Assembly (NCBI GenBank): GCA_012838125.1
Contig: DUPW01000132.1
Coordinates: 1-60,537, forward strand
From: Papillibacter sp.
GTDB taxonomy: Bacteria > Bacillota > Clostridia > Oscillospirales > Oscillospiraceae
Direction: 5' to 3'
Length of the DNA: 60,537 nucleotides
Part shown: piece after piece, positions 1 to 60,537 of the stretch
Layout: each line of letters starts with the position of its first letter
Position numbering within the stretch: the stretch's first letter is position 1
The notes under the pieces: model-generated
Seen by the model: the letters and a program-made list of their open reading frames with translations, nothing else
The model's database searches: none
Told to the model about the DNA's origin: nothing
Position numbers and translations under genes: made by a program

Positions 1-763
1 CGTTCTTCTTCCAAACGTGGGAAGCAACGCCGTTGACATAGCCGCCAACGCCGGCATCGTCCGATTTAACGCCCTGCTGAACAGCGAGGGTCTGCGCAAC
101 GGAGTTGACAACCTTCTGCTCGTAGTCTTCCTTATCCTTGCTGTAGCTAACGAAGACGACGTTCTTGTAGAAGTTGAACGCATAGCGGGCAACTTCGTCA
201 CGGGTGGCCGGAGCCATGTAGTCAACGCCCGTGTCAAGGATGCCGACGTTCTGAGCGTCAACGATGGTGTTGATGGCCCAATCGGCGCCAACATACTCAC
301 CCTTCTTGCCGTAGCCGGCGGCAGTGAGGAGCATCTTGGCAAACTGAGCAGCGGTGACAGAGCCTTCGGGATCGAACTTGTTGTCACCCACGCCGTTGAG
401 GATGCCTCTGGTGACGCAGAACTGGATGAACGGAGCAGCCCAGTGCGTCGCCGCAACATCAGCAAACGGAGCAGAAGAAGCTCTCAGGCTGGCGGCGACG
501 TTATCACCGAGGAGCAGATAAGCGATAATTTTCGAAGCCTGCGCGCGGGTGAAGTGGCCGTTCGGCGCATAAGAGCCGTCATCCATGCCGTTGATGACGC
601 CGAGACCGACGAGCGTGTCGACAGCCTCTTTGTTGACGATGGCGTCAGCATCAGTGAAGTCCTGATACTTCGCCACCGTGCCAGCGGCGCCGACCATCGT
701 CACGAGGCTGAAAGCCATCGCGATGACGAGAGCAACGCTGAGCACTTTTTTAAGTGTCTTCAT
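1..763 (-). CDS. SLH-domain surface protein (3' end outside window)
   Basis: Reverse strand reads MKTLKKVLSVALVIAMAFSLVTMVGAA (signal peptide) then SLH repeats (VDTLVGLGVINGMDDGSYAPNGHFTRAQASKIIAYLLLG...); RBS-like aggagg upstream; open to window edge. Confidence 0.88.
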   Translation of the reverse strand, partial: MKTLKKVLSVALVIAMAFSLVTMVGAAGTVAKYQDFTDADAIVNKEAVDTLVGLGVINGMDDGSYAPNGHFTRAQASKIIAYLLLGDNVAASLRASSAPFADVAATHWAAPFIQFCVTRGILNGVGDNKFDPEGSVTAAQFAKMLLTAAGYGKKGEYVGADWAINTIVDAQNVGILDTGVDYMAPATRDEVARYAFNFYKNVVFVSYSKDKEDYEQKVVNSVAQTLAVQQGVKSDDAGVGGYVNGVASHVWKKN

Positions 764-1207
764 GTATTTGCCTCCTTTAAAATTTTTCGTGTTTCCACGT
801 TCGGCCTACTCTTTAGGCGGTGCCCACTCCGGGTTTACGGGCGCCCATGCCGCTAAAGGCGGCGTGATGAATGAACGCCTTTAAGCCGGGGCGGCCTATC
901 CGCCTGCATAGCAGGCTCTTTTGTATGTACAGGCATTTACAAGAGGTTCGGCTATACCTTTTGTAAATGGTGTACGACTTTTTGGTGTGGCGTTTACGGG
1001 ATTTGCTTTGCGCACCGCTTCAATTTCAAACGTCCGTTTCAAATTGAAGGAGGCAGGGAAGCGGAAGCGACTCCGCTTCCCGAATACATAGACCTCCAAG
1101 CGAAGCCTGACGCGGCACACCACACACCGTTTTCAGTCTCGCTTGCCAGTGCATTCCCTCTGATTGGATACAGAGGGAAAAACAGTAATAACTGCTTTAC
1201 ATGAGTG

Positions 1208-1236
1208 ATTATATGTTGGAAGGATTTTGTTGTCAA
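1208..1236 (-). promoter_or_regulatory. Sigma-A-like promoter for the first SLH gene (TTGACA-17-TATAAT)
   Basis: Minus strand TTGACA acaaaatccttccaaca TATAAT. Confidence 0.75.
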
Positions 1237-1396
1237 TGTAATCAGAGCCAATTTAATATTACAGTTCTGTTACATGGCGTGTAACAGAGCGTTTATCCGG
1301 TTATCCTAACTATTTCCGCAAAAACCGTTTCCACTGAATATGCCGCAATTTAGCACGGATTTCAAACGTTTTTCTGCAATCCGCCTCTTTTCCGAC

Positions 1397-1431
1397 AAAA
1401 AAGCGCCGCCCCTGAGCCGGGCGGCGCTTTT
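1397..1431 (-). terminator. Intrinsic terminator downstream of SLH gene 1505-3865
   Basis: aaaagcgccgcc/ggcggcgctttt stem followed on minus strand by T-run. Confidence 0.8.
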
Positions 1432-1504
1432 AAAACGGCATCGGCCCCGCGGAAATCCGCGGAGCCGATGTGTTGCCGTCTATTTAGAACATGTACGTTG
1501 TCAA

Positions 1505-3865
1505 TTAGAACTTGTACGTCGTGGTGAAGTAGACTGCCGAAGCGGCGTTTTCACCTTCGGTGTAGTAGAGGATGGAGCAGGCGATGAGGTCGTTGCTCTG
1601 AACCAGCTCGCCGGCGGAGACGGTGCCGTCCACGCTATCGACGCTGTAGAACTTGGTGTTCTCGTCGATGAGCAGGGTTTTGACATCGCCTTCGTCGTTT
1701 TCAAAGACGAAGTAGCTGCCGGCGTCGATAAAGGAGACTTCACCGTATCCCTCGGCCGGGGCGAAGATGCCGTCTGCCTCGGACTGGCTCGTCTCAGTGA
1801 CGTAGCCGGTGTTGCTCAGGTCGTACTTCACGAGGCCCGTCTGTGTGAAGAGGCCGCTTGTGCCCGTGAGCTTCGTGAGCTCGCCGTTGACATACACGAG
1901 GTAGTCGTGAACCAGATTGCCCTTTTCATCAACGCGCATCGTCGGGACCATTCCGGCGGGGACGTATGCGTAGTGCGGCGTGGTGGTGGTCAGCTCCGCC
2001 GTGGCGTCGACGATGAGCAGGGTGATGACGGACTCCTTGTTCGGGTCGACAACGAAGTTGACCTTCGTGTCCTCGTCGATGGCAACGGACTTCTTGTAGC
2101 CGTTTGCAACGTGGACGTTGTCGGTGCTGTAAGCCTTGCCGTTTTCAAAGTAGACAATCTTCGTGTCGGTGGTGAGGAAGTAGGTCACGCCATCAATGTT
2201 GATGGTGGGAGACTGCGCCTCGTAGTCGGCCCCCACCAGCTTTTCGTCCTCAAGGATGGAGAAGAGGACCTTGCCGTCTATAAGGGCGTAGGAGACGAAG
2301 ACGCGGGTGTTGGATGCGCTCAGGTCGAGCTCATCTTCCATGTCTTCCACGATGCCGTCTAAGCCGGCGGCCTGCTCATAGATTCTGAGGACGCCGTCCT
2401 CCGTCACGAGTTTGACAACAGCCGTGCCGTAGAAATCGTTGTACTGATAGCCAACGACAAAGCCGTAGGAGAGGGTCTGCGGAATGGAGGTATCCACAGT
2501 GGAGATAGCGATCACGGCGCCGGATTCGTCAAGATAAGCCACGGCGGGAACCTTGTGGTTTGCCGGGTTAGAAACGAAAGCGGACAGGGGGTTCACTTCA
2601 ACAAGTCCGGAGGCCACGCGGAGCGCGCCAGCGAACTGAATAGCCGCCGAGTTGCCTTCCGTCATCATGCCCTGGACAACAGAAGCCTTGACGAAGTCGT
2701 ATTTTTCCGTGGTTTCATCGAAGTAGTAGAGGACGTAGTCGCCCTTCTTCAGGCCTTCGTAGCCCACCACGTTTTCAGCCAGCGTATTCGCGGGCAGCGG
2801 GATACCCGGCATGGAGATGACGCCTGTCTGGCCCACCTTCACGTCGCCCAGCAGGATGCCCACCGTGCGCTCGATGACGGAGACCACATCGTATTTGCCG
2901 TTGCCGTTGTTGTCGATGAGGGAGACGGTGACGCCGCGGCGGATAACTGCATCGACGTCAGCGGCATCAACTTCATCGCCGTTTACGTAGTATGTAACGG
3001 GCTCGTCAGCGGCGGCAATGAAATGCTTGGAAGTGCGTGTGGAAAGCTCTTCAAGGGTGTAGCCCAGGTTGCTGGTGCCGAGGACTTTTTCCGTGGAGAG
3101 AGTCCATGCCTTGCCGGTGAGGGGCTGACCGTTTCTCAGCCAAACGAAGTGGCTCTTGCCGTTGATGACAACGGATTCGGAGCGGTCAAGGCCCATCTGC
3201 TCCTGCAGGGTGCCTCTTTCAAGGTCAACGTAAGCTTCCTTGTCCTTGCTGAAGGCCACGAAGTAGCACTTGTCGCTTGTGATGGCGTTGAACGCATACT
3301 GGGCGACCTGCTCACGGGTGGCGGCTTCAAGGTAGTTAATGCCGAGGTTCAGGATGCCGAGGTTCTGGGCGTCCACAAGAACGTTGATGCTCCAGTCGTC
3401 GCCGACGTACTCGCTGTTCTTGCCGTAGCCGAGGCCGCCGAGGAGCATCTTGGCAAACTCAGCGCTCGTGACGAAGTATTCGGGAGCGTACTGGCCATTG
3501 CCGATACCGTTGACGATGCCTCTCGCCGCGCAGTACTGGATGAACGGCGCGCTCCAGCGGTCAGCGGGAACGTCGGAGAAGCTGGTGGCGCTCGTCTTGA
3601 GGTTTTCGGCCGCATCAGCGCCGATGAGAAGGTACGTTATGATTTTGGCAGCCTGCTCACGGGTGAGCTTGTCCTGAGGACCGAAGTTGCCGTTATCATA
3701 ACCGTTGAGGATGCCAAGTCCGGTGAGCGTGTCAACGGCTTCGCCATATGTAATGCTCGAAGCGTCTTCATACTCAGCGACGGACTTCGCGCTGACCAGT
3801 GTTGCGAAGGACAGGGCCATCACAAGCACGAGGGTCAGACTGAGTACTTTCTTCAGTGTCTTCAT
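1505..3865 (-). CDS. SLH-domain surface protein with long unassigned C-terminal region
   Basis: Start at MKTLKKVLSLTLVLVMALSFATLVSA inside the longer ORF; SLH motifs TLTGLGILNGYDNGNFGPQDKLTREQAAKII; RBS aaggaggc upstream. Confidence 0.88.
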   Translation of the reverse strand: MKTLKKVLSLTLVLVMALSFATLVSAKSVAEYEDASSITYGEAVDTLTGLGILNGYDNGNFGPQDKLTREQAAKIITYLLIGADAAENLKTSATSFSDVPADRWSAPFIQYCAARGIVNGIGNGQYAPEYFVTSAEFAKMLLGGLGYGKNSEYVGDDWSINVLVDAQNLGILNLGINYLEAATREQVAQYAFNAITSDKCYFVAFSKDKEAYVDLERGTLQEQMGLDRSESVVINGKSHFVWLRNGQPLTGKAWTLSTEKVLGTSNLGYTLEELSTRTSKHFIAAADEPVTYYVNGDEVDAADVDAVIRRGVTVSLIDNNGNGKYDVVSVIERTVGILLGDVKVGQTGVISMPGIPLPANTLAENVVGYEGLKKGDYVLYYFDETTEKYDFVKASVVQGMMTEGNSAAIQFAGALRVASGLVEVNPLSAFVSNPANHKVPAVAYLDESGAVIAISTVDTSIPQTLSYGFVVGYQYNDFYGTAVVKLVTEDGVLRIYEQAAGLDGIVEDMEDELDLSASNTRVFVSYALIDGKVLFSILEDEKLVGADYEAQSPTINIDGVTYFLTTDTKIVYFENGKAYSTDNVHVANGYKKSVAIDEDTKVNFVVDPNKESVITLLIVDATAELTTTTPHYAYVPAGMVPTMRVDEKGNLVHDYLVYVNGELTKLTGTSGLFTQTGLVKYDLSNTGYVTETSQSEADGIFAPAEGYGEVSFIDAGSYFVFENDEGDVKTLLIDENTKFYSVDSVDGTVSAGELVQSNDLIACSILYYTEGENAASAVYFTTTYKF

Positions 3866-4067
3866 ATTTTGCCTCCTTAAAATTCGCGTAGTGGGCATAA
3901 ATCTTCCCGCCTCGCACCCCGCGGCCGCCCCCGTTTTAAAGGGGAAGCGTGTGGTGTCTCTCGTCGAAAGCGCGAGGACGGCGCCTTCCGCTCCTCCCCT
4001 TAGCAGGCCCGCTGTTCTGCTTCGGAAAGGCGTTTGCGGAAGTTTCCATGCCTTTGTCGCATGCCCA

Positions 4068-4095
4068 ATTATAGCGGAACTTGCCATTATGTCAA
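4068..4095 (-). promoter_or_regulatory. Sigma-A-like promoter for SLH gene 1505-3865 (TTGACA-16-TATAAT)
   Basis: Minus strand TTGACA taatggcaagttccgc TATAAT. Confidence 0.75.
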
Positions 4096-4493
4096 TTACA
4101 GCAACTTTACTCCAATGTTGCAGATATGTTACATATCCAGTGTTTTCCGGCACTTATTGCCATCCGTATTGGAAACATTATCCCTTTGCCGCACATGTTA
4201 TGTCTACCTTTCTTTTCATTTTCCGCTGCTTTTTGCCGTCTTACCTTATATATAATGTATACTCACCTCAAAAAGGGGCGCACCGCGTCAAATTACGTCA
4301 ATCTTCCAAAAGGTGCGGCGGCGCCGTGCGCTTTTCCCCGAATTTTCGGAGCGATATGCCAGTTTTTTCTGTTTTTCGCCCGAAAACGTCACTGGATTTT
4401 TTTCTGCGCAGGCTCTGTGAATGAAGTCTTGGCCCATGCGGGAATAATGTTCTCAGAAAGGGCGAGAAAAAGGTCCCACCAGTCGGAAAATAC

Positions 4494-4522
4494 TTGCAAT
4501 TGTGCTAATTGAGTGCTATAAT
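4494..4522 (+). promoter_or_regulatory. Promoter of rimP-nusA operon (TTGCAA-17-TATAAT)
   Basis: ttgcaa ttgtgctaattgagtgc tataat. Confidence 0.75.
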
Positions 4523-4551
4523 TTTGTTTGGCAGACAGTAGGAGTGTGATT

Positions 4552-4584
4552 GAGTGGGTTCTCCCCACTCTTTTTCTTGCACTG
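4552..4584 (+). terminator. Leader terminator/attenuator upstream of rimP
   Basis: gagtggg ttctc cccactc followed by tttttctt, lying between promoter and rimP start. Confidence 0.75.
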
Positions 4585-4624
4585 TTTTCATCGGTCAAAA
4601 ATTCACTGCCGGAGGCCACTGATT

Positions 4625-5080
4625 ATGAATAAAGTTGCGGAACGTGTTTGGCATCTTGCCGAACCCGTCGTTACAAAACTCGGCTATTCGCTCTGGGACG
4701 TGGAGTACGTGAAGGAAGCGGGCGTCTGGTTTTTGCGTATATATATAGATAAGCAAGGCGGCATCACCATTGACGACTGTGAAGCGGTGAGCCGCACCCT
4801 TGACCCCATTCTCGACGAAGAAGACCCCATCCCCAGCAGTTACACCTTTGAAGTCTCCTCGGCCGGCGCCGAGCGCGCCCTGCGTCGGGCAAGCGATTTT
4901 GCCGCCTTTATCGGCCATCTCGTTGAAGTGCGCCTATACAAGGCGATGGACGGCCAGAAAGAATTTGTCGGTAACCTCGTCTCCGGTGACGATGACCATG
5001 TCGCCATTGACGTCGGAGGCACCGCATACCGCTTTGATCGGAGCGCCGTGGCGAATGTCCGGCTCCGATTGTCGTTTTAA
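4625..5080 (+). CDS. rimP: Ribosome maturation factor RimP
   Basis: RimP-like sequence MNKVAERVWHLAEPVVTKLGYSLWDVEYVKEAG...IDDCEAVSRTLDPILDEEDPI; immediately upstream of nusA. Confidence 0.95.
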   Translation: MNKVAERVWHLAEPVVTKLGYSLWDVEYVKEAGVWFLRIYIDKQGGITIDDCEAVSRTLDPILDEEDPIPSSYTFEVSSAGAERALRRASDFAAFIGHLVEVRLYKAMDGQKEFVGNLVSGDDDHVAIDVGGTAYRFDRSAVANVRLRLSF

Positions 5081-5127
5081 GCCCATCATGACTTATTGTG
5101 AATGTAGTAAACGGAGGACTCACCGCC

Positions 5128-6180
5128 ATGAACGCTGAATTCTTCTCAGCTATTGCAGACATCGAAAAAGAAAAAGGCATCCCGCAATCCTATATGCTCG
5201 AAAAAATCGAGCAGGCGCTGCTCGCCGCTTTGAAGAAGGACTATCCCGCCGCGCAGGAGTGCGCCCGCGTGGTTTTGGATCCGGAGATGAAAACGGTGAA
5301 TATGTTTCTCCAGAAGGAAGTTGCCGAACCGGTGGAAGACCCGGATAACCAAATTTCTCTTGAAGAAGCGAAGAAAACGAGCCCCACTATTCAGGTCGGC
5401 GACTTTTTTCACGTCCCCGTGGACGCGAAAAAGTTCGGCCGCATCGCGGCTCAGGCGGCCAAGCAGGTCATTATTCAAGGCATCCGGGAAGCGGAACGGG
5501 GCCTGATTTACGACGAGTTTACATCCAAGGAGCATGAGATTCTCTCCGGCGTGATCACCCGCGTCGACCCGAGAACGGGCGGTGTCTCCATTCAGATAAA
5601 CTCCAACTCAGAATTTACGGAAGCATACCTCTCCCCCAGCGAGCGGATTCCAAACGAATCCCTGCGGGAAGGGGACCGTATCAAGGTCTACGTGGTGGAA
5701 GTGCGCAAGCTCTCCCGCGGGCCGCAGGTTCTCATCTCCAGAACCCATCCCGGACTTGTCAAGCGTCTATTCGAGCTGGAAGTGCCGGAGATTTTTGACG
5801 GTACCGTGGAGATTAAGAGCATTGCCCGGGAAGCCGGCAGCCGCACGAAGATTGCCGTCTGGTCCACCGATCCGGATGTGGACCCCATCGGCGCCTGCGT
5901 CGGACCAAAGGGCGGACGCGTCTCCGCCATTGTGGATGAGCTGGGCGGCGAGAAAATCGATATCGTCAGCTACAGTGAAAACCCCGAAGAGTACATCGCC
6001 TCGGCGCTGGCCCCGTCGGACGTCATCGGCGTCACCATTCTGCCGGACGGCAAAAGTTGCCGCGTCATCGTACCGGAGCACCAGCTTTCCCTTGCCATCG
6101 GCAAAGAGGGTCAGAACGTGCGCCTGGCCGCCCGTCTCACGGGATTTAAAATCGACATCAAACCGGAATCTCAGGCTTAA
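5128..6180 (+). CDS. nusA: Transcription termination/antitermination factor NusA
   Basis: S1/KH domains: DPIGACVGPKGGRVSAIVDELGGEKIDIV; operon context. Confidence 0.96.
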   Translation: MNAEFFSAIADIEKEKGIPQSYMLEKIEQALLAALKKDYPAAQECARVVLDPEMKTVNMFLQKEVAEPVEDPDNQISLEEAKKTSPTIQVGDFFHVPVDAKKFGRIAAQAAKQVIIQGIREAERGLIYDEFTSKEHEILSGVITRVDPRTGGVSIQINSNSEFTEAYLSPSERIPNESLREGDRIKVYVVEVRKLSRGPQVLISRTHPGLVKRLFELEVPEIFDGTVEIKSIAREAGSRTKIAVWSTDPDVDPIGACVGPKGGRVSAIVDELGGEKIDIVSYSENPEEYIASALAPSDVIGVTILPDGKSCRVIVPEHQLSLAIGKEGQNVRLAARLTGFKIDIKPESQA

Positions 6181-6236
6181 GGCGCCTGCCTGAGGGGTAA
6201 TCTAGAGCATATAAGGAAGGAGGCAGCCTAAAGACG

Positions 6237-6503
6237 ATGCAAAAGAAAATTCCCATGCGGCAATGTCTGGGCTGCCGCCAGATGAAACCGAAGCGGGAGC
6301 TGATTCGTGTCGTTCGTTCGCCGGAGGGGGAAATTTCCCTCGATTTTAAGGGCAAAAAGCCGGGGCGGGGCGCATACCTCTGCCCGACCCCCGAATGCCT
6401 GAAACGGGCGACGAAATCCCGCGCACTGGAACGGGCTTTTGAGACGTCCATCCCCGATGACGTCTACGAGGCCTTAGGCAGGGAAATGGAGGGTGGCGAA
6501 TGA
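6237..6503 (+). CDS. rnpM: YlxR/RnpM family protein
   Basis: MPMRQCLGCR-type motif (KIPMRQCLGCRQMKPKRELIRVVRSPEG); between nusA and ylxQ. Confidence 0.92.
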   Translation: MQKKIPMRQCLGCRQMKPKRELIRVVRSPEGEISLDFKGKKPGRGAYLCPTPECLKRATKSRALERAFETSIPDDVYEALGREMEGGE

Positions 6504-6925
6504 ATAACGCTCTACTTGGACTTGCCAAAAAGGCCGGCCTTCTTGAAATCGGCGAAGATTCCGTCACGCGAGCGGTTCGGGCACACAAAGCCTGTGTGAT
6601 TTTCACCGCGTCGGACGCATCTCCCAACGCCCAGCGCCGCGCCGGGCAGCTGGCCGCACAGCGCCGCTGCCCCCACGTGAGCCTTCCCCTTACGAAAGAG
6701 GAACTCGGCGCCCTGGTGGGCCGCCGGACACCCGGGATACTGGCCATGACGGACGCGGGACTGGCCCATCGATACGTCTCGCAGCTGGCTCAGGTGGACC
6801 CGGAGAAGTACGCATCAGACGCGGAGGCGCTGAGGCAGAGGGCCGAACGCATTGCCCAGCGCCGGAAAGAAATGGCGGCGCATTTACGAAACAAACGAAC
6901 CGGTAAGAGGAGGACAAAGCAATGA
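6500..6925 (+). CDS. L7Ae-family ribosomal-like protein (YlxQ)
   Basis: [37 protein letters not shown]; position between ylxR and infB. Confidence 0.88.
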
Positions 6926-9285
6926 GTACACTTTTCAAATATAGGGTCCACGAGGTGGCCAAGGATTTTAAAGTTCCCACGAAGGCTATCTCGGAGATTC
7001 TGAAAAAATACGCCTCTGCGCCGAAAAACCACATGCAGGTTTTGACGACCGAGGAGCTTGATCTCATCTTTGAACACCTCACTCAAACCAATCAGGTTGA
7101 CAGCATAGAAGAGATCTACGCGGAAGCGGCCGCCGCTCCCGCACCTGCGGCTGCGAAGGAAGCGCCAAAGGGCGCCGCTCCCGCCGCAAAGCCGGCCGCC
7201 AAGAAGGGCGAGCCGGCGTCGGCCAAGCAAACACCGGCGGCAGATGCCGGGGCGGGCAAGAAACAAGCCCAGCCTCAGGCAAAGCCTGCCGAGGCGAAAC
7301 CCATCGTCTCCCGTCCGGTGCCGCAAAAGCGCATTATCGACACCTCCGGTGCCACGATTAACATCGCTAAGTACGACGAGCGCATCGAAAAACTCGTACC
7401 GGAGCGGGCGCAGAATATGCGAACCGGCAAGCAGAAGTTTTCCAAGAGATCCTCCAGAGGCGCAAATATCGGTTCAAAAAGGCGTCAGGAAGAGCGCGAA
7501 AAAATGCAGCGCCTGCAGCTGGAACTGGCCAAAAAGGCGCCGCTTAAAGTCTCCATTCCCGATGAAATCGGCGTGGGTGAACTGGCGTCCCGCATGAAGA
7601 AGACTGGCGCCGAAGTCGTCCGGCAGCTGATTAAGCTGGGCGTCATGGCCTCTTTGTCCGACGTCATCGACTACGATACCGCCGCCCTCGTGGCCCTTGA
7701 ACTGGGCTGCAAAGTGGAGCGGGAAGTGCACATCACCATCGAAGAGCGCCTCATTGACGACCGGGAGGACCGTCCCGAAGAGCTGGAGCCCCGCGCCCCC
7801 ATCGTGGTGGTCATGGGCCACGTTGACCACGGTAAAACCTCCCTTCTCGACCGTATCCGCCGCGCGAAGGTGGCGGAAGGTGAGGCCGGCGGCATCACAC
7901 AGCACATCGGCGCCTACCGTGTCTCCATTAACGGCAGCCCCATCACCTTCCTGGACACACCGGGTCACGAGGCCTTTACGGCCATGCGTGCCCGCGGCGC
8001 GAAGGTGACGGATATCGCCATTCTCATCATCGCCGCGGACGACGGCATCATGCCCCAGACGGTGGAGTCCATCAACCACGCGAAGGCGGCCAGCATCCCC
8101 ATTATCGTCGCCATCAACAAAATCGACGTCCCCGGGGCAAACCCCGAGCGGATTAAGCAGCAGCTCACCGAACACGGCCTTGTCTGCGAGGACTGGGGCG
8201 GCGACACCATCGTCTGCCCGATTTCCGCCAAGACGGGCGAAGGCATCGACCACCTGCTGGAAATGGTGGCCCTCACGGCGGAAATGGCGGAGCTCAAGGC
8301 CAACCCCAACCGCCCTGCCCGTGGCACAGTAATCGAAGCCCGGCTTGACAAGGGCCGCGGCCCCATTATGACGGTTCTCGTCCAGAACGGTACCCTGCGC
8401 CAGAACGACATCATCATCGCCGGAATGGCCGTTGGCCACGTGCGCACCATGATGAACGACCGTGGCGAGCGGGTGCAGGAAGCCGGCCCCTCCGTCCCCG
8501 TGGAGGTCACGGGTATGTCCGAAGTGCCTGAAGCGGGCGACACTTTCAACGCCGTTACCGATGAGCGTATGGCCCGCACCCTGGTGGAGCAGCGCAAGGA
8601 CGAGCGGAAGATGGCCGAAACCCAGAATGTGAAGGTCTCGCTGGAGGACCTGTTCGCCCGTATCCAGCAGGGCGAGATGAAGGACTTCAACATCATCGTC
8701 AAGGCAGACGTTCAGGGTTCGGCGGAAGCGCTCAAAGCCTCTCTGGAGAAGCTCACCAACGAGGAAGTGCGGGTAAAGGTCATCCACTCCGGCGTCGGCG
8801 CCATCAGCGAGTCGGATGTGATGCTCGCCGACACGGCCAGCGCCATTATCGTGGGCTTTAACGTCCGGCCGGATAACGTGGCTCAGAGCTACGCCGCCCG
8901 CAACAATGTGGATATCCGCCTCTACCGCGTCATTTACGACGCTTTGAACGAAATCGAATCGGCCATGAAGGGCCTGCTTGCGCCGAAGTACAAGGAAGTC
9001 GTCACCGGCCACGCGGAAGTGCGCCAGATTTTCAAAGCCTCCCAAATCGGCACGATTTGCGGCTCCTTCGTACTGGACGGCAAGATTCTGCGTAACAGCA
9101 AAGCCCGCCTCTTGCGGGACAACGTGGTGGTTTACGAAGGCGAAATCTCGTCCCTGCGCCGCTTTAAGGACGACGTCCGGGAAGTGGCCACCGGCTACGA
9201 ATGCGGTATCACCCTCGAAAAATTCAACGACGTCAAGGAAGGCGACATTATCGAAGCTTACATTATGGAACAGATTAAGGTGTAA
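6922..9285 (+). CDS. infB: Translation initiation factor IF-2
   Basis: G-domain [52 protein letters not shown]. Confidence 0.98.
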
Positions 9286-9309
9286 GGCGCCGAAAGGGGC
9301 TTAAACGGT

Positions 9310-9684
9310 ATGGCATCAAACAGACTCAGTCGTATCAACGAAGATATCCAGCGCGTCATCGCGTCGCTCCTGCGTAATGTAAAAGACCCGCGGGTCAATC
9401 AGGGCCTTATCTCGGTGACGGGTGCGGAAACCACCTCCGACTTGCGCTTCAGCAAGATATTCCTGAGCGTCATGGGCCTGCAGGACGAAAAGGAACTGAT
9501 GAAGGGGCTTAAGTCCGCCTCCGGCTACATGCGGCGGGAGCTGGGCGCCCAGCTGAATTTGCGCTACACGCCGGAGCTGGTCTTTGAACTGGATAAATCC
9601 ATCGAGCACGGGGCTAGGATTAATGAGATTCTCACGAACCTTGACCTGTCCTCGAACCCGGAGGAAGGCAATGACACTTTCTGA
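9310..9684 (+). CDS. rbfA: 30S ribosome-binding factor RbfA
   Basis: RLSRINEDIQRVIASLLRNVKDPRVNQGLISVTGAETTSDL. Confidence 0.95.
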   Translation: MASNRLSRINEDIQRVIASLLRNVKDPRVNQGLISVTGAETTSDLRFSKIFLSVMGLQDEKELMKGLKSASGYMRRELGAQLNLRYTPELVFELDKSIEHGARINEILTNLDLSSNPEEGNDTF

Positions 9685-10615
9685 AATCGCCGCATGGCTG
9701 ATAGAGAACGACCGCTACCTCATTATGACGCACCGCCGCCCGGACGGGGACACCCTCGCCAGTGCGGCGGCTCTGGCGCTTGGACTGAAAGCCCTCGGTA
9801 AAACGGTGTACCTCTACCCCAACGCCGAGATTACCGAGCGGTTTCAGGATATTGCCGGGCCGCACCTCATGCCCGAAGGCTACGCCTTCGACCACGTGGT
9901 CACTGTGGACACCGCATCGGAGGACATGTTCCCCGCCGGAGCTGAACATCTTGCCGGGCGCGTCTCTCTGTCCATTGACCATCACCCCTCCAACACGCAG
10001 TATGCGCGCCTTACGTATGTGGACGCTGACTGCGCCGCCTGCAGTGAAATCATCTACGCCCTTCTCCAAACCTTGGGCGTGGCGATAACGCAGGAGATGG
10101 CTCTTGCCCTCTATGTGGCCCTCGCCACGGACACGGGCTGCTTCTGCTACGCCAACACCACGGCGGAAACGCACCGCATCGCCGCGGCGCTTATGGAGAC
10201 GGGTATTGATGCGGGGGAGGTCAACCGTCTGCTGTTTCGCAGCAAGACCCGCGCCCGCGTCCTGCTTGAAGGGCTGATTCTCAGCTCCCTCGAGTTTTAT
10301 TTTGACGACACCGTCTGCATCGTGACGATTACGCAGGATATGCTCAGCCGTACCCGTGCCACGGACAACGATACGGACGATATCGCCTCCATTTCCAGCG
10401 GTATCGACGGCGTGCGGGTAGGCATCACCATCCGCGAAATCGAAAACGGCGCCTGCAAGGTCTCCGTCCGCACCACGCCGGACGTGGACGCCAACGCACT
10501 CTGCGCCCGTTTCGGCGGCGGCGGGCATACCATGGCCGCCGGCTGTACCATTATTGCGCCGATTGAAGACGTGCGCCGTAACCTGTTGGACGAGCTTTCT
10601 AAGCTCCTTACCTGA
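9671..10615 (+). CDS. nrnA: DHH/DHHA1 phosphoesterase (NrnA-like oligoribonuclease)
   Basis: THRRPDGDTLASAAAL, SIDHHPSN, GGGGHTMAAG motifs. Confidence 0.9.
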   Translation: MTLSEIAAWLIENDRYLIMTHRRPDGDTLASAAALALGLKALGKTVYLYPNAEITERFQDIAGPHLMPEGYAFDHVVTVDTASEDMFPAGAEHLAGRVSLSIDHHPSNTQYARLTYVDADCAACSEIIYALLQTLGVAITQEMALALYVALATDTGCFCYANTTAETHRIAAALMETGIDAGEVNRLLFRSKTRARVLLEGLILSSLEFYFDDTVCIVTITQDMLSRTRATDNDTDDIASISSGIDGVRVGITIREIENGACKVSVRTTPDVDANALCARFGGGGHTMAAGCTIIAPIEDVRRNLLDELSKLLT

Positions 10616-10635
10616 ACACACTCCGGAAGTGATTC

Positions 10636-11505
10636 ATGAACGGTATTCTCATCATCGACAAACCCTCGGACTGGACGTCCCATGACGTTGTGGCAAAGCT
10701 CCGCGGCCTTCTGCGCATCCGGCGCATCGGCCACGGCGGCACCCTCGACCCCATGGCGACGGGCGTTCTCCCCGTCTTTATCGGCCGCGCCACCCGGGCC
10801 GTGATGTTCTGCGAGGATTACGATAAATCCTATACCGCGCGCCTTGCCCTCGGCATCGAAACGGATACGCAGGACACCACGGGGAACATCCTCACCGAAA
10901 GGGACGCGGCACACATTGCTTTTTCCGACATCGAAGCCCTCCTGCCCCGCTTTTCAGGGGAGATTTTGCAGATTCCCCCCATGTATTCGGCCATAAAAAT
11001 CGGCGGGAAAAAGCTCTATGAGCTGGCCCGCCGGGGCATTGAAACGGAACGGCCCGCCCGCCCCGTCACCATTCACGCTCTCTCCCTGAGGCAGGACGAT
11101 TCTGGCTTCATTCTGGACGTCACCTGCTCAAAGGGGACGTACATCCGTACCCTCTGCCACGATATCGGGCAAGCCCTCGGCTGCGGCGCGGCCATGAGCG
11201 CCCTGCGGCGCACCCGGGTTGGTCCCTTTACGCTGGGCGATGCCGTCAGCCTCCACACTGTGGAAAACGCCGTTAAAAGCGGCGACGTGGAGGGGCTTAT
11301 CCGCCCGGTGGACACGCTCTTTTCCGCATATCCGGCCATAACCGTAAACGAAGCGCAGAAAAAACGCTGCCTTGCCGGCGCCGCCTTTCCCATAAAAGCA
11401 GAAGAAGGGCTCTATCGTGTCTACGACGCCGGGCAGGGATTTCTCATGCTCGGCCGGGTCGAAAACGGCGCAATGAAGACCGTGCGCAGTTTTTTTGAGG
11501 CCTAG
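10636..11505 (+). CDS. truB: tRNA pseudouridine(55) synthase
   Basis: IIDKPSDWTSHDVVAKLRGLLRIRRIGHGGTLDPMATGVLPV. Confidence 0.97.
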   Translation: MNGILIIDKPSDWTSHDVVAKLRGLLRIRRIGHGGTLDPMATGVLPVFIGRATRAVMFCEDYDKSYTARLALGIETDTQDTTGNILTERDAAHIAFSDIEALLPRFSGEILQIPPMYSAIKIGGKKLYELARRGIETERPARPVTIHALSLRQDDSGFILDVTCSKGTYIRTLCHDIGQALGCGAAMSALRRTRVGPFTLGDAVSLHTVENAVKSGDVEGLIRPVDTLFSAYPAITVNEAQKKRCLAGAAFPIKAEEGLYRVYDAGQGFLMLGRVENGAMKTVRSFFEA

Positions 11506-11532
11506 ATTACCGCTGAAAGGACAAACAACAGC

Positions 11533-12456
11533 ATGGCATCCGACAAAAAACGTGTCATCGCTCTCGGCTTTTTCGACGGACTTCATATCGGCCATTCCGC
11601 TCTGATGGAAAGGGCTTTGACCATAGCCGAAGAAAAGGGCTTTATCCCCTCCGTCCTCACCTTTGACAACCACCCCACCAGTATGGTGACGGGAAACACC
11701 GTCCCGCTGATTAACTCCGTGGAGGACCGGGCGGGTCTCATTTACCGCCTGTTCGGCATCGACGACGTGATTATCGTCCACTTCGACATGGAGACTATGC
11801 AGATGCCGTGGGAAGACTTCGTGGCGGGGCTCGTGGAGAACTTCCGCGCCGGCCATCTCGTGGCGGGCCACGATTTCCGCTTCGGGTACAGGGGGCAGGG
11901 AAACGCGGAGCGGCTCATCCAGAAAGCCCATGAGCTGGGCATCGAGTGCGACATCATCCCCCCCGTTGTCTACCGGGGCGTCACAAGCAGCTCCACCTAC
12001 ATCCGCACCCTCATTGCCGATGGGGAGATTGAACGGGCTAACGAATTTCTCGGCCATCCCCACGTCCTCACCGATACGGTGCGTTACGGGTTCCGCCTCG
12101 GCCGCGAGCTGGGGACGCCCACCATCAATATGACCTTTGCCCCAGGGGTTCTCATCCCCGCCTTCGGCGTGTACGCCACCCGGGTCTACCTTGAAGACGG
12201 AGTAGCCCGCATGGGTGTAACGAACATCGGCATCCGGCCCACTGTGGGCGATTCCGATACCGTCACGGCGGAAACACACATACTCGACTACCGGGGCAAC
12301 CTCTACGGGCGCAAAGTCCGCATCGAGTTTTACAAGCGCTTGCGTGCCGAAATGCGTTTTTCCAATCTCGATGAACTGAAAAATCAGATTCACAAGGACA
12401 TGCTCGCCACACGGGAGTATTTCGGCAATCTCGTCCTTATCGACAAAAAGAAATAA
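11533..12456 (+). CDS. ribF: Bifunctional riboflavin kinase/FAD synthetase
   Basis: ALGFFDGLHIGHSALMERA; VAGHDFRFGYRGQGN; RPTVGD. Confidence 0.96.
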   Translation: MASDKKRVIALGFFDGLHIGHSALMERALTIAEEKGFIPSVLTFDNHPTSMVTGNTVPLINSVEDRAGLIYRLFGIDDVIIVHFDMETMQMPWEDFVAGLVENFRAGHLVAGHDFRFGYRGQGNAERLIQKAHELGIECDIIPPVVYRGVTSSSTYIRTLIADGEIERANEFLGHPHVLTDTVRYGFRLGRELGTPTINMTFAPGVLIPAFGVYATRVYLEDGVARMGVTNIGIRPTVGDSDTVTAETHILDYRGNLYGRKVRIEFYKRLRAEMRFSNLDELKNQIHKDMLATREYFGNLVLIDKKK

Positions 12457-12461
12457 ACGTC

Positions 12462-12499
12462 AAAAAGTATGCCTTGGATTAAAAAGGCATACTTTTTTT
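12462..12499 (+). terminator. Terminator of rimP-ribF operon
   Basis: aaagtatgcctt ggatta aaaaggcatactttttt. Confidence 0.85.
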
Positions 12500-12596
12500 A
12501 ACTTAATTTTAATCGAATTTCACTTTCTCACCGGGGCTATCTCTGCTATACTATAAGTACTGTAAGAATCCGTTAGTTTTTCAAGTGAGAGGTAAA

Positions 12597-13895
12597 ATGA
12601 AAGAGAATTTGACGCCAAACGGATCCCAAAATAAAGACAATTCCATGCCCTGGATTGCCATCATTGTGTGCTTCATCTTCTTTTGGCCCCTGGGCCTTGT
12701 TTTGCTGATTAGCAAGCTGGTTCAGCAGGAAAAAGCCCAGCGTCCCAATCAGGCGCACCGTCCGCCCCAAGCCGGGGCCCGTCCCGGTGCGGCCAATCGC
12801 CCCGGCGCCCAAACCGGTCCGGCATACAGGCCGGGTCCGGCTCAAAGGCCCGGACCGAATCAGAGACCGGGTCCCGCCCGCTATGAGACGGCCGCCCCGC
12901 CCCACGGAGCAGCGAATACAGCTCAAAGCGCCCCCCATGCTACGACGGCGCGTCCGCGCGGCGCTGAAAAAAAGTCGGCTCAAGCTGCGCCGGCGGGGGG
13001 AGGCCGCGCCGCGTTTCTCACCACCCTCGGCGTTGTCCTTTCCTTTGTGGGCGCCTTTTTTGTCGCCCTGGCCGCAGTTTTGGCGCAGAACCCCATTGAA
13101 CTGCCCGGCGCCGTAAGCCTTTTCGTCATCGGAGGCTTTTCCCTCGGCGGCGGCGTCACGTCCTTTGTTTACGGCAACCGCTGGTCCCGCCGCATGCGCC
13201 AGTATAAGCGCATCTGCGCCGTTATCGGCAAACGGGACGTTATCTCCGTTTACGAGCTGGGCCGCGCCCTCGGCCGTCCCGCCGACGAAATCCGGGAGCA
13301 GCTTTTAGACCTCATCGACAGGGGCTTCTTCGGGGAAAGCGCCTACTTTGACTACGAGCTCATGAGCTTCGTCCGCTCCTACGAGGCGGCGGAGGCCTTG
13401 CGTCAAAAGGCTGCCGAGGCCCGGGTTGATTTCTCCTCCGGCGAAGCAGACGGCGCCTCCCGCACGACGAACTACGTCGCTATTGTCAACGACATGCACG
13501 AGCTGCGCTACTCCCTCACGGACGACGCCATCGCCCAGCGCTTTGACCGCATTATTGACCTCACGGTGAAAATCTTCCTTGTGCTGGAGGAGCATCCGGA
13601 AAAGGCGGAGCAGTGCCGCCGTTTTACCACCTATTATCTCCCCACAACCCTCAAGCTTCTCCGCTCCTACGGGGCTCTTGAGGCCCGTGGACTTGACAAT
13701 GTAAACACTACGAAGCAGGACATTATCCGCGTGCTCGACAACCTCATTGACGGTTTCCAGCAGCAGCACGACCGTCTCTTCAGCGGCGAAAAGCTGGACC
13801 TGCGCACGGACATTCAGGTCCTCGAAAATATGCTCCGCCGGGACGGCTTAACCGGCGATGAATTCGGTCAGCCCATGCCCGGCGGAGGCGTGTAA
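12597..13895 (+). CDS. XpaC-like (halogen-hydrolase family) membrane protein with Pro/Gly-rich linker
   Basis: N-terminal TM, PGPAQRPGPNQRPG repeats, two further TM helices, C-terminal YSLTDDAIAQRFDRIIDLTVKIFLVLEEHPEKAEQCRRFTTYYLPTTLKLLRSY. Confidence 0.75.
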   Translation: MKENLTPNGSQNKDNSMPWIAIIVCFIFFWPLGLVLLISKLVQQEKAQRPNQAHRPPQAGARPGAANRPGAQTGPAYRPGPAQRPGPNQRPGPARYETAAPPHGAANTAQSAPHATTARPRGAEKKSAQAAPAGGGRAAFLTTLGVVLSFVGAFFVALAAVLAQNPIELPGAVSLFVIGGFSLGGGVTSFVYGNRWSRRMRQYKRICAVIGKRDVISVYELGRALGRPADEIREQLLDLIDRGFFGESAYFDYELMSFVRSYEAAEALRQKAAEARVDFSSGEADGASRTTNYVAIVNDMHELRYSLTDDAIAQRFDRIIDLTVKIFLVLEEHPEKAEQCRRFTTYYLPTTLKLLRSYGALEARGLDNVNTTKQDIIRVLDNLIDGFQQQHDRLFSGEKLDLRTDIQVLENMLRRDGLTGDEFGQPMPGGGV

Positions 13896-13917
13896 CTTTC
13901 TTATTCCCTATTGACCT

Positions 13918-14364
13918 TTATGTGACGAGGGCGTAAATCAGCCCGTACAGGAAGGATGCGCAGGTTCCGAAGACGATGACCGGCCCGGCAATGACGAACA
14001 TCTTTGCGCTCATGCCGAGAATCATCCCCTCGCTTTTAAACTCCATGGCGGGGGAGACGACAGAGTTGGCAAACCCCGTAATGGGAATGAGGGTGCCCGC
14101 ACCGGCAAATTTCGCCATATTATCGTAGATTTTAAGGCCTGTGAGCAGTGCCCCAAGGAAAATGAGGGTGATGGACGTGGCGGCCGCCGCCGCATCCTGA
14201 TCAAGCCCCGCAGATTTGTAGCCGTTTAAGATGAGCTGGCCAATGCAGCAGATTATCCCGCCGCTGATAAAGGCCCGCAGCATATTGCGCCCCGTCTTTG
14301 ATTTCGGCATTTTCCGTTTCACATAGCGGTCGTATTCCGCGTGCGTCATTTTCATGCGCTTCAT
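13918..14364 (-). CDS. spoVAC: Stage V sporulation protein AC
   Basis: MKMTHAEYDRYVKRKMPKSKTGRNMLRAFISGGIICCIGQ...ITGFANSVVSPAMEFKSEGMILGMSAKMF. Confidence 0.93.
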   Translation of the reverse strand: MKRMKMTHAEYDRYVKRKMPKSKTGRNMLRAFISGGIICCIGQLILNGYKSAGLDQDAAAAATSITLIFLGALLTGLKIYDNMAKFAGAGTLIPITGFANSVVSPAMEFKSEGMILGMSAKMFVIAGPVIVFGTCASFLYGLIYALVT

Positions 14365-14381
14365 ATCCCCTTTATTGCGTC

Positions 14382-14410
14382 AGGCGGCCTTGTGCCGCCT
14401 TTTTGTTTTT
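14382..14410 (+). terminator. Plus-strand terminator-like hairpin upstream of spoVAC start
   Basis: aggcgg ccttgtg ccgcct ttttgttttt. Confidence 0.55.
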
Positions 14411-14474
14411 ATCGTTTCCGCTAAAAAAGAGATTATGCACTTAAGATGCCCACGCGTCCGATAGTGACAATGAC

Positions 14475-14510
14475 AAAAGCCTGAAAGGCGCATAAGCGCC
14501 TCTCAGGCTT
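14475..14510 (-). terminator. Terminator of alpha operon (rplQ end)
   Basis: agcctgagaggcgc ttat gcgcctttcaggct followed by tttt on minus strand. Confidence 0.75.
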
Positions 14511-14661
14511 CTTTCAATTTATGCTCACCTGTGTTTTGATGAGGCGCAAAGGGCGCCCTTTAGGTCATACGCAGACAGGCCGCTTTTAACTGCGGCCTGT
14601 AACGGCAACGCCGCCTCGTCTATGCCGCGCGGCACCGTTATAATGTGTTTGGTGTTTGGCG

Positions 14662-15003
14662 TTAGACGAGCTCGATGATGGCCATCTCGGCAGCGTCGCC
14701 GCGGCGGGCGCCGATACGCATGATGCGCGTGTAGCCGCCGTTACGGTCGGCATAGCGCGGGGCCAGCTCTTTGAACACTTTCGTCATAACATCCTCTCGG
14801 GTCAGGAAGGTCATGGCCTGACGGCGGGCCGCCAGCGTATCCTTCTTGCCGAGGGTAATCATCTTCTGAGCAAGGGGAGCGATCTCCTTTGCACGGGTGA
14901 CCGTCGTCTCCATCCTGCCCTTGTCGAGAAAATCAGTGACCTGCTGGCGGAGCATGGCTCTGCGCTGGTCCGTCGTTTTCCCGAGCTTACGTGTTCCGGG
15001 CAT
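14662..15003 (-). CDS. rplQ: 50S ribosomal protein L17
   Basis: [40 protein letters not shown]. Confidence 0.97.
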
Positions 15004-15033
15004 TGGTGTTGCCTCCTTTTGAGAAATTAAGCC

Positions 15034-15984
15034 TTAGCTGTTATCACTGCTTGCCAGCGACAGTCCCATCATAGCAAGCTTATGAACGACCTCTTCCAGT
15101 GACTTGCGGCCGAGGTTCCTGACTTTCATCATTTCTTCCTCGGTCTTGGAGATGAGGTCCTCAACAGTATTGATGTTCGCGCGCTTGAGGCAGTTAAAGC
15201 TGCGGACCGACAGATCCAGCTCTTCGATGGTCATTTCAAGGACTTTATCCCTCTGCGTCTCCGATTTTTCAACAACAGTAGACTTGCTGCTGATGGTTTC
15301 GGAGAGATCCGTAAACAGGGAGAAGTGGTCACAGAGGATTTTCGCGCCGAGCGAAACGGCGTCGCGCGCGGAAATCACTTTATTCGTCCACACTTCCAGC
15401 GTGAGCTTGTCGTAGTCCGTCATATTTCCAACACGCGTGTTCTCAACGGTGTAATTGACCCTTTGAACCGGTGTGTAGATTGAGTCAACCGGAATAACTC
15501 CGATAATCGGCTGCTGTAGCTTGTTGCGTTCGGCCGGGACATAGCCCCGTCCGTGGCCAATGGTCATTTCGATACTCAGCGACGCATCCGGCCCGAGAGT
15601 GGCGATGTGCAGTTCGGGGTTTATGATTTCAACCTCGCTGTCCGCCTTAATGTCTCCGGCTGTAACGACGCCTTCTCCGCTGGCTTCTATATAGATCGTC
15701 TTCGACTTTTGGCTGTGAAGCCGAGCTACAATGCTTTTGATATTCAGGATGATCTCCGTAACGTCTTCCTTAACGCCCGGGATCGTTGAAAACTCATGCT
15801 GAACCCCGGCTATTTTAACGGACGTAACCGCCGTTCCTGGCAGAGAAGACAGGAGAATCCTGCGAAGGGAGTTTCCTAAGGTCGTTCCGTAACCGCGCTC
15901 CAAAGGCTCCACGATATACTTGCCGTACGATTCGTCACCCGGCGTTTCAATACACTCAATACGCGGTCTTTCTATTTCTACCAT
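15034..15984 (-). CDS. rpoA: RNA polymerase alpha subunit
   Basis: [13 protein letters not shown]...[51 protein letters not shown]. Confidence 0.98.
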
Positions 15985-16055
15985 ACATACCCTCCTTCAA
16001 TAATCGGCGCACACACGCCGTGATATGCCAGCTATCCAATATGAGGGCTCTTGTC

Positions 16056-16682
16056 TTACTTCGAATACAGCTCAACGATCAGCTGCTCGTTGATCGGCAG
16101 ATCGATGTCGTCTCTTTCGGGGAAGGCAACAACTTTAGCCGAAAACGTGTTTGCGTCGTAATCAAGCCACTTTGGAGGCTGTCTGAAGGAGTTGGCTTCG
16201 ATGGTAGCCTTAAACTTCTCGAGGCTACGGCTTTTTTCCTTGAGAGCGATCACCATACCGGGTTTGACAAGGAAGGAGGGAATGTTAACCTTCTTGCCGT
16301 CCACGGTGAAGTGGCCATGCAGAACGAGCTGACGCGCTTCGGCACGGCTCATCGCAAACCCAAGACGATAGACGGTATTGTCAAGTCTTCTTTCCAGGAG
16401 TGAAAGGAGGTTGTCACCTTTCTTACCCTTCATTTTGATCGCCATGTCGAAATAGCTTCTGAACTGACTTTCCAACAGGCCGTAGTATCTCTTCGCCTTC
16501 TGCTTTTCACGCAGCTGGGACCCGTACTCGGATACCTTCACTCTGCCCTGACCGTGCTGGCCGGGGGCGTAGGTGCGGCGGTCCACTGCGCATTTGTCCG
16601 AGAAACAACGGTCGCCCTTTAAGAAGAGCTTCTGCCCTTCCCTGCGGCAAAGGCGGCAAACTGCATCGGTATATCTTGCCAT
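16056..16682 (-). CDS. rpsD: 30S ribosomal protein S4
   Basis: [36 protein letters not shown] (Zn-type S4). Confidence 0.97.
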
Positions 16683-16696
16683 AGTGCTTTACCTCC

Positions 16697-17098
16697 TTAG
16701 ACTCTGCGCCGTTTCGGCGGACGGCAGCCGTTGTGCGGGATGGGCGTTACGTCTTTAATCATCGTAACTTCCAAGCCAGCCGACTGCAGCGCACGAATCG
16801 CGGCCTCACGGCCCGATCCGGGGCCTTTGACGAAAACTTCAACGGACTTCAGGCCGTGTTCCATGGCGGCGCGGGCCGCGGTTTCCGCAGCGGTCTGAGC
16901 GGCAAAGGGCGTGGACTTTCTGCTTCCGCGGAAGCCCATTCCGCCACTGGACGCCCAAGACAGAGCGTTGCCTCTCGTGTCCGTAATCGTCACCATTGTG
17001 TTGTTGAAGGACGAGCTGATATGCACTGCGCCCTTTTCGATATTTTTGCGCTCTCGGCGCCGTTTAACGACTTTCTTGCCTTTTGCGGGTGCTGCCAT
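16697..17098 (-). CDS. rpsK: 30S ribosomal protein S11
   Basis: [46 protein letters not shown]. Confidence 0.98.
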
Positions 17099-17114
17099 AG
17101 TCTAACCCCTCCCT

Positions 17115-17483
17115 TTACTTCTTCTTGTTGGCAATCGTGCGCTTGGGCCCTTTGCGCGTGCGCGCATTGGTCTTCGTTCTCTGCCCACGCACCGGGAGTC
17201 CTCTTCTATGACGTAAACCGCGATAGCAGCCGATTTCCGTCAGGCGCTTGATGTCAAGCGCGACGCGGCGGCGCAGGTCGCCTTCCACCGCATAGTTCTT
17301 GTCGATGCATTCGCGAAGGGCCGATTCCTGCTCTGCCGTAAGATCTTTCACGCGCGTGTCAGGGTTGATTCCCGTCTGTTCGAGAATCTTCTTAGCGGTC
17401 GTTCTGCCGATGCCAAAAACGTATGTCAGGCCGATTTCGATCCTTTTATCCTTCGGCAGGTCAACGCCGGAAATACGTGCCAT
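17115..17483 (-). CDS. rpsM: 30S ribosomal protein S13
   Basis: [27 protein letters not shown]. Confidence 0.98.
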
Positions 17484-17523
17484 ACTTATTAATCATTCCT
17501 TTCGTCTGTATGCGAAAACCCTC

Positions 17524-17676
<153 letters not shown>

Positions 17677-17789
17677 TTATGTGCGGCGCTTATCATTTCT
17701 CGCCGGTGAAATGATAAGGAGCTGTATGCTTGCCGCTTTAAGCCCGACCGAACGGTCGGCTCACGGGTAAGTTGCGTGGTCCTCCGGCG

Positions 17790-18008
17790 TTATTTCGTAC
17801 GCCACGTGATTCTGCCGCGTGTGAGGTCGTACGGGGACATCTGAACTGTCACCTTATCTCCGGGCAGAATACGGATAAAGTTCATGCGAAGCTTCCCAGA
17901 GATATGCGCCAGAACGATATGCCCGTTACCAATATCAACATGGAACATTGTGTTAGGCAATGATTCCACTACTATTCCCTCAACTTCTATCAAGTCGTCT
18001 TTTGCCAT
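17790..18008 (-). CDS. infA: Translation initiation factor IF-1
   Basis: [70 protein letters not shown]. Confidence 0.98.
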
Positions 18009-18296
18009 CTACATACCTCCTTCGTCTTCGCTTGCGCCGGTTGCGAATCGTGCAAGCGAGCGCCTGATTTCACTATCCGTAAGGGGTTCTCCTTTTCGAA
18101 TCTTCTCCGCCGCCGGGCAATCGCTGCGCCCTACACGCCGGATGTGACGGATGTTTTTCTTCTTCGGCCGGCTAAGGGGCCTGTGCTTTCCGTCAACGAG
18201 ATAGGCGTAGTTGTCTTCCAGTTTCACGATGAAAAGGAGCGTTCCGGAATCGTGGCCGCGCGTTGGACTGACAATATCTGAAACATCAAACGGCAT
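18009..18296 (-). CDS. KOW-domain / L14e-like RNA-binding protein
   Basis: MPFDVSDIVSPTRGHDSGTLLFIVKLEDNYAYLVDGKHRPLSRPKKKNIRHI; located between map and infA. Confidence 0.8.
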   Translation of the reverse strand: MPFDVSDIVSPTRGHDSGTLLFIVKLEDNYAYLVDGKHRPLSRPKKKNIRHIRRVGRSDCPAAEKIRKGEPLTDSEIRRSLARFATGASEDEGGM

Positions 18297-18301
18297 CAGC
18301 T

Positions 18302-19054
18302 TCAGTCCTCTCCTGTCGTGAGGATTTCCGGATCGCCGCCGGTGATCAGAATGGTGTTTTCGTAGTGTGCGGAAGGCTTCCCATCCTCGGTGACAACGGT
18401 CCACTCATCCGGTAAAACCTTGATGGCGGCGCCGCCGGCGTTGACCATAGGCTCGACGGCGAGTGTCATCCCGCGCATAAGCCGCGGACCGCGCCCGGGT
18501 TTGCCGTAATTGGGCACTTCAGGCGCTTCGTGCAGCTGGGAACCGATCCCGTGCCCCACGTACTCCCGGACGACGGAAAACCCCTGGGATTCCACGTACG
18601 TCTCGATTGCGTGGGAAATGTCCGAGATGCGGTAGCCCTCCCGGGCGAACTTGAGCCCTTCGAAAAAACTCTGTCGTGTGACGTCGATCAGCCGCTGCAC
18701 CGCGTCGTCGATTTTGCCGACGGCGAATGTGTTCGCACAGTCACCGACAAATCCGTCTTTCGTCGCGCCCACGTCTATACTGATAATGTCGCCCTCACGG
18801 AGTGTGTAGGGCCCTGGGATTCCGTGAATAACCTGCTCGTTCACTGACGTGCAGATACTTCCCGGAAAGCCGTTGTAATTCAGAAAAGACGGTGTCGCCC
18901 CGCAGGAGATAATATAGTCATGCACAATCCGGCTAATCTGCTGCGTGGTGACACCCGGCTTGGCATGTTCCCCGGCAAGCCGGAGGGCTGCGGCAGCGAT
19001 TTTACCCGCCGCGCGCATCCGCTCCACTTCCCTGGGAGATTTAATCTTAATCAT
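18302..19054 (-). CDS. map: Type I methionyl aminopeptidase
   Basis: MIKIKSPREVERMRAAGKIAA...DVGATKDGFVGDCANTF, GHGIGSQLHEAPEVPN. Confidence 0.97.
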   Translation of the reverse strand: MIKIKSPREVERMRAAGKIAAAALRLAGEHAKPGVTTQQISRIVHDYIISCGATPSFLNYNGFPGSICTSVNEQVIHGIPGPYTLREGDIISIDVGATKDGFVGDCANTFAVGKIDDAVQRLIDVTRQSFFEGLKFAREGYRISDISHAIETYVESQGFSVVREYVGHGIGSQLHEAPEVPNYGKPGRGPRLMRGMTLAVEPMVNAGGAAIKVLPDEWTVVTEDGKPSAHYENTILITGGDPEILTTGED

Positions 19055-19688
19055 TTGCGATACCCAGTACCTTAAAGACCTCAACGGTGGTCGCCTCTAT
19101 CGTGGGTCTATTTTCCACGACTTTGAGCTTGCCGCGCTCCCGGTAGAAATCCACAAGGGGCTCGGTCTCTTTGTGGTACACAGCCAGACGGTTGCGAACG
19201 GTTTCCGGCTCATCGTCCTTGCGGGTGATGAGCTCACCGCCGCAGGCGTCACAGACGCCGTCTTTTTTCGGCGGGCTGGAGATGACGTGGTACGTTGCCC
19301 CGCAGCTTGCGCAGGTGCGGCGCCCTGTCATTCTCTTTTCGATTTCCTCGTCGGAGATGTCGATGAGAACGACGGCGTCAACATCAATCCCCGCCTCCTC
19401 GATGGCCTCTGCCTGAACGAGGGTTCTCGGCACGCCGTCGAGGATGTATCCTTTGGCACAGTCAGGTTCGGCAAGCCGCTCCTTGACGATACCGATGATC
19501 ACCTCATCCGGCACGAGCTGGCCGGCGTCCATATACGCCTTGGCCTTCAGCCCGATGGGTGTTTCGTTTTTCACAGCCGCCCGGAGGATGTTGCCGGTGG
19601 AGATGGTGGGAATGTCCAGCTTTTTGCTGACGAATTCCGCCTGTGTCCCCTTCCCGGCGCCGGGGGCGCCTAAGAATATAAGTTTCAT
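19047..19688 (-). CDS. adk: Adenylate kinase
   Basis: MKLIFLGAPGAGKGTQAEFVSKKL; DGVPRTLVQAEAIEE; Zn-LID CASCGATYHV...CDACGGEL. Confidence 0.98.
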   Translation of the reverse strand: MKLIFLGAPGAGKGTQAEFVSKKLDIPTISTGNILRAAVKNETPIGLKAKAYMDAGQLVPDEVIIGIVKERLAEPDCAKGYILDGVPRTLVQAEAIEEAGIDVDAVVLIDISDEEIEKRMTGRRTCASCGATYHVISSPPKKDGVCDACGGELITRKDDEPETVRNRLAVYHKETEPLVDFYRERGKLKVVENRPTIEATTVEVFKVLGIAND

Positions 19689-19706
19689 AACCTGCCAGAC
19701 TCCTCT

Positions 19707-21008
19707 TTACTCCAAGAATCCCTTGTAGTGGCACATGAGCATCTGCGCCTCCACCTGCCGGACCGTCTCGAGGGCCACGCCTACGACGATGATAATGGAC
19801 GTACCGCCGAAGGAGATGCCCGCCTGAGAGGGCATGATGGCGCCCACAATCAGCGGGGCGAGGGCGATAATGCCCAGGTACACCGCGCCGAACAGCGTAA
19901 TCTTGCTGAGAACCTTCTGCAGGTGCTCGCTGGTGGGCTTGCCGGGGCGGAAGCCGGGAATGAACCCGCCGTTCTTCTTGAGATTGTTAGACACCTCGAT
20001 GGGGTTAAACTGAACCGTCGAGTAGAAGTAGGAGAAGAATACAATCAGCAGGAAGTAAACCGCCATGTAAACCACGGTATTTGTGTCGAACGCTTTCACA
20101 AGCCAGCCCTCACGCCAGGCCGGAACGAAGCTCGCCACCGTAGCGGGGAGCGACGCAATGGACTGGGCGAAGATGATGGGCATGACGCCGGACATATTCA
20201 GCTTCAGCGGCAGGTGCGTTGACTGACCGCCGTACATCTTCCGTCCGACGACGCGCTTGGCGTACTGCACCGGTATGCGCCGCTCCGAGTCCGTCACAAT
20301 GACGATGAGGACAACAAGCAGGAGCGCGCCGATGAGCAGAAGCAGCTGGGACCACCAGGCCGCCGTGCCGTAAATCACGTTCTGAACCATGGAGATAAGC
20401 TCGTTGGGGAAGCGCGAGATGATGCTGACAAACAGAATCATGGAGATACCGTTGCCCAGGCCGAACTCCGTAATCTGCTCGCCCATCCACATGAGCAGGC
20501 AGCTGCCGGCGGTAAACGTGGCGACAATGACAACTGCCGTCCACGCGCCGCCCTGGGTGAGCAGCTCGTGCTGCGTGCCGTAGGCATCGGTGTAGCCGTT
20601 GCTCAGCAGCAGGTAGTATCCATAACCCTGAATGAGTGCGATAGCCAACGTGGAGTACCGAGTAATGCGCTCCATCTTCTGCTTGCCTTCTTCACCGCCC
20701 TCTTTCTGCAGACGCTCAAGGGCGGGAATCGCGATGGCAAGCAGCTGAATGATAATCGATGCGTTAATATACGGCTGAATCGACATTGCAAAGATCGTCG
20801 CCTGTGAGAACGCGCTGCCGGACATCACGTTGTACAGTCCAAGCACGGTATTGCGCATCGACTGGAAGAAGCTCGTCAGCTCCGTGGTGTTGACGTACGG
20901 AACGGGGACGGCGTTACCCAGACGGTAGAGCAGCAGGATAAAGCACATGAAAATGAACTTTTTCCTGATGTCTTCGATCTTCCATGCGTTGCGTATCGAC
21001 TGCAACAC
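19707..21008 (-). CDS. secY: Preprotein translocase subunit SecY
   Basis: MLQSIRNAWKIEDIRKKFIFMCFILLLYRLGNAVPVPYVN; multi-TM. Confidence 0.98.
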   Translation of the reverse strand: MLQSIRNAWKIEDIRKKFIFMCFILLLYRLGNAVPVPYVNTTELTSFFQSMRNTVLGLYNVMSGSAFSQATIFAMSIQPYINASIIIQLLAIAIPALERLQKEGGEEGKQKMERITRYSTLAIALIQGYGYYLLLSNGYTDAYGTQHELLTQGGAWTAVVIVATFTAGSCLLMWMGEQITEFGLGNGISMILFVSIISRFPNELISMVQNVIYGTAAWWSQLLLLIGALLLVVLIVIVTDSERRIPVQYAKRVVGRKMYGGQSTHLPLKLNMSGVMPIIFAQSIASLPATVASFVPAWREGWLVKAFDTNTVVYMAVYFLLIVFFSYFYSTVQFNPIEVSNNLKKNGGFIPGFRPGKPTSEHLQKVLSKITLFGAVYLGIIALAPLIVGAIMPSQAGISFGGTSIIIVVGVALETVRQVEAQMLMCHYKGFLE

Positions 21009-21449
21009 CTACACCACCTCGGCCTTTCCGCCGGCGGCCTCAATTTTAGCCTTGGCCGACTCCGAAAACGCGGAGGCCTTGACGGTGAGTTTCTTTGTCA
21101 GTGTGCCGTTGCCGAGGATTTTGACACCATAGCGGCAACGGGAGAGAATGCCGGCCTCAAGAAGCTCCTGGGCACCAACAACGGCGCCGTCTTCAAACTT
21201 CTCGAGAGCCGCAATGTTGACGCTCTCAAGGGGCTTTGCAAAAATATTGTTGAAGCCGCGCTTGGGAACGCGACGCACGAGAGGCATCTGTCCGCCTTCA
21301 AAGCCGACGCGAACGCCGCCGCCGGAGCGCGCCTTCTGACCCTTGTGTCCGCGGCCGGCAGTTTTGCCATTGCCGGTGCCGCGGCCGCGGCCCTTTCTCT
21401 TCGGAACCCGCGTGGAGCCCACGGCGGGGGAGAGGTCGTGTAAATTCAT
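21009..21449 (-). CDS. rplO: 50S ribosomal protein L15
   Basis: [44 protein letters not shown]. Confidence 0.98.
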
Positions 21450-21463
21450 AGCTCTGCGCCTCC

Positions 21464-21643
21464 TTACTCTTCTGTGACGGAGATCAGATAGCCGATTTGG
21501 GCAATCTTGCCTCGTGTCTGCGGATTATCGGGCTGCACAGTCTCGCTGCCGATTTTCGTAAGCCCTAAAGATTTCGCCGTGGCGACGTGCTTGTCGAGAC
21601 GGCCGCTTAAACTCTTTACGAGCTTGATTTTCAGGTTAGCCAT
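21464..21643 (-). CDS. rpmD: 50S ribosomal protein L30
   Basis: Translated by hand: [59 protein letters not shown] (just under ORF-track cutoff). Confidence 0.96.
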
Positions 21644-21655
21644 GTGTCTGCCCCC

Positions 21656-22177
21656 TTAACCCAGAATTTCTTCTACGCTCTTTCCTCTTGTCTTGGCAAT
21701 CTGGTTGGCATCGCGGAGCGATTTCAGGCCCACCATGGTAGCGGCAACGACATTCTGAGGATTGTTCGAGCGCAGGCACTTTGTTCTGATGTCACTGATG
21801 CCGGCCGCTTCAACGACAGCGCGGACAGCGCCGCCGGCAATAACGCCCGTACCGGCCGGGGCCGGCTTGAGGAGAACGCGACCGGCGCCGAATTCACCGA
21901 TTACTTCGTGCGGAATGGTCGTTCCGGTAATGGTGATGTTTACGAGATTCTTCTTCGCGTCTTCGATGCCCTTGCGAATCGCTTCGGATACTTCGCCGGC
22001 TTTGCCGAGACCGTAACCGACGCGGCCCTTTCCGTCACCCACGACGCAGAGCGCCGCGAATTTGAAAATTCGGCCGCCTTTAACAGTCTTCGAAACACGG
22101 TTCAAGGAAACGACCTTTTCCACGAATTCAGACTGGGCTTCTTCGCGCTTTTCTCTTCTGTTATTATTGTAAGCCAT
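21656..22177 (-). CDS. rpsE: 30S ribosomal protein S5
   Basis: [43 protein letters not shown]. Confidence 0.98.
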
Positions 22178-22194
22178 ACTGTTTCCTCCCCCCG

Positions 22195-22551
22195 TTAAAA
22201 CTTCAGGCCGCCTTCGCGGGCGCCTTCGGCCAATTCCTTCACGCGGCCGTGATAGATGTAGCCGCCACGGTCAAATACGACCGACTCGATACCCTTGGCC
22301 TTTGCTCTCTCGGCAAGCAGAAGGCCCACCTTGCGGGCGCCCTCCTTATTGCTGCCGCCTTCAAAGCCCTTTTCAACGGACGAGGCGGAACACAGAGTGG
22401 CACCGTTTACGTCGTCGATAATTTGGGCGTAAATGTTGCTGTTGCTGCGGAACACGTTGAGTCTGGGGCGCTCCGGCGTGCCGGAAATCTTACCACGGAC
22501 TCTCTTGTGGCGCTTTAAACGCTGCACATTGGAATCAACTTTTTTAATCAT
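22195..22551 (-). CDS. rplR: 50S ribosomal protein L18
   Basis: [40 protein letters not shown]. Confidence 0.97.
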
Positions 22552-22565
22552 TTCAGCACACCTCC

Positions 22566-23111
22566 TTATTTCTTCGCGCCAGACTTGCCTTCTTTGCGGC
22601 GGATGACTTCGTTAGCGTATTTAATACCCTTGCCCTTATACGGCTCAGGCGGTCTCTTCTTTCTCACGTCCGCCGCGAACTGGCCGACTTTCTGCTTGTC
22701 GATGCCGGAGATAACCAGCTTGTTCGGAGCGGGGACGTCAATCTTGACATCGTCGTTTTCCTCGACGACGACAGGGTGGGAAAAGCCGAGGTTGAGCACA
22801 ACCTTCTTGCCTTCCTTCGACGCCCTGTAGCCGACGCCGTTGATTTCAAGCTCTTTCTTGTACCCTTCCGTCACGCCTACGATCATGTTGTAAATCAGCG
22901 TTCTGGACAGGCCGTGCAGCGCACGAATCTCAGGGTGCTCGGAGTTGCGGGTGAGAAGCACCGTATTGTCCTCCACCGCCACCTGGATGTTCTCGCTGAT
23001 AGACTGCTCAAGTGTGCCCTTGGGACCTTTGACGGTCACGACGTTATTGTCGGTAACCTTCACTTCAACGCCCGCGGGAACTGTAATGGGAGCTCGACCG
23101 ATTCTAGACAT
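22566..23111 (-). CDS. rplF: 50S ribosomal protein L6
   Basis: [36 protein letters not shown]. Confidence 0.98.
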
Positions 23112-23123
23112 TTTTCCTCCCCC

Positions 23124-23519
23124 TTACCACACGAACGCAAGGACTTCGCCGCCGACGTTCAGCTCTCTGGCTTTCCGGTCGGTCATAACGCCCTTGGACG
23201 TTGAGATAATCGCGATGCCGAGCCCTTTGAGGACCTTCGGCAGCTCCTTCGCGCCGGCGTACACGCGCAGGCCGGGCTTGGAGACGCGGCGCAGGCCGGT
23301 GATGGCCTTTTCGTTGCCGTTATATTTCAGCGTGATGCGGATAACGCCCTGCACGCCGTCATTAATCAGCTGATAGTTCTTGATATATCCTTCCGCAAGA
23401 AGAATGTCGGCAATCGCCTTCTTCATGTTAGAAGCCGGAATATCAACGGCTGCATGCTTTGCAGCGCTGGCATTGCGAATGCGTGTGAGCATATCGGCAA
23501 TGGGATCTGTGATCTGCAT
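23124..23519 (-). CDS. rpsH: 30S ribosomal protein S8
   Basis: [34 protein letters not shown]. Confidence 0.98.
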
Positions 23520-23638
23520 TATTTTTCCTCCTCGTTAGAGTTACAGGCTGCGCCTGTTATCGTGACGCGGTATCGCCGCAGGCGGCCGAAAGCCGCCTGC
23601 ATGAACGACCTGCGCCATCGCGTCAGCTTACCGACTTC

Positions 23639-23824
23639 TTACCAAGACGCCTTTTTCACGCCGGGAATCTGCCCTCTGTAGGCAAGATTTCTGAAGCAGA
23701 TACGGCACACGCCGTAGTCTCTCAGGTAAGCGTGCGGTCTACCGCAGATCTTACAGCGGTTGTATCTTCTGGTGGAGAACTTCGGCTCTCTCTGCTGTTT
23801 AAGAATCATCGATTTTTTCGCCAT
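23639..23824 (-). CDS. rpsN: 30S ribosomal protein S14 type Z
   Basis: [61 protein letters not shown]. Confidence 0.97.
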
Positions 23825-23838
23825 ATTTCTTCTCCCCC

Positions 23839-24381
23839 TTATGCCTGCACCAGCGGCGCGCCGAGGAGCGTAAGAAGCTCTCTGGCTTCTTCGTCTGTAT
23901 GCGCTGTGGTGCATATAATGATGTCCATACCGCGAATCTTCTCGATTTTATCGTAATCGATTTCCGGGAAGATGAGCTGCTCCTTGACGCCGAAGGAGTA
24001 GTTGCCGCGGCCGTCAAAGGAGTTGGCGGGGATGCCGTGGAAGTCGCGCACGCGAGGCAGGGCCACGTTAAAGAGTTTGTCGAGGAACTCCCACATGCGA
24101 TCCTGGCGGAGCGTAACCTTCACGCCCACGGGCATGCCTTCGCGGAGCTTAAAGTTCGCGACGGACTTTCTCGCCCGGGTGACGACGGCCTTCTGTCCGG
24201 CAATCGCCGAGATGTCTTTCACGACGGCGTCGACGGCCTTGGCGTTATCGCGGGCGTCGCCGCACCCGACGTTGATAACAACCTTTTCAACCTTCGGAAT
24301 CTGCATGACGTTTTTGTATGCAAACTTCTTCATCAGAGCCGGAGCGACTTCATCGGTGTATTTCTGCTTTAATCTAGCCAT
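23839..24381 (-). CDS. rplE: 50S ribosomal protein L5
   Basis: [43 protein letters not shown]. Confidence 0.97.
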
Positions 24382-24400
24382 GATTTCGTTCGCTCCTTTC

Positions 24401-24706
24401 TTAACCTTCTGCGCCGCATTTTTTGCAAACGCGAACTTTTTTACCGTCTTTAAACGCGTGGGCCAGACGTGTGGGTTTCTCACACTTCGGGCAGACACGC
24501 ATGACCTTGCAGGAATAAATCGGCGTTTCAACCTTGATGATACCGCCGGTTTCGCCCTGTCTGCGGGGTTTCTGGTGGCGCTTTGCGACGTTGACGCCCT
24601 CCACGATAACCTTGCTGTCAGCGGGCATGGCCTTTAAGACCTTTCCAATCTTGCCCTTGTCCTTACCGGACAGGACAATAACCGTATCGTTTGTCTTAAT
24701 GTTCAA
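24401..24706 (-). CDS. rplX: 50S ribosomal protein L24 (with C-terminal CPKC/CKKC pairs)
   Basis: [25 protein letters not shown]...[45 protein letters not shown]. Confidence 0.97.
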
Positions 24707-24719
24707 ATCTGCGCCCTCC

Positions 24720-25088
24720 CTATATCACTTCGGGAGCAAGAGACAGGATCTTCATGAAATCCTTGTCGCGAAGCTCTCTGGCTACGGGCCCGAAGATACG
24801 GGTTCCTCTCGGGTTCTTGTCTTCCTTAATCAAAACCGCGGCGTTCTCGTCGAAACGGACGTATGTTCCGTCGGCACGATGGACGCCCTTGGCGGAGCGG
24901 ACGATGACGGCTCTCACCACTTCGCCCTTCTTGACCGTTCCACCGGGAGCGGCCTTCCGGACAGAGGCAACGATAACGTCGCCGATGTTGCCGTATTTCC
25001 GATTGGAGCCGCCCAGAACACGGATACATTTCAGCTCCTTGGCGCCGGTGTTGTCGGCGACCTTCAGATATGTTTCCTGTTGAATCAT
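24720..25088 (-). CDS. rplN: 50S ribosomal protein L14
   Basis: [44 protein letters not shown]. Confidence 0.98.
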
Positions 25089-25100
25089 CTTGTCGCCTCC

Positions 25101-25364
25101 TTACTTCGCTTTCTCAATGATCTCGACGAGTCGCCAGTGCTTATCGCGGGAAAGCGGGCGCGTCTCCATAACGCGGACCCTGTCCCCCACGCGGCATTCG
25201 TTGTTCTCGTCGTGAGCCTTGAGTTTGTACGTTGTCTTGATGACCTTTTTATATAAAGGGTGCGTCTTGTGGCTTTCCACGGCGACGACGATCGTCTTAT
25301 CCATCTTATCGGAGACGACCTTGCCGACCCTCGTTTTTCTTGCAGCTTTTCTGATTTCACTCAT
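25101..25364 (-). CDS. rpsQ: 30S ribosomal protein S17
   Basis: [47 protein letters not shown]. Confidence 0.97.
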
Positions 25365-25378
25365 CGTTTCCTACCCCC

Positions 25379-25573
25379 TTATTGCTCGAGCTGCTTCTGT
25401 CGAATAATCGTCTTGACTCGGGCAATATCCTTTTTGACCTGGGAGATCTTGACGGGATTGTCAAGCTGGTTTGTGGCGTGCTGCATTCTCAAAAAGAACA
25501 GATCTTTCTTCAGTCCGGAAAGCTTTTCCTCCAACTCTAAGGTGGAGAGCTTGCGAATCTCGTTTGCCTTCAT
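25379..25573 (-). CDS. rpmC: 50S ribosomal protein L29
   Basis: [43 protein letters not shown]. Confidence 0.97.
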
Positions 25574-25574
25574 C

Positions 25575-26000
25575 TTATTCACCACCCGTTTCGGTCTCGC
25601 GCTTGACGAATTTCGTCTTCAGCGGCAGCTTATGTCCGGCCAAACGCAGCGCTTCGCGCGCAACCTCCTCCGATACGCCGGCGATTTCGAAAAGGATTCT
25701 GCCGGGCTTCACAACGGCCACCCAGTATTCGGGCGACCCCTTACCGGAACCCATGCGCGTTTCAGCAGGTTTCGACGTAACCGGCTTATCGGGGAAAATC
25801 TTGATCCAAACCTTACCGCCACGCTTCGTGTAACGCGTCATGGCGATACGGGCCGCTTCAATCTGGTTGGAGGTAACCCACGCCGGCTCGGTAGCCTGAA
25901 GGCCGTATTCGCCGTACGTAACCTCGATTCCGCGTGTCGCCTTGCCCTTCATGCGACCGCGCATTTGCTTACGGTATTTTACTCTCTTCGGTAAAAGCAT
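25575..26000 (-). CDS. rplP: 50S ribosomal protein L16
   Basis: [24 protein letters not shown]...; TAATG overlap with rpsC stop. Confidence 0.97.
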
Positions 26001-26932
26001 TAGTTCGTGCCTCCCTCTTTCGGAGTCTGGGCGGCGGGTCTTGTCGGCGCGCCACCGGGTGCGGCAGAACGGTTCATTCCGCCCTGTCCTCCGGTTCTGC
26101 CCGCTGGCCGGCCCTGACCGCCCGGTCTGCCGCCCTGGGGCCTGTTGTATCCTCCGCCTGTTCTGCCCTGGCCGCCGCGGTAACCACCTTGGCCGCCGCG
26201 GTAACCGCCTTGGCCACCACGGCCGCGTCCGCCCCTGTCGCCCTGGCGGCGATCCCGGGAGGAACGATTCATATCCATGGTGCGCGGCGTGGTACGCAGC
26301 GTCTGGCTGAGCACTTCGCCGTTGTAAATCCAAACCTTCACACCGATTCGGCCGTACGTCGTCGCCGCTTCGGCGAAGCCGTACTCGATGTCGGCGCGGA
26401 GCGTCTGAAGCGGAATGGTGCCCTCGTGATAGGACTCACTGCGGGCGATTTCAGCGCCGCCGAGACGGCCGGAAACCGTCACCTTAATGCCGCGGACGCC
26501 AAGGCGCATGGCCCGGCTCATGGCATTTTTCATGGCGCGGCGGAAGCCGACACGCTTTTCAAGGCGCGCCGCAATGTTCTCGGCAACCAGCTGCGCGTTG
26601 GTATCAGGGTTTTTCACCTCGATGATATTGACCGCAACGGGCTTCTTCAGGCGCTTTTCAAGCTCGACGCGCAGCTTCTCGATTTCCTGGCCGCCCCTGC
26701 CGATGACCATGCCGGGACGGGAGCAGTGAATCAGAATGCGAATCCTCGCATTGTCGCGCTCGATTTCAATCTTCGGAACGCCGGCGGAATACAGCAGTTC
26801 CTTCAGATACTTACGGATGTTGTAGTCTTCAACGATGAGGTCTCCCACCTTGTCAGCTCTGGCGAACCAACGGGAGTCCCAGTCTTTAATGACGCCGACT
26901 CGGAAGCCGTGCGGATGAACTTTCTGTCCCAT
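26000..26932 (-). CDS. rpsC: 30S ribosomal protein S3 with Gly/Arg-rich C-terminal extension
   Basis: [24 protein letters not shown]...; tail [24 protein letters not shown]. Confidence 0.97.
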
Positions 26933-26942
26933 TATTAACCCC

Positions 26943-27278
26943 CTACTCCTTTTCCTTTACGACAACGGTAATATGCGACGTTCTCTTGTTGATGCGGTGT
27001 GCGCTGCCCCGAGCACGCGGCATGATTCTCTTGATGATGGGGCCGGGGTTTGCGAATGTTTCGGAGACGTAAAGGTTGTCGGGGTCGAGGTTGTGGTTAT
27101 TCTCAGCGTTAGCCACCGCGCTGCGAAGCAGCTTGATAAGCAGTTCGGAGGCGGCTTTCGGCGTCTGCATGAGGATGGCTTGCGCTGTCTTCACATCTTT
27201 CCCACGGATCAGGTCGCAGACGATTTTGACCTTACGCGGAGAGATGCGCGCATATCTCAAGTGAGCTTTTGCTTCCAT
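26943..27278 (-). CDS. rplV: 50S ribosomal protein L22
   Basis: [39 protein letters not shown]. Confidence 0.97.
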
Positions 27279-27292
27279 ATTTGTCTGCCTCC

Positions 27293-27565
27293 TTACTTCG
27301 TGGTCCTGCTGCCGGCGTGGCCCCTATAGGTACGCGTCGGAGCAAACTCGCCCAGTTTATGGCCTACCATGTCTTCCGTGATGTAAACAGGAACATGGCG
27401 GCGGCCGTCATGAACGGCTATCGTATGGCCAACGAAGGAAGGGAAGATCGTCGAGGCACGAGACCACGTCTTGAGAACCTTCTTCTCGCCGGCTTTATTC
27501 ATATCATCGATCCTTTTGAGAAGCTCAGGAGCGGCAAAGGGACCTTTCTTAATGCTTCTGCTCAT
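27293..27565 (-). CDS. rpsS: 30S ribosomal protein S19
   Basis: [62 protein letters not shown]. Confidence 0.98.
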
Positions 27566-27584
27566 TTCGTTCTGACCTCCCTAC

Positions 27585-28421
27585 CTATTTCTCGTTCCTG
27601 CGCTTGACAATGAACTTGTTCGTTCTGTTCTTCGTCTTGCGCGTCTTGTATCCGAGGGCCGGCTTGCCCCACGGTGTCATCGGGCTGGGACGGCCAATCG
27701 GGCTTCTGCCTTCACCGCCGCCGTGCGGGTGGTCAACCGGGTTCATAACCGAACCGCGGACCGTCGGGCGGATACCCATGTGGCGTCTGCGGCCGGCCTT
27801 ACCGATGCTGACGTTGGCGTGGTCCGCGTTGCCCACCTGACCGATGGAGGCCATGCAGTTGATGCGGACGTAGCGGTACTCGCCCGAGGGGAGGCGAATC
27901 TGCGCGAGACTGCCTTCCTTCGCCATAAGCTGCGCCGCCGTGCCGGCGGAGCGGACGAGCTGGCCGCCCTTGCCGGGGTTGAGCTCGATGTTGTGGATAA
28001 AGGTACCCACGGGGATGGCGGAAATGGGAAGGGCGTTGCCGGGCTTGATGTCCGCCTTTTCGGAGGAGATTACTGTATCTCCCGCCGCAAGGCCAACAGG
28101 TGCGAGGATGTAGCGGCGTTCGCCGTCTTCGTATTCAATCAGCGCGATGTGTGCGGAGCGGTTCGGATCGTACTCAAGGCGCAGAACCGTGCCGGGTACG
28201 TCTACCTTGTTGCGCTTAAAGTCGATGATGCGATACTTTCTGCGGTTACCGCCGCCTCTGTGGCGGACGGTGATGCGACCGTAGTTGTTGCGGCCGGAGT
28301 GCTTCTTCAGCACTTCAACGAGCTTGCGCTCCGGCTTTGCCTTCTTATCAATACCGTCGAAACCGGATACGGTCATGTGCCTTCTCGACGGAGTGGTGGG
28401 CTTATAAGCTCTAATAGACAT
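27585..28421 (-). CDS. rplB: 50S ribosomal protein L2
   Basis: [21 protein letters not shown]...[22 protein letters not shown]...[18 protein letters not shown]. Confidence 0.98.
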
Positions 28422-28435
28422 TTATCTTTCCTCCC

Positions 28436-28732
28436 TTAAGCCATTCCCTCGAAGAATTCAATAGCCTTTGAATCCGGTGTCAGCCTGACGACGGCCTTCT
28501 TCCACGCGCTGCGGCTTCCTTCGGGGTAGCGGCCCACGCGCTTTGTCTTGCCCTTCATGTTCATGGTTGTAACCTTTTCAACCTTCACATCGAAGATGTC
28601 TTCGATGGCGCGCTTAATCTCAATCTTGTTGGCATCCCGCGCGACGACGAAGGCGTATTTCCCGATATCATTCTGCTCCATGGACTGCTCGGTGATAATC
28701 GGGCGGATGACGATATCATAACTTGATTTCAT
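28436..28732 (-). CDS. rplW: 50S ribosomal protein L23
   Basis: SYDIVIRPIITEQSMEQNDIGKYAFVVARDANKIEIKRAIEDIF. Confidence 0.97.
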   Translation of the reverse strand: MKSSYDIVIRPIITEQSMEQNDIGKYAFVVARDANKIEIKRAIEDIFDVKVEKVTTMNMKGKTKRVGRYPEGSRSAWKKAVVRLTPDSKAIEFFEGMA

Positions 28733-29355
28733 TATGCGTAGACCTCCTCGATCTTCTGGAGCGCCGCCTTGTCGACAACGAATGTGCCGGCGTTGACGAT
28801 GTCATAGACGTTGAGAATCGTCGCAATGGTCGTCACAACGCCGGGAATGTTGCGCGCACTCTTCACGACGTTTTCGCGCACTTCAGGAGTCACAACGAGC
28901 GCCTTGCCGTTTACACCAACGGCGCTGAGGAACTTTATGAAATCCTTCGTCTTAATCTCGCTCATATCGAGATTGTCGACGACGATAATCTTCTCGTCCC
29001 GTACTTTCTGAGACAGCGCCGACTTCAGCGCAAGTCTTTTGAGTTTCTTGTTCAGGGCGTAGCGGTAATCACGGGGCTTCGGCGCAAACGCCACACCGCC
29101 GTGTGTCCACTGAACGGCGCGGGTGGAACCGTGGCGGGCGCGGCCTGTTCCCTTCTGGCGATAGGGCTTGGCGCCGCCGCCGGAAACTTCGGCCCGTGTG
29201 AGCGCCGACTGGGTGCCCTGACGTGTGTTGGCCAGGTGGTTTTTAACAGCCTCATGCACCGCTACGGCGTTCGGTTCAATTCCAAAAATGGCTTCCGAGA
29301 GCGTCACCTCGCCGGTGACCTCGCCTGCCATATTGTAAACCTTTACTTTAGGCAT
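28732..29355 (-). CDS. rplD: 50S ribosomal protein L4
   Basis: MPKVKVYNMAGEVTGEVTLSEAIFG...QKGTGRARHGSTRAVQWTHGGVAFAPKPRDY. Confidence 0.97.
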   Translation of the reverse strand: MPKVKVYNMAGEVTGEVTLSEAIFGIEPNAVAVHEAVKNHLANTRQGTQSALTRAEVSGGGAKPYRQKGTGRARHGSTRAVQWTHGGVAFAPKPRDYRYALNKKLKRLALKSALSQKVRDEKIIVVDNLDMSEIKTKDFIKFLSAVGVNGKALVVTPEVRENVVKSARNIPGVVTTIATILNVYDIVNAGTFVVDKAALQKIEEVYA

Positions 29356-29371
29356 CTGACTCTCTCCTCTC

Positions 29372-30016
29372 TTAGCCATTCTTTACGTTCTTCACGGTAT
29401 TCTTCAGGTAGACGATGCCGCCTCTGGGGCCGGGAATCGCACCGCGTACCGCAATCAGATTGACCGATGCGTCCACCTTGACAACGTCAAGATTCTGCAC
29501 GGTGACCTGCTCATTACCTAACTGACCGGCGCCAATCTTGCCTTTGAAGACCCGGGAGGGGTCGGAGTTGGCGCTCATGGAACCGGCGTGGCGGTGAATG
29601 GGGCCGCCGCCGTGGGACATGGCGCCGCGGGCCGCATTGTGGCGCTTAATAACGCCCGAGTATCCCTTACCTTTGGAGATGCCCGTCACATCGACACGGT
29701 CTCCCTCAGCGAAAACATCCGCTTTGACTTCGTCTCCCACGTTGAGCGCGGAGGTATCCGACAGCCGAAATTCCTTGAGGTACTTCTTCAGCGAAACGCC
29801 GGCCTTTTTCAGGTGGCCCGCCTCCGGCTTTGTGAGTCTGCTCTCTTTGACGTCTCTAAAACCCAGCTGAACGGCGTCGTATCCGTCTTTCTCAGCGGTT
29901 TTTTTCTGAACGACAACGCAAGGACCGGCTTCGATAACCGTTACCGGAACGACTTTGCCATTCTCATCGAAGATCTGCGTCATGCCGACCTTCCTGCCAA
30001 TAATGGCCTTTTCCAT
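29372..30016 (-). CDS. rplC: 50S ribosomal protein L3
   Basis: [35 protein letters not shown]. Confidence 0.98.
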
Positions 30017-30187
30017 TAGTTTTCCTCCTCATAATCAGGTTATTGGTTGACTCGCGTGGCTCTCCTGCGCCGGGCGCAGCGGCCAGAGGCGGTCAACTTG
30101 ACCCGCCACACCGGCTTGACCGGTAAGGCTATGGGTAACTACATCGTTACTGCCAGCTATCAGAGCTTAATTATATATAAAGGTTAA

Positions 30188-30499
30188 TTAGAGCTTGATT
30201 TCGATTTCAACACCGGCAGGCAGCTCGAGGGACATCAGGGATTCCACCGTCTTCTGGGTGGGGCTGATGATGTCGATGAGCCTTTTGTGGGTCAGGCGGA
30301 CAAACTGCTCACGGCTGTCCTTATATTTGTGGACGGCGCGGAGAATTGTGATGATTTCTCTCTTCGTCGGCAGCGGAATGGGGCCGGAAACCTTGGCGTC
30401 AGTGCGCTTTGCGGTTTCAACGATGAGGGCCGCAGCCTGATCGATGAGCTGGTGGTCATACGCCTTGAGTCTGATGCGGATTTTCTTGTTGCTTGCCAT
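30188..30499 (-). CDS. rpsJ: 30S ribosomal protein S10
   Basis: [62 protein letters not shown]. Confidence 0.98.
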
Positions 30500-30884
30500 G
30501 TTTTTTCCTCCTGTTTGTACGTTTTGGCGCCGCAGCCCGATATAGCCGCGGCAGGCCCGGCTTCGGCATTTCGCCCAAACCGAACCTCATTTCAGAACGC
30601 CCGCCGTACGGAGAGAAAATTCTGTACACTTAACCGTGCGTATCATTCCGATGCGTAAATCAAACCGGCTTGTACTTCGGCCGGTTTGCTTCACATCAGG
30701 CGATATACGCCAAACAGCACTTTCTCAGCCGCCCGATTGTGTACCGCGCAGCCCAGGGTCTCCCCCCGGCACGCGATACCGGATATACTCCTCGGAAGTG
30801 ACCAGGTTGGCAAAAACCTGCAATCTCCCGAATCATCGCATTTTGCGCCCATGTCTGAGAATTCTCACCACAAGGCGCTTTAAC

Positions 30885-30913
30885 AGAATATCAAAGACAT
30901 ACTTCGATGTCAA
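30885..30913 (-). promoter_or_regulatory. Candidate S10 operon promoter (TTGACA-17-TATTCT)
   Basis: Minus strand TTGACA tcgaagtatgtctttga TATTCT, about 385 nt upstream of rpsJ start. Confidence 0.7.
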
Positions 30914-31097
30914 GAAAAATTATCATAAGAAATTCATTATTTTTTTGTTACAGCATACTTTCAATAAAATTCCAGAGTATACCACAAACTATTATGGCGG
31001 GAAAAGGCTTTTCCGGTTGCCTCGCCGCGCATTATTGTGTTACACTCTTAACAATCATTCCCACAGTTTTCGCGAGAAATTTACAGGGAGGACCCCC

Positions 31098-32807
31098 ATG
31101 CAGACACCGAACGCACCATGGCTTTCCGCGTACGGCTCCGTGCCGCACACGCTTTCTTATCCCGACGGTTCCATGCACGACCTTATATCCGCCGTTGCGG
31201 AGAAATATCCGGATAACACGGCCCTTGACTTTTTCGGCGTGAAAACCACGTACCGCGCCCTCATGGAGGCCATTGATGACTGCGCCCGGGCTTTGATGGC
31301 CCTCGGCGTCAGCGAAGGCGAGCGGGTGACGATTTGCATGCCCAACATGCCCCAGGCGGTGGTTATGTTCTACGCCGTCAATAAAGCCGGCGCCGTGGCA
31401 AACATGGTGCACCCGCTGTCGGCGGAAGAGGAGCTCATCTTCTATTTAAATATCAGCGGCAGCCGAATTGCGCTGACTATGGACCGCTTCTACCCGAAGT
31501 TTAAGCACATTCTCCCCAAAACAAACCTGAAAACCCTCATCCTCACCGACGCAGATGACGGGCTGCGGGGCATAAAGAAAATCGGCTATACCCTCTCCCA
31601 GCTGGGCAAGAGGACAAAGTACAAAACAGGCGGTCTGGTCCTCCGCTGGCGGGACTTTATCGCCCAAGGCCGCAGATACGCCGGACAGGCCTGCCGCTCC
31701 CGAAGGGACAGCGACGAGGCGGCCATTTTGTACAGCGGCGGCACCTCCGGCAAGACGAAGGGCATCTCCCTGTCAAACCTGAACTTCAACGCCCTGGCCC
31801 TGCAGACGGCCGCCGCGGGCGACTGTATCACAACCGGGCACCGGATGCTGGCTGTGCTCCCCATGTTTCACGGGTTCGGGCTGGGCGTGTGCATCCACAC
31901 CACCCTCACCCAAGGGTGCGCCGCCCTGCTGGTGCCGCAGTTTTCCGTAGACTCCTTCATCGAGCTGCTCAAAAAGCACCGCCCCCACTATATCGCAGGC
32001 GTCCCCACGTTGTTTGAGGCCATTTTGCGCTCGGAGAAGTCCAAGACCATAGACTTTTCCCGCCTTGAGGGGATTTTCAGCGGTGGGGACACCCTCCCCG
32101 TGGAACTGAAGCGCCGAATGGACGCGTTTTTGAAGGAGCGGGGGGCGTCAGTCCAAATCCGGGAAGGGTACGGGCTGACTGAGTGCGTCACGGCCAGCTG
32201 CCTGACGCCGAAGGACTTCCATAAGGAAGGCAGTATCGGCATCCCCTTCCCCGACACCTATTATAAAATTGTAAAACCCGGCACGCAGGAGACTCTCCCC
32301 TACGGCGAAACGGGGGAAATCTGCCTCACTGGCCCCACCCTCATGGCCGGGTATTTAGACGCCCCCGAGGAGACGGCCGCGGCCCTTCAGACCCACGAGG
32401 ACGGCCGCATCTGGCTGCACACGGGGGATTTAGGCTTTATGGACGAGGAGGGCTTTGTCTACTTCCGCCAGCGCATCAAGCGGGTGATTATCTCCTCGGG
32501 CTACACCATCTATCCGTCCCACATCGAAAACGCGCTTCTCCTGCACCCCGCCGTCTCCTCCTGCTGTGTCATCGGCGTTCCGGACGACTATAAGATGCAG
32601 AAGGTGAAGGCCTTCGTGGTGCTGAAAGAGGGGGCGGCGCCAGCCGAGGACGTAAAAAAAGAACTCCTCCAGCACTGCCGCCGGCACGTGGCCCGCTACG
32701 CCATGCCCTATGACATTGAAATTCGTGATGCCCTGCCTAAAACCCTCGTGGGCAAAATCGCCTACACCGTTTTGGAGAAGGAGGAGGCCGAGCGCCGCCG
32801 CGCTTAA
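31098..32807 (+). CDS. AMP-dependent synthetase / long-chain acyl-CoA ligase
   Basis: YSGGTSGKTKGISLSNLNFNALALQ; REGYGLTECVTA; WLHTGDLGFMDEEGF; KTLVGKI; RBS ggagga upstream of 31098. Confidence 0.93.
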   Translation: MQTPNAPWLSAYGSVPHTLSYPDGSMHDLISAVAEKYPDNTALDFFGVKTTYRALMEAIDDCARALMALGVSEGERVTICMPNMPQAVVMFYAVNKAGAVANMVHPLSAEEELIFYLNISGSRIALTMDRFYPKFKHILPKTNLKTLILTDADDGLRGIKKIGYTLSQLGKRTKYKTGGLVLRWRDFIAQGRRYAGQACRSRRDSDEAAILYSGGTSGKTKGISLSNLNFNALALQTAAAGDCITTGHRMLAVLPMFHGFGLGVCIHTTLTQGCAALLVPQFSVDSFIELLKKHRPHYIAGVPTLFEAILRSEKSKTIDFSRLEGIFSGGDTLPVELKRRMDAFLKERGASVQIREGYGLTECVTASCLTPKDFHKEGSIGIPFPDTYYKIVKPGTQETLPYGETGEICLTGPTLMAGYLDAPEETAAALQTHEDGRIWLHTGDLGFMDEEGFVYFRQRIKRVIISSGYTIYPSHIENALLLHPAVSSCCVIGVPDDYKMQKVKAFVVLKEGAAPAEDVKKELLQHCRRHVARYAMPYDIEIRDALPKTLVGKIAYTVLEKEEAERRRA

Positions 32808-32987
32808 ATGGCAAGCGCTCCTTCACAGGCGAACAGGTGCGGAAAGCGCCGCCATAGAGGCGCCTTATCCATGTCCGCAGGCGGACGCCCTTCCCGCTTT
32901 TACACTTGCATGAATAAGGGCGCGCAGAAGGCGCGTCCCTTTGCTAAGTGAAAATTGGCATATCAGGCATGGCACCAGATTTTAATA

Positions 32988-33013
32988 AAAAGGCGCACCA
33001 CGGTGCGCCTTTA
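32988..33013. terminator. Hairpin between convergent acyl-CoA ligase and livF
   Basis: aaaggcgcacc/ggtgcgccttt inverted repeat. Confidence 0.6.
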
Positions 33014-33027
33014 TCAATGTGAAAGAA

Positions 33028-33058
33028 AACAGCAGCGGTAACTCCGCTGCTGTTTTTT
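33028..33058. terminator. Bidirectional-type terminator
   Basis: aacagcagcgg taact ccgctgctgtt followed by tttt; A-run on the other side. Confidence 0.7.
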
Positions 33059-33082
33059 ACTTAAAATGAACTACGATACTTT

Positions 33083-33781
33083 TTAGCCGCCAAGGTATGC
33101 CTTCCGGACTTCTTCGCTGCACATGAGCTCTTCGCCCGTGCCGCTTAAAGTGATGTGGCCCGTCTCGAGGACGTAGGCGCGGTTGGCAACCTCAAGGGCC
33201 ATGCCTGCGTTCTGCTCCACCAGCAGGATTGTGGTTCCGGACTTGTTCAGCTCCTCGATAATCTCGAAAATCTGTTCTACAAGAATGGGAGCAAGGCCCA
33301 TGGAGGGTTCGTCCAGCATAAGGAGCTTCGGGCGGCTCATGAGGGCGCGGCCCATGGCGAGCATCTGCTGCTCGCCGCCGGAGAGGGTTCCGGCGATTTG
33401 CCTGCGGCGCTCCTTCAGGCGCGGAAAGCGCTCAAAGATGCGCTCTAAATCATCATCCCTCAGGCTCTTTTGCGTAAAGGCGCCCATCTCCAGGTTTTCC
33501 ATCACCGTCATGCGCAGGAAGATGCGCCGTCCTTCCGGAACGTGGGCAAGGCCTTTTTTCACGATTTTGTGGGGATCCACCTTCGAGATATCCTCACCGT
33601 CGAACTCAATGGAGCCTGTTTTCGGGTGCAGAAGGCCGGACACGGTTTTCAGTATCGTGGACTTGCCGGCGCCGTTGGCACCGATGAGGGCAACGACTTC
33701 ACCGGCTTTGACCTCGAAGGACACGCCCTTGATGGCGTGAATCGGGCCGTAGAATACGTTGATGTCCTTCACTGTCAGCAT
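33083..33781 (-). CDS. livF: Branched-chain amino acid ABC transporter ATP-binding protein LivF
   Basis: GANGAGKSTILKTVSGLL; LSGGEQQMLAMGRALMSRPKLLMLDEPSMGLAP. Confidence 0.94.
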   Translation of the reverse strand: MLTVKDINVFYGPIHAIKGVSFEVKAGEVVALIGANGAGKSTILKTVSGLLHPKTGSIEFDGEDISKVDPHKIVKKGLAHVPEGRRIFLRMTVMENLEMGAFTQKSLRDDDLERIFERFPRLKERRRQIAGTLSGGEQQMLAMGRALMSRPKLLMLDEPSMGLAPILVEQIFEIIEELNKSGTTILLVEQNAGMALEVANRAYVLETGHITLSGTGEELMCSEEVRKAYLGG

Positions 33782-33783
33782 GA

Positions 33784-34605
33784 TCAGCACTCCTTCTTCC
33801 CAAGATACGCCTCGATGACGTTCGGGTCGTTCTTAATCTCCTCCGGCGTACCTTTGGCGATGAGGCGTCCGTAGTTGAGGACGGCGATGCCTTCGCATAT
33901 ACCCATAACGAGGTTCATATCATGCTCGATCAGGAGGATTGAAATCTTGAACATATCGCGGATGTGGCGGATGGTCTCCATCAGCTCCGCCGTTTCGGAG
34001 GGGTTCATGCCAGCGGCCGGCTCGTCGAGGAGGAGGAGCGTCGGGTTCGTCGCCAGAGCGCGGACGATTTCCAGACGGCGCTGGGCGCCATAAGGCAGGC
34101 TTCCGGCAATATCGTCCGCCATGTCCTGCATGTTGAAGATGGAGAGCAGATCAATCGCCCGCTCCCGGGCCACCTTCTCTGCGTGCCAGTAGCGCGGAAG
34201 GCGGAAAATCGCCTCAGGCAGCGTATAGTGGATTTCGTTGTGCAGGCCGATGAGGACGTTTTCAAGAACTGTCAGGTCCTTAAACAAACGGATGTTCTGG
34301 AACGTGCGGGCGATGCCGGCGCAGTTGGCGTCGGCCGTGGTCATATCCTTTGTGTCCCTGCCCAGAAGGAGCATTTGTCCCCGAGTGGGCTGATACACCT
34401 TCGTCAGCAGGTTAAACACCGTGGTCTTGCCGGCACCGTTGGGGCCGATGAGACCGCCGATTTCCGTGCGCCCGAGGGTGAAGTTAAAATCGTCAACAGC
34501 GGTCAAACCGCCGAAATCGATGCCCAGCCCGATGCACTCAATGGTGGGTGTCAGGCCTTTGTCCCGTTCCGGGATGAATGGTTCACGAATATCGCGTTTC
34601 GACAT
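33784..34605 (-). CDS. livG: Branched-chain amino acid ABC transporter ATP-binding protein LivG
   Basis: GPNGAGKTTVFNLLTKVYQPTRGQ; LLLDEPAAGMNPSE. Confidence 0.94.
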   Translation of the reverse strand: MSKRDIREPFIPERDKGLTPTIECIGLGIDFGGLTAVDDFNFTLGRTEIGGLIGPNGAGKTTVFNLLTKVYQPTRGQMLLLGRDTKDMTTADANCAGIARTFQNIRLFKDLTVLENVLIGLHNEIHYTLPEAIFRLPRYWHAEKVARERAIDLLSIFNMQDMADDIAGSLPYGAQRRLEIVRALATNPTLLLLDEPAAGMNPSETAELMETIRHIRDMFKISILLIEHDMNLVMGICEGIAVLNYGRLIAKGTPEEIKNDPNVIEAYLGKKEC

Positions 34606-35633
34606 TATTCGCCGCTCTCCTTTCCTACCGTGGAATCGCCCGTTTTTTTGCCTAACAGGCCGCCGAACAGGCGTGTAAACGAGAAGTCATAAGTTCCCAT
34701 CAGGCCGGACGGTTTGAAAATCATCACGAGGATTAAGAGCAGCGAGTATGCCACCATGCGGTAATCCGAAAAGGCGCGGAGCATTTCCGGCAGGGCCGAG
34801 AGCACCGTGGCGGACAGCAGCGAGCCAATCATCGAGCCCATACCGCCGAGAACCACCATGACGAGAATTTCAATGGACTTCATAAACCCGAAGTTGGCGG
34901 GGTTGAGTATGCCGAGATATCCGGCGTACAGGGAACCTGCCACCCCGGCAAAGGCGGCGGAGGCCACAAAGGCCATCGTCTTGTAATACGTGGTCTTGAT
35001 GCCGCAGGATTCGGCGGCGATTTCGTTTTCACGAATCGAGAGGATGGCACGCCCCTGTCGTGATTTCATCATGGTATGGATGAAAAAGCACACCACAACG
35101 ACGCAGAGAAACGTGACGGTAAACGTCGTCGTCTTCGGGATGTTTTTCAGGCTGGCGGCGCCGTAGGTGAAGTTAAAGCCGAGGACACTGTCGATATTGA
35201 GCAGCACCACGCGGATAATCTCGCCAAAGCCCAGCGTGATGATGGCGAGGTAGTCGCCCTTCAGGCGCAGGGCCGGAATACCGATGAGGAAACCGAAGAT
35301 GCCGGCCACAACGGCGGCGATGATGATTGAGAGCAACACCGCAAGGCCCGTGGGCAGTCCGGAGGCCGTCCGCATGAAGATACCGGAGGCGTAGGCACCT
35401 ACGGCCATAAAGCCGGCGTGTCCCAGCGGCAGCTGCCCGAGGTAACCTGTGGCGAGGTTTAATGAGACGGCTAAAATCATGTTGATGCCGATGAGCATGA
35501 GAATCTTCGAGTAATAGTTCGTGATGACGCCCGCGCTGGAGAGAACCATGAAAATAAGAAAAATCACGGCAATCGCGGCGGCATTTATAACATACCGCCA
35601 TGGCATAGGGATATGTACCATTTTCTTTTTCAT
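34605..35633 (-). CDS. livM: Branched-chain amino acid ABC transporter permease LivM
   Basis: Multi-TM; SLNLATGYLGQLPLGHAGFMAVGAYASGI; ALRLKGDYLAIITLGFGEIIRV. Confidence 0.94.
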   Translation of the reverse strand: MKKKMVHIPMPWRYVINAAAIAVIFLIFMVLSSAGVITNYYSKILMLIGINMILAVSLNLATGYLGQLPLGHAGFMAVGAYASGIFMRTASGLPTGLAVLLSIIIAAVVAGIFGFLIGIPALRLKGDYLAIITLGFGEIIRVVLLNIDSVLGFNFTYGAASLKNIPKTTTFTVTFLCVVVVCFFIHTMMKSRQGRAILSIRENEIAAESCGIKTTYYKTMAFVASAAFAGVAGSLYAGYLGILNPANFGFMKSIEILVMVVLGGMGSMIGSLLSATVLSALPEMLRAFSDYRMVAYSLLLILVMIFKPSGLMGTYDFSFTRLFGGLLGKKTGDSTVGKESGE

Positions 35634-35646
35634 CGCAAATTCCTCC

Positions 35647-36534
35647 CTACACCTTTTCCTTAATCTCACGGCCCATAATGCCCGTGGGCTTAATCAGCAG
35701 CACAAGAATCAAAATAGCGAACACGACGCCTTCCTTCCAAACGGAAAGGCCCACCGCCGAAACAAAGGCCTCCAGCACGCCGATGGCAAATCCGCCAATC
35801 ATGGCGCCGGGAATCGAGCCGATACCGCCGAGAACGGCCGCAACGAAGGCCTTCAGGCCTAGCATACCGCCCATGGTGGGAGACGCCTGGGGATAGGCGC
35901 AGCTATATAGCACCGCGCCGATGCCCGCCAGGGCCGAACCGATGGCAAATGTAAAGGAAATCGTCTTGTTGACGCTGATGCCCATGAGCTGGGCGGCGCC
36001 CATGTCTTCCGAGACGGCGCGCATGGCCTTGCCCATCTTCGTCTTCTGAACGAGAATCGTCAAAACCGCCATGGAGACAAGGGCCACCACGATGGTGACG
36101 ATTGCCACAAAGCTGAGGTTGACGCTGCCGAGGCGGACGTTGGGGCCGCTCACAATGGTGGGCATCGTCTTCGAGCCGGCGCCCATAATCAGCTGCGCCA
36201 CATTCTGCAGGAAGAAGGAGACGCCGATGGCCGTTATCAGAAGGGAAAGGCGCGGCGACTTGCGCAGGGGCGTGTACGCAATCTTTTCAATAAACACACC
36301 CAGAAGGGCGCAGCCCACAATGGCGGCAATAATGCCAACGGCGGGCGGCAGCCCCAGAATGGACATCGTAATCCAAACGAGATACGCGCCTACCATGATA
36401 ATGTCACCATGGGCAAAGTTAAGAAGCATGATAATACCGTATACCATGCTATAGCCAAGGGCAATCAGGGCGTACACAGACCCTGACTGCAAACCGTTAA
36501 TAAATTGACTGACAACCGTAGATAAAACCGACAT
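35647..36534 (-). CDS. livH: Branched-chain amino acid ABC transporter permease LivH
   Basis: FINGLQSGSVYALIALGYSMVYGIIMLLNFAHGDIIMVGAY. Confidence 0.95.
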   Translation of the reverse strand: MSVLSTVVSQFINGLQSGSVYALIALGYSMVYGIIMLLNFAHGDIIMVGAYLVWITMSILGLPPAVGIIAAIVGCALLGVFIEKIAYTPLRKSPRLSLLITAIGVSFFLQNVAQLIMGAGSKTMPTIVSGPNVRLGSVNLSFVAIVTIVVALVSMAVLTILVQKTKMGKAMRAVSEDMGAAQLMGISVNKTISFTFAIGSALAGIGAVLYSCAYPQASPTMGGMLGLKAFVAAVLGGIGSIPGAMIGGFAIGVLEAFVSAVGLSVWKEGVVFAILILVLLIKPTGIMGREIKEKV

Positions 36535-36716
36535 ACTGCATCATTCTTTCCAAGTTTTCTATTCTTTCAAAGCGGTGTGCCGAAGTGATATCTCCTATAA
36601 TACCAATAACACCGCGTGTCGGGCAATGGAAACTATATCTGAAAATCAAAAAAATTTATATCTTTATGGTGGTTTTGCACCTAGTTTTCGCGTTTTTTCG
36701 CATGGCATACGAAACG

Positions 36717-36758
36717 AAACCATGTAGGGAGGGCGATTTGACCCTCCCTACATGGTTT
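36717..36758. repeat. Long perfect inverted repeat between livK and livH
   Basis: aaaccatgtagggaggg / ccctccctacatggttt, 17-bp arms, 8-nt loop. Confidence 0.85.
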
Positions 36759-36769
36759 TTCAAAGCGCA

Positions 36770-37933
36770 TTAGAACATCTGCGCAAAGACTTCGTTGCCG
36801 TTTTCAACTTTGATAATAACGGCGTCCTTAATCGGGTTGTTAAACTCGTCGAAGGAGTATTTGCTCGTTACGCCGACGGAACTTGTGTTCTTCATCGCGT
36901 CGATAACGGCGGCCTTATAATCGTCCGTGCCGGCTTTGAGCTTCTTCGCTTCGGCCGCTTTGAGGGCGTCCACAAGGACGACAGCGGCGTCATAACCGAG
37001 GGCGGCGAACATGCTCGGGGCCTCTCCGTTGTACGCTTCGGCGTACTCGGCTTCAAACTCCTTGATGGCATCGGTGGAGCTGGCAGCGTAGGAGGAGCAG
37101 TAGTAGGAGCCTTCAAGGTCGGCCGCGGAGGCGTATTCCGTAACTCTGGCCCAGCCGTCGCCACCGAGGAAAGTGGCCGTCACGCCCACCTGACGGGCCT
37201 GCGTAACGATCATACCGTCGTCTTCATAGTAGTTGGGGGAGAAAACCACATCGGGTTCCTTCGCAGCGATGTTCGTGAGCTGGCTTCTAAAGTCCTTGTC
37301 GCCCTTGGAGTAGCCCTCGTCGGCAACAACCGTGATACCCTGCTCAGCGCACTCTTTAACAAAGGCATCTTTCAGGCCGACGGCGTAGTCGTTACCCGTC
37401 TCATAGATGACGGCAGCCGTCTTAGCATCGAGCTTTTCAGCGGCGAACTGCGCCATCTTCTCGCCCTGGAACGGGTCGATGAAGCAGACGCGGAACGCGT
37501 TGGAGTAGACCGTGTCGGTTTCTTCGTTGTAGGTGAAGGCAGCGGCCGTGGCGGAGGCGGAAATTACGGGCATGCCAATGGGGTAGGCTTCGCCCACAAC
37601 GGCAATCGAGGCGCCGGAGAGAACGGATCCGATGAGCGCGGTGATGCCGTCGTTATCCACCATGCGGGTAAAGGCGTTAACGGCTTCCGTGCTGTCGCCC
37701 TTATCGTCGTATTCGATAAGTTCAATCTTCTTGCCGTTGATGCCGCCTTCGGCGTTAACCTTGTTAATGTACAGCTTAGCGCCGTTGAACACGGCGACGC
37801 CGTACTGCGCATAGTCGCCTGTGATACATCCAAGGAGACCGACTTTGATGCTGCTATCCTTGTCTTTTCCGCCGCAGCCGACAACGGCCAGCGTCAGAAC
37901 AAGCACAAGAACAAGGGCTATTATCCTTTTCAT
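36770..37933 (-). CDS. livK: Branched-chain amino acid ABC transporter substrate-binding lipoprotein
   Basis: Lipobox MKRIIALVLVLVLTLAVVGCGG; IKVGLLGCITGDYAQYGVAVFNGAKLYINKVNAEGGINGKKIEL. Confidence 0.94.
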   Translation of the reverse strand: MKRIIALVLVLVLTLAVVGCGGKDKDSSIKVGLLGCITGDYAQYGVAVFNGAKLYINKVNAEGGINGKKIELIEYDDKGDSTEAVNAFTRMVDNDGITALIGSVLSGASIAVVGEAYPIGMPVISASATAAAFTYNEETDTVYSNAFRVCFIDPFQGEKMAQFAAEKLDAKTAAVIYETGNDYAVGLKDAFVKECAEQGITVVADEGYSKGDKDFRSQLTNIAAKEPDVVFSPNYYEDDGMIVTQARQVGVTATFLGGDGWARVTEYASAADLEGSYYCSSYAASSTDAIKEFEAEYAEAYNGEAPSMFAALGYDAAVVLVDALKAAEAKKLKAGTDDYKAAVIDAMKNTSSVGVTSKYSFDEFNNPIKDAVIIKVENGNEVFAQMF

Positions 37934-38216
37934 TTTTACCTCCATAAAGATATAAGTATCTTGAGCAGAAGGGATCCGAATACCAACAACTCCCCCACCG
38001 CCCATATGTAAACACCCTTCTCACAGGAAAGATGCTTGCATACAGGCGCGGCGCCGATTTTACGCTTTCGGAATGGAACGAGCCAGTTCGGTGTAAATTA
38101 AAATCACTACCGAGTTAAAGAAAGGCCGTGCGCGCATTCGCCTCTCGCCTTTTAAGGGGCGGGGGTCAACGCCACGTGCGGCGGTCTTTAAGGAAATATT
38201 TTAAGGATTTTAACTG

Positions 38217-38245
38217 ATTTTAATACTTTAACTTGATTCCGTCAA
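38217..38245 (-). promoter_or_regulatory. Candidate livK promoter (TTGACG-17-TAAAAT)
   Basis: Minus strand TTGACG gaatcaagttaaagtat TAAAAT, about 280 nt upstream of livK. Confidence 0.6.
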
Positions 38246-38374
38246 GAGCGCATTTCATCTTTCCATGGCGTAATCGGTAATTTTTTAAAAGGATAACAAA
38301 AATCGACAGACTTTTCACCCGCAGATTGGACATGCGACCGAATCGGACGGGATGAATCAGCCGCCTTTCGCCCT

Positions 38375-39415
38375 TTAAAGGCTTTCGGCGGCGATTAAAT
38401 CCTCTTTTGAAAACAGCGTCAAATCCTCTTTCGTGGGGGACGTCATCTTCGAGATGCGGTTGGCGTGCACGGCAATGACGTTTTCAAAGAAGTTGCGCAC
38501 GTCCCGCGCGTTGCCGAAATTGGCCCCGCGGTGGTCATATAAATCCCGAAAGAACTCCTGCGCGTACTCCTCCGCCTCCGGTGCGAGGGCATAGTCGTTT
38601 TTCCGGCACAGCCCCCGGAAAATCTCCATAAGCTGCTCCCCCGTGTAGTCCTCAAAGAAGTAGTACCGGTTAAAGCGGGACTGCAGGCCGGGGTTGGAGC
38701 TTATAAACTGCTCCATCAGGTCGGGGTATCCGGCCACGATAACGACGAAGTCGTCCCGATTGTCCTCCATGGCTTTCAGGAGCGTCTCCACCGCCTCCTG
38801 ACCGAAATCGCTTGTCCCCTCTTTGGCGGTGAGGGCGTAGGCTTCGTCAATAAACAGGATTCCCCCCAGGGCCTTCTTTATGACCTCGCTTGTCTTGAGG
38901 GCCGTCTGCCCCACGTAACCGGCCACAAGGCCGGAGCGATCCACCTCCACAAGATGCCCCTTCGACAGAACACCCACAGCCCGGTAAAGCCCGGCAAGGA
39001 TACGGGCGACGGTGGTCTTCCCCGTTCCGGGGTTGCCCATAAACACAAGGTGCAGCGAGACGGGCGGAACGGCAAGCCCCGACTCCTGACGGAGCTTACG
39101 CACCTTCACGAGGTTAATGAGGCTCTTGACGTTCTCTTTGATGTTGTCCAGACCGATGAGGGACTCAAGCTCCCCCATGAGGGTGTCCATATCAGGGGGC
39201 GCTTCTTCCTCCTTCGCCTTTTCCTCAGGTTTTGCCGCCGGCTCGGGAGAGCGTGTCTCTTTGAGCATTTTCTTTGCCGCCTCTTCCGCCTCGCGGATTG
39301 TTTTTAAGATGTCTTCCTTATTATAAGGCGGGGCGCCGGAGAAGGAATTGAAAGAGGGGGCGGGCCCGAAGGGGCTTTTCGGTGTGGTTTTATCGCGCTC
39401 GCGTTTCAATTTCAA
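38375..39415 (-). CDS. AAA+ ATPase of CbbX/SpoVK type
   Basis: Walker A MGNPGTGKTTVARILAGLYRAVG; Walker B GGILFIDEAYAL; IVAGYPDLMEQFISSNPGLQSRFNRYYFFEDY. Confidence 0.9.
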   Translation of the reverse strand: MKLKRERDKTTPKSPFGPAPSFNSFSGAPPYNKEDILKTIREAEEAAKKMLKETRSPEPAAKPEEKAKEEEAPPDMDTLMGELESLIGLDNIKENVKSLINLVKVRKLRQESGLAVPPVSLHLVFMGNPGTGKTTVARILAGLYRAVGVLSKGHLVEVDRSGLVAGYVGQTALKTSEVIKKALGGILFIDEAYALTAKEGTSDFGQEAVETLLKAMEDNRDDFVVIVAGYPDLMEQFISSNPGLQSRFNRYYFFEDYTGEQLMEIFRGLCRKNDYALAPEAEEYAQEFFRDLYDHRGANFGNARDVRNFFENVIAVHANRISKMTSPTKEDLTLFSKEDLIAAESL

Positions 39416-39448
39416 TCACCTCTTTCCAATATTGCTCCAAAAAAACGC

Positions 39449-39475
39449 AAAAAGCCCGCTTAAGGCAGGCTTTTT
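39449..39475 (-). terminator. Terminator downstream of yabR-like gene
   Basis: Minus strand aaaaagcctgccttaagcgggctttttgcgttttttt. Confidence 0.65.
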
Positions 39476-39483
39476 CGTATCCG

Positions 39484-39909
39484 TTAACGGCCGCCTTTGC
39501 GACGGGAACCTTTTTTGTCGGCGTATTGCCGCAGTCCGGAGATTTTGCTGTCTGAGTCCTGCATGAAGCGGCGGAGCTTATCTTCAAAGGACATATTAGC
39601 GCTCGGTTCCGAGCCGCCTCGGGGCGGCGGAGCAGGGCGGCGCACCGGGGCGGGACGCGGCCTTTGAGGCTGCTGCGGCAGCACCGCTTTGATGGAAAGG
39701 TTGATTCGACCGTTTTCATCAATCCCGATGACTTTGACGGTAACCTCTTGCCCGTCTGACAGATGGTCGCGAATGTCGCTGACGTACGTGTTGGCAATCT
39801 CGGAGATGTGGACGAGACCGCTCTTCCCCTCACCGATTGCAACGAACGCGCCGAATTTTGTGATCCCCGTGACCTTGCCGGGTAAAACAGACCCCACTTC
39901 TAACTCCAT
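39484..39909 (-). CDS. S1 RNA-binding domain protein (YabR-like)
   Basis: [46 protein letters not shown]; proline/arginine-rich linker. Confidence 0.88.
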
Positions 39910-39953
39910 AACGAAAAGCTTATCCCTCTCATTGTGATATATCATTATGCCGG

Positions 39954-40226
39954 CTAATCGCCTGCATTGTAAAACACTTTTTCGCCGGGAGCGACAAGGT
40001 TGAGATCGTTTCTGGCAACGTCTGCAATGGTATCCCGATCGTCTTTATGGTCGATTTTATACTGGAGATCTGCCGTGACGGTTCTCTTTTCTTCGACCTG
40101 CTCGGCGAGAGCTATTTTGTAGGCCTCCGCGTCCTCGATTTTGTTTCGCATCCCGAGAAGTGCCAGCGTCGCGTAAGCGATTAGAGCGAGTATAACCAGT
40201 TTCGTAATAATACTCGCTTTTTTCAT
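39954..40226 (-). CDS. divIC: Septum formation initiator (DivIC/FtsB family)
   Basis: [51 protein letters not shown] aaggaggt. Confidence 0.85.
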
Positions 40227-40731
40227 CCTGCACGACCTCCTTCTCCGAAGCCCTGACACGGCGTCTTTTCCGAATGGCCCGTTTTGACGTCAAAGTGATT
40301 TCACGCTTTATTGTATAACATTTCACGAAATAAAGGAAGATATTTTTTACGAATGCATGAATTTTTTTGATAAACCGGTATCCCCAGACAAGAGGGCGTG
40401 AAAGACAGTAGAGCAAAAAGAGAAATCCGTCCGCTAAAGCGTTGCAGACAATGAGGGAAAGGGGACTTAAAATGACAAAATAACCAACGGCGCCTAAAAA
40501 CGCCATAATCAGCATGAAAAGGCGCTGCCGGCCCTGCCCGAGGGACAAGCCCATGAGAAACAGTCCCGCTCCGGTGATGAGCCAGAACAGGATGTCTGTA
40601 ATGGTGGTGACGACGACGTTCCGGGCCCGCTGCCGGACAACCCGGAAGATATCATACAAAAAACCGGCGGCCGCCCCCAGCGCGAGGGAGGAGGCCGCCT
40701 GCAGCAGTTGATACGAGACGGAGATTTCCAT
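40057..40731 (-). CDS. yabQ: Spore cortex biosynthesis protein YabQ
   Basis: MEISVSYQLLQAASSLALGAAAGFLYDIFRVVRQRARNVVVTTITDILFWLI; basic C-terminal tail overlapping divIC. Confidence 0.85.
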   Translation of the reverse strand: MEISVSYQLLQAASSLALGAAAGFLYDIFRVVRQRARNVVVTTITDILFWLITGAGLFLMGLSLGQGRQRLFMLIMAFLGAVGYFVILSPLSLIVCNALADGFLFLLYCLSRPLVWGYRFIKKIHAFVKNIFLYFVKCYTIKREITLTSKRAIRKRRRVRASEKEVVQDEKSEYYYETGYTRSNRLRDAGTSRDAKQNRGRGGLQNSSRRAGRRKENRHGRSPV

Positions 40732-40734
40732 AAA

Positions 40735-41031
40735 CTATCTGAATAGCCGCGCGAAGAACCCGCCGCCGGACTGCTTGATGGTGTCCTCGTATTCCAGCTT
40801 GTCGATTTCCCCTTCCAGAATGACGTCGCCGCTGTCGAGGCTCAGCTTCTCAATGCGCAAATCCCTTCCCCGGACAAATAAAACACCCTGTGAGGTGCTC
40901 ATAATAATCTCGTTTTCATCAAAGCTCTCCACATCGTCCACGCCGGAGACGGAAAGCCGCCTCCGCCCCTCCATAATCACGTTGTGGGGCGGCTCCACCG
41001 CTTTATACCGCTCGTCATAAGCCATTGCCAT
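40735..41031 (-). CDS. yabP: Sporulation protein YabP
   Basis: PHNVIMEGRRRLSVSGVDDVESFDENEIIMSTSQGVLFVRGRDLRIEKLSLDSGDVILEGEIDKLEY. Confidence 0.9.
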   Translation of the reverse strand: MAMAYDERYKAVEPPHNVIMEGRRRLSVSGVDDVESFDENEIIMSTSQGVLFVRGRDLRIEKLSLDSGDVILEGEIDKLEYEDTIKQSGGGFFARLFR

Positions 41032-41164
41032 AAGCACCCATCCTTTCCATATCGTCTCGTAGGGCCCACTCGCCCGGCATGCGTTTCCGCTACCATGTAT
41101 ATGCAAAGGACGGGCGATTATTATTCCCCCAATGAATTTTCCGGACGAGACATCATTTCACCGC

Positions 41165-41193
41165 TTTACAGGTCGGCATGAGTTTGGTATAAT
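41165..41193 (+). promoter_or_regulatory. Promoter of tRNA-Arg (TTTACA-17-TATAAT)
   Basis: tttaca ggtcggcatgagtttgg tataat. Confidence 0.7.
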
Positions 41194-41237
41194 AGCCGAG
41201 TGCCAAGTTAAAGTCGGCCTTAAGCCGCCGTTAATTC

Positions 41238-41311
41238 GCGCCCGTAGCTCAGTTGGATAGAGCGTCAGACTCCGACTCTGAAGGCCGCTGGTTCGACTCC
41301 AGTCGGGCGTA
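41238..41311 (+). tRNA. tRNA-Arg (anticodon CCG), CCA not encoded
   Basis: Cloverleaf by hand: GCGCCCG/CGGGCGT acceptor, GCTC/GAGC D-stem, TCAGA-CTCCGAC-TCTGA anticodon arm, GCTGG-TTCGACT-CCAGT T-arm. Confidence 0.93.
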
Positions 41312-41317
41312 CTATAT

Positions 41318-41355
41318 AACCCCCGCAGTCAGAAATGACCGCGGGGGTTTGTTTT
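41318..41355 (+). terminator. Terminator of tRNA-Arg
   Basis: aacccccgc...gcgggggtt followed by tgtttt. Confidence 0.75.
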
Positions 41356-41554
41356 GACTGAAACACGCAGCCGGATGCGCCGGCCATTTGTCATAAACGG
41401 CAAAACGGGGCGAAGGTGGAAAGCCCCATATTAGCTGCGTGACTGATTATAACAGCCGGAGACGCCATTGCGTTTCCGGCTGTCTTTTGCTGGCATTGTA
41501 TGGATTTTTCGAAATGCCGCCCTGATGTAGCCGGCAAAGCTGCGCTCTCCGCTC

Positions 41555-42544
41555 CTACTTCGCCAGCGCCTCCTTCATGGCGCGGACGTAGTCGGCTTCT
41601 GCGCGGCGGCCGACGGAAATCATCGGGTTCATGTCAAAGCCATGGGTGCAGCCGGGGTAGATGTGGTACTCCACCGTCACCCCCGCCTGGGACAGGCGCG
41701 TGACGTAATCCGTCGTCTCGTCCCGGAAGAGGTCCAGCTCCCCCACGAAGGTGTACGTGGGCGGCAGACCCGAGAGGTCCTGCGCCCGGGCCGGCGCCGC
41801 GTAAATGGGCACATCGTCGCTCCCGTACAGGTCCCCGAGATACGCCTTCCAGCCAAACTCGTTCTTTTCCCGGTTCCACAGCCGCTGATCCGTAAACTCG
41901 TAGCTTGAGGGGGTGATGTTGCGGTCGTCAATCATGGGATAAAGGGGCGCCTGAAAAGCAAGCTTCGGGTAGCCCCGGTCCCGGGCGAGAAGGGCAAGGC
42001 CGGCTGTGAGTCCCCCGCCGGCACTGCCGCCGGTGACGGCCAGGCGCTCTGTGTCCACCCCCAGCTCCACCGCGTTGTCCGCCATCCACTTCAGCGCCGC
42101 GTAACAGTCCTCCAGCGGCCCGGGGTACGCCGTCTCCGGCGCGAGGCGGTAATCCACGGAGACCACGACGCATCCCACTTCCTTTGCAAGGCGGGCGCAG
42201 GAGCCGTCCGTCATTTCCGGGTCACCCACGATGTAGCCGCCCCCGTGTATGTACAAAATGCCGGGAAGCGCTTCCTTCTTCTCCTTCGGCTCATAGATGC
42301 GAACCTTCACCTCCGGATCTCCCGGTGCGCCCGGCACGGTGCGGTTTGTGATGAGGACGTCCGGGTCGCTTACCGGGCCGAAGCCCGCCATCATGCTGTT
42401 CATCATCCCACGAAGCCTCGGCAGCCCTTCCAGCGTAAAGGTGGAAGGGGGCGTAGCCTCGAACTGCTCCCGCAGCTCGGGGTGGATGCGGCGGCTGTCC
42501 AGTTTCGTCTCCTGAATCGTTTCGGTGCTGCTCCTGTTGTCCAT
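41555..42544 (-). CDS. Alpha/beta hydrolase (HSL-type esterase/lipase)
   Basis: YIHGGGYIVGDPEMTDGSCARLAKEVGCVVVSVDYRLAPE; GGSAGGGLTAGLAL. Confidence 0.93.
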   Translation of the reverse strand: MDNRSSTETIQETKLDSRRIHPELREQFEATPPSTFTLEGLPRLRGMMNSMMAGFGPVSDPDVLITNRTVPGAPGDPEVKVRIYEPKEKKEALPGILYIHGGGYIVGDPEMTDGSCARLAKEVGCVVVSVDYRLAPETAYPGPLEDCYAALKWMADNAVELGVDTERLAVTGGSAGGGLTAGLALLARDRGYPKLAFQAPLYPMIDDRNITPSSYEFTDQRLWNREKNEFGWKAYLGDLYGSDDVPIYAAPARAQDLSGLPPTYTFVGELDLFRDETTDYVTRLSQAGVTVEYHIYPGCTHGFDMNPMISVGRRAEADYVRAMKEALAK

Positions 42545-42780
42545 AAACACCATCCTCGTTTTTTCAATTTATACTTAATTTACCATACATATCCGGTCAA
42601 ATCAACCAAATAGGCCGCGTTTTGGATGGGGCACAGCGATTTTAAGCCGCAATAATGACGGAAACGGGCGGGTTTTGTCTCATTTCGCCCTGTTTTAAAG
42701 GGCACTGCGAAGGGGCGTCCAATTTCTCCCGGCGGTACGAAAAAAACATGCCGAATTCAGCTTGCAGCGCGGAATAGGTG

Positions 42781-42809
42781 TTGCACGGTTGCATAAGAAA
42801 TGGTATCAT
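42781..42809 (+). promoter_or_regulatory. Promoter of SDR gene (TTGCAC-17-TATCAT)
   Basis: ttgcac ggttgcataagaaatgg tatcat. Confidence 0.6.
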
Positions 42810-42853
42810 GAGCATAAATATTCCACTACTAAAGGGTACAAGGAGCGAACAAT

Positions 42854-43867
42854 ATGAAAGAGTTTGCAGGCAAAATCGCATTTATTACCGGTGGCGCTTC
42901 CGGCGCTGGCTTCGGACAGGCTCAAATCTTCTCCGAAGCGGGCATGAAAGTTGTCATCGCCGACATCCGCGACGATCACCTGGAAGAAGCCAAGGCCTAC
43001 TTTGCGGAAAAGGGCGCGGATGTTCATGTCATCAAGCTCGACGTTACCGACCGTGAAGGCTGGGCCAAAGCGGCGGACGAAGTCGAGAAAGTCTATGGCT
43101 CCACGGTTGACCTTCTCATCCTCACCGCCGGCGTCAACGTGTTCGGCCCCGCCGAAGCCACTACATACGACGACTTTGACTGGGTCACCAGCGTTTGCTA
43201 CGGTGGCGTCGTCAACGGTCTCGTCACATTCGTTCCCCGCATGATTAAGGCCGGCAAGAAGGGCCACATCGCCTCCACCGTTTCCTGGGGCGCCTTCGGC
43301 GCAGGCCCGACGACGGCCCCCTACTCCGCCGCGAAGGCCGCCGCCCTCAACCTCCTCGAGAGCTATTTCGTGGCCCTCAAGCCCTACGGCATCGGCGTGA
43401 CGGCTCTGTGCCCCGCCAACATCCGCTCCAGAATCTATGAAACGGCTCTGAAAAACCGTCCCGAGAAGTTCAAGAACACCGGCTACAACGTCAACGAGGA
43501 GACCCAGCAGTTCCTCGCCTCCATCCACGAAAAGGGCATGGACCCGCGGGTTCTCGCCGAGTGGCTGAAGAATGGCATCGAAAACGAGCAGTTCCTTGTG
43601 GTTCCCTATCCCAGCGGCCCGCGCATGGTGGAGCTGGCTCTCTCCCGCTTTGTGGACTACGCCAGCCCCGAGGGCATGAAGCGCCTCGAGGAGAAGGCCA
43701 AGCAGCCGCCCACGGAAGAAGAGCTCCAGCACATCGCCGAAAGAGAAGGCTACGACGCCTCCAAGGGCATTGTCAACGCCGCTCCCATGAATTTCAAAGA
43801 TGTGGGCTTCGGCAAAGCCAGAAGCGACCTCGACTGGGTCGACCCGAACAAGAAAGCCAAGCAGTAA
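42854..43867 (+). CDS. Short-chain dehydrogenase/reductase
   Basis: FITGGASGAGFGQAQIFSEAGMKVVIADIRDDHLEEA; SAAKAAALNLLESYFVAL (YxxxK). Confidence 0.93.
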   Translation: MKEFAGKIAFITGGASGAGFGQAQIFSEAGMKVVIADIRDDHLEEAKAYFAEKGADVHVIKLDVTDREGWAKAADEVEKVYGSTVDLLILTAGVNVFGPAEATTYDDFDWVTSVCYGGVVNGLVTFVPRMIKAGKKGHIASTVSWGAFGAGPTTAPYSAAKAAALNLLESYFVALKPYGIGVTALCPANIRSRIYETALKNRPEKFKNTGYNVNEETQQFLASIHEKGMDPRVLAEWLKNGIENEQFLVVPYPSGPRMVELALSRFVDYASPEGMKRLEEKAKQPPTEEELQHIAEREGYDASKGIVNAAPMNFKDVGFGKARSDLDWVDPNKKAKQ

Positions 43868-43877
43868 GACAAAACGC

Positions 43878-43911
43878 AAAACAGCCGCCTTTGATAGGCG
43901 GCTGTTTTTTA
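43878..43911 (+). terminator. Terminator of SDR gene
   Basis: aaacagccgcct ttgat aggcggctgttttttt. Confidence 0.85.
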
Positions 43912-44174
43912 CGCCCTTCCCCCACAAAGCCGCCTTGCATTTCTCCATATAATGCGAAAAGACCCGGAGCAAGTCCGGGCCTTTCGGAAGAGAGGGAGTT
44001 TTCCAGCATAACTCATTGCGGCCGTTCGGCGAGGTTTGTGAAGAGGAATTGAAAGAGGAGGGGGGATGCGATAAAAAAGAGAGGTTTTTCCTGGTTGAAG
44101 CCGTGCCGCAATTTACCTTTAGAATAACGTCCACTTCTTGCCGTTGTGTGAATAGAATTTAAAAAATGTGTGAA

Positions 44175-44203
44175 CAAAGGCGCCGGTTATTCCGGCGCCT
44201 TTT
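44175..44203 (-). terminator. Terminator hairpin overlapping the 3' end of the histidine kinase CDS
   Basis: aaaggcgccgg ttatt ccggcgccttt; stop codon lies in the loop. Confidence 0.65.
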
Positions 44204-45629
44204 GGCTGGCGAGAGTCAGTGTGAAGGTAAAGGTGGTTACCCCGCCCGCGCTGGTGACGGTGATGTCCTCGTTGTGGTTGTTGAGGATGGCTTTGACGAT
44301 ATACAGCCCCAGGCCGGCGCCGTCCCGATTTTCGCTGCGGGAGCGGTCCTTTTTGTGGAAGCGCTCGAAGATGAGGGGGATTTCCTCCGGCGGAATCTCC
44401 TCCCCCGTGTTTTCCACGGAGATATACGCCTTCTGCCCCTGTTTCCACAGGCAAAAACGCAGGGTGGTCCCTTCCCGGGCGAATTTCACGGCGTTGTCGG
44501 CGAGATTGTACGTCACCTGCGTGATGGCGTCCATATCGCCCCGGGTCATCACCGGCTCCTCCGGCAGTTCCACCGCCACGTCCAGCTTTTTCTCCTCGAT
44601 TCGCCCGCTCAGGCCCACTAGGGCAAGACGAATCGTCTCGCTGGCGTCGAAGGATTTGCGCAAAAGCTCCTCGGGTTTTGTGTTCTGGATGCGGGACATG
44701 CTCAGCATGGTGCGCACTAGGCGGCTTAAACGCTTCGTCTCGGAGGAGATAACCTCAAGGTACCTGCTCTGACTCTCTGGCGGGATGGTGCCGTCAAGGA
44801 TGCCGTCTGTAAAGCCGGAGATGGTGGTCATTGGCGTCTTAAGCTCGTGGGAGACGTTGGCGATAAAATCCCGCCGGAGGGTCTCAAGCCGCTCCAGAGA
44901 GTCAGCCATTGAGTTAAAAGCCTCCGTGAGCTGGCCGATTTCGTCGTCCCGCCCCTCCGATTTGACGCGGACGGAGAAGTCACCGTGGGCAAAGCGGCGC
45001 GCCGCCCGGGCCATTTCGTTTAAGGGCCGCGCCTGCTTTTTCGTGGTGTAGTACGTGATAATAAAGGTGGCAAACAGAACGCCCAGGGAGATAAGCATAA
45101 AAATGCCCGTAAACTTCCGCCAAATCGCAATCATATCTCGGGCGTCGGCGGAGACGAAGACATAGCTTCCCGGCCCCCTGCCCGAGGCAAGGCGAAAGGC
45201 GGCGCCGATGACGTGCCGGGCCTCCTGATAGACGCCCCCCAAATCCGTAATCCAGCTGAAGTCCTGACCGCTCTCCACCGCCTGCAGCGCCGTAAAGGGC
45301 ACGACTCTCCCCAGCTCGCTGGACATGAGGGACATGTCTGAGGTGGAGACGATGGCGCCCGTCTCGTCGGCAATCATGATGTCAAACCCGCTCATCTTGG
45401 CAAAGGAGGCCAAGGAAATCCGCAGCTCAAAGCTGGTGACGGGATAGCTGTTCGTCATGGCCGAGGCGTAGCGCACCACTTCCTCCGCCGTACTGCTCAT
45501 GGCCTTCTGCCGCTCCCGCAGGATAAGGCGGTAGCTCCAGACGAAGAACATGCTGGTGAGAATCAAAAAGGCGAGGAATACGATGCAGGTTGTGACGAGG
45601 TAGTTCTTAAAATAGAGACTCTTTTTCAT
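44187..45629 (-). CDS. Sensor histidine kinase (HAMP + HATPase)
   Basis: RRDFIANVSHELKTPMTTISGFTDGILDGTIP; NLADNAVKFAREGT; DGAGLGLYIVKAILNNH. Confidence 0.95.
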   Translation of the reverse strand: MKKSLYFKNYLVTTCIVFLAFLILTSMFFVWSYRLILRERQKAMSSTAEEVVRYASAMTNSYPVTSFELRISLASFAKMSGFDIMIADETGAIVSTSDMSLMSSELGRVVPFTALQAVESGQDFSWITDLGGVYQEARHVIGAAFRLASGRGPGSYVFVSADARDMIAIWRKFTGIFMLISLGVLFATFIITYYTTKKQARPLNEMARAARRFAHGDFSVRVKSEGRDDEIGQLTEAFNSMADSLERLETLRRDFIANVSHELKTPMTTISGFTDGILDGTIPPESQSRYLEVISSETKRLSRLVRTMLSMSRIQNTKPEELLRKSFDASETIRLALVGLSGRIEEKKLDVAVELPEEPVMTRGDMDAITQVTYNLADNAVKFAREGTTLRFCLWKQGQKAYISVENTGEEIPPEEIPLIFERFHKKDRSRSENRDGAGLGLYIVKAILNNHNEDITVTSAGGVTTFTFTLTLASQKAPE

Positions 45630-46318
45630 GCGTCCTTCAGCTCAAATTTGTAGCCGACGCCCCACACCGTCTTAAGGGACCACTTCTCGCTGACGTTTTC
45701 CAGCTTCTCCCGCAGGCGCTTGATGTGCACGTCCACGGTTCGCGAGTCGCCGAAATAGTCAAAGCCCCAGACTTCGTCGAGGAGCTGATTGCGGGTGTAG
45801 ACCCGGTTGGGGGAAGAGGCGAGGTGGAAAAGAAGCTCCATCTCCTTCGGCGGCGTGTCCACTTTTTCCCCGTCCACAATCAGCTCAAAGGCGTCCATGT
45901 CGATGACAAGTTTGTCAAACACGAGCTTGCGCTCGGCCTGATGGGTGTCCGCCTGATACCGCCGCATGACGGCGTGGATACGGGCGATGAGTTCCTTTAC
46001 GTCAAAGGGCTTGACGACGTAGTCGTCCGCCCCCATCTCAAGGCCGGAGATTTTGTCGTAGGAGTCGTCTTTCGCCGTGAGCATAATGATGGGCACGTTG
46101 GACATGCTGCGAATCTCGCGGCAGACGGCCCACCCGTCCATCACCGGAAGCATGATGTCCAGCAGGACAAGGTCCGGCTTCACCCGCTCAAACTCCGTGA
46201 TGGCCTTGCCCCCGTTCTCCGCGGTGTACACCGAGAAGCCCTCTTTTTCGAGGTAGAGGCGAAGCAGCTCCGTAATATTGCTGTCGTCTTCCACGACGAG
46301 GATTTTCTTGCCGGGCAA
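45626..46318 (-). CDS. OmpR/PhoB-family response regulator
   Basis: KILVVEDDSNITELLRLYLEKEGF; winged helix RVYTRNQLLDEVWGFDYFGDSRTVDVHIKRLREKL. Confidence 0.96.
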   Translation of the reverse strand: MPGKKILVVEDDSNITELLRLYLEKEGFSVYTAENGGKAITEFERVKPDLVLLDIMLPVMDGWAVCREIRSMSNVPIIMLTAKDDSYDKISGLEMGADDYVVKPFDVKELIARIHAVMRRYQADTHQAERKLVFDKLVIDMDAFELIVDGEKVDTPPKEMELLFHLASSPNRVYTRNQLLDEVWGFDYFGDSRTVDVHIKRLREKLENVSEKWSLKTVWGVGYKFELKDA

Positions 46319-46489
46319 ACTGACACCCCCTTCTTGGGTTCATGTCCGCGTAAAAGCGGCGTTTTTATCTGTTTTCATCTTAATTTTTCTGCGGCGGCCT
46401 TTGGTGAATAATTTGTAAACCTCAACAAAAAGCGGCGCAGACCTTGCGCCGCGCCGCGGGTAAACGCACCGCCCGGCGCGTTTCACACT

Positions 46490-46936
46490 CTATTTCTTCG
46501 GCTCTTTCCGAAAGACGAAGAACTTGCTCAAAACATAGTTTGCAATGATGACGAGAACGATGGCCTCGATTTTGCCAAGCTGCTCGTTCTGCCCGAGCCG
46601 ATTCACGAATAGGTAGACGGCCCCCACTTCAAGGGCCATGGTGGCAAGCCGCGCCCCCAGAAAGCGCGCCGATTCCAACAGAAACTGGCGAAGACGTGTC
46701 GTTTTCGAGCGAAAGACCACCACTTTGTTGGCGATATACGCGAAAAGAATCGCCACCGCCACGCTCACAATGTTACTCAGCGTCACGTCCTGCCTGAAGT
46801 ATACGGTCATCAGATAGTAGACACCGTAGTCAATGAGGGTGGTGCACCCGCCCACGGCGAGATACCGAATCGCTTCTCCGCGGGGCCCGCGGAGAAAGGA
46901 GAAAACCGCTTGTGCGGCGCGGGAAAAACCGTCCAT
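46490..46936 (-). CDS. GtrA-family membrane protein
   Basis: IRYLAVGGCTTLIDYGVYYLMTVYF...NIVSVAVAILFAYIANKVVVFRSKT; 4 TM. Confidence 0.88.
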   Translation of the reverse strand: MDGFSRAAQAVFSFLRGPRGEAIRYLAVGGCTTLIDYGVYYLMTVYFRQDVTLSNIVSVAVAILFAYIANKVVVFRSKTTRLRQFLLESARFLGARLATMALEVGAVYLFVNRLGQNEQLGKIEAIVLVIIANYVLSKFFVFRKEPKK

Positions 46937-46976
46937 GGCAGCCTGCCTTTCTTTTCTGCAAAGACTCCCTGTGGCT

Positions 46977-47219
46977 TCAGACTATTTCGCGGTACAGGGC
47001 CGGGGCGTCCTCCTTGCGCACGTGCTCCTGCACACTCGTCACCTCGACCTTGACGGTGCGCTGTCCGAGGGAGATTTCCAAAACGTCCCCCACTTTCACG
47101 TTGTAGGACGCCTTCGCCGGCCGGCCGTTCACCGTCACCCGCTCGGCGTCACAGGCCTCGTTGGCGACGGTGCGGCGCTTAATGAGCCGGGAGACCTTGA
47201 GATACTTGTCCAGACGCAT
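46977..47219 (-). CDS. rqcP: S4-domain RNA-binding protein (RqcP/YabO)
   Basis: MRLDKYLKVSRLIKRRTVANEACDAERVTVNGRPAKASYNVKVGDVLEI. Confidence 0.92.
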   Translation of the reverse strand: MRLDKYLKVSRLIKRRTVANEACDAERVTVNGRPAKASYNVKVGDVLEISLGQRTVKVEVTSVQEHVRKEDAPALYREIV

Positions 47220-47240
47220 AAAACCTCCATATCGTGAGAT

Positions 47241-47270
47241 AAAACGGTGCGAGGTTCATTCGCACCGTTT
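47241..47270 (-). terminator. Terminator of hup gene
   Basis: aaacggtgcga atgaacc tcgcaccgtttt on minus strand. Confidence 0.7.
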
Positions 47271-47305
47271 CATTTCACAGCTTACTTAACCAGATTCGGG
47301 CAGAC

Positions 47306-47581
47306 TTAAATGGATACAGCGTCTTTCAGCGCTTTACCGGCCTTAAACTGCGGAACTCTGGAGGCGGGAATCTGAATGGCTTCCTTCGTTTTCGGATTGC
47401 GGCCCGTGCGCGCGGCGCGCTCTTTCACGTCGAAAATGCCAAAGCCGACAAGCTGCACCTTTTCGCCGTTTTTCAGCGCTTCCGTAATCGCGTCAATGGC
47501 GGCGGTAAGCGCCTTTTCGCTGTCCTTCTTCGAAAGGCCCGAGTTCATCGAGATCTTGCTGATCAGTTCTGCTTTATTCAT
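47306..47581 (-). CDS. hup: HU family DNA-binding protein
   Basis: MNKAELISKISMNSGLSKKDSEKALTAAIDAITEALKNGEKVQLVGFGIFDVKERAARTGRNPKT. Confidence 0.97.
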   Translation of the reverse strand: MNKAELISKISMNSGLSKKDSEKALTAAIDAITEALKNGEKVQLVGFGIFDVKERAARTGRNPKTKEAIQIPASRVPQFKAGKALKDAVSI

Positions 47582-47638
47582 TATGTTCCGTCCTCCTATA
47601 TGCTACTGTGACTTTATGATTGATAGTATATAAAGAAA

Positions 47639-48460
47639 TCATACGCCTTTTGGGCCATAATCCTTCTTTAACGCTTCTTTTGCCTGCTCATAAAGCTTGT
47701 CCATTTCCGAAAGGGACAAATCCTCCAGCTTCACGCCTTTGCTCTCCGCCGTCTCCTCAAGCCGGCGAAAACGGGCGGTAAACTTATCGCAGGCGGCGGA
47801 AAGGGCCTGTTCCGGGTCCACTTTGAGAAACCGTGCCACGTTCACAACGGAAAACAGCACGTCCCCCAACTCCTCGAAGGCGTCGCCCCGGCCGCTGATT
47901 GCTTCGGTAAGCTCAGAGAGCTCCTCTTTGAGCTTGTCCAGCGCGCCGGAGATATCCGGCCAGTCGAATCCGGCTTCCTTCGCCGCTTTCTTCTGGAGCT
48001 TTTCCGCGCGCCACAGGGCGGGAAGGCTCTTTGCCACGGCGGCGAGGACGTCGGCCGTGGAGCCGTGCTGCTTCTCCCGGCGCTTTAATTGCTCCCAGTT
48101 GTCCAAAACCTCGCCGGTTCCGGAGACGGAAGTGTCTCCGAAGACGTGGGGGTGGCGGAAGATGAGCTTGCGCACCGTGGCGTCCGCCACGTCGTCGAAA
48201 TTGAAGTTGCCGGCCTTTTCCTCAATATCAGCGTGAAAGATGACCTGCATAAGAACGTCCCCCAGCTCTTCCTTCAAGTGCTCGGGGTCCTGATTGTCAA
48301 TGGCTTCCGCCGCTTCGTACGCCTCCTCCAGGAGGTTTCGCCGGATGCTCTCGTGGGTCTGCTCCGCGTCCCACGGACAGCCCCCCGGCCCGCGCAGAAT
48401 GGCGATGATTTTCTTCAAATCGTAGATGCCGTAACGTTCTTTGTTTTCAAAATTTACCAT
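47639..48460 (-). CDS. mazG: Nucleoside triphosphate pyrophosphohydrolase MazG
   Basis: LRGPGGCPWDAEQTHESIRRNLLEEAYEAAEAIDNQDPEHLKEELGDVLMQVIFHADIEEK. Confidence 0.96.
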   Translation of the reverse strand: MVNFENKERYGIYDLKKIIAILRGPGGCPWDAEQTHESIRRNLLEEAYEAAEAIDNQDPEHLKEELGDVLMQVIFHADIEEKAGNFNFDDVADATVRKLIFRHPHVFGDTSVSGTGEVLDNWEQLKRREKQHGSTADVLAAVAKSLPALWRAEKLQKKAAKEAGFDWPDISGALDKLKEELSELTEAISGRGDAFEELGDVLFSVVNVARFLKVDPEQALSAACDKFTARFRRLEETAESKGVKLEDLSLSEMDKLYEQAKEALKKDYGPKGV

Positions 48461-48523
48461 ACTTTCACCTGTTCTGCAAGTTGTTTCTCGCTTTTTTCAT
48501 GTATTCGTGGCGAAAAAAATGCG

Positions 48524-50155
48524 TCAATCTCTAATTCTGAGAAGATTCGCCAGCCGCTCGCCTTTCGGCAGGAGTCTCATGTCGCTGCGGGTTATGGTTC
48601 TTGTGATGATAATCAGAACGCCGTAGACGATGACGGCAACGCCTATGGCCAAAAAGAGGCACACCGTCATTGCCATTCTTCCCTGACCGAGGGCATCGTA
48701 TAAGAGCCTTTCAATGAGGCCGTAAACAGCCCACGCCGCAACGCCCATTACGGCGGTGCAGAGGGCGGGTCTTAAAAAGGCGGACAGGAGCTTCGGCCGG
48801 TCTTTCACCTTCACAAGCAGGAAAATCATATTAAGAGCCGTGATGACAAAGTAGCAGATTAAGGTGCCGAAGGGGGCTGCTTTAATGTTGATAGCGGGAT
48901 TGCCCACAAGGTACCAGTCCAAAAGAATCTGCAAAATACCGCCGACGAGGAAGGAGATGACGGGAATTTTTTCATGGCCGTTGGCCTGCAGGAGTGCTGT
49001 CGTAATCAGCTGCATGCAGACAAAGTAAGAGGCCACGCCGAAAACACGCAGCAGCGTGGGGCCAACGGGGTTGCTCCCCCAGTAGAGCACGTTGAAAATC
49101 GGGTAGGCGAGAACAGACAGGCCCACCGCCGCAGGCATGGCGATGAGATTGGTGATTTTCACGGAGGACTGCATAATATTCTGCGCCTCCCTAATGCGCC
49201 GCGCCGCAAGGGCCCCCGCCAGCGCCGGAATGATGCTGACGGACACCGGCGTGATGAGGGACGAGGGCAGAACAAGGAGCGTCAGCCCCTTGGAATACAC
49301 GCCGTAGAGGGCGACGGCCTCGGTTTCCACCAGTCCCGCCCCCGTCTGGAGGCGGCTCAACACAAAGCGCGTGTCGATAATCGTCATGATGTTCATAAAG
49401 GACGCGCCGAGGGTAATGGGGATACTCACCCGGAAGATGTTGTACAAAATCCGGCGGCGGCTGTAGGCGTCCGCCCCTTCGCTTTCGGCGATGCGGTAGG
49501 GATAGAGCCGCCTATCCATGCGGCGCTTGAGAAACACCATGGCGGGGACGGCAAGGGCAAGGCCCACCGAGACGCCGGAGATGGCCCCCGCCGCCGTTTC
49601 GGCGGAGGTGGCCCCCTGCTGAAGCAGATACCACGCCACGCCCAGGCCGATGATGAGCTTGCTCGTCACCTCCATAAGCTGCTTTGTGGCGGTGGGAATC
49701 ATGTTCTGGTGCCCCTGGCTGTACCCTTCAAAGACGGAGACGATACACACGAAGAAAATCGCCGGGGAGAGAACACGCAGTCCCCCCGCCGCCTGCGGGT
49801 TGCTCATAAACCGGGCAATCTGCTCGGAGAAGAGAAACATCATCCCCGAGAAAAACAGGCCCACGGCGGCAAAGGCCGGCAGGGCCACGGAAAAATACCG
49901 CCGAACGAGCCCGGGCCTTCCCGTGGCGGACGCGGCAGATATCTGGCGGGAGAGGGCAACAGGGATTCCGGCGGTGGAGATAGTCAGGAGGAGGGTGTAA
50001 ACGAGATACGTCACCTGAAAATGGCCTGAGCCCTCATCACCGATGAGGTTAAAAAGAGGGATTTTAAAAATTGCGCTGATGACTTTAGCCAGCACGGCTG
50101 TCGCGGCGAGTATCGCCGCACTGCGCATGTATGTTTGCTTGCTCGAGTGTTCCAA
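48524..50155 (-). CDS. spoVB: Polysaccharide biosynthesis / stage V sporulation protein B-type flippase (TTG start proposed)
   Basis: YMRSAAILAATAVLAKVISAIFKIPLFNLIGDEGSGHFQVTYLVYTLLLTISTAGIPVALSRQIS; RBS aaggaagg upstream of TTG. Confidence 0.85.
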   Translation of the reverse strand: MEHSSKQTYMRSAAILAATAVLAKVISAIFKIPLFNLIGDEGSGHFQVTYLVYTLLLTISTAGIPVALSRQISAASATGRPGLVRRYFSVALPAFAAVGLFFSGMMFLFSEQIARFMSNPQAAGGLRVLSPAIFFVCIVSVFEGYSQGHQNMIPTATKQLMEVTSKLIIGLGVAWYLLQQGATSAETAAGAISGVSVGLALAVPAMVFLKRRMDRRLYPYRIAESEGADAYSRRRILYNIFRVSIPITLGASFMNIMTIIDTRFVLSRLQTGAGLVETEAVALYGVYSKGLTLLVLPSSLITPVSVSIIPALAGALAARRIREAQNIMQSSVKITNLIAMPAAVGLSVLAYPIFNVLYWGSNPVGPTLLRVFGVASYFVCMQLITTALLQANGHEKIPVISFLVGGILQILLDWYLVGNPAINIKAAPFGTLICYFVITALNMIFLLVKVKDRPKLLSAFLRPALCTAVMGVAAWAVYGLIERLLYDALGQGRMAMTVCLFLAIGVAVIVYGVLIIITRTITRSDMRLLPKGERLANLLRIRD

Positions 50156-50418
50156 AATACAATCCTTCCTTTGCCGCCTGATAGCCCGAAAGGGCAACTG
50201 CCGCGTCAAAATAACTATATTCACGCGGCGACGTTTTAACACCGGGCGGTCTCATTTTACACGAAGCGAAGCCCGCGAATGAATACGCGTAATAATAGTG
50301 TTGACATAATAGGGTGTGGAAAAACCTGTGGATAATGTGCAAAACCTTGATATATCAACGAAAATTTCCCGCGGGAAATGTTTTCAACGCCCTTATGGAT
50401 TATTCACGCGATTGAATA

Positions 50419-51417
50419 CTATAGGCCCATCTCCTGCCGGCGGATGCGGATATCACGCCCGGCAAAGGTGAGCACGATAAATTCTCCCAGCAGGCGGGAG
50501 ACGATTGGCGCGCTGTAGCGATGCTGCAGCTCCTCCTTCGAGAAGTTCGTGCTGATAATTGTCTTCTTCCCCGTAATCAGCCGCGTGTTGATGATTTCGT
50601 ACAGGGCGCTGATGGTAAAGGCTGTGGTCATCTCCGTACCCAAATCGTCGATGATGAGCAGGTCGCAGTTTAAGACCCGCCGGACGTGGGCGCGGGTGGC
50701 GTCCGGGTCGTCGGTTTTCTGGAATTTATCTGCCTCGAAGGCGGCGAAAACGGCCCCCGCCGTCTCGTACACCACGGAATGACCCTGCTTTGCCACATCC
50801 CGGGCGATGCAGGCCGAGAGAAACGTTTTGCCCACGCCGGTGGGCCCGATAAACAGAAGACTCTCCGTCATTTCGGAAAAACGCTTCGCGTAGGCTGTGC
50901 AGGTTTCGTAGACGTTCCGCATAATCTGGCGGGGAGATGTCCCGCCGGAGGCGGGGGTGTCGTCGTACCAGCTTAAGTTAAAGGTGTCAAAGCTCTCGTT
51001 CCCCAGCTTAAAGAGACTGCTTAAGGCCGCGTTTTGTTCCTCGGTGTAAAGCTCCATGAGACACCGGCAGGGCGAAGTGCCCGCATAACCGCTGTCGCGG
51101 CAGTCCTCACAGTAGTAGTCCCGATCGGTGTAATCCCGGGGAAATCCCGCCTTTTCAAGATACTGCCCACGCCGCTCCTGCAGGGCAAGGCTTTTTGCGC
51201 CGATTTGCTCCACCGCCGCCACAGGGTCCTCCCCCTTTTGCAGAGAGACGTTGACGGCTTCCATGACGAGGGCGCGAAGGGTGCGGTCTATGTCCTCCGC
51301 TTCGGGCACGGCGGCGTACACCGCCTTCAGGCGCGCCTCCCGCTCTGCGGCAAATGCGCGGACCCGCTCCTCATGGCGCCGGCGGGCGGCGTGAAGGATT
51401 TTGCTGTCAAGCGCCAC
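50419..51417 (-). CDS. dnaI: DnaC/DnaI-type ATP-binding helicase loader
   Basis: LLFIGPTGVGKTFLSACIARDVAKQGHSVVYETA; LLIIDDLGTEMTTAFT; paired with DnaD-type gene. Confidence 0.88.
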   Translation of the reverse strand: MALDSKILHAARRRHEERVRAFAAEREARLKAVYAAVPEAEDIDRTLRALVMEAVNVSLQKGEDPVAAVEQIGAKSLALQERRGQYLEKAGFPRDYTDRDYYCEDCRDSGYAGTSPCRCLMELYTEEQNAALSSLFKLGNESFDTFNLSWYDDTPASGGTSPRQIMRNVYETCTAYAKRFSEMTESLLFIGPTGVGKTFLSACIARDVAKQGHSVVYETAGAVFAAFEADKFQKTDDPDATRAHVRRVLNCDLLIIDDLGTEMTTAFTISALYEIINTRLITGKKTIISTNFSKEELQHRYSAPIVSRLLGEFIVLTFAGRDIRIRRQEMGL

Positions 51418-51420
51418 GGT

Positions 51421-52401
51421 CTATTCCCCCTTCAGCTTCTTCAGGAAGTTCTCCATACGCTTAATATCGCTTTCATCCGGCATGGCGCCGTTTCCTGCGC
51501 CGCCCCGTCCCGGCGCTGTGCCGTAGCCCGAGGCCGCAGGCTTTTTCTCCGGCTTACCGTCAGCCCGGAGAACGTCCTGTGTTGTTTTCAAACCCGCCGC
51601 GTGCCAGCTTTTGAGGATGGTGTCGAGGTATTTCCATGCAAGCCGCCCCGTCTGCACGAGGGTTTTATCGTAGGCCATTTCGATGAGCTCCGGCGCAATG
51701 CCCAGCTCCACCCAGCCCTCTATGTATCGCCGCTCCGTGGCGGAGGGGAGCCTGTCCCGAATCTGGAGAATTCGGAGAATCTCGCTCATCCGGTCCCGCT
51801 GGCGCTCGAGGCGGCTGATGTATGCCTCTGCGTCTTCAAGGGTCTTAACCCCCTCCCGCTCCCAGCTGTAGGCCACCTTTTCGATGTACCGGATGGTGGG
51901 CCTTCGCCCTTCCCCGTACCGGCGAGTGTGTTCATCGATGCAAAACCGCACAAGGTGGTAGATGACATCCGGGGGAAGCCCTAAGTAGTCGTACATCCCG
52001 AACAGGCGCACAAGGTCGTCCGACGTGAGGATTTTCCCCAGGTCTTTCTGCACTTCCTTTACCAGGGCGGCAAAGACGCTCCCGCTTGTAATCTCATGCC
52101 GCACCTCCTCGATGGAGTACTCCGGCAGCTCGTCCTTTACGGGGGCGGTTTTTATCGCAGGGGCGCCCTCGCCGCTTGCGCGTTTAATAAGCCCCAAGGA
52201 GAAAAGGCGCTCTATCGCGGCGGCGACGTCCTTTTCCGGAAGGTTGAGGGTTTTAGCCGCCCGGCCGGGCGAAATTTCCCCGCCGCAGCGGGCGATATGG
52301 AGATAGACGAGGGCGGCAGCACCATCCCCCGAGCGGATGAGCACATCTGCGGCGGCGCCGCTTATGGTGACGGCGTCTGCAGGCGGGAGGACATATCTCA
52401 T
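51421..52401 (-). CDS. DnaD-domain replication protein
   Basis: LGKILTSDDLVRLFGMYDYLGLPPDVIYHLVRFCIDE...RYIEKVAYSWEREGVKTLEDAEAYI...YDKTLVQTGRLAWKYLDTILKSWHAAGLKT. Confidence 0.9.
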   Translation of the reverse strand: MRYVLPPADAVTISGAAADVLIRSGDGAAALVYLHIARCGGEISPGRAAKTLNLPEKDVAAAIERLFSLGLIKRASGEGAPAIKTAPVKDELPEYSIEEVRHEITSGSVFAALVKEVQKDLGKILTSDDLVRLFGMYDYLGLPPDVIYHLVRFCIDEHTRRYGEGRRPTIRYIEKVAYSWEREGVKTLEDAEAYISRLERQRDRMSEILRILQIRDRLPSATERRYIEGWVELGIAPELIEMAYDKTLVQTGRLAWKYLDTILKSWHAAGLKTTQDVLRADGKPEKKPAASGYGTAPGRGGAGNGAMPDESDIKRMENFLKKLKGE

Positions 52402-52566
52402 ATCGGCCAACGGCTTCACACCCCTTCCAGTTTTGCTTTCTGTTTCTTGCACTGGATGATTATATCAGCTTCTCATCCCGTGGGCAAGGAATGCCTTGCG
52501 ATTAAATACCATGCAAAATGTCTAAATTCCCTATAGGCGCGCCGGTTTGCCCGCCCCGAGCGGGAG

Positions 52567-52595
52567 TTGACAGACAATGGCGATACGGATATGAT
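52567..52595 (+). promoter_or_regulatory. Promoter of U32-maf-mre operon (TTGACA-17-TATGAT)
   Basis: ttgaca gacaatggcgatacgga tatgat. Confidence 0.65.
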
Positions 52596-52730
52596 ATTTT
52601 AATACCAATAAACAAATAAAAGGCGTGCAAAATCTCACAAACTGCCGCTTGTTTTCGCCGCCGTGCCCGCAAACGGGCAGGCGCTCTTTCCGATAGACAG
52701 ATACACCAATTTTGGCTGACTGAAAGGCCG

Positions 52731-54830
52731 ATGCTTATGTTAGAGATTTTATCCCCCGCCGGCTCACCCGAGGGGGTTGTGGCCGCCGTGCAAAACGGGG
52801 CCGATGCTGTTTACCTCGGTTTTGGCGATTTTAACGCCCGCCGAAACGCCAAGAACTTCACACCGGAGGATTTTCGCAAATCCGCCGAATACTGCCGCGT
52901 GCGGGGCGTGAAGGTGTACGTCACCTTCAACACCCTCACCTCAGACAGGGAGATGGCCGCCCTCATCGAGCAGGCCCGGCTCGCCAGCCGCTACGGGGCG
53001 GACGCCTTCATCGTGCAGGATTTGGGCGTCCTGCGGGCCCTTCGGAAGGCCACGCCGGACATCCCCATCCACGCCAGCACCCAGATGGGCGTCCACAATC
53101 TTGAAGGGGTGAAGCTGGCCGCAGCCATGGGCGTAAAACGCGTCGTTCTCGCCCGGGAGCTGACCCGGGAGGAGATTGCCGCTATCTGCAAAAACTCCCC
53201 CATTGAGACGGAGGTGTTCGTCCACGGAGCCCTGTGCATGAGCCACTCCGGTCAGTGCTATATGAGCGCCGTCATCGGCCGCCGCAGCGGGAACCGGGGC
53301 CTGTGCGCCCAGCCCTGCCGCCTCAACTACTCCACCGGCGGCCACGATGCTGAGTACCTTCTGAGCCTGAAGGACAACTGCCTCGTTTCGTACGTGGAGG
53401 AGCTGGAAAAGCTGGGAGTTACCTCTTTAAAAATAGAAGGGCGCATGCGCCGTCCGGAATACGCCGCCATTGTGACGGGGGTGTACGCCCGGGCCGCCCA
53501 CCAGAAAAAGCCTCCCACGGCGGAGGATATGCGGGCCCTTACCGTCGCCTTTTCCCGTCAGGGCTTTACGGACGGGTACTACACCGGCCGGAAGGGCCGC
53601 CACATGTTCGGCGTGCGGGAAGAGGAGAGCCGCAAGGCGCAGATTATCTTCGCCACGGCACGAAAGAACTATTTAAACGGTGAATTCCAGCGCGTCCCCG
53701 TGAAGTTTGCCGGCTCCGTCAAAAAGGGCGAGCCGGTGAGAATGGCCGCCGCAGACGACTGGGGCAACAGTGCCCAGACAACGGGTCCCATCCCTGAGCC
53801 CGCCTTTCACAGGGCTCTGACCCCCACCATTCTCCAGACGCAGCTGCATAAAACGGGGGGAACACCCTTTTACTGCGATGGGGTAAAAAGCACCGTGGAG
53901 GAGGGTCTTTCCCTCTCCGCCGCCGCCATCAACGAGATGCGGCGGGATCTGCTCGCCCAGCTGGTGGAGCAGCGTCGGGTGCTGCACCAGCGGCAGGAGG
54001 GGGAGTTTATCCCGCCCCTGCACATACCGAACCGGGAGGACAAGCCCGTCATCACCCTGTCCGTCCTCAGGGCGGCGCAGCTTTCCGAGGAGATGGCAGA
54101 CTTAAAGCCCCACATGGTCTACATCCCTCTGGAGGAGCTGACGGTGGAGAACAAACACCTGCTGGAGCCTTTCCTTGGGGACGAGGCCATTACCCTCGCT
54201 GTGCGCCTTCCCCGGGTTATCTTTGACGGGGAGAAGAATGAAGTGGCCTCCCGCCTTGAAAAAGTGCGGGAAATGGGCATCAAACACGCCCTTGTGGGAA
54301 ACATCGGGCACATTCAATTCGTCAAATCCTTGGGCTTTTCCGCTCGGGGCGACTATGGACTGAACCTTTTTAACTCCACCTCCGTCCTCACCGCCCGGGA
54401 TATCGGGCTTTCGGCGGCCACATTGTCCTTCGAGCTGCGTTTTGAGCAGATTCGTGACCTCTCCAAACCTCTGGACACGGAAATCATCGTCTACGGGCGC
54501 CTGCCCCTGATGCTGCTTGAAAACTGCATCATCAAGGGTGCCCACAGCGTCTGCGCCTGCGACAATGTCACCACCATTAAAGACAGGCAGGGGGAATCCT
54601 TCCCTGTGGTGCGGGAATACCCCCACAGAAACGTGGTGCTCAACTCGAAAAAACTGTTCCTTGCGGATAAAATGCACGCCCTCGGACGTCTCGGCGTCTG
54701 GGGCACCCGGCTGATGTTCACCACGGAAAACGCCGTGGAGTGCGTGGCCGTCCTCCGGCGCTATATGGGCCTCGGGGACTACGAGCCGGGCGGCTTTACA
54801 CGCGGCCTTTACACGCGAGGTGTGGAATGA
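52731..54830 (+). CDS. U32-family peptidase
   Basis: ILSPAGSPEGVVAAVQNGADAVYLGFGDFNAR; ETEVFVHGALCMSHSGQCYMSAVIGRRSGNRGLCAQPCR. Confidence 0.95.
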   Translation: MLMLEILSPAGSPEGVVAAVQNGADAVYLGFGDFNARRNAKNFTPEDFRKSAEYCRVRGVKVYVTFNTLTSDREMAALIEQARLASRYGADAFIVQDLGVLRALRKATPDIPIHASTQMGVHNLEGVKLAAAMGVKRVVLARELTREEIAAICKNSPIETEVFVHGALCMSHSGQCYMSAVIGRRSGNRGLCAQPCRLNYSTGGHDAEYLLSLKDNCLVSYVEELEKLGVTSLKIEGRMRRPEYAAIVTGVYARAAHQKKPPTAEDMRALTVAFSRQGFTDGYYTGRKGRHMFGVREEESRKAQIIFATARKNYLNGEFQRVPVKFAGSVKKGEPVRMAAADDWGNSAQTTGPIPEPAFHRALTPTILQTQLHKTGGTPFYCDGVKSTVEEGLSLSAAAINEMRRDLLAQLVEQRRVLHQRQEGEFIPPLHIPNREDKPVITLSVLRAAQLSEEMADLKPHMVYIPLEELTVENKHLLEPFLGDEAITLAVRLPRVIFDGEKNEVASRLEKVREMGIKHALVGNIGHIQFVKSLGFSARGDYGLNLFNSTSVLTARDIGLSAATLSFELRFEQIRDLSKPLDTEIIVYGRLPLMLLENCIIKGAHSVCACDNVTTIKDRQGESFPVVREYPHRNVVLNSKKLFLADKMHALGRLGVWGTRLMFTTENAVECVAVLRRYMGLGDYEPGGFTRGLYTRGVE

Positions 54831-55444
54831 ACAAAATCATCCTCGCATCAAAGTCGCCGCGCCGGCGGGAGCTTCTGTCCCTGATGGGTTTTACCGACTT
54901 TCTCATCCTCCCCGCCGAAGGGGAGGAGGCGCCCCTCTCCGGCAACCCGGGCCAGGCTGTTGAGCACATCGCCCTCTCGAAAGCACGGGAGAGCCTGAAG
55001 CACTACCGGAAAACAGGCGGGGGTGACGACGCCCTCGTCATCGCCGCCGACACCCTCGTGTATCTCGACGGCGCCCCCCTCGGCAAACCGGCAGACGAAG
55101 AGGAGGCCGCCGCCATGCTCCGGCGCCTTTCCGGAAAGACGCACTTTGTCTATACCGGCGTCGCCCTGCTCTACGGCGGCGGGGAAAAGACATTTTTTGA
55201 AGAGACGGCCGTTACCTTCCGCGAAATGCGGGAGGAGGAGATTGACGGGTATATAAAAAGCGGCGAGCCCATGGACAAGGCCGGCGCCTACGGTGCCCAG
55301 GGCCTCGGCGCCCTCTTTATCCGCCGCATGGAGGGCGATTTCTTCAACGTCGTGGGGCTTCCCCTCTGCCGGCTGGCGCAGGAGATGAAGCAGCTGGGAA
55401 TCATTCCCCCCGCCTTTACGAAAGGAGTGTCCGAGCGTCCATGA
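54827..55444 (+). CDS. maf: Maf-family nucleotide pyrophosphatase
   Basis: MNKIILASKSPRRRELLSLMG; ALVIAADTLVYLDGAPLGKP. Confidence 0.95.
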   Translation: MNKIILASKSPRRRELLSLMGFTDFLILPAEGEEAPLSGNPGQAVEHIALSKARESLKHYRKTGGGDDALVIAADTLVYLDGAPLGKPADEEEAAAMLRRLSGKTHFVYTGVALLYGGGEKTFFEETAVTFREMREEEIDGYIKSGEPMDKAGAYGAQGLGALFIRRMEGDFFNVVGLPLCRLAQEMKQLGIIPPAFTKGVSERP

Positions 55445-56283
55445 AGCGATTTCTCAAACTTCGTACAATCGGCTTTCTGCTCCTCGCCCTCGTCATCGCC
55501 CTCACGACGATTGTCTCCGTCAACACAAGCGGAGGCCCCGGCGTCTTTACCAGCATCCTTACGGCGCTCTCCAAACCTCTCGTGAGCGTGGCCACCTCCG
55601 TGGTGCGCACCTTCGAGAGCGTCTACGGCTATATGTACGAGTACGACAAGGTGGTGGCGGAAAACCAGCAGCTCAAAGCGGAGCTGGCAAAGCTCCAGCA
55701 GGACTACCGGGAATACACGGAAATCGCCAAGGAAAACGCCCGGCTGCGGGAGCTGTTTAACCTCAGCGCGCGCCACGCCGACTTTAAATACGAGACAGCC
55801 ACCATCATCGCCTGGAGCGCCTCCAACTGGTCATCCTCCTTTACCATCAGCAAAGGCGCCTCCAACTCCTCCGTGAAAGCCGGCGACCCGATTATCACGG
55901 AGACGGGCGCTCTGGTAGGGTTTATTAAGGACGTGGGCCCCATGTCCTCCACCTGCGTAACGGTGCTGGACACCACCTTCTCCGCCGGCGCCGTCATCGA
56001 CCGCAACAACGACGTGGCGGTGGCATCGGGGGACTTCACTCTCATGCGGGAGGGGCTTCTTAAACTCGATTACTTAACAGACAGCACTCAAATCGTCTCG
56101 GGGGACACCATTACCACCTCGGGCAAGGGCGGCGTCATGCCAGCAGGACTTGTTATCGGCACGGTGTCGGAGGTGCGCCAGCACGAATCTGGCATCCGCC
56201 GCTACGCCACCATCGTCCCCGCTGCGGAGCTGGACAACCTCATCAACGTTTTCGTCATCACCAGCTTTGAAATTGCGGAATAA
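55441..56283 (+). CDS. mreC: Rod shape-determining protein MreC
   Basis: N-terminal TM + coiled coil; GDPIITETGALVGFIKDVGPMSSTCVTVLD. Confidence 0.94.
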   Translation: MKRFLKLRTIGFLLLALVIALTTIVSVNTSGGPGVFTSILTALSKPLVSVATSVVRTFESVYGYMYEYDKVVAENQQLKAELAKLQQDYREYTEIAKENARLRELFNLSARHADFKYETATIIAWSASNWSSSFTISKGASNSSVKAGDPIITETGALVGFIKDVGPMSSTCVTVLDTTFSAGAVIDRNNDVAVASGDFTLMREGLLKLDYLTDSTQIVSGDTITTSGKGGVMPAGLVIGTVSEVRQHESGIRRYATIVPAAELDNLINVFVITSFEIAE

Positions 56284-56295
56284 GGGGAGGCGGCT

Positions 56296-56799
56296 ATGAG
56301 GCAGATAAAAATCCCCCTTGTTCTGATTTTGCATATTGTGTTCATCGTGGCGGTGTACATGCTGCAGGCGATGGTTTTCCCCTATCTGCCTGTGGGCGGG
56401 TACGTACCCGTGCTTTTGCCCATCGCCGTGGTGGGCATCGCCTTGTTTGAAGGGGCCTTTCGGGGCGGCGGATACGGGCTGCTGGCCGGCATGCTCTGCG
56501 ACGTGGCCTTTCACCAGCCCGTTCTGGCGATGACCATCACCCTCACGGCCATCGGCATCGCCTGTGGGGTTCTGTCGGAGACGATTTTGGCCCGGGGCTT
56601 TCCCTCCTACATCGTCTGCTGTTTCGCCGCGCTGATGCTCACCTCCTTCGTCTCTATGTTCTCCCTTTTGTTCTACGCAGGCGTTGACCCCTTTTCCCTC
56701 TTTCAAATCGCTCTGGGGCAGTCCCTCTACTCCCTCATCTTCGCCTGCCCGCTCTACTTCTTCGTCCGGCTATTGGCCCGCAGTGCAGACGCACTGTAG
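56296..56799 (+). CDS. mreD: Rod shape-determining protein MreD
   Basis: Multi-TM 167 aa between mreC and mrdA; GLLAGMLCDVAFHQPV. Confidence 0.88.
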   Translation: MRQIKIPLVLILHIVFIVAVYMLQAMVFPYLPVGGYVPVLLPIAVVGIALFEGAFRGGGYGLLAGMLCDVAFHQPVLAMTITLTAIGIACGVLSETILARGFPSYIVCCFAALMLTSFVSMFSLLFYAGVDPFSLFQIALGQSLYSLIFACPLYFFVRLLARSADAL

Positions 56800-56822
56800 A
56801 GGGCACCGCTGAAAGGGTTTCT

Positions 56823-58874
56823 ATGCAAAAGGTCTACAAAACATCCCGAATCGTGGTGGCTTCCGTGCTCGTTTTAATCACGCTCGGAATTTATCTCGCC
56901 ACGCTGTACAAAATGCAGATATACGACGCACCGGACGTGCAGGACGCCTGGTCTTCTTATAACGCCTCCACGCAGAAGGTGACCGTCCCGGCCGCCCGGG
57001 GCGATATTTTAGACCGAAACGGCGTTCTGCTGGTCTCCTCGCGCCCGCAGTATAACATCACCCTCTCCCGGGAGCGTCTTTTGAAGCGGGAGGATAAAAA
57101 CGACATCATCTTAAACCTTATCAAAGTGGCCATGGAGCAGGGCGTGCCGTATACTGACACCTTCCCCATGACCACGGGCGCCCCCTTCTCCTATCTTCTG
57201 GACATGACCTCAACGCAGCAAAGCCGGCTTGACGCGTATTATGAATACTTCGACTTAGACCCGGAGATGAGTGCCTCGGACTTTTTCGTGTGGCTCAAGG
57301 AGCACTACGAAATCGACTATAAAACGAGCATCCCCGACGCGCGCCTTATTATCGGCGTGCGGTATGAGATGGAAATGCGCGCCATCAGGAACCTGCCCGA
57401 CTATATTTTCGCAGAGGACGTGGACGTGGACTTCATCTCCATCATAAAGGAGCGCAGTTTCCCCTGCGTCAACGTGGAGATGTCGAGCCGCCGCGTTTAT
57501 CACACCGACTACGCTGCCCATCTTCTGGGCTATATCGGCCAGATGGACGCGGAAGAATACGCCGTATACAAGGAAAAAGGCTACGCATACAACGCCCTCA
57601 TCGGCAAATCGGGGGTGGAGCGCGCCTTTGAGGATTATCTCCACGGGCAGGACGGTAAAATGCTCGTCTCCATGGACGATGACGGGACCATCTTAAATGA
57701 GCGCCTCACGGAAACGCCCATCCCGGGGCAAAACGTCTTTCTCACCATCGACATCGCCCTGCAGGAGGTCTGCGAGGACTCCCTCGCCGCGAAGATTGAC
57801 CTCATCAACACGGAGCGTATGGAGGAGGACCGGGTCACAGGCGGCGCCGTGGTGGTGACGCAGGTGAAGACAGGGCAGGTTTTGGCGGCGGCGTCGTACC
57901 CCACCTTTGACCTTGCCACCCTCCAGCGCTACTACAACGACCTTGCAGGCAATCCCAGCAAGCCCCTGCTCAACCGCGCCTTTATGGGCGTCTATAACCC
58001 CGGCTCTACCTTTAAGATGGTTACGGCGCTGGCGGGCCTTAGAAACGGCATCATCGCGGAAAATACCCTCATCAACGACACCGGTATCTACACCGAATAC
58101 GCCGACCGCGGCTTTTCCCCTGTGTGCTGGATTTATCCCCTCACCGGCGGCGGCCACGGCAAGGTCAACGTCGTCTCGGCGATTACCGAATCCTGCAACT
58201 ACTTCTTCTATTGGCTGGGGGACAAGCTGGGTATCGACCGCATCTCCGAGACCACCGCTGATTTCGGCTTCGGCAGCAAAACGGGCATCGAACTGCCTGA
58301 ATCCACCGGCAACCTGGCCACGCCGGAGTACAAAGAGGAAAAGCTGGGCATGGACTGGTACGCCGCGGACAATATCATCACCGCCATCGGCCAGGGCTAT
58401 AACCTGTTTACGCCGCTGCAGCTGGCCAACTACGTGGCCACCATCGCCAACGGCGGGACGGTGTATTCCGCAACAATACTCGGCACCATCCGCAGCGCCG
58501 ATTACTCCTCCGTCGTCTACGAGCAGACCCCCTCCGCCCAGCGCCAGATTGCCGGCGCTGAATACCTCCCCCTCATTCAAAAGGGCATGAAGGAAGTCTC
58601 GAGAACGGGTACCGCCAAGAGCATCTTCGGCAATTATCCCATCTCCGTGGCCTCTAAAACAGGTACCGTTCAGCGCGGCGGCAGCGCGGAGCTCAACAAC
58701 GGCGTGTTCGTCTGTTACGCCCCGGCGGACGACCCGGAAATCGCCATCGCCCTCGTGGTGGAAAAGGGCACCTCAGGCGCCACCATCATGCAGATTGCGC
58801 GGGACATTCTCGATTCCTACTTCCAGGAAGAGATACGGGGTACGGTGGCGGCTGACAACACTCTCCTGCCCTAA
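56823..58874 (+). CDS. mrdA: Penicillin-binding protein 2 (class B PBP)
   Basis: VPAARGDILDRNGVLL; GVYNPGSTFKMVTALAGL; SKTGTVQRGG. Confidence 0.93.
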   Translation: MQKVYKTSRIVVASVLVLITLGIYLATLYKMQIYDAPDVQDAWSSYNASTQKVTVPAARGDILDRNGVLLVSSRPQYNITLSRERLLKREDKNDIILNLIKVAMEQGVPYTDTFPMTTGAPFSYLLDMTSTQQSRLDAYYEYFDLDPEMSASDFFVWLKEHYEIDYKTSIPDARLIIGVRYEMEMRAIRNLPDYIFAEDVDVDFISIIKERSFPCVNVEMSSRRVYHTDYAAHLLGYIGQMDAEEYAVYKEKGYAYNALIGKSGVERAFEDYLHGQDGKMLVSMDDDGTILNERLTETPIPGQNVFLTIDIALQEVCEDSLAAKIDLINTERMEEDRVTGGAVVVTQVKTGQVLAAASYPTFDLATLQRYYNDLAGNPSKPLLNRAFMGVYNPGSTFKMVTALAGLRNGIIAENTLINDTGIYTEYADRGFSPVCWIYPLTGGGHGKVNVVSAITESCNYFFYWLGDKLGIDRISETTADFGFGSKTGIELPESTGNLATPEYKEEKLGMDWYAADNIITAIGQGYNLFTPLQLANYVATIANGGTVYSATILGTIRSADYSSVVYEQTPSAQRQIAGAEYLPLIQKGMKEVSRTGTAKSIFGNYPISVASKTGTVQRGGSAELNNGVFVCYAPADDPEIAIALVVEKGTSGATIMQIARDILDSYFQEEIRGTVAADNTLLP

Positions 58875-58900
58875 AACACCCGAAACGGCGCATTTTCTTC

Positions 58901-58929
58901 TTGTTTTCCGCATTTTCATTGGATATAAT
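58901..58929 (+). promoter_or_regulatory. Promoter of minD (TTGTTT-17-TATAAT)
   Basis: ttgttt tccgcattttcattgga tataat. Confidence 0.6.
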
Positions 58930-58961
58930 ATACTGAACACGATAGCTGAGGTGAGGCCATA

Positions 58962-59708
58962 ATGGGAAAAGTGATTGCCGTCGCCTCCGGTAAGGGGGGC
59001 ACGGGCAAAACCGCAACGGTGGCCGCCGTTGCGTCCTGTCTGGCTGCGCTGGGCTATCGGACGCTCTGTATCGATTTTGACGTGGGCCTTCGGAACCTCG
59101 ACATCAGCCTGGGGATGACGGAGTACAGCGTTGCTGACTTTTCCGATATTCTCTCCGGAACGATTTCACCGGATCTGGCCATCTCCGAGCACCCGGCTAT
59201 TAAAAATCTCCACTTTCTCTCGGCGCCGCCCTTCCTCCGACCGGAGGACGTGGACGAGGCGGCCGTTTCCGAGCTTCTCAACCAGCTGAAAGAGTCTTAT
59301 GACTTTATTTTCATTGACGCGCCCGCGGGAATCGGCCCCGGCTTTCGCCTCGCGGCGAAAAACGCGGACACGGCCCTCGTGGTGGCGATGAGCGACCTTG
59401 CCAGCATTCGTGACGGGCAGCGGGCTATGGAGCAGCTGCACCGTCTCGGCGTGGGCGAAATCCGCCTTGTAGTCAACCGCGTGCGGCCCCGTGACCTGCG
59501 CCGCCTGCAGACCACCATTGACGACGCTATTGACCATGTGGGCGCGCGGCTGATTGGCATCGTGCCGGAGGACGAAAACGTCTACCTTTCCGCAAACAGA
59601 CAGACCCCTCTTGTTTTGTATGCGCGATCGAAAGGGGCGCGTCGGTTTCTGGATATTGCCCGGCGCCTCACCGGAGAGGACGTGCCCATGAATACACGGC
59701 GACTATAA
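58962..59708 (+). CDS. minD: MinD/ParA-family ATPase
   Basis: Deviant Walker A ASGKGGTGKTATVAAVASCLAALGYRTLCIDFDVGLRNLDISLG. Confidence 0.88.
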   Translation: MGKVIAVASGKGGTGKTATVAAVASCLAALGYRTLCIDFDVGLRNLDISLGMTEYSVADFSDILSGTISPDLAISEHPAIKNLHFLSAPPFLRPEDVDEAAVSELLNQLKESYDFIFIDAPAGIGPGFRLAAKNADTALVVAMSDLASIRDGQRAMEQLHRLGVGEIRLVVNRVRPRDLRRLQTTIDDAIDHVGARLIGIVPEDENVYLSANRQTPLVLYARSKGARRFLDIARRLTGEDVPMNTRRL

Positions 59709-59744
59709 GACTCACATATTTTTACGAAAGAAGGCGGCTAATGT

Positions 59745-60146
59745 ATGAATATTGCGCTCATGGCTCATGACAGGAAGAAGGAATTAATGGTTCAGTTCTG
59801 CATCGCCTATTGCGGAATCTTGGCAGGGCACTCTATATGCGCCACGAACACAACCGGCCGTCTTGTTGCGGAGGCGACGGGGCTTCCCATCACGCTCTAT
59901 CTCCCCGCCAGCCAAGGGGGCGACCAGCAAATTGGCGCACGCATCGCCTACAACGAGCTTGACCTCGTCCTCTTCTTCTGCGACCCGTCTTTTACCGATG
60001 GGCTCGGCAGCGTCAACGAAATCGCCCGCCTGTGTGACCAGCACAACGTGCCCTTTGCATCGAACGTGGCCACGGCGGAAGTGCTCATTCAGGGCCTTAA
60101 GCGGGGCGATCTTGACTGGCGCGACATCGTCAATCCAAAAAACTGA
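59745..60146 (+). CDS. mgsA: Methylglyoxal synthase-like protein (divergent)
   Basis: MNIALMAHDRKKELMVQFCIAYCGILAGHSICATNTTGRLV...GGDQQIGARIAYNELDLVLFFCDP. Confidence 0.82.
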   Translation: MNIALMAHDRKKELMVQFCIAYCGILAGHSICATNTTGRLVAEATGLPITLYLPASQGGDQQIGARIAYNELDLVLFFCDPSFTDGLGSVNEIARLCDQHNVPFASNVATAEVLIQGLKRGDLDWRDIVNPKN

Positions 60147-60286
60147 CCGTCGTTTGGCGGGTACACTGGCGCGCGCGGCAACGCCTTCTTTAAGCGGGCA
60201 CCGCGCGCTTTCCACTTCTCAGGCAGATTCGGCGGCGGGGAGCATCCCCGCTTTTCTCTGCCATGTCTTCAGGAAGGAGAATCCTT

Positions 60287-60537
60287 ATGAGTAAAGTGAG
60301 GCCCAGAACCCTCTCCGGCTTTATGGAGCTTCTGCCCGGGGAGCAGGCGCTCTTTGACAAAATGGTGGACACCCTCCGCCGCACGTACTCTCTCTACGGC
60401 TTTACGGCGCTGGACACCCCCCTCATTGAGGCGGCGGAGGTGCTACTGGCCAAGGGCGGCGGCGAAACGGAAAAGCAAATCTACCGCTTTATGAAAGGTG
60501 ACACGGACCTTGCCCTGCGCTTTGACCTCACGGTGCC
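60287..60537 (+). CDS. Histidyl-tRNA synthetase / HisZ-type protein (truncated by window end)
   Basis: MSKVRPRTLSGFMELLPGEQALFDKMVDTLRRTYSLYGFTALDTPLIEAAEVLLAKGGGETEKQIYRF...DTDLALRFDLTVP. Confidence 0.88.
   Translation, partial: MSKVRPRTLSGFMELLPGEQALFDKMVDTLRRTYSLYGFTALDTPLIEAAEVLLAKGGGETEKQIYRFMKGDTDLALRFDLTV

Follow-up and report, generated by a model that had tools for sequence, protein, structure and literature searches.

The intergenic region between a dnaI-like helicase loader gene and a spoVB-like flippase gene of Papillibacter sp. carries three tandem DnaA boxes followed by a second conserved motif, TTATGTNAAC. The region lies in the window, the whole stretch of 60,537 nucleotides of contig DUPW01000132.1 that was analysed. 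On sequence grounds, and with a probability that we place near 0.55, it represents a conserved, apparently single-copy and origin-proximal putative DnaA-binding locus of the Oscillospirales that limits re-initiation, in the manner of datA or of the DnaA-box clusters (DBCs) of Bacillus subtilis, and is neither an origin nor a dedicated promoter. It is probably a conserved control site for the timing of chromosome copying. Non-oriC DnaA-box clusters are already known and the part that appears new is an order-wide grammar with a near-invariant second motif. No description of the element or the motif was found in the open-licence literature.

The minus-strand core reads GGTTTTGCACA TTATCCACA GG TTTTTCCACA CCCTA TTATGTCAAC (Table 1). 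The three boxes run head-to-tail in one direction with starts 9 and 12 bp apart, and box 1 abuts box 2. The composite grammar is of tandem DnaA boxes, then 3-5 nucleotides, then TTATGTNAAC. Five motifs listed for this gap in the first-pass annotation (TGTGGAAAA, TGTGGATAA, TTATTCACG, TTGATATATCAA and ATTTCCCGCGGGAAAT) are all present where it placed them. The start of the spoVB-like gene was positioned by eye from the ribosome-binding site and from congeners.

Table 1. Features in and around the dnaI-spoVB intergenic region (positions in the window)
Feature	Position	Strand	Basis
Whole conserved element, dnaI-proximal part of the dnaI-spoVB intergenic region	50297..50418	-	Alignment to G003 and G004
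DnaA box 1, TTTTGCACA (plus-strand letters TGTGCAAAA)	50336..50344	-	Sequence; overlooked in the first-pass annotation
DnaA box 2, TTATCCACA, the consensus (plus-strand letters TGTGGATAA)	50327..50335	-	Sequence
DnaA box 3, TTTTCCACA (plus-strand letters TGTGGAAAA)	50315..50323	-	Sequence
TTATGTCAAC tail, putative accessory-protein site	50300..50309	-	Conservation in six genomes; overlooked in the first-pass annotation
Palindrome ATTTCCCGCGGGAAAT (ATTTCC-N4-GGAAAT), genus-level part of the element	50364..50379	.	Conservation in congeners
Palindrome TTGATATATCAA, probably chance	50347..50358	.	Unconserved in six-genome alignment
Box-like motif TTATTCACG	50400..50408	+	Unconserved as a box in six-genome alignment
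Putative -10 (TAAAAT) of a spoVB promoter, about 41 bp past the tail	50254..50259	-	GTGTAAAATGAG recurs in congeners; promoter activity inferred
dnaI-like helicase loader gene	50419..51417	-	NCBIfam PRK06835 above cut-off; primosomal protein DnaI PRK08939 below cut-off
spoVB-like flippase gene, probable TTG start	48524..50155	-	TIGR02900 spore_V_B, E 5e-54, below cut-off

The sole other exact TTATCCACA in the window, at 27992-28000 (minus strand), is isolated and outside any cluster. The contig carrying dnaA (G000:C18:1-36822) makes up 1.8% of the genome length and has 12 of its 40 exact TTATCCACA, mostly within genes and ten of them on the strand opposite dnaA; consensus boxes are strongly enriched round oriC. 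A second triple array occurs in the same genome at G000:C59:14867-14896, in a gap adjoining a mutY-looking gene. It reads TTATGCACA-TTATCCACA-GG-TTTATCCACA and is without the TTATGTNAAC tail. The window also contains an S10-Clostridia ribosomal leader (Rfam RF03136) at 30764-30844 on the minus strand, and a tRNA-Arg(ccg) gene at 41238-41312.

Five congeners were found, with DnaI sequences 52-82% identical to that of the window, and their dnaI-spoVB gaps were compared. The boxes, their spacing and TTATGTCAAC are held at the same place in all five, so the poor conservation in close relatives that the first-pass annotation named as a potential objection was not observed. Two boxes of G003 deviate from the strict consensus, box 1 is TTTT[GA]CACA across the congeners and TTATGTCAAC is invariant in the six-genome alignment of the genus. 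Alignment of the element to G003 and G004 gives 75% over 124-126 columns (approximately 121 bp) with scores of 82 and 90, where shuffled sequences reach 28 at most. The comparison was controlled by aligning seven intergenic regions of the colinear block, this one included, to these two genomes. The other six score 41 or less, and the SpoVB/DnaI gap is the only one of the seven still alignable at 52-57% protein identity. In G003 we also note a stretch (C1:430000-436000) of 29% G+C, compared with approximately 52% for the rest of the genome, which is likely a foreign island.

The two palindromes reported in the first-pass annotation both exist but differ in conservation. ATTTCC-N4-GGAAAT, the form of ATTTCCCGCGGGAAAT, is found at this place in five of the six genomes and elsewhere in them just once, in G004, making it part of the element in this genus, whereas TTGATATATCAA is not kept. 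The motif TTATTCACG, described there as DnaA-box-like, is present and yet is not retained as a box in the six-genome alignment. The Noc-binding site (NBS) is ATTTCCCGGGAAAT and occurs in many copies. The conserved palindrome was considered as a Noc site and rejected, its centre being of 4 rather than 2 nucleotides and its occurrence essentially single copy per genome; ATTTCCCGGGAAAT is absent from both the window and C18.

Is the element confined to this genus? In other genera of the family it is retained at several loci at which dnaI and spoVB still appear to be neighbours. A sequence-only profile, built from 11 loci of this kind and including the tail, matches 264 of 295 genomes of Oscillospirales at E <= 0.01. 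Many of these matches are arrays without the tail. The best matches carry it, and many of those lie beside other genes, namely trmE, a gyrB-type topoisomerase gene, a parB-like gene, ksgA or a two-component system (names read by eye, except the gyrB type). Searching the whole class at E <= 1e-7 gave matches in 12 of 391 genomes, seven of them outside Oscillospirales.

A scan of named genomes with the pattern CCACANNGTTNTNCACAN{3,5}TTATGTNAAC, which again includes the tail, placed the composite at 119 or more sites. The matches listed come mostly from genomes titled Oscillospiraceae, Oscillibacter, Intestinimonas, Pseudoflavonifractor, Dysosmobacter, Lawsonibacter or Papillibacter, with some titled only Clostridia or Clostridiales. 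Among the 119 listed, approximately 40 adjoin the gyrB-type gene (one cluster of sense frames together with one read as antisense frames of the same gene), 17 or so dnaI and/or spoVB, some 12 trmE and five two-component or ABC genes, with many single neighbours besides. The element points away from gyrB and towards spoVB or trmE. That the same composite stands beside different genes in many genera speaks for a role that belongs to the chromosome and not to any single gene. The connection with helicase-loading genes drawn in the first-pass annotation is not general. A DnaA-box cluster outside oriC, as suggested there, finds support in the array, in its selective conservation and in the way it recurs across the order. 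Inverted repeats with arms of at least 6 occur upstream of the array in 25 of 118 listed elements, compared with about 6 in shuffles, and share no common sequence among those 118.

The tail of the 119 listed matches is TTATGTCAAC in 64, TTATGTAAAC in 42 and TTATGTTAAC in 12, although its presence there is partly selected because it sat in both the search model and the pattern. Two observations are independent of that selection. The odds of a fixed 9-base match 3-5 nucleotides from any one array are about 1e-5. Inverted copies (GTTNACATAA with one mismatch at most), which were part of no search query, are seen in 35 of the 119 listed elements compared with about 2 in shuffles; they lie 25-35 bp downstream, nearly all at 25-28 or 34-35 bp. 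The tail may be optional since many genomes of the order have arrays that lack it. Outside the order, at G523:C17:3501-3572, there is an array with TTATGTAAAC approximately 17 nucleotides from the last box, and the composite may be older than Oscillospirales. We considered whether TTATGTCAAC might be a -35 hexamer (TTGACA on the other strand) and rejected this, as by eye there is no -10 at 16-18 bp and that stretch is occupied by the boxes.

The array plus tail is present once per genome in G000, G004, G037, G079, G365, G366 and G367; the remaining matches to the short pattern, in those and other genomes, proved on reading to be without an array. In closed genomes the element lies 104 kb from dnaA in a chromosome of 2.19 Mb (G003), 118 kb in 3.56 Mb (AP018533.1) and 358 kb in 3.23 Mb (AP025582.1), at 3-11% of the chromosome from dnaA in these three genomes. 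Where element and dnaA share a contig the distances are 120 kb (G004) and 36 kb (Papillibacter, G037). This suggests selection for an origin-proximal place, in a sample of five genomes of which two were picked for sharing a contig with dnaA.

Alternative explanations have to be weighed. Isolated boxes are weak evidence, since exact TTATNCACA occurs twice in the window (mean 0.68 in shuffles) and, by pattern search, 70 times in the 2.0-Mb genome, compared with 26 for the reversed pattern. Such abundance is what a chance cluster of box-like words would draw on. However, TTWTNCACA has six matches in the window, three of which form the array within 30 bp and in the same direction, and neither triples nor pairs of these boxes arose in 200 first-order Markov simulations of the window. 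A similar density at random intergenic sites, a further objection raised beforehand, did not appear. With the array missing from the simulations, selectively conserved and recurrent over the order, chance is a highly improbable explanation. An auxiliary or second replication origin, proposed in the first-pass annotation, has in its favour that the boxes adjoin helicase-loading genes, and we regard it as equally improbable. The dnaA gene is on a different contig from the element, C18, where the dnaA-dnaN gap (C18:4684-4929) contains DnaA boxes then GTACTACTGCTACTATTACTA, read by eye as a DnaA-trio; the gap is alike in five congeners. The site in the window is not oriC because a standard oriC with its DnaA-trio lies between dnaA and dnaN, on that other contig, and by eye no trio follows the last box of the element. 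Sampled along the closed genome of congener G003, GC skew switches sign at dnaA and again near 1.2 Mb. Near the origin, cumulative skew is lowest 16 kb into the contig, on which dnaA is at base 22; there is no turn at the element, 104 kb from dnaA.

The main rival is DnaA-responsive control of transcription of the adjacent gene, spoVB here and trmE or the gyrB-type gene elsewhere, coupling that gene to replication status. The array is roughly 60-90 bp upstream of the putative spoVB -10, and the DnaA of B. subtilis is a regulator of sda and an apparent repressor of trmE-noc, among others (PMC4447404), with trmE a recurrent neighbour of the element. Against this, the neighbours and the direction towards them differ between genera, which disfavours promoter control as the conserved role, and in this genus the conserved block is on the dnaI side of the gap. 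We consider this explanation possible but somewhat doubtful. The earlier suggestion of a promoter for spoVB-mazG-hup is not favoured as the conserved function, given that the composite adjoins unrelated genes in other genera, though local promoter effects are possible. A regulator specific to dnaI or spoVB was rejected for the same role because other genes adjoin the element elsewhere. Alternatively, the site might belong chiefly to a different protein of replication or segregation, such as XerD or a nucleoid protein bound to TTATGTNAAC, and DnaA would then be a secondary partner. The motif is identical to the XerD arm in some dif sites from the literature (PMC2731167), it is conserved as well as the boxes and an inverted second copy is frequent. 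However, a XerCD/dif site is not supported because just the XerD-like half is present and the two copies are wrongly oriented and too widely spaced for dif. A dif-like pattern with this arm, allowing up to 3 mismatches, is absent from 13 genomes and no convincing dif was seen in 220 kb round the G003 terminus. A different principal factor is unlikely, and XerD is at most a lead.

Judged by its sequence the element is a non-oriC DnaA-box cluster, with several boxes close together, outside oriC and intergenic. We infer that titration or datA-like control is the best fit among the readings of the array. In B. subtilis, deletion of six DnaA-box clusters advances initiation (PMC5295017, PMC13220808). 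Those clusters are likewise intergenic and outside oriC, several are oriC-proximal and one is upstream of trmE, a recurrent site of the element here (PMC4447404). The differences are that B. subtilis has six clusters whereas here there is a fixed three-box grammar with TTATGTNAAC, apparently one copy per genome, and that no such tail is described for the B. subtilis clusters in the open-licence literature examined. A limit on titration is that the three boxes are fewer than the 4-11 sites of strong B. subtilis clusters (PMC4447404).

In E. coli datA the essential boxes all face one direction and act with IHF near oriC, datA being within approximately 10% of the chromosome from it (PMC5742627). 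Unidirectional boxes and an accessory site, putative here, are shared, but datA is larger and its IHF site is between boxes, whilst the extra motif here is at the array end. The boxes here are 0 and 3 bp apart, leaving no room for an IHF site between them, and IHF is absent from B. subtilis (PMC13220808). The element is not datA in the strict sense but may work like it. It resembles E. coli DARS1 and DARS2 in having a core of three DnaA boxes and a flanking regulatory part. DARS has box I facing the opposite way to II and III (PMC5742627) whereas all three boxes here have the same direction, and on account of this orientation the element is not a DARS. Tandem DnaA boxes are also a feature of bacterial oriC with a basal unwinding system, from which the element differs in that no DnaA-trio is seen after the last box and the oriC of this genome is elsewhere.

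How might such a locus limit re-initiation? Several DnaA molecules would assemble head to tail on the three-box array, by analogy with datA in the ATP form, and an accessory protein on TTATGTNAAC would assist the assembly. Separated from oriC by a few per cent of the chromosome, the locus would double soon after initiation, and the duplicated locus would draw off or inactivate DnaA, lowering the chance of a further initiation. More tentatively, the element could be a DnaA-control locus common to the whole lineage of Oscillospirales, present in single copy and served by a dedicated accessory protein that recognises TTATGTNAAC. It would be a Gram-positive functional counterpart of datA-IHF whose gene neighbourhood has changed while its place near oriC has not. 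This is a possibility that we hold with less confidence than the general assignment.

To our knowledge, little has been learnt about the way gut Clostridia restrict initiation to once per cycle. B. subtilis is without datA, DARS, Hda and SeqA, and is not known to possess regulators of the DnaA ATP/ADP balance (PMC13220808). Because the element is short, well defined and found across the order, and has a second invariant motif, it provides a direct handle on DnaA binding and on the putative partner at TTATGTNAAC. The site could be deleted in a cultured genus, for example Oscillibacter or Pseudoflavonifractor, and the element is a marker with which to compare initiation control across Firmicutes. 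If the accessory protein is XerD, initiation control would be linked to the machinery of chromosome resolution.
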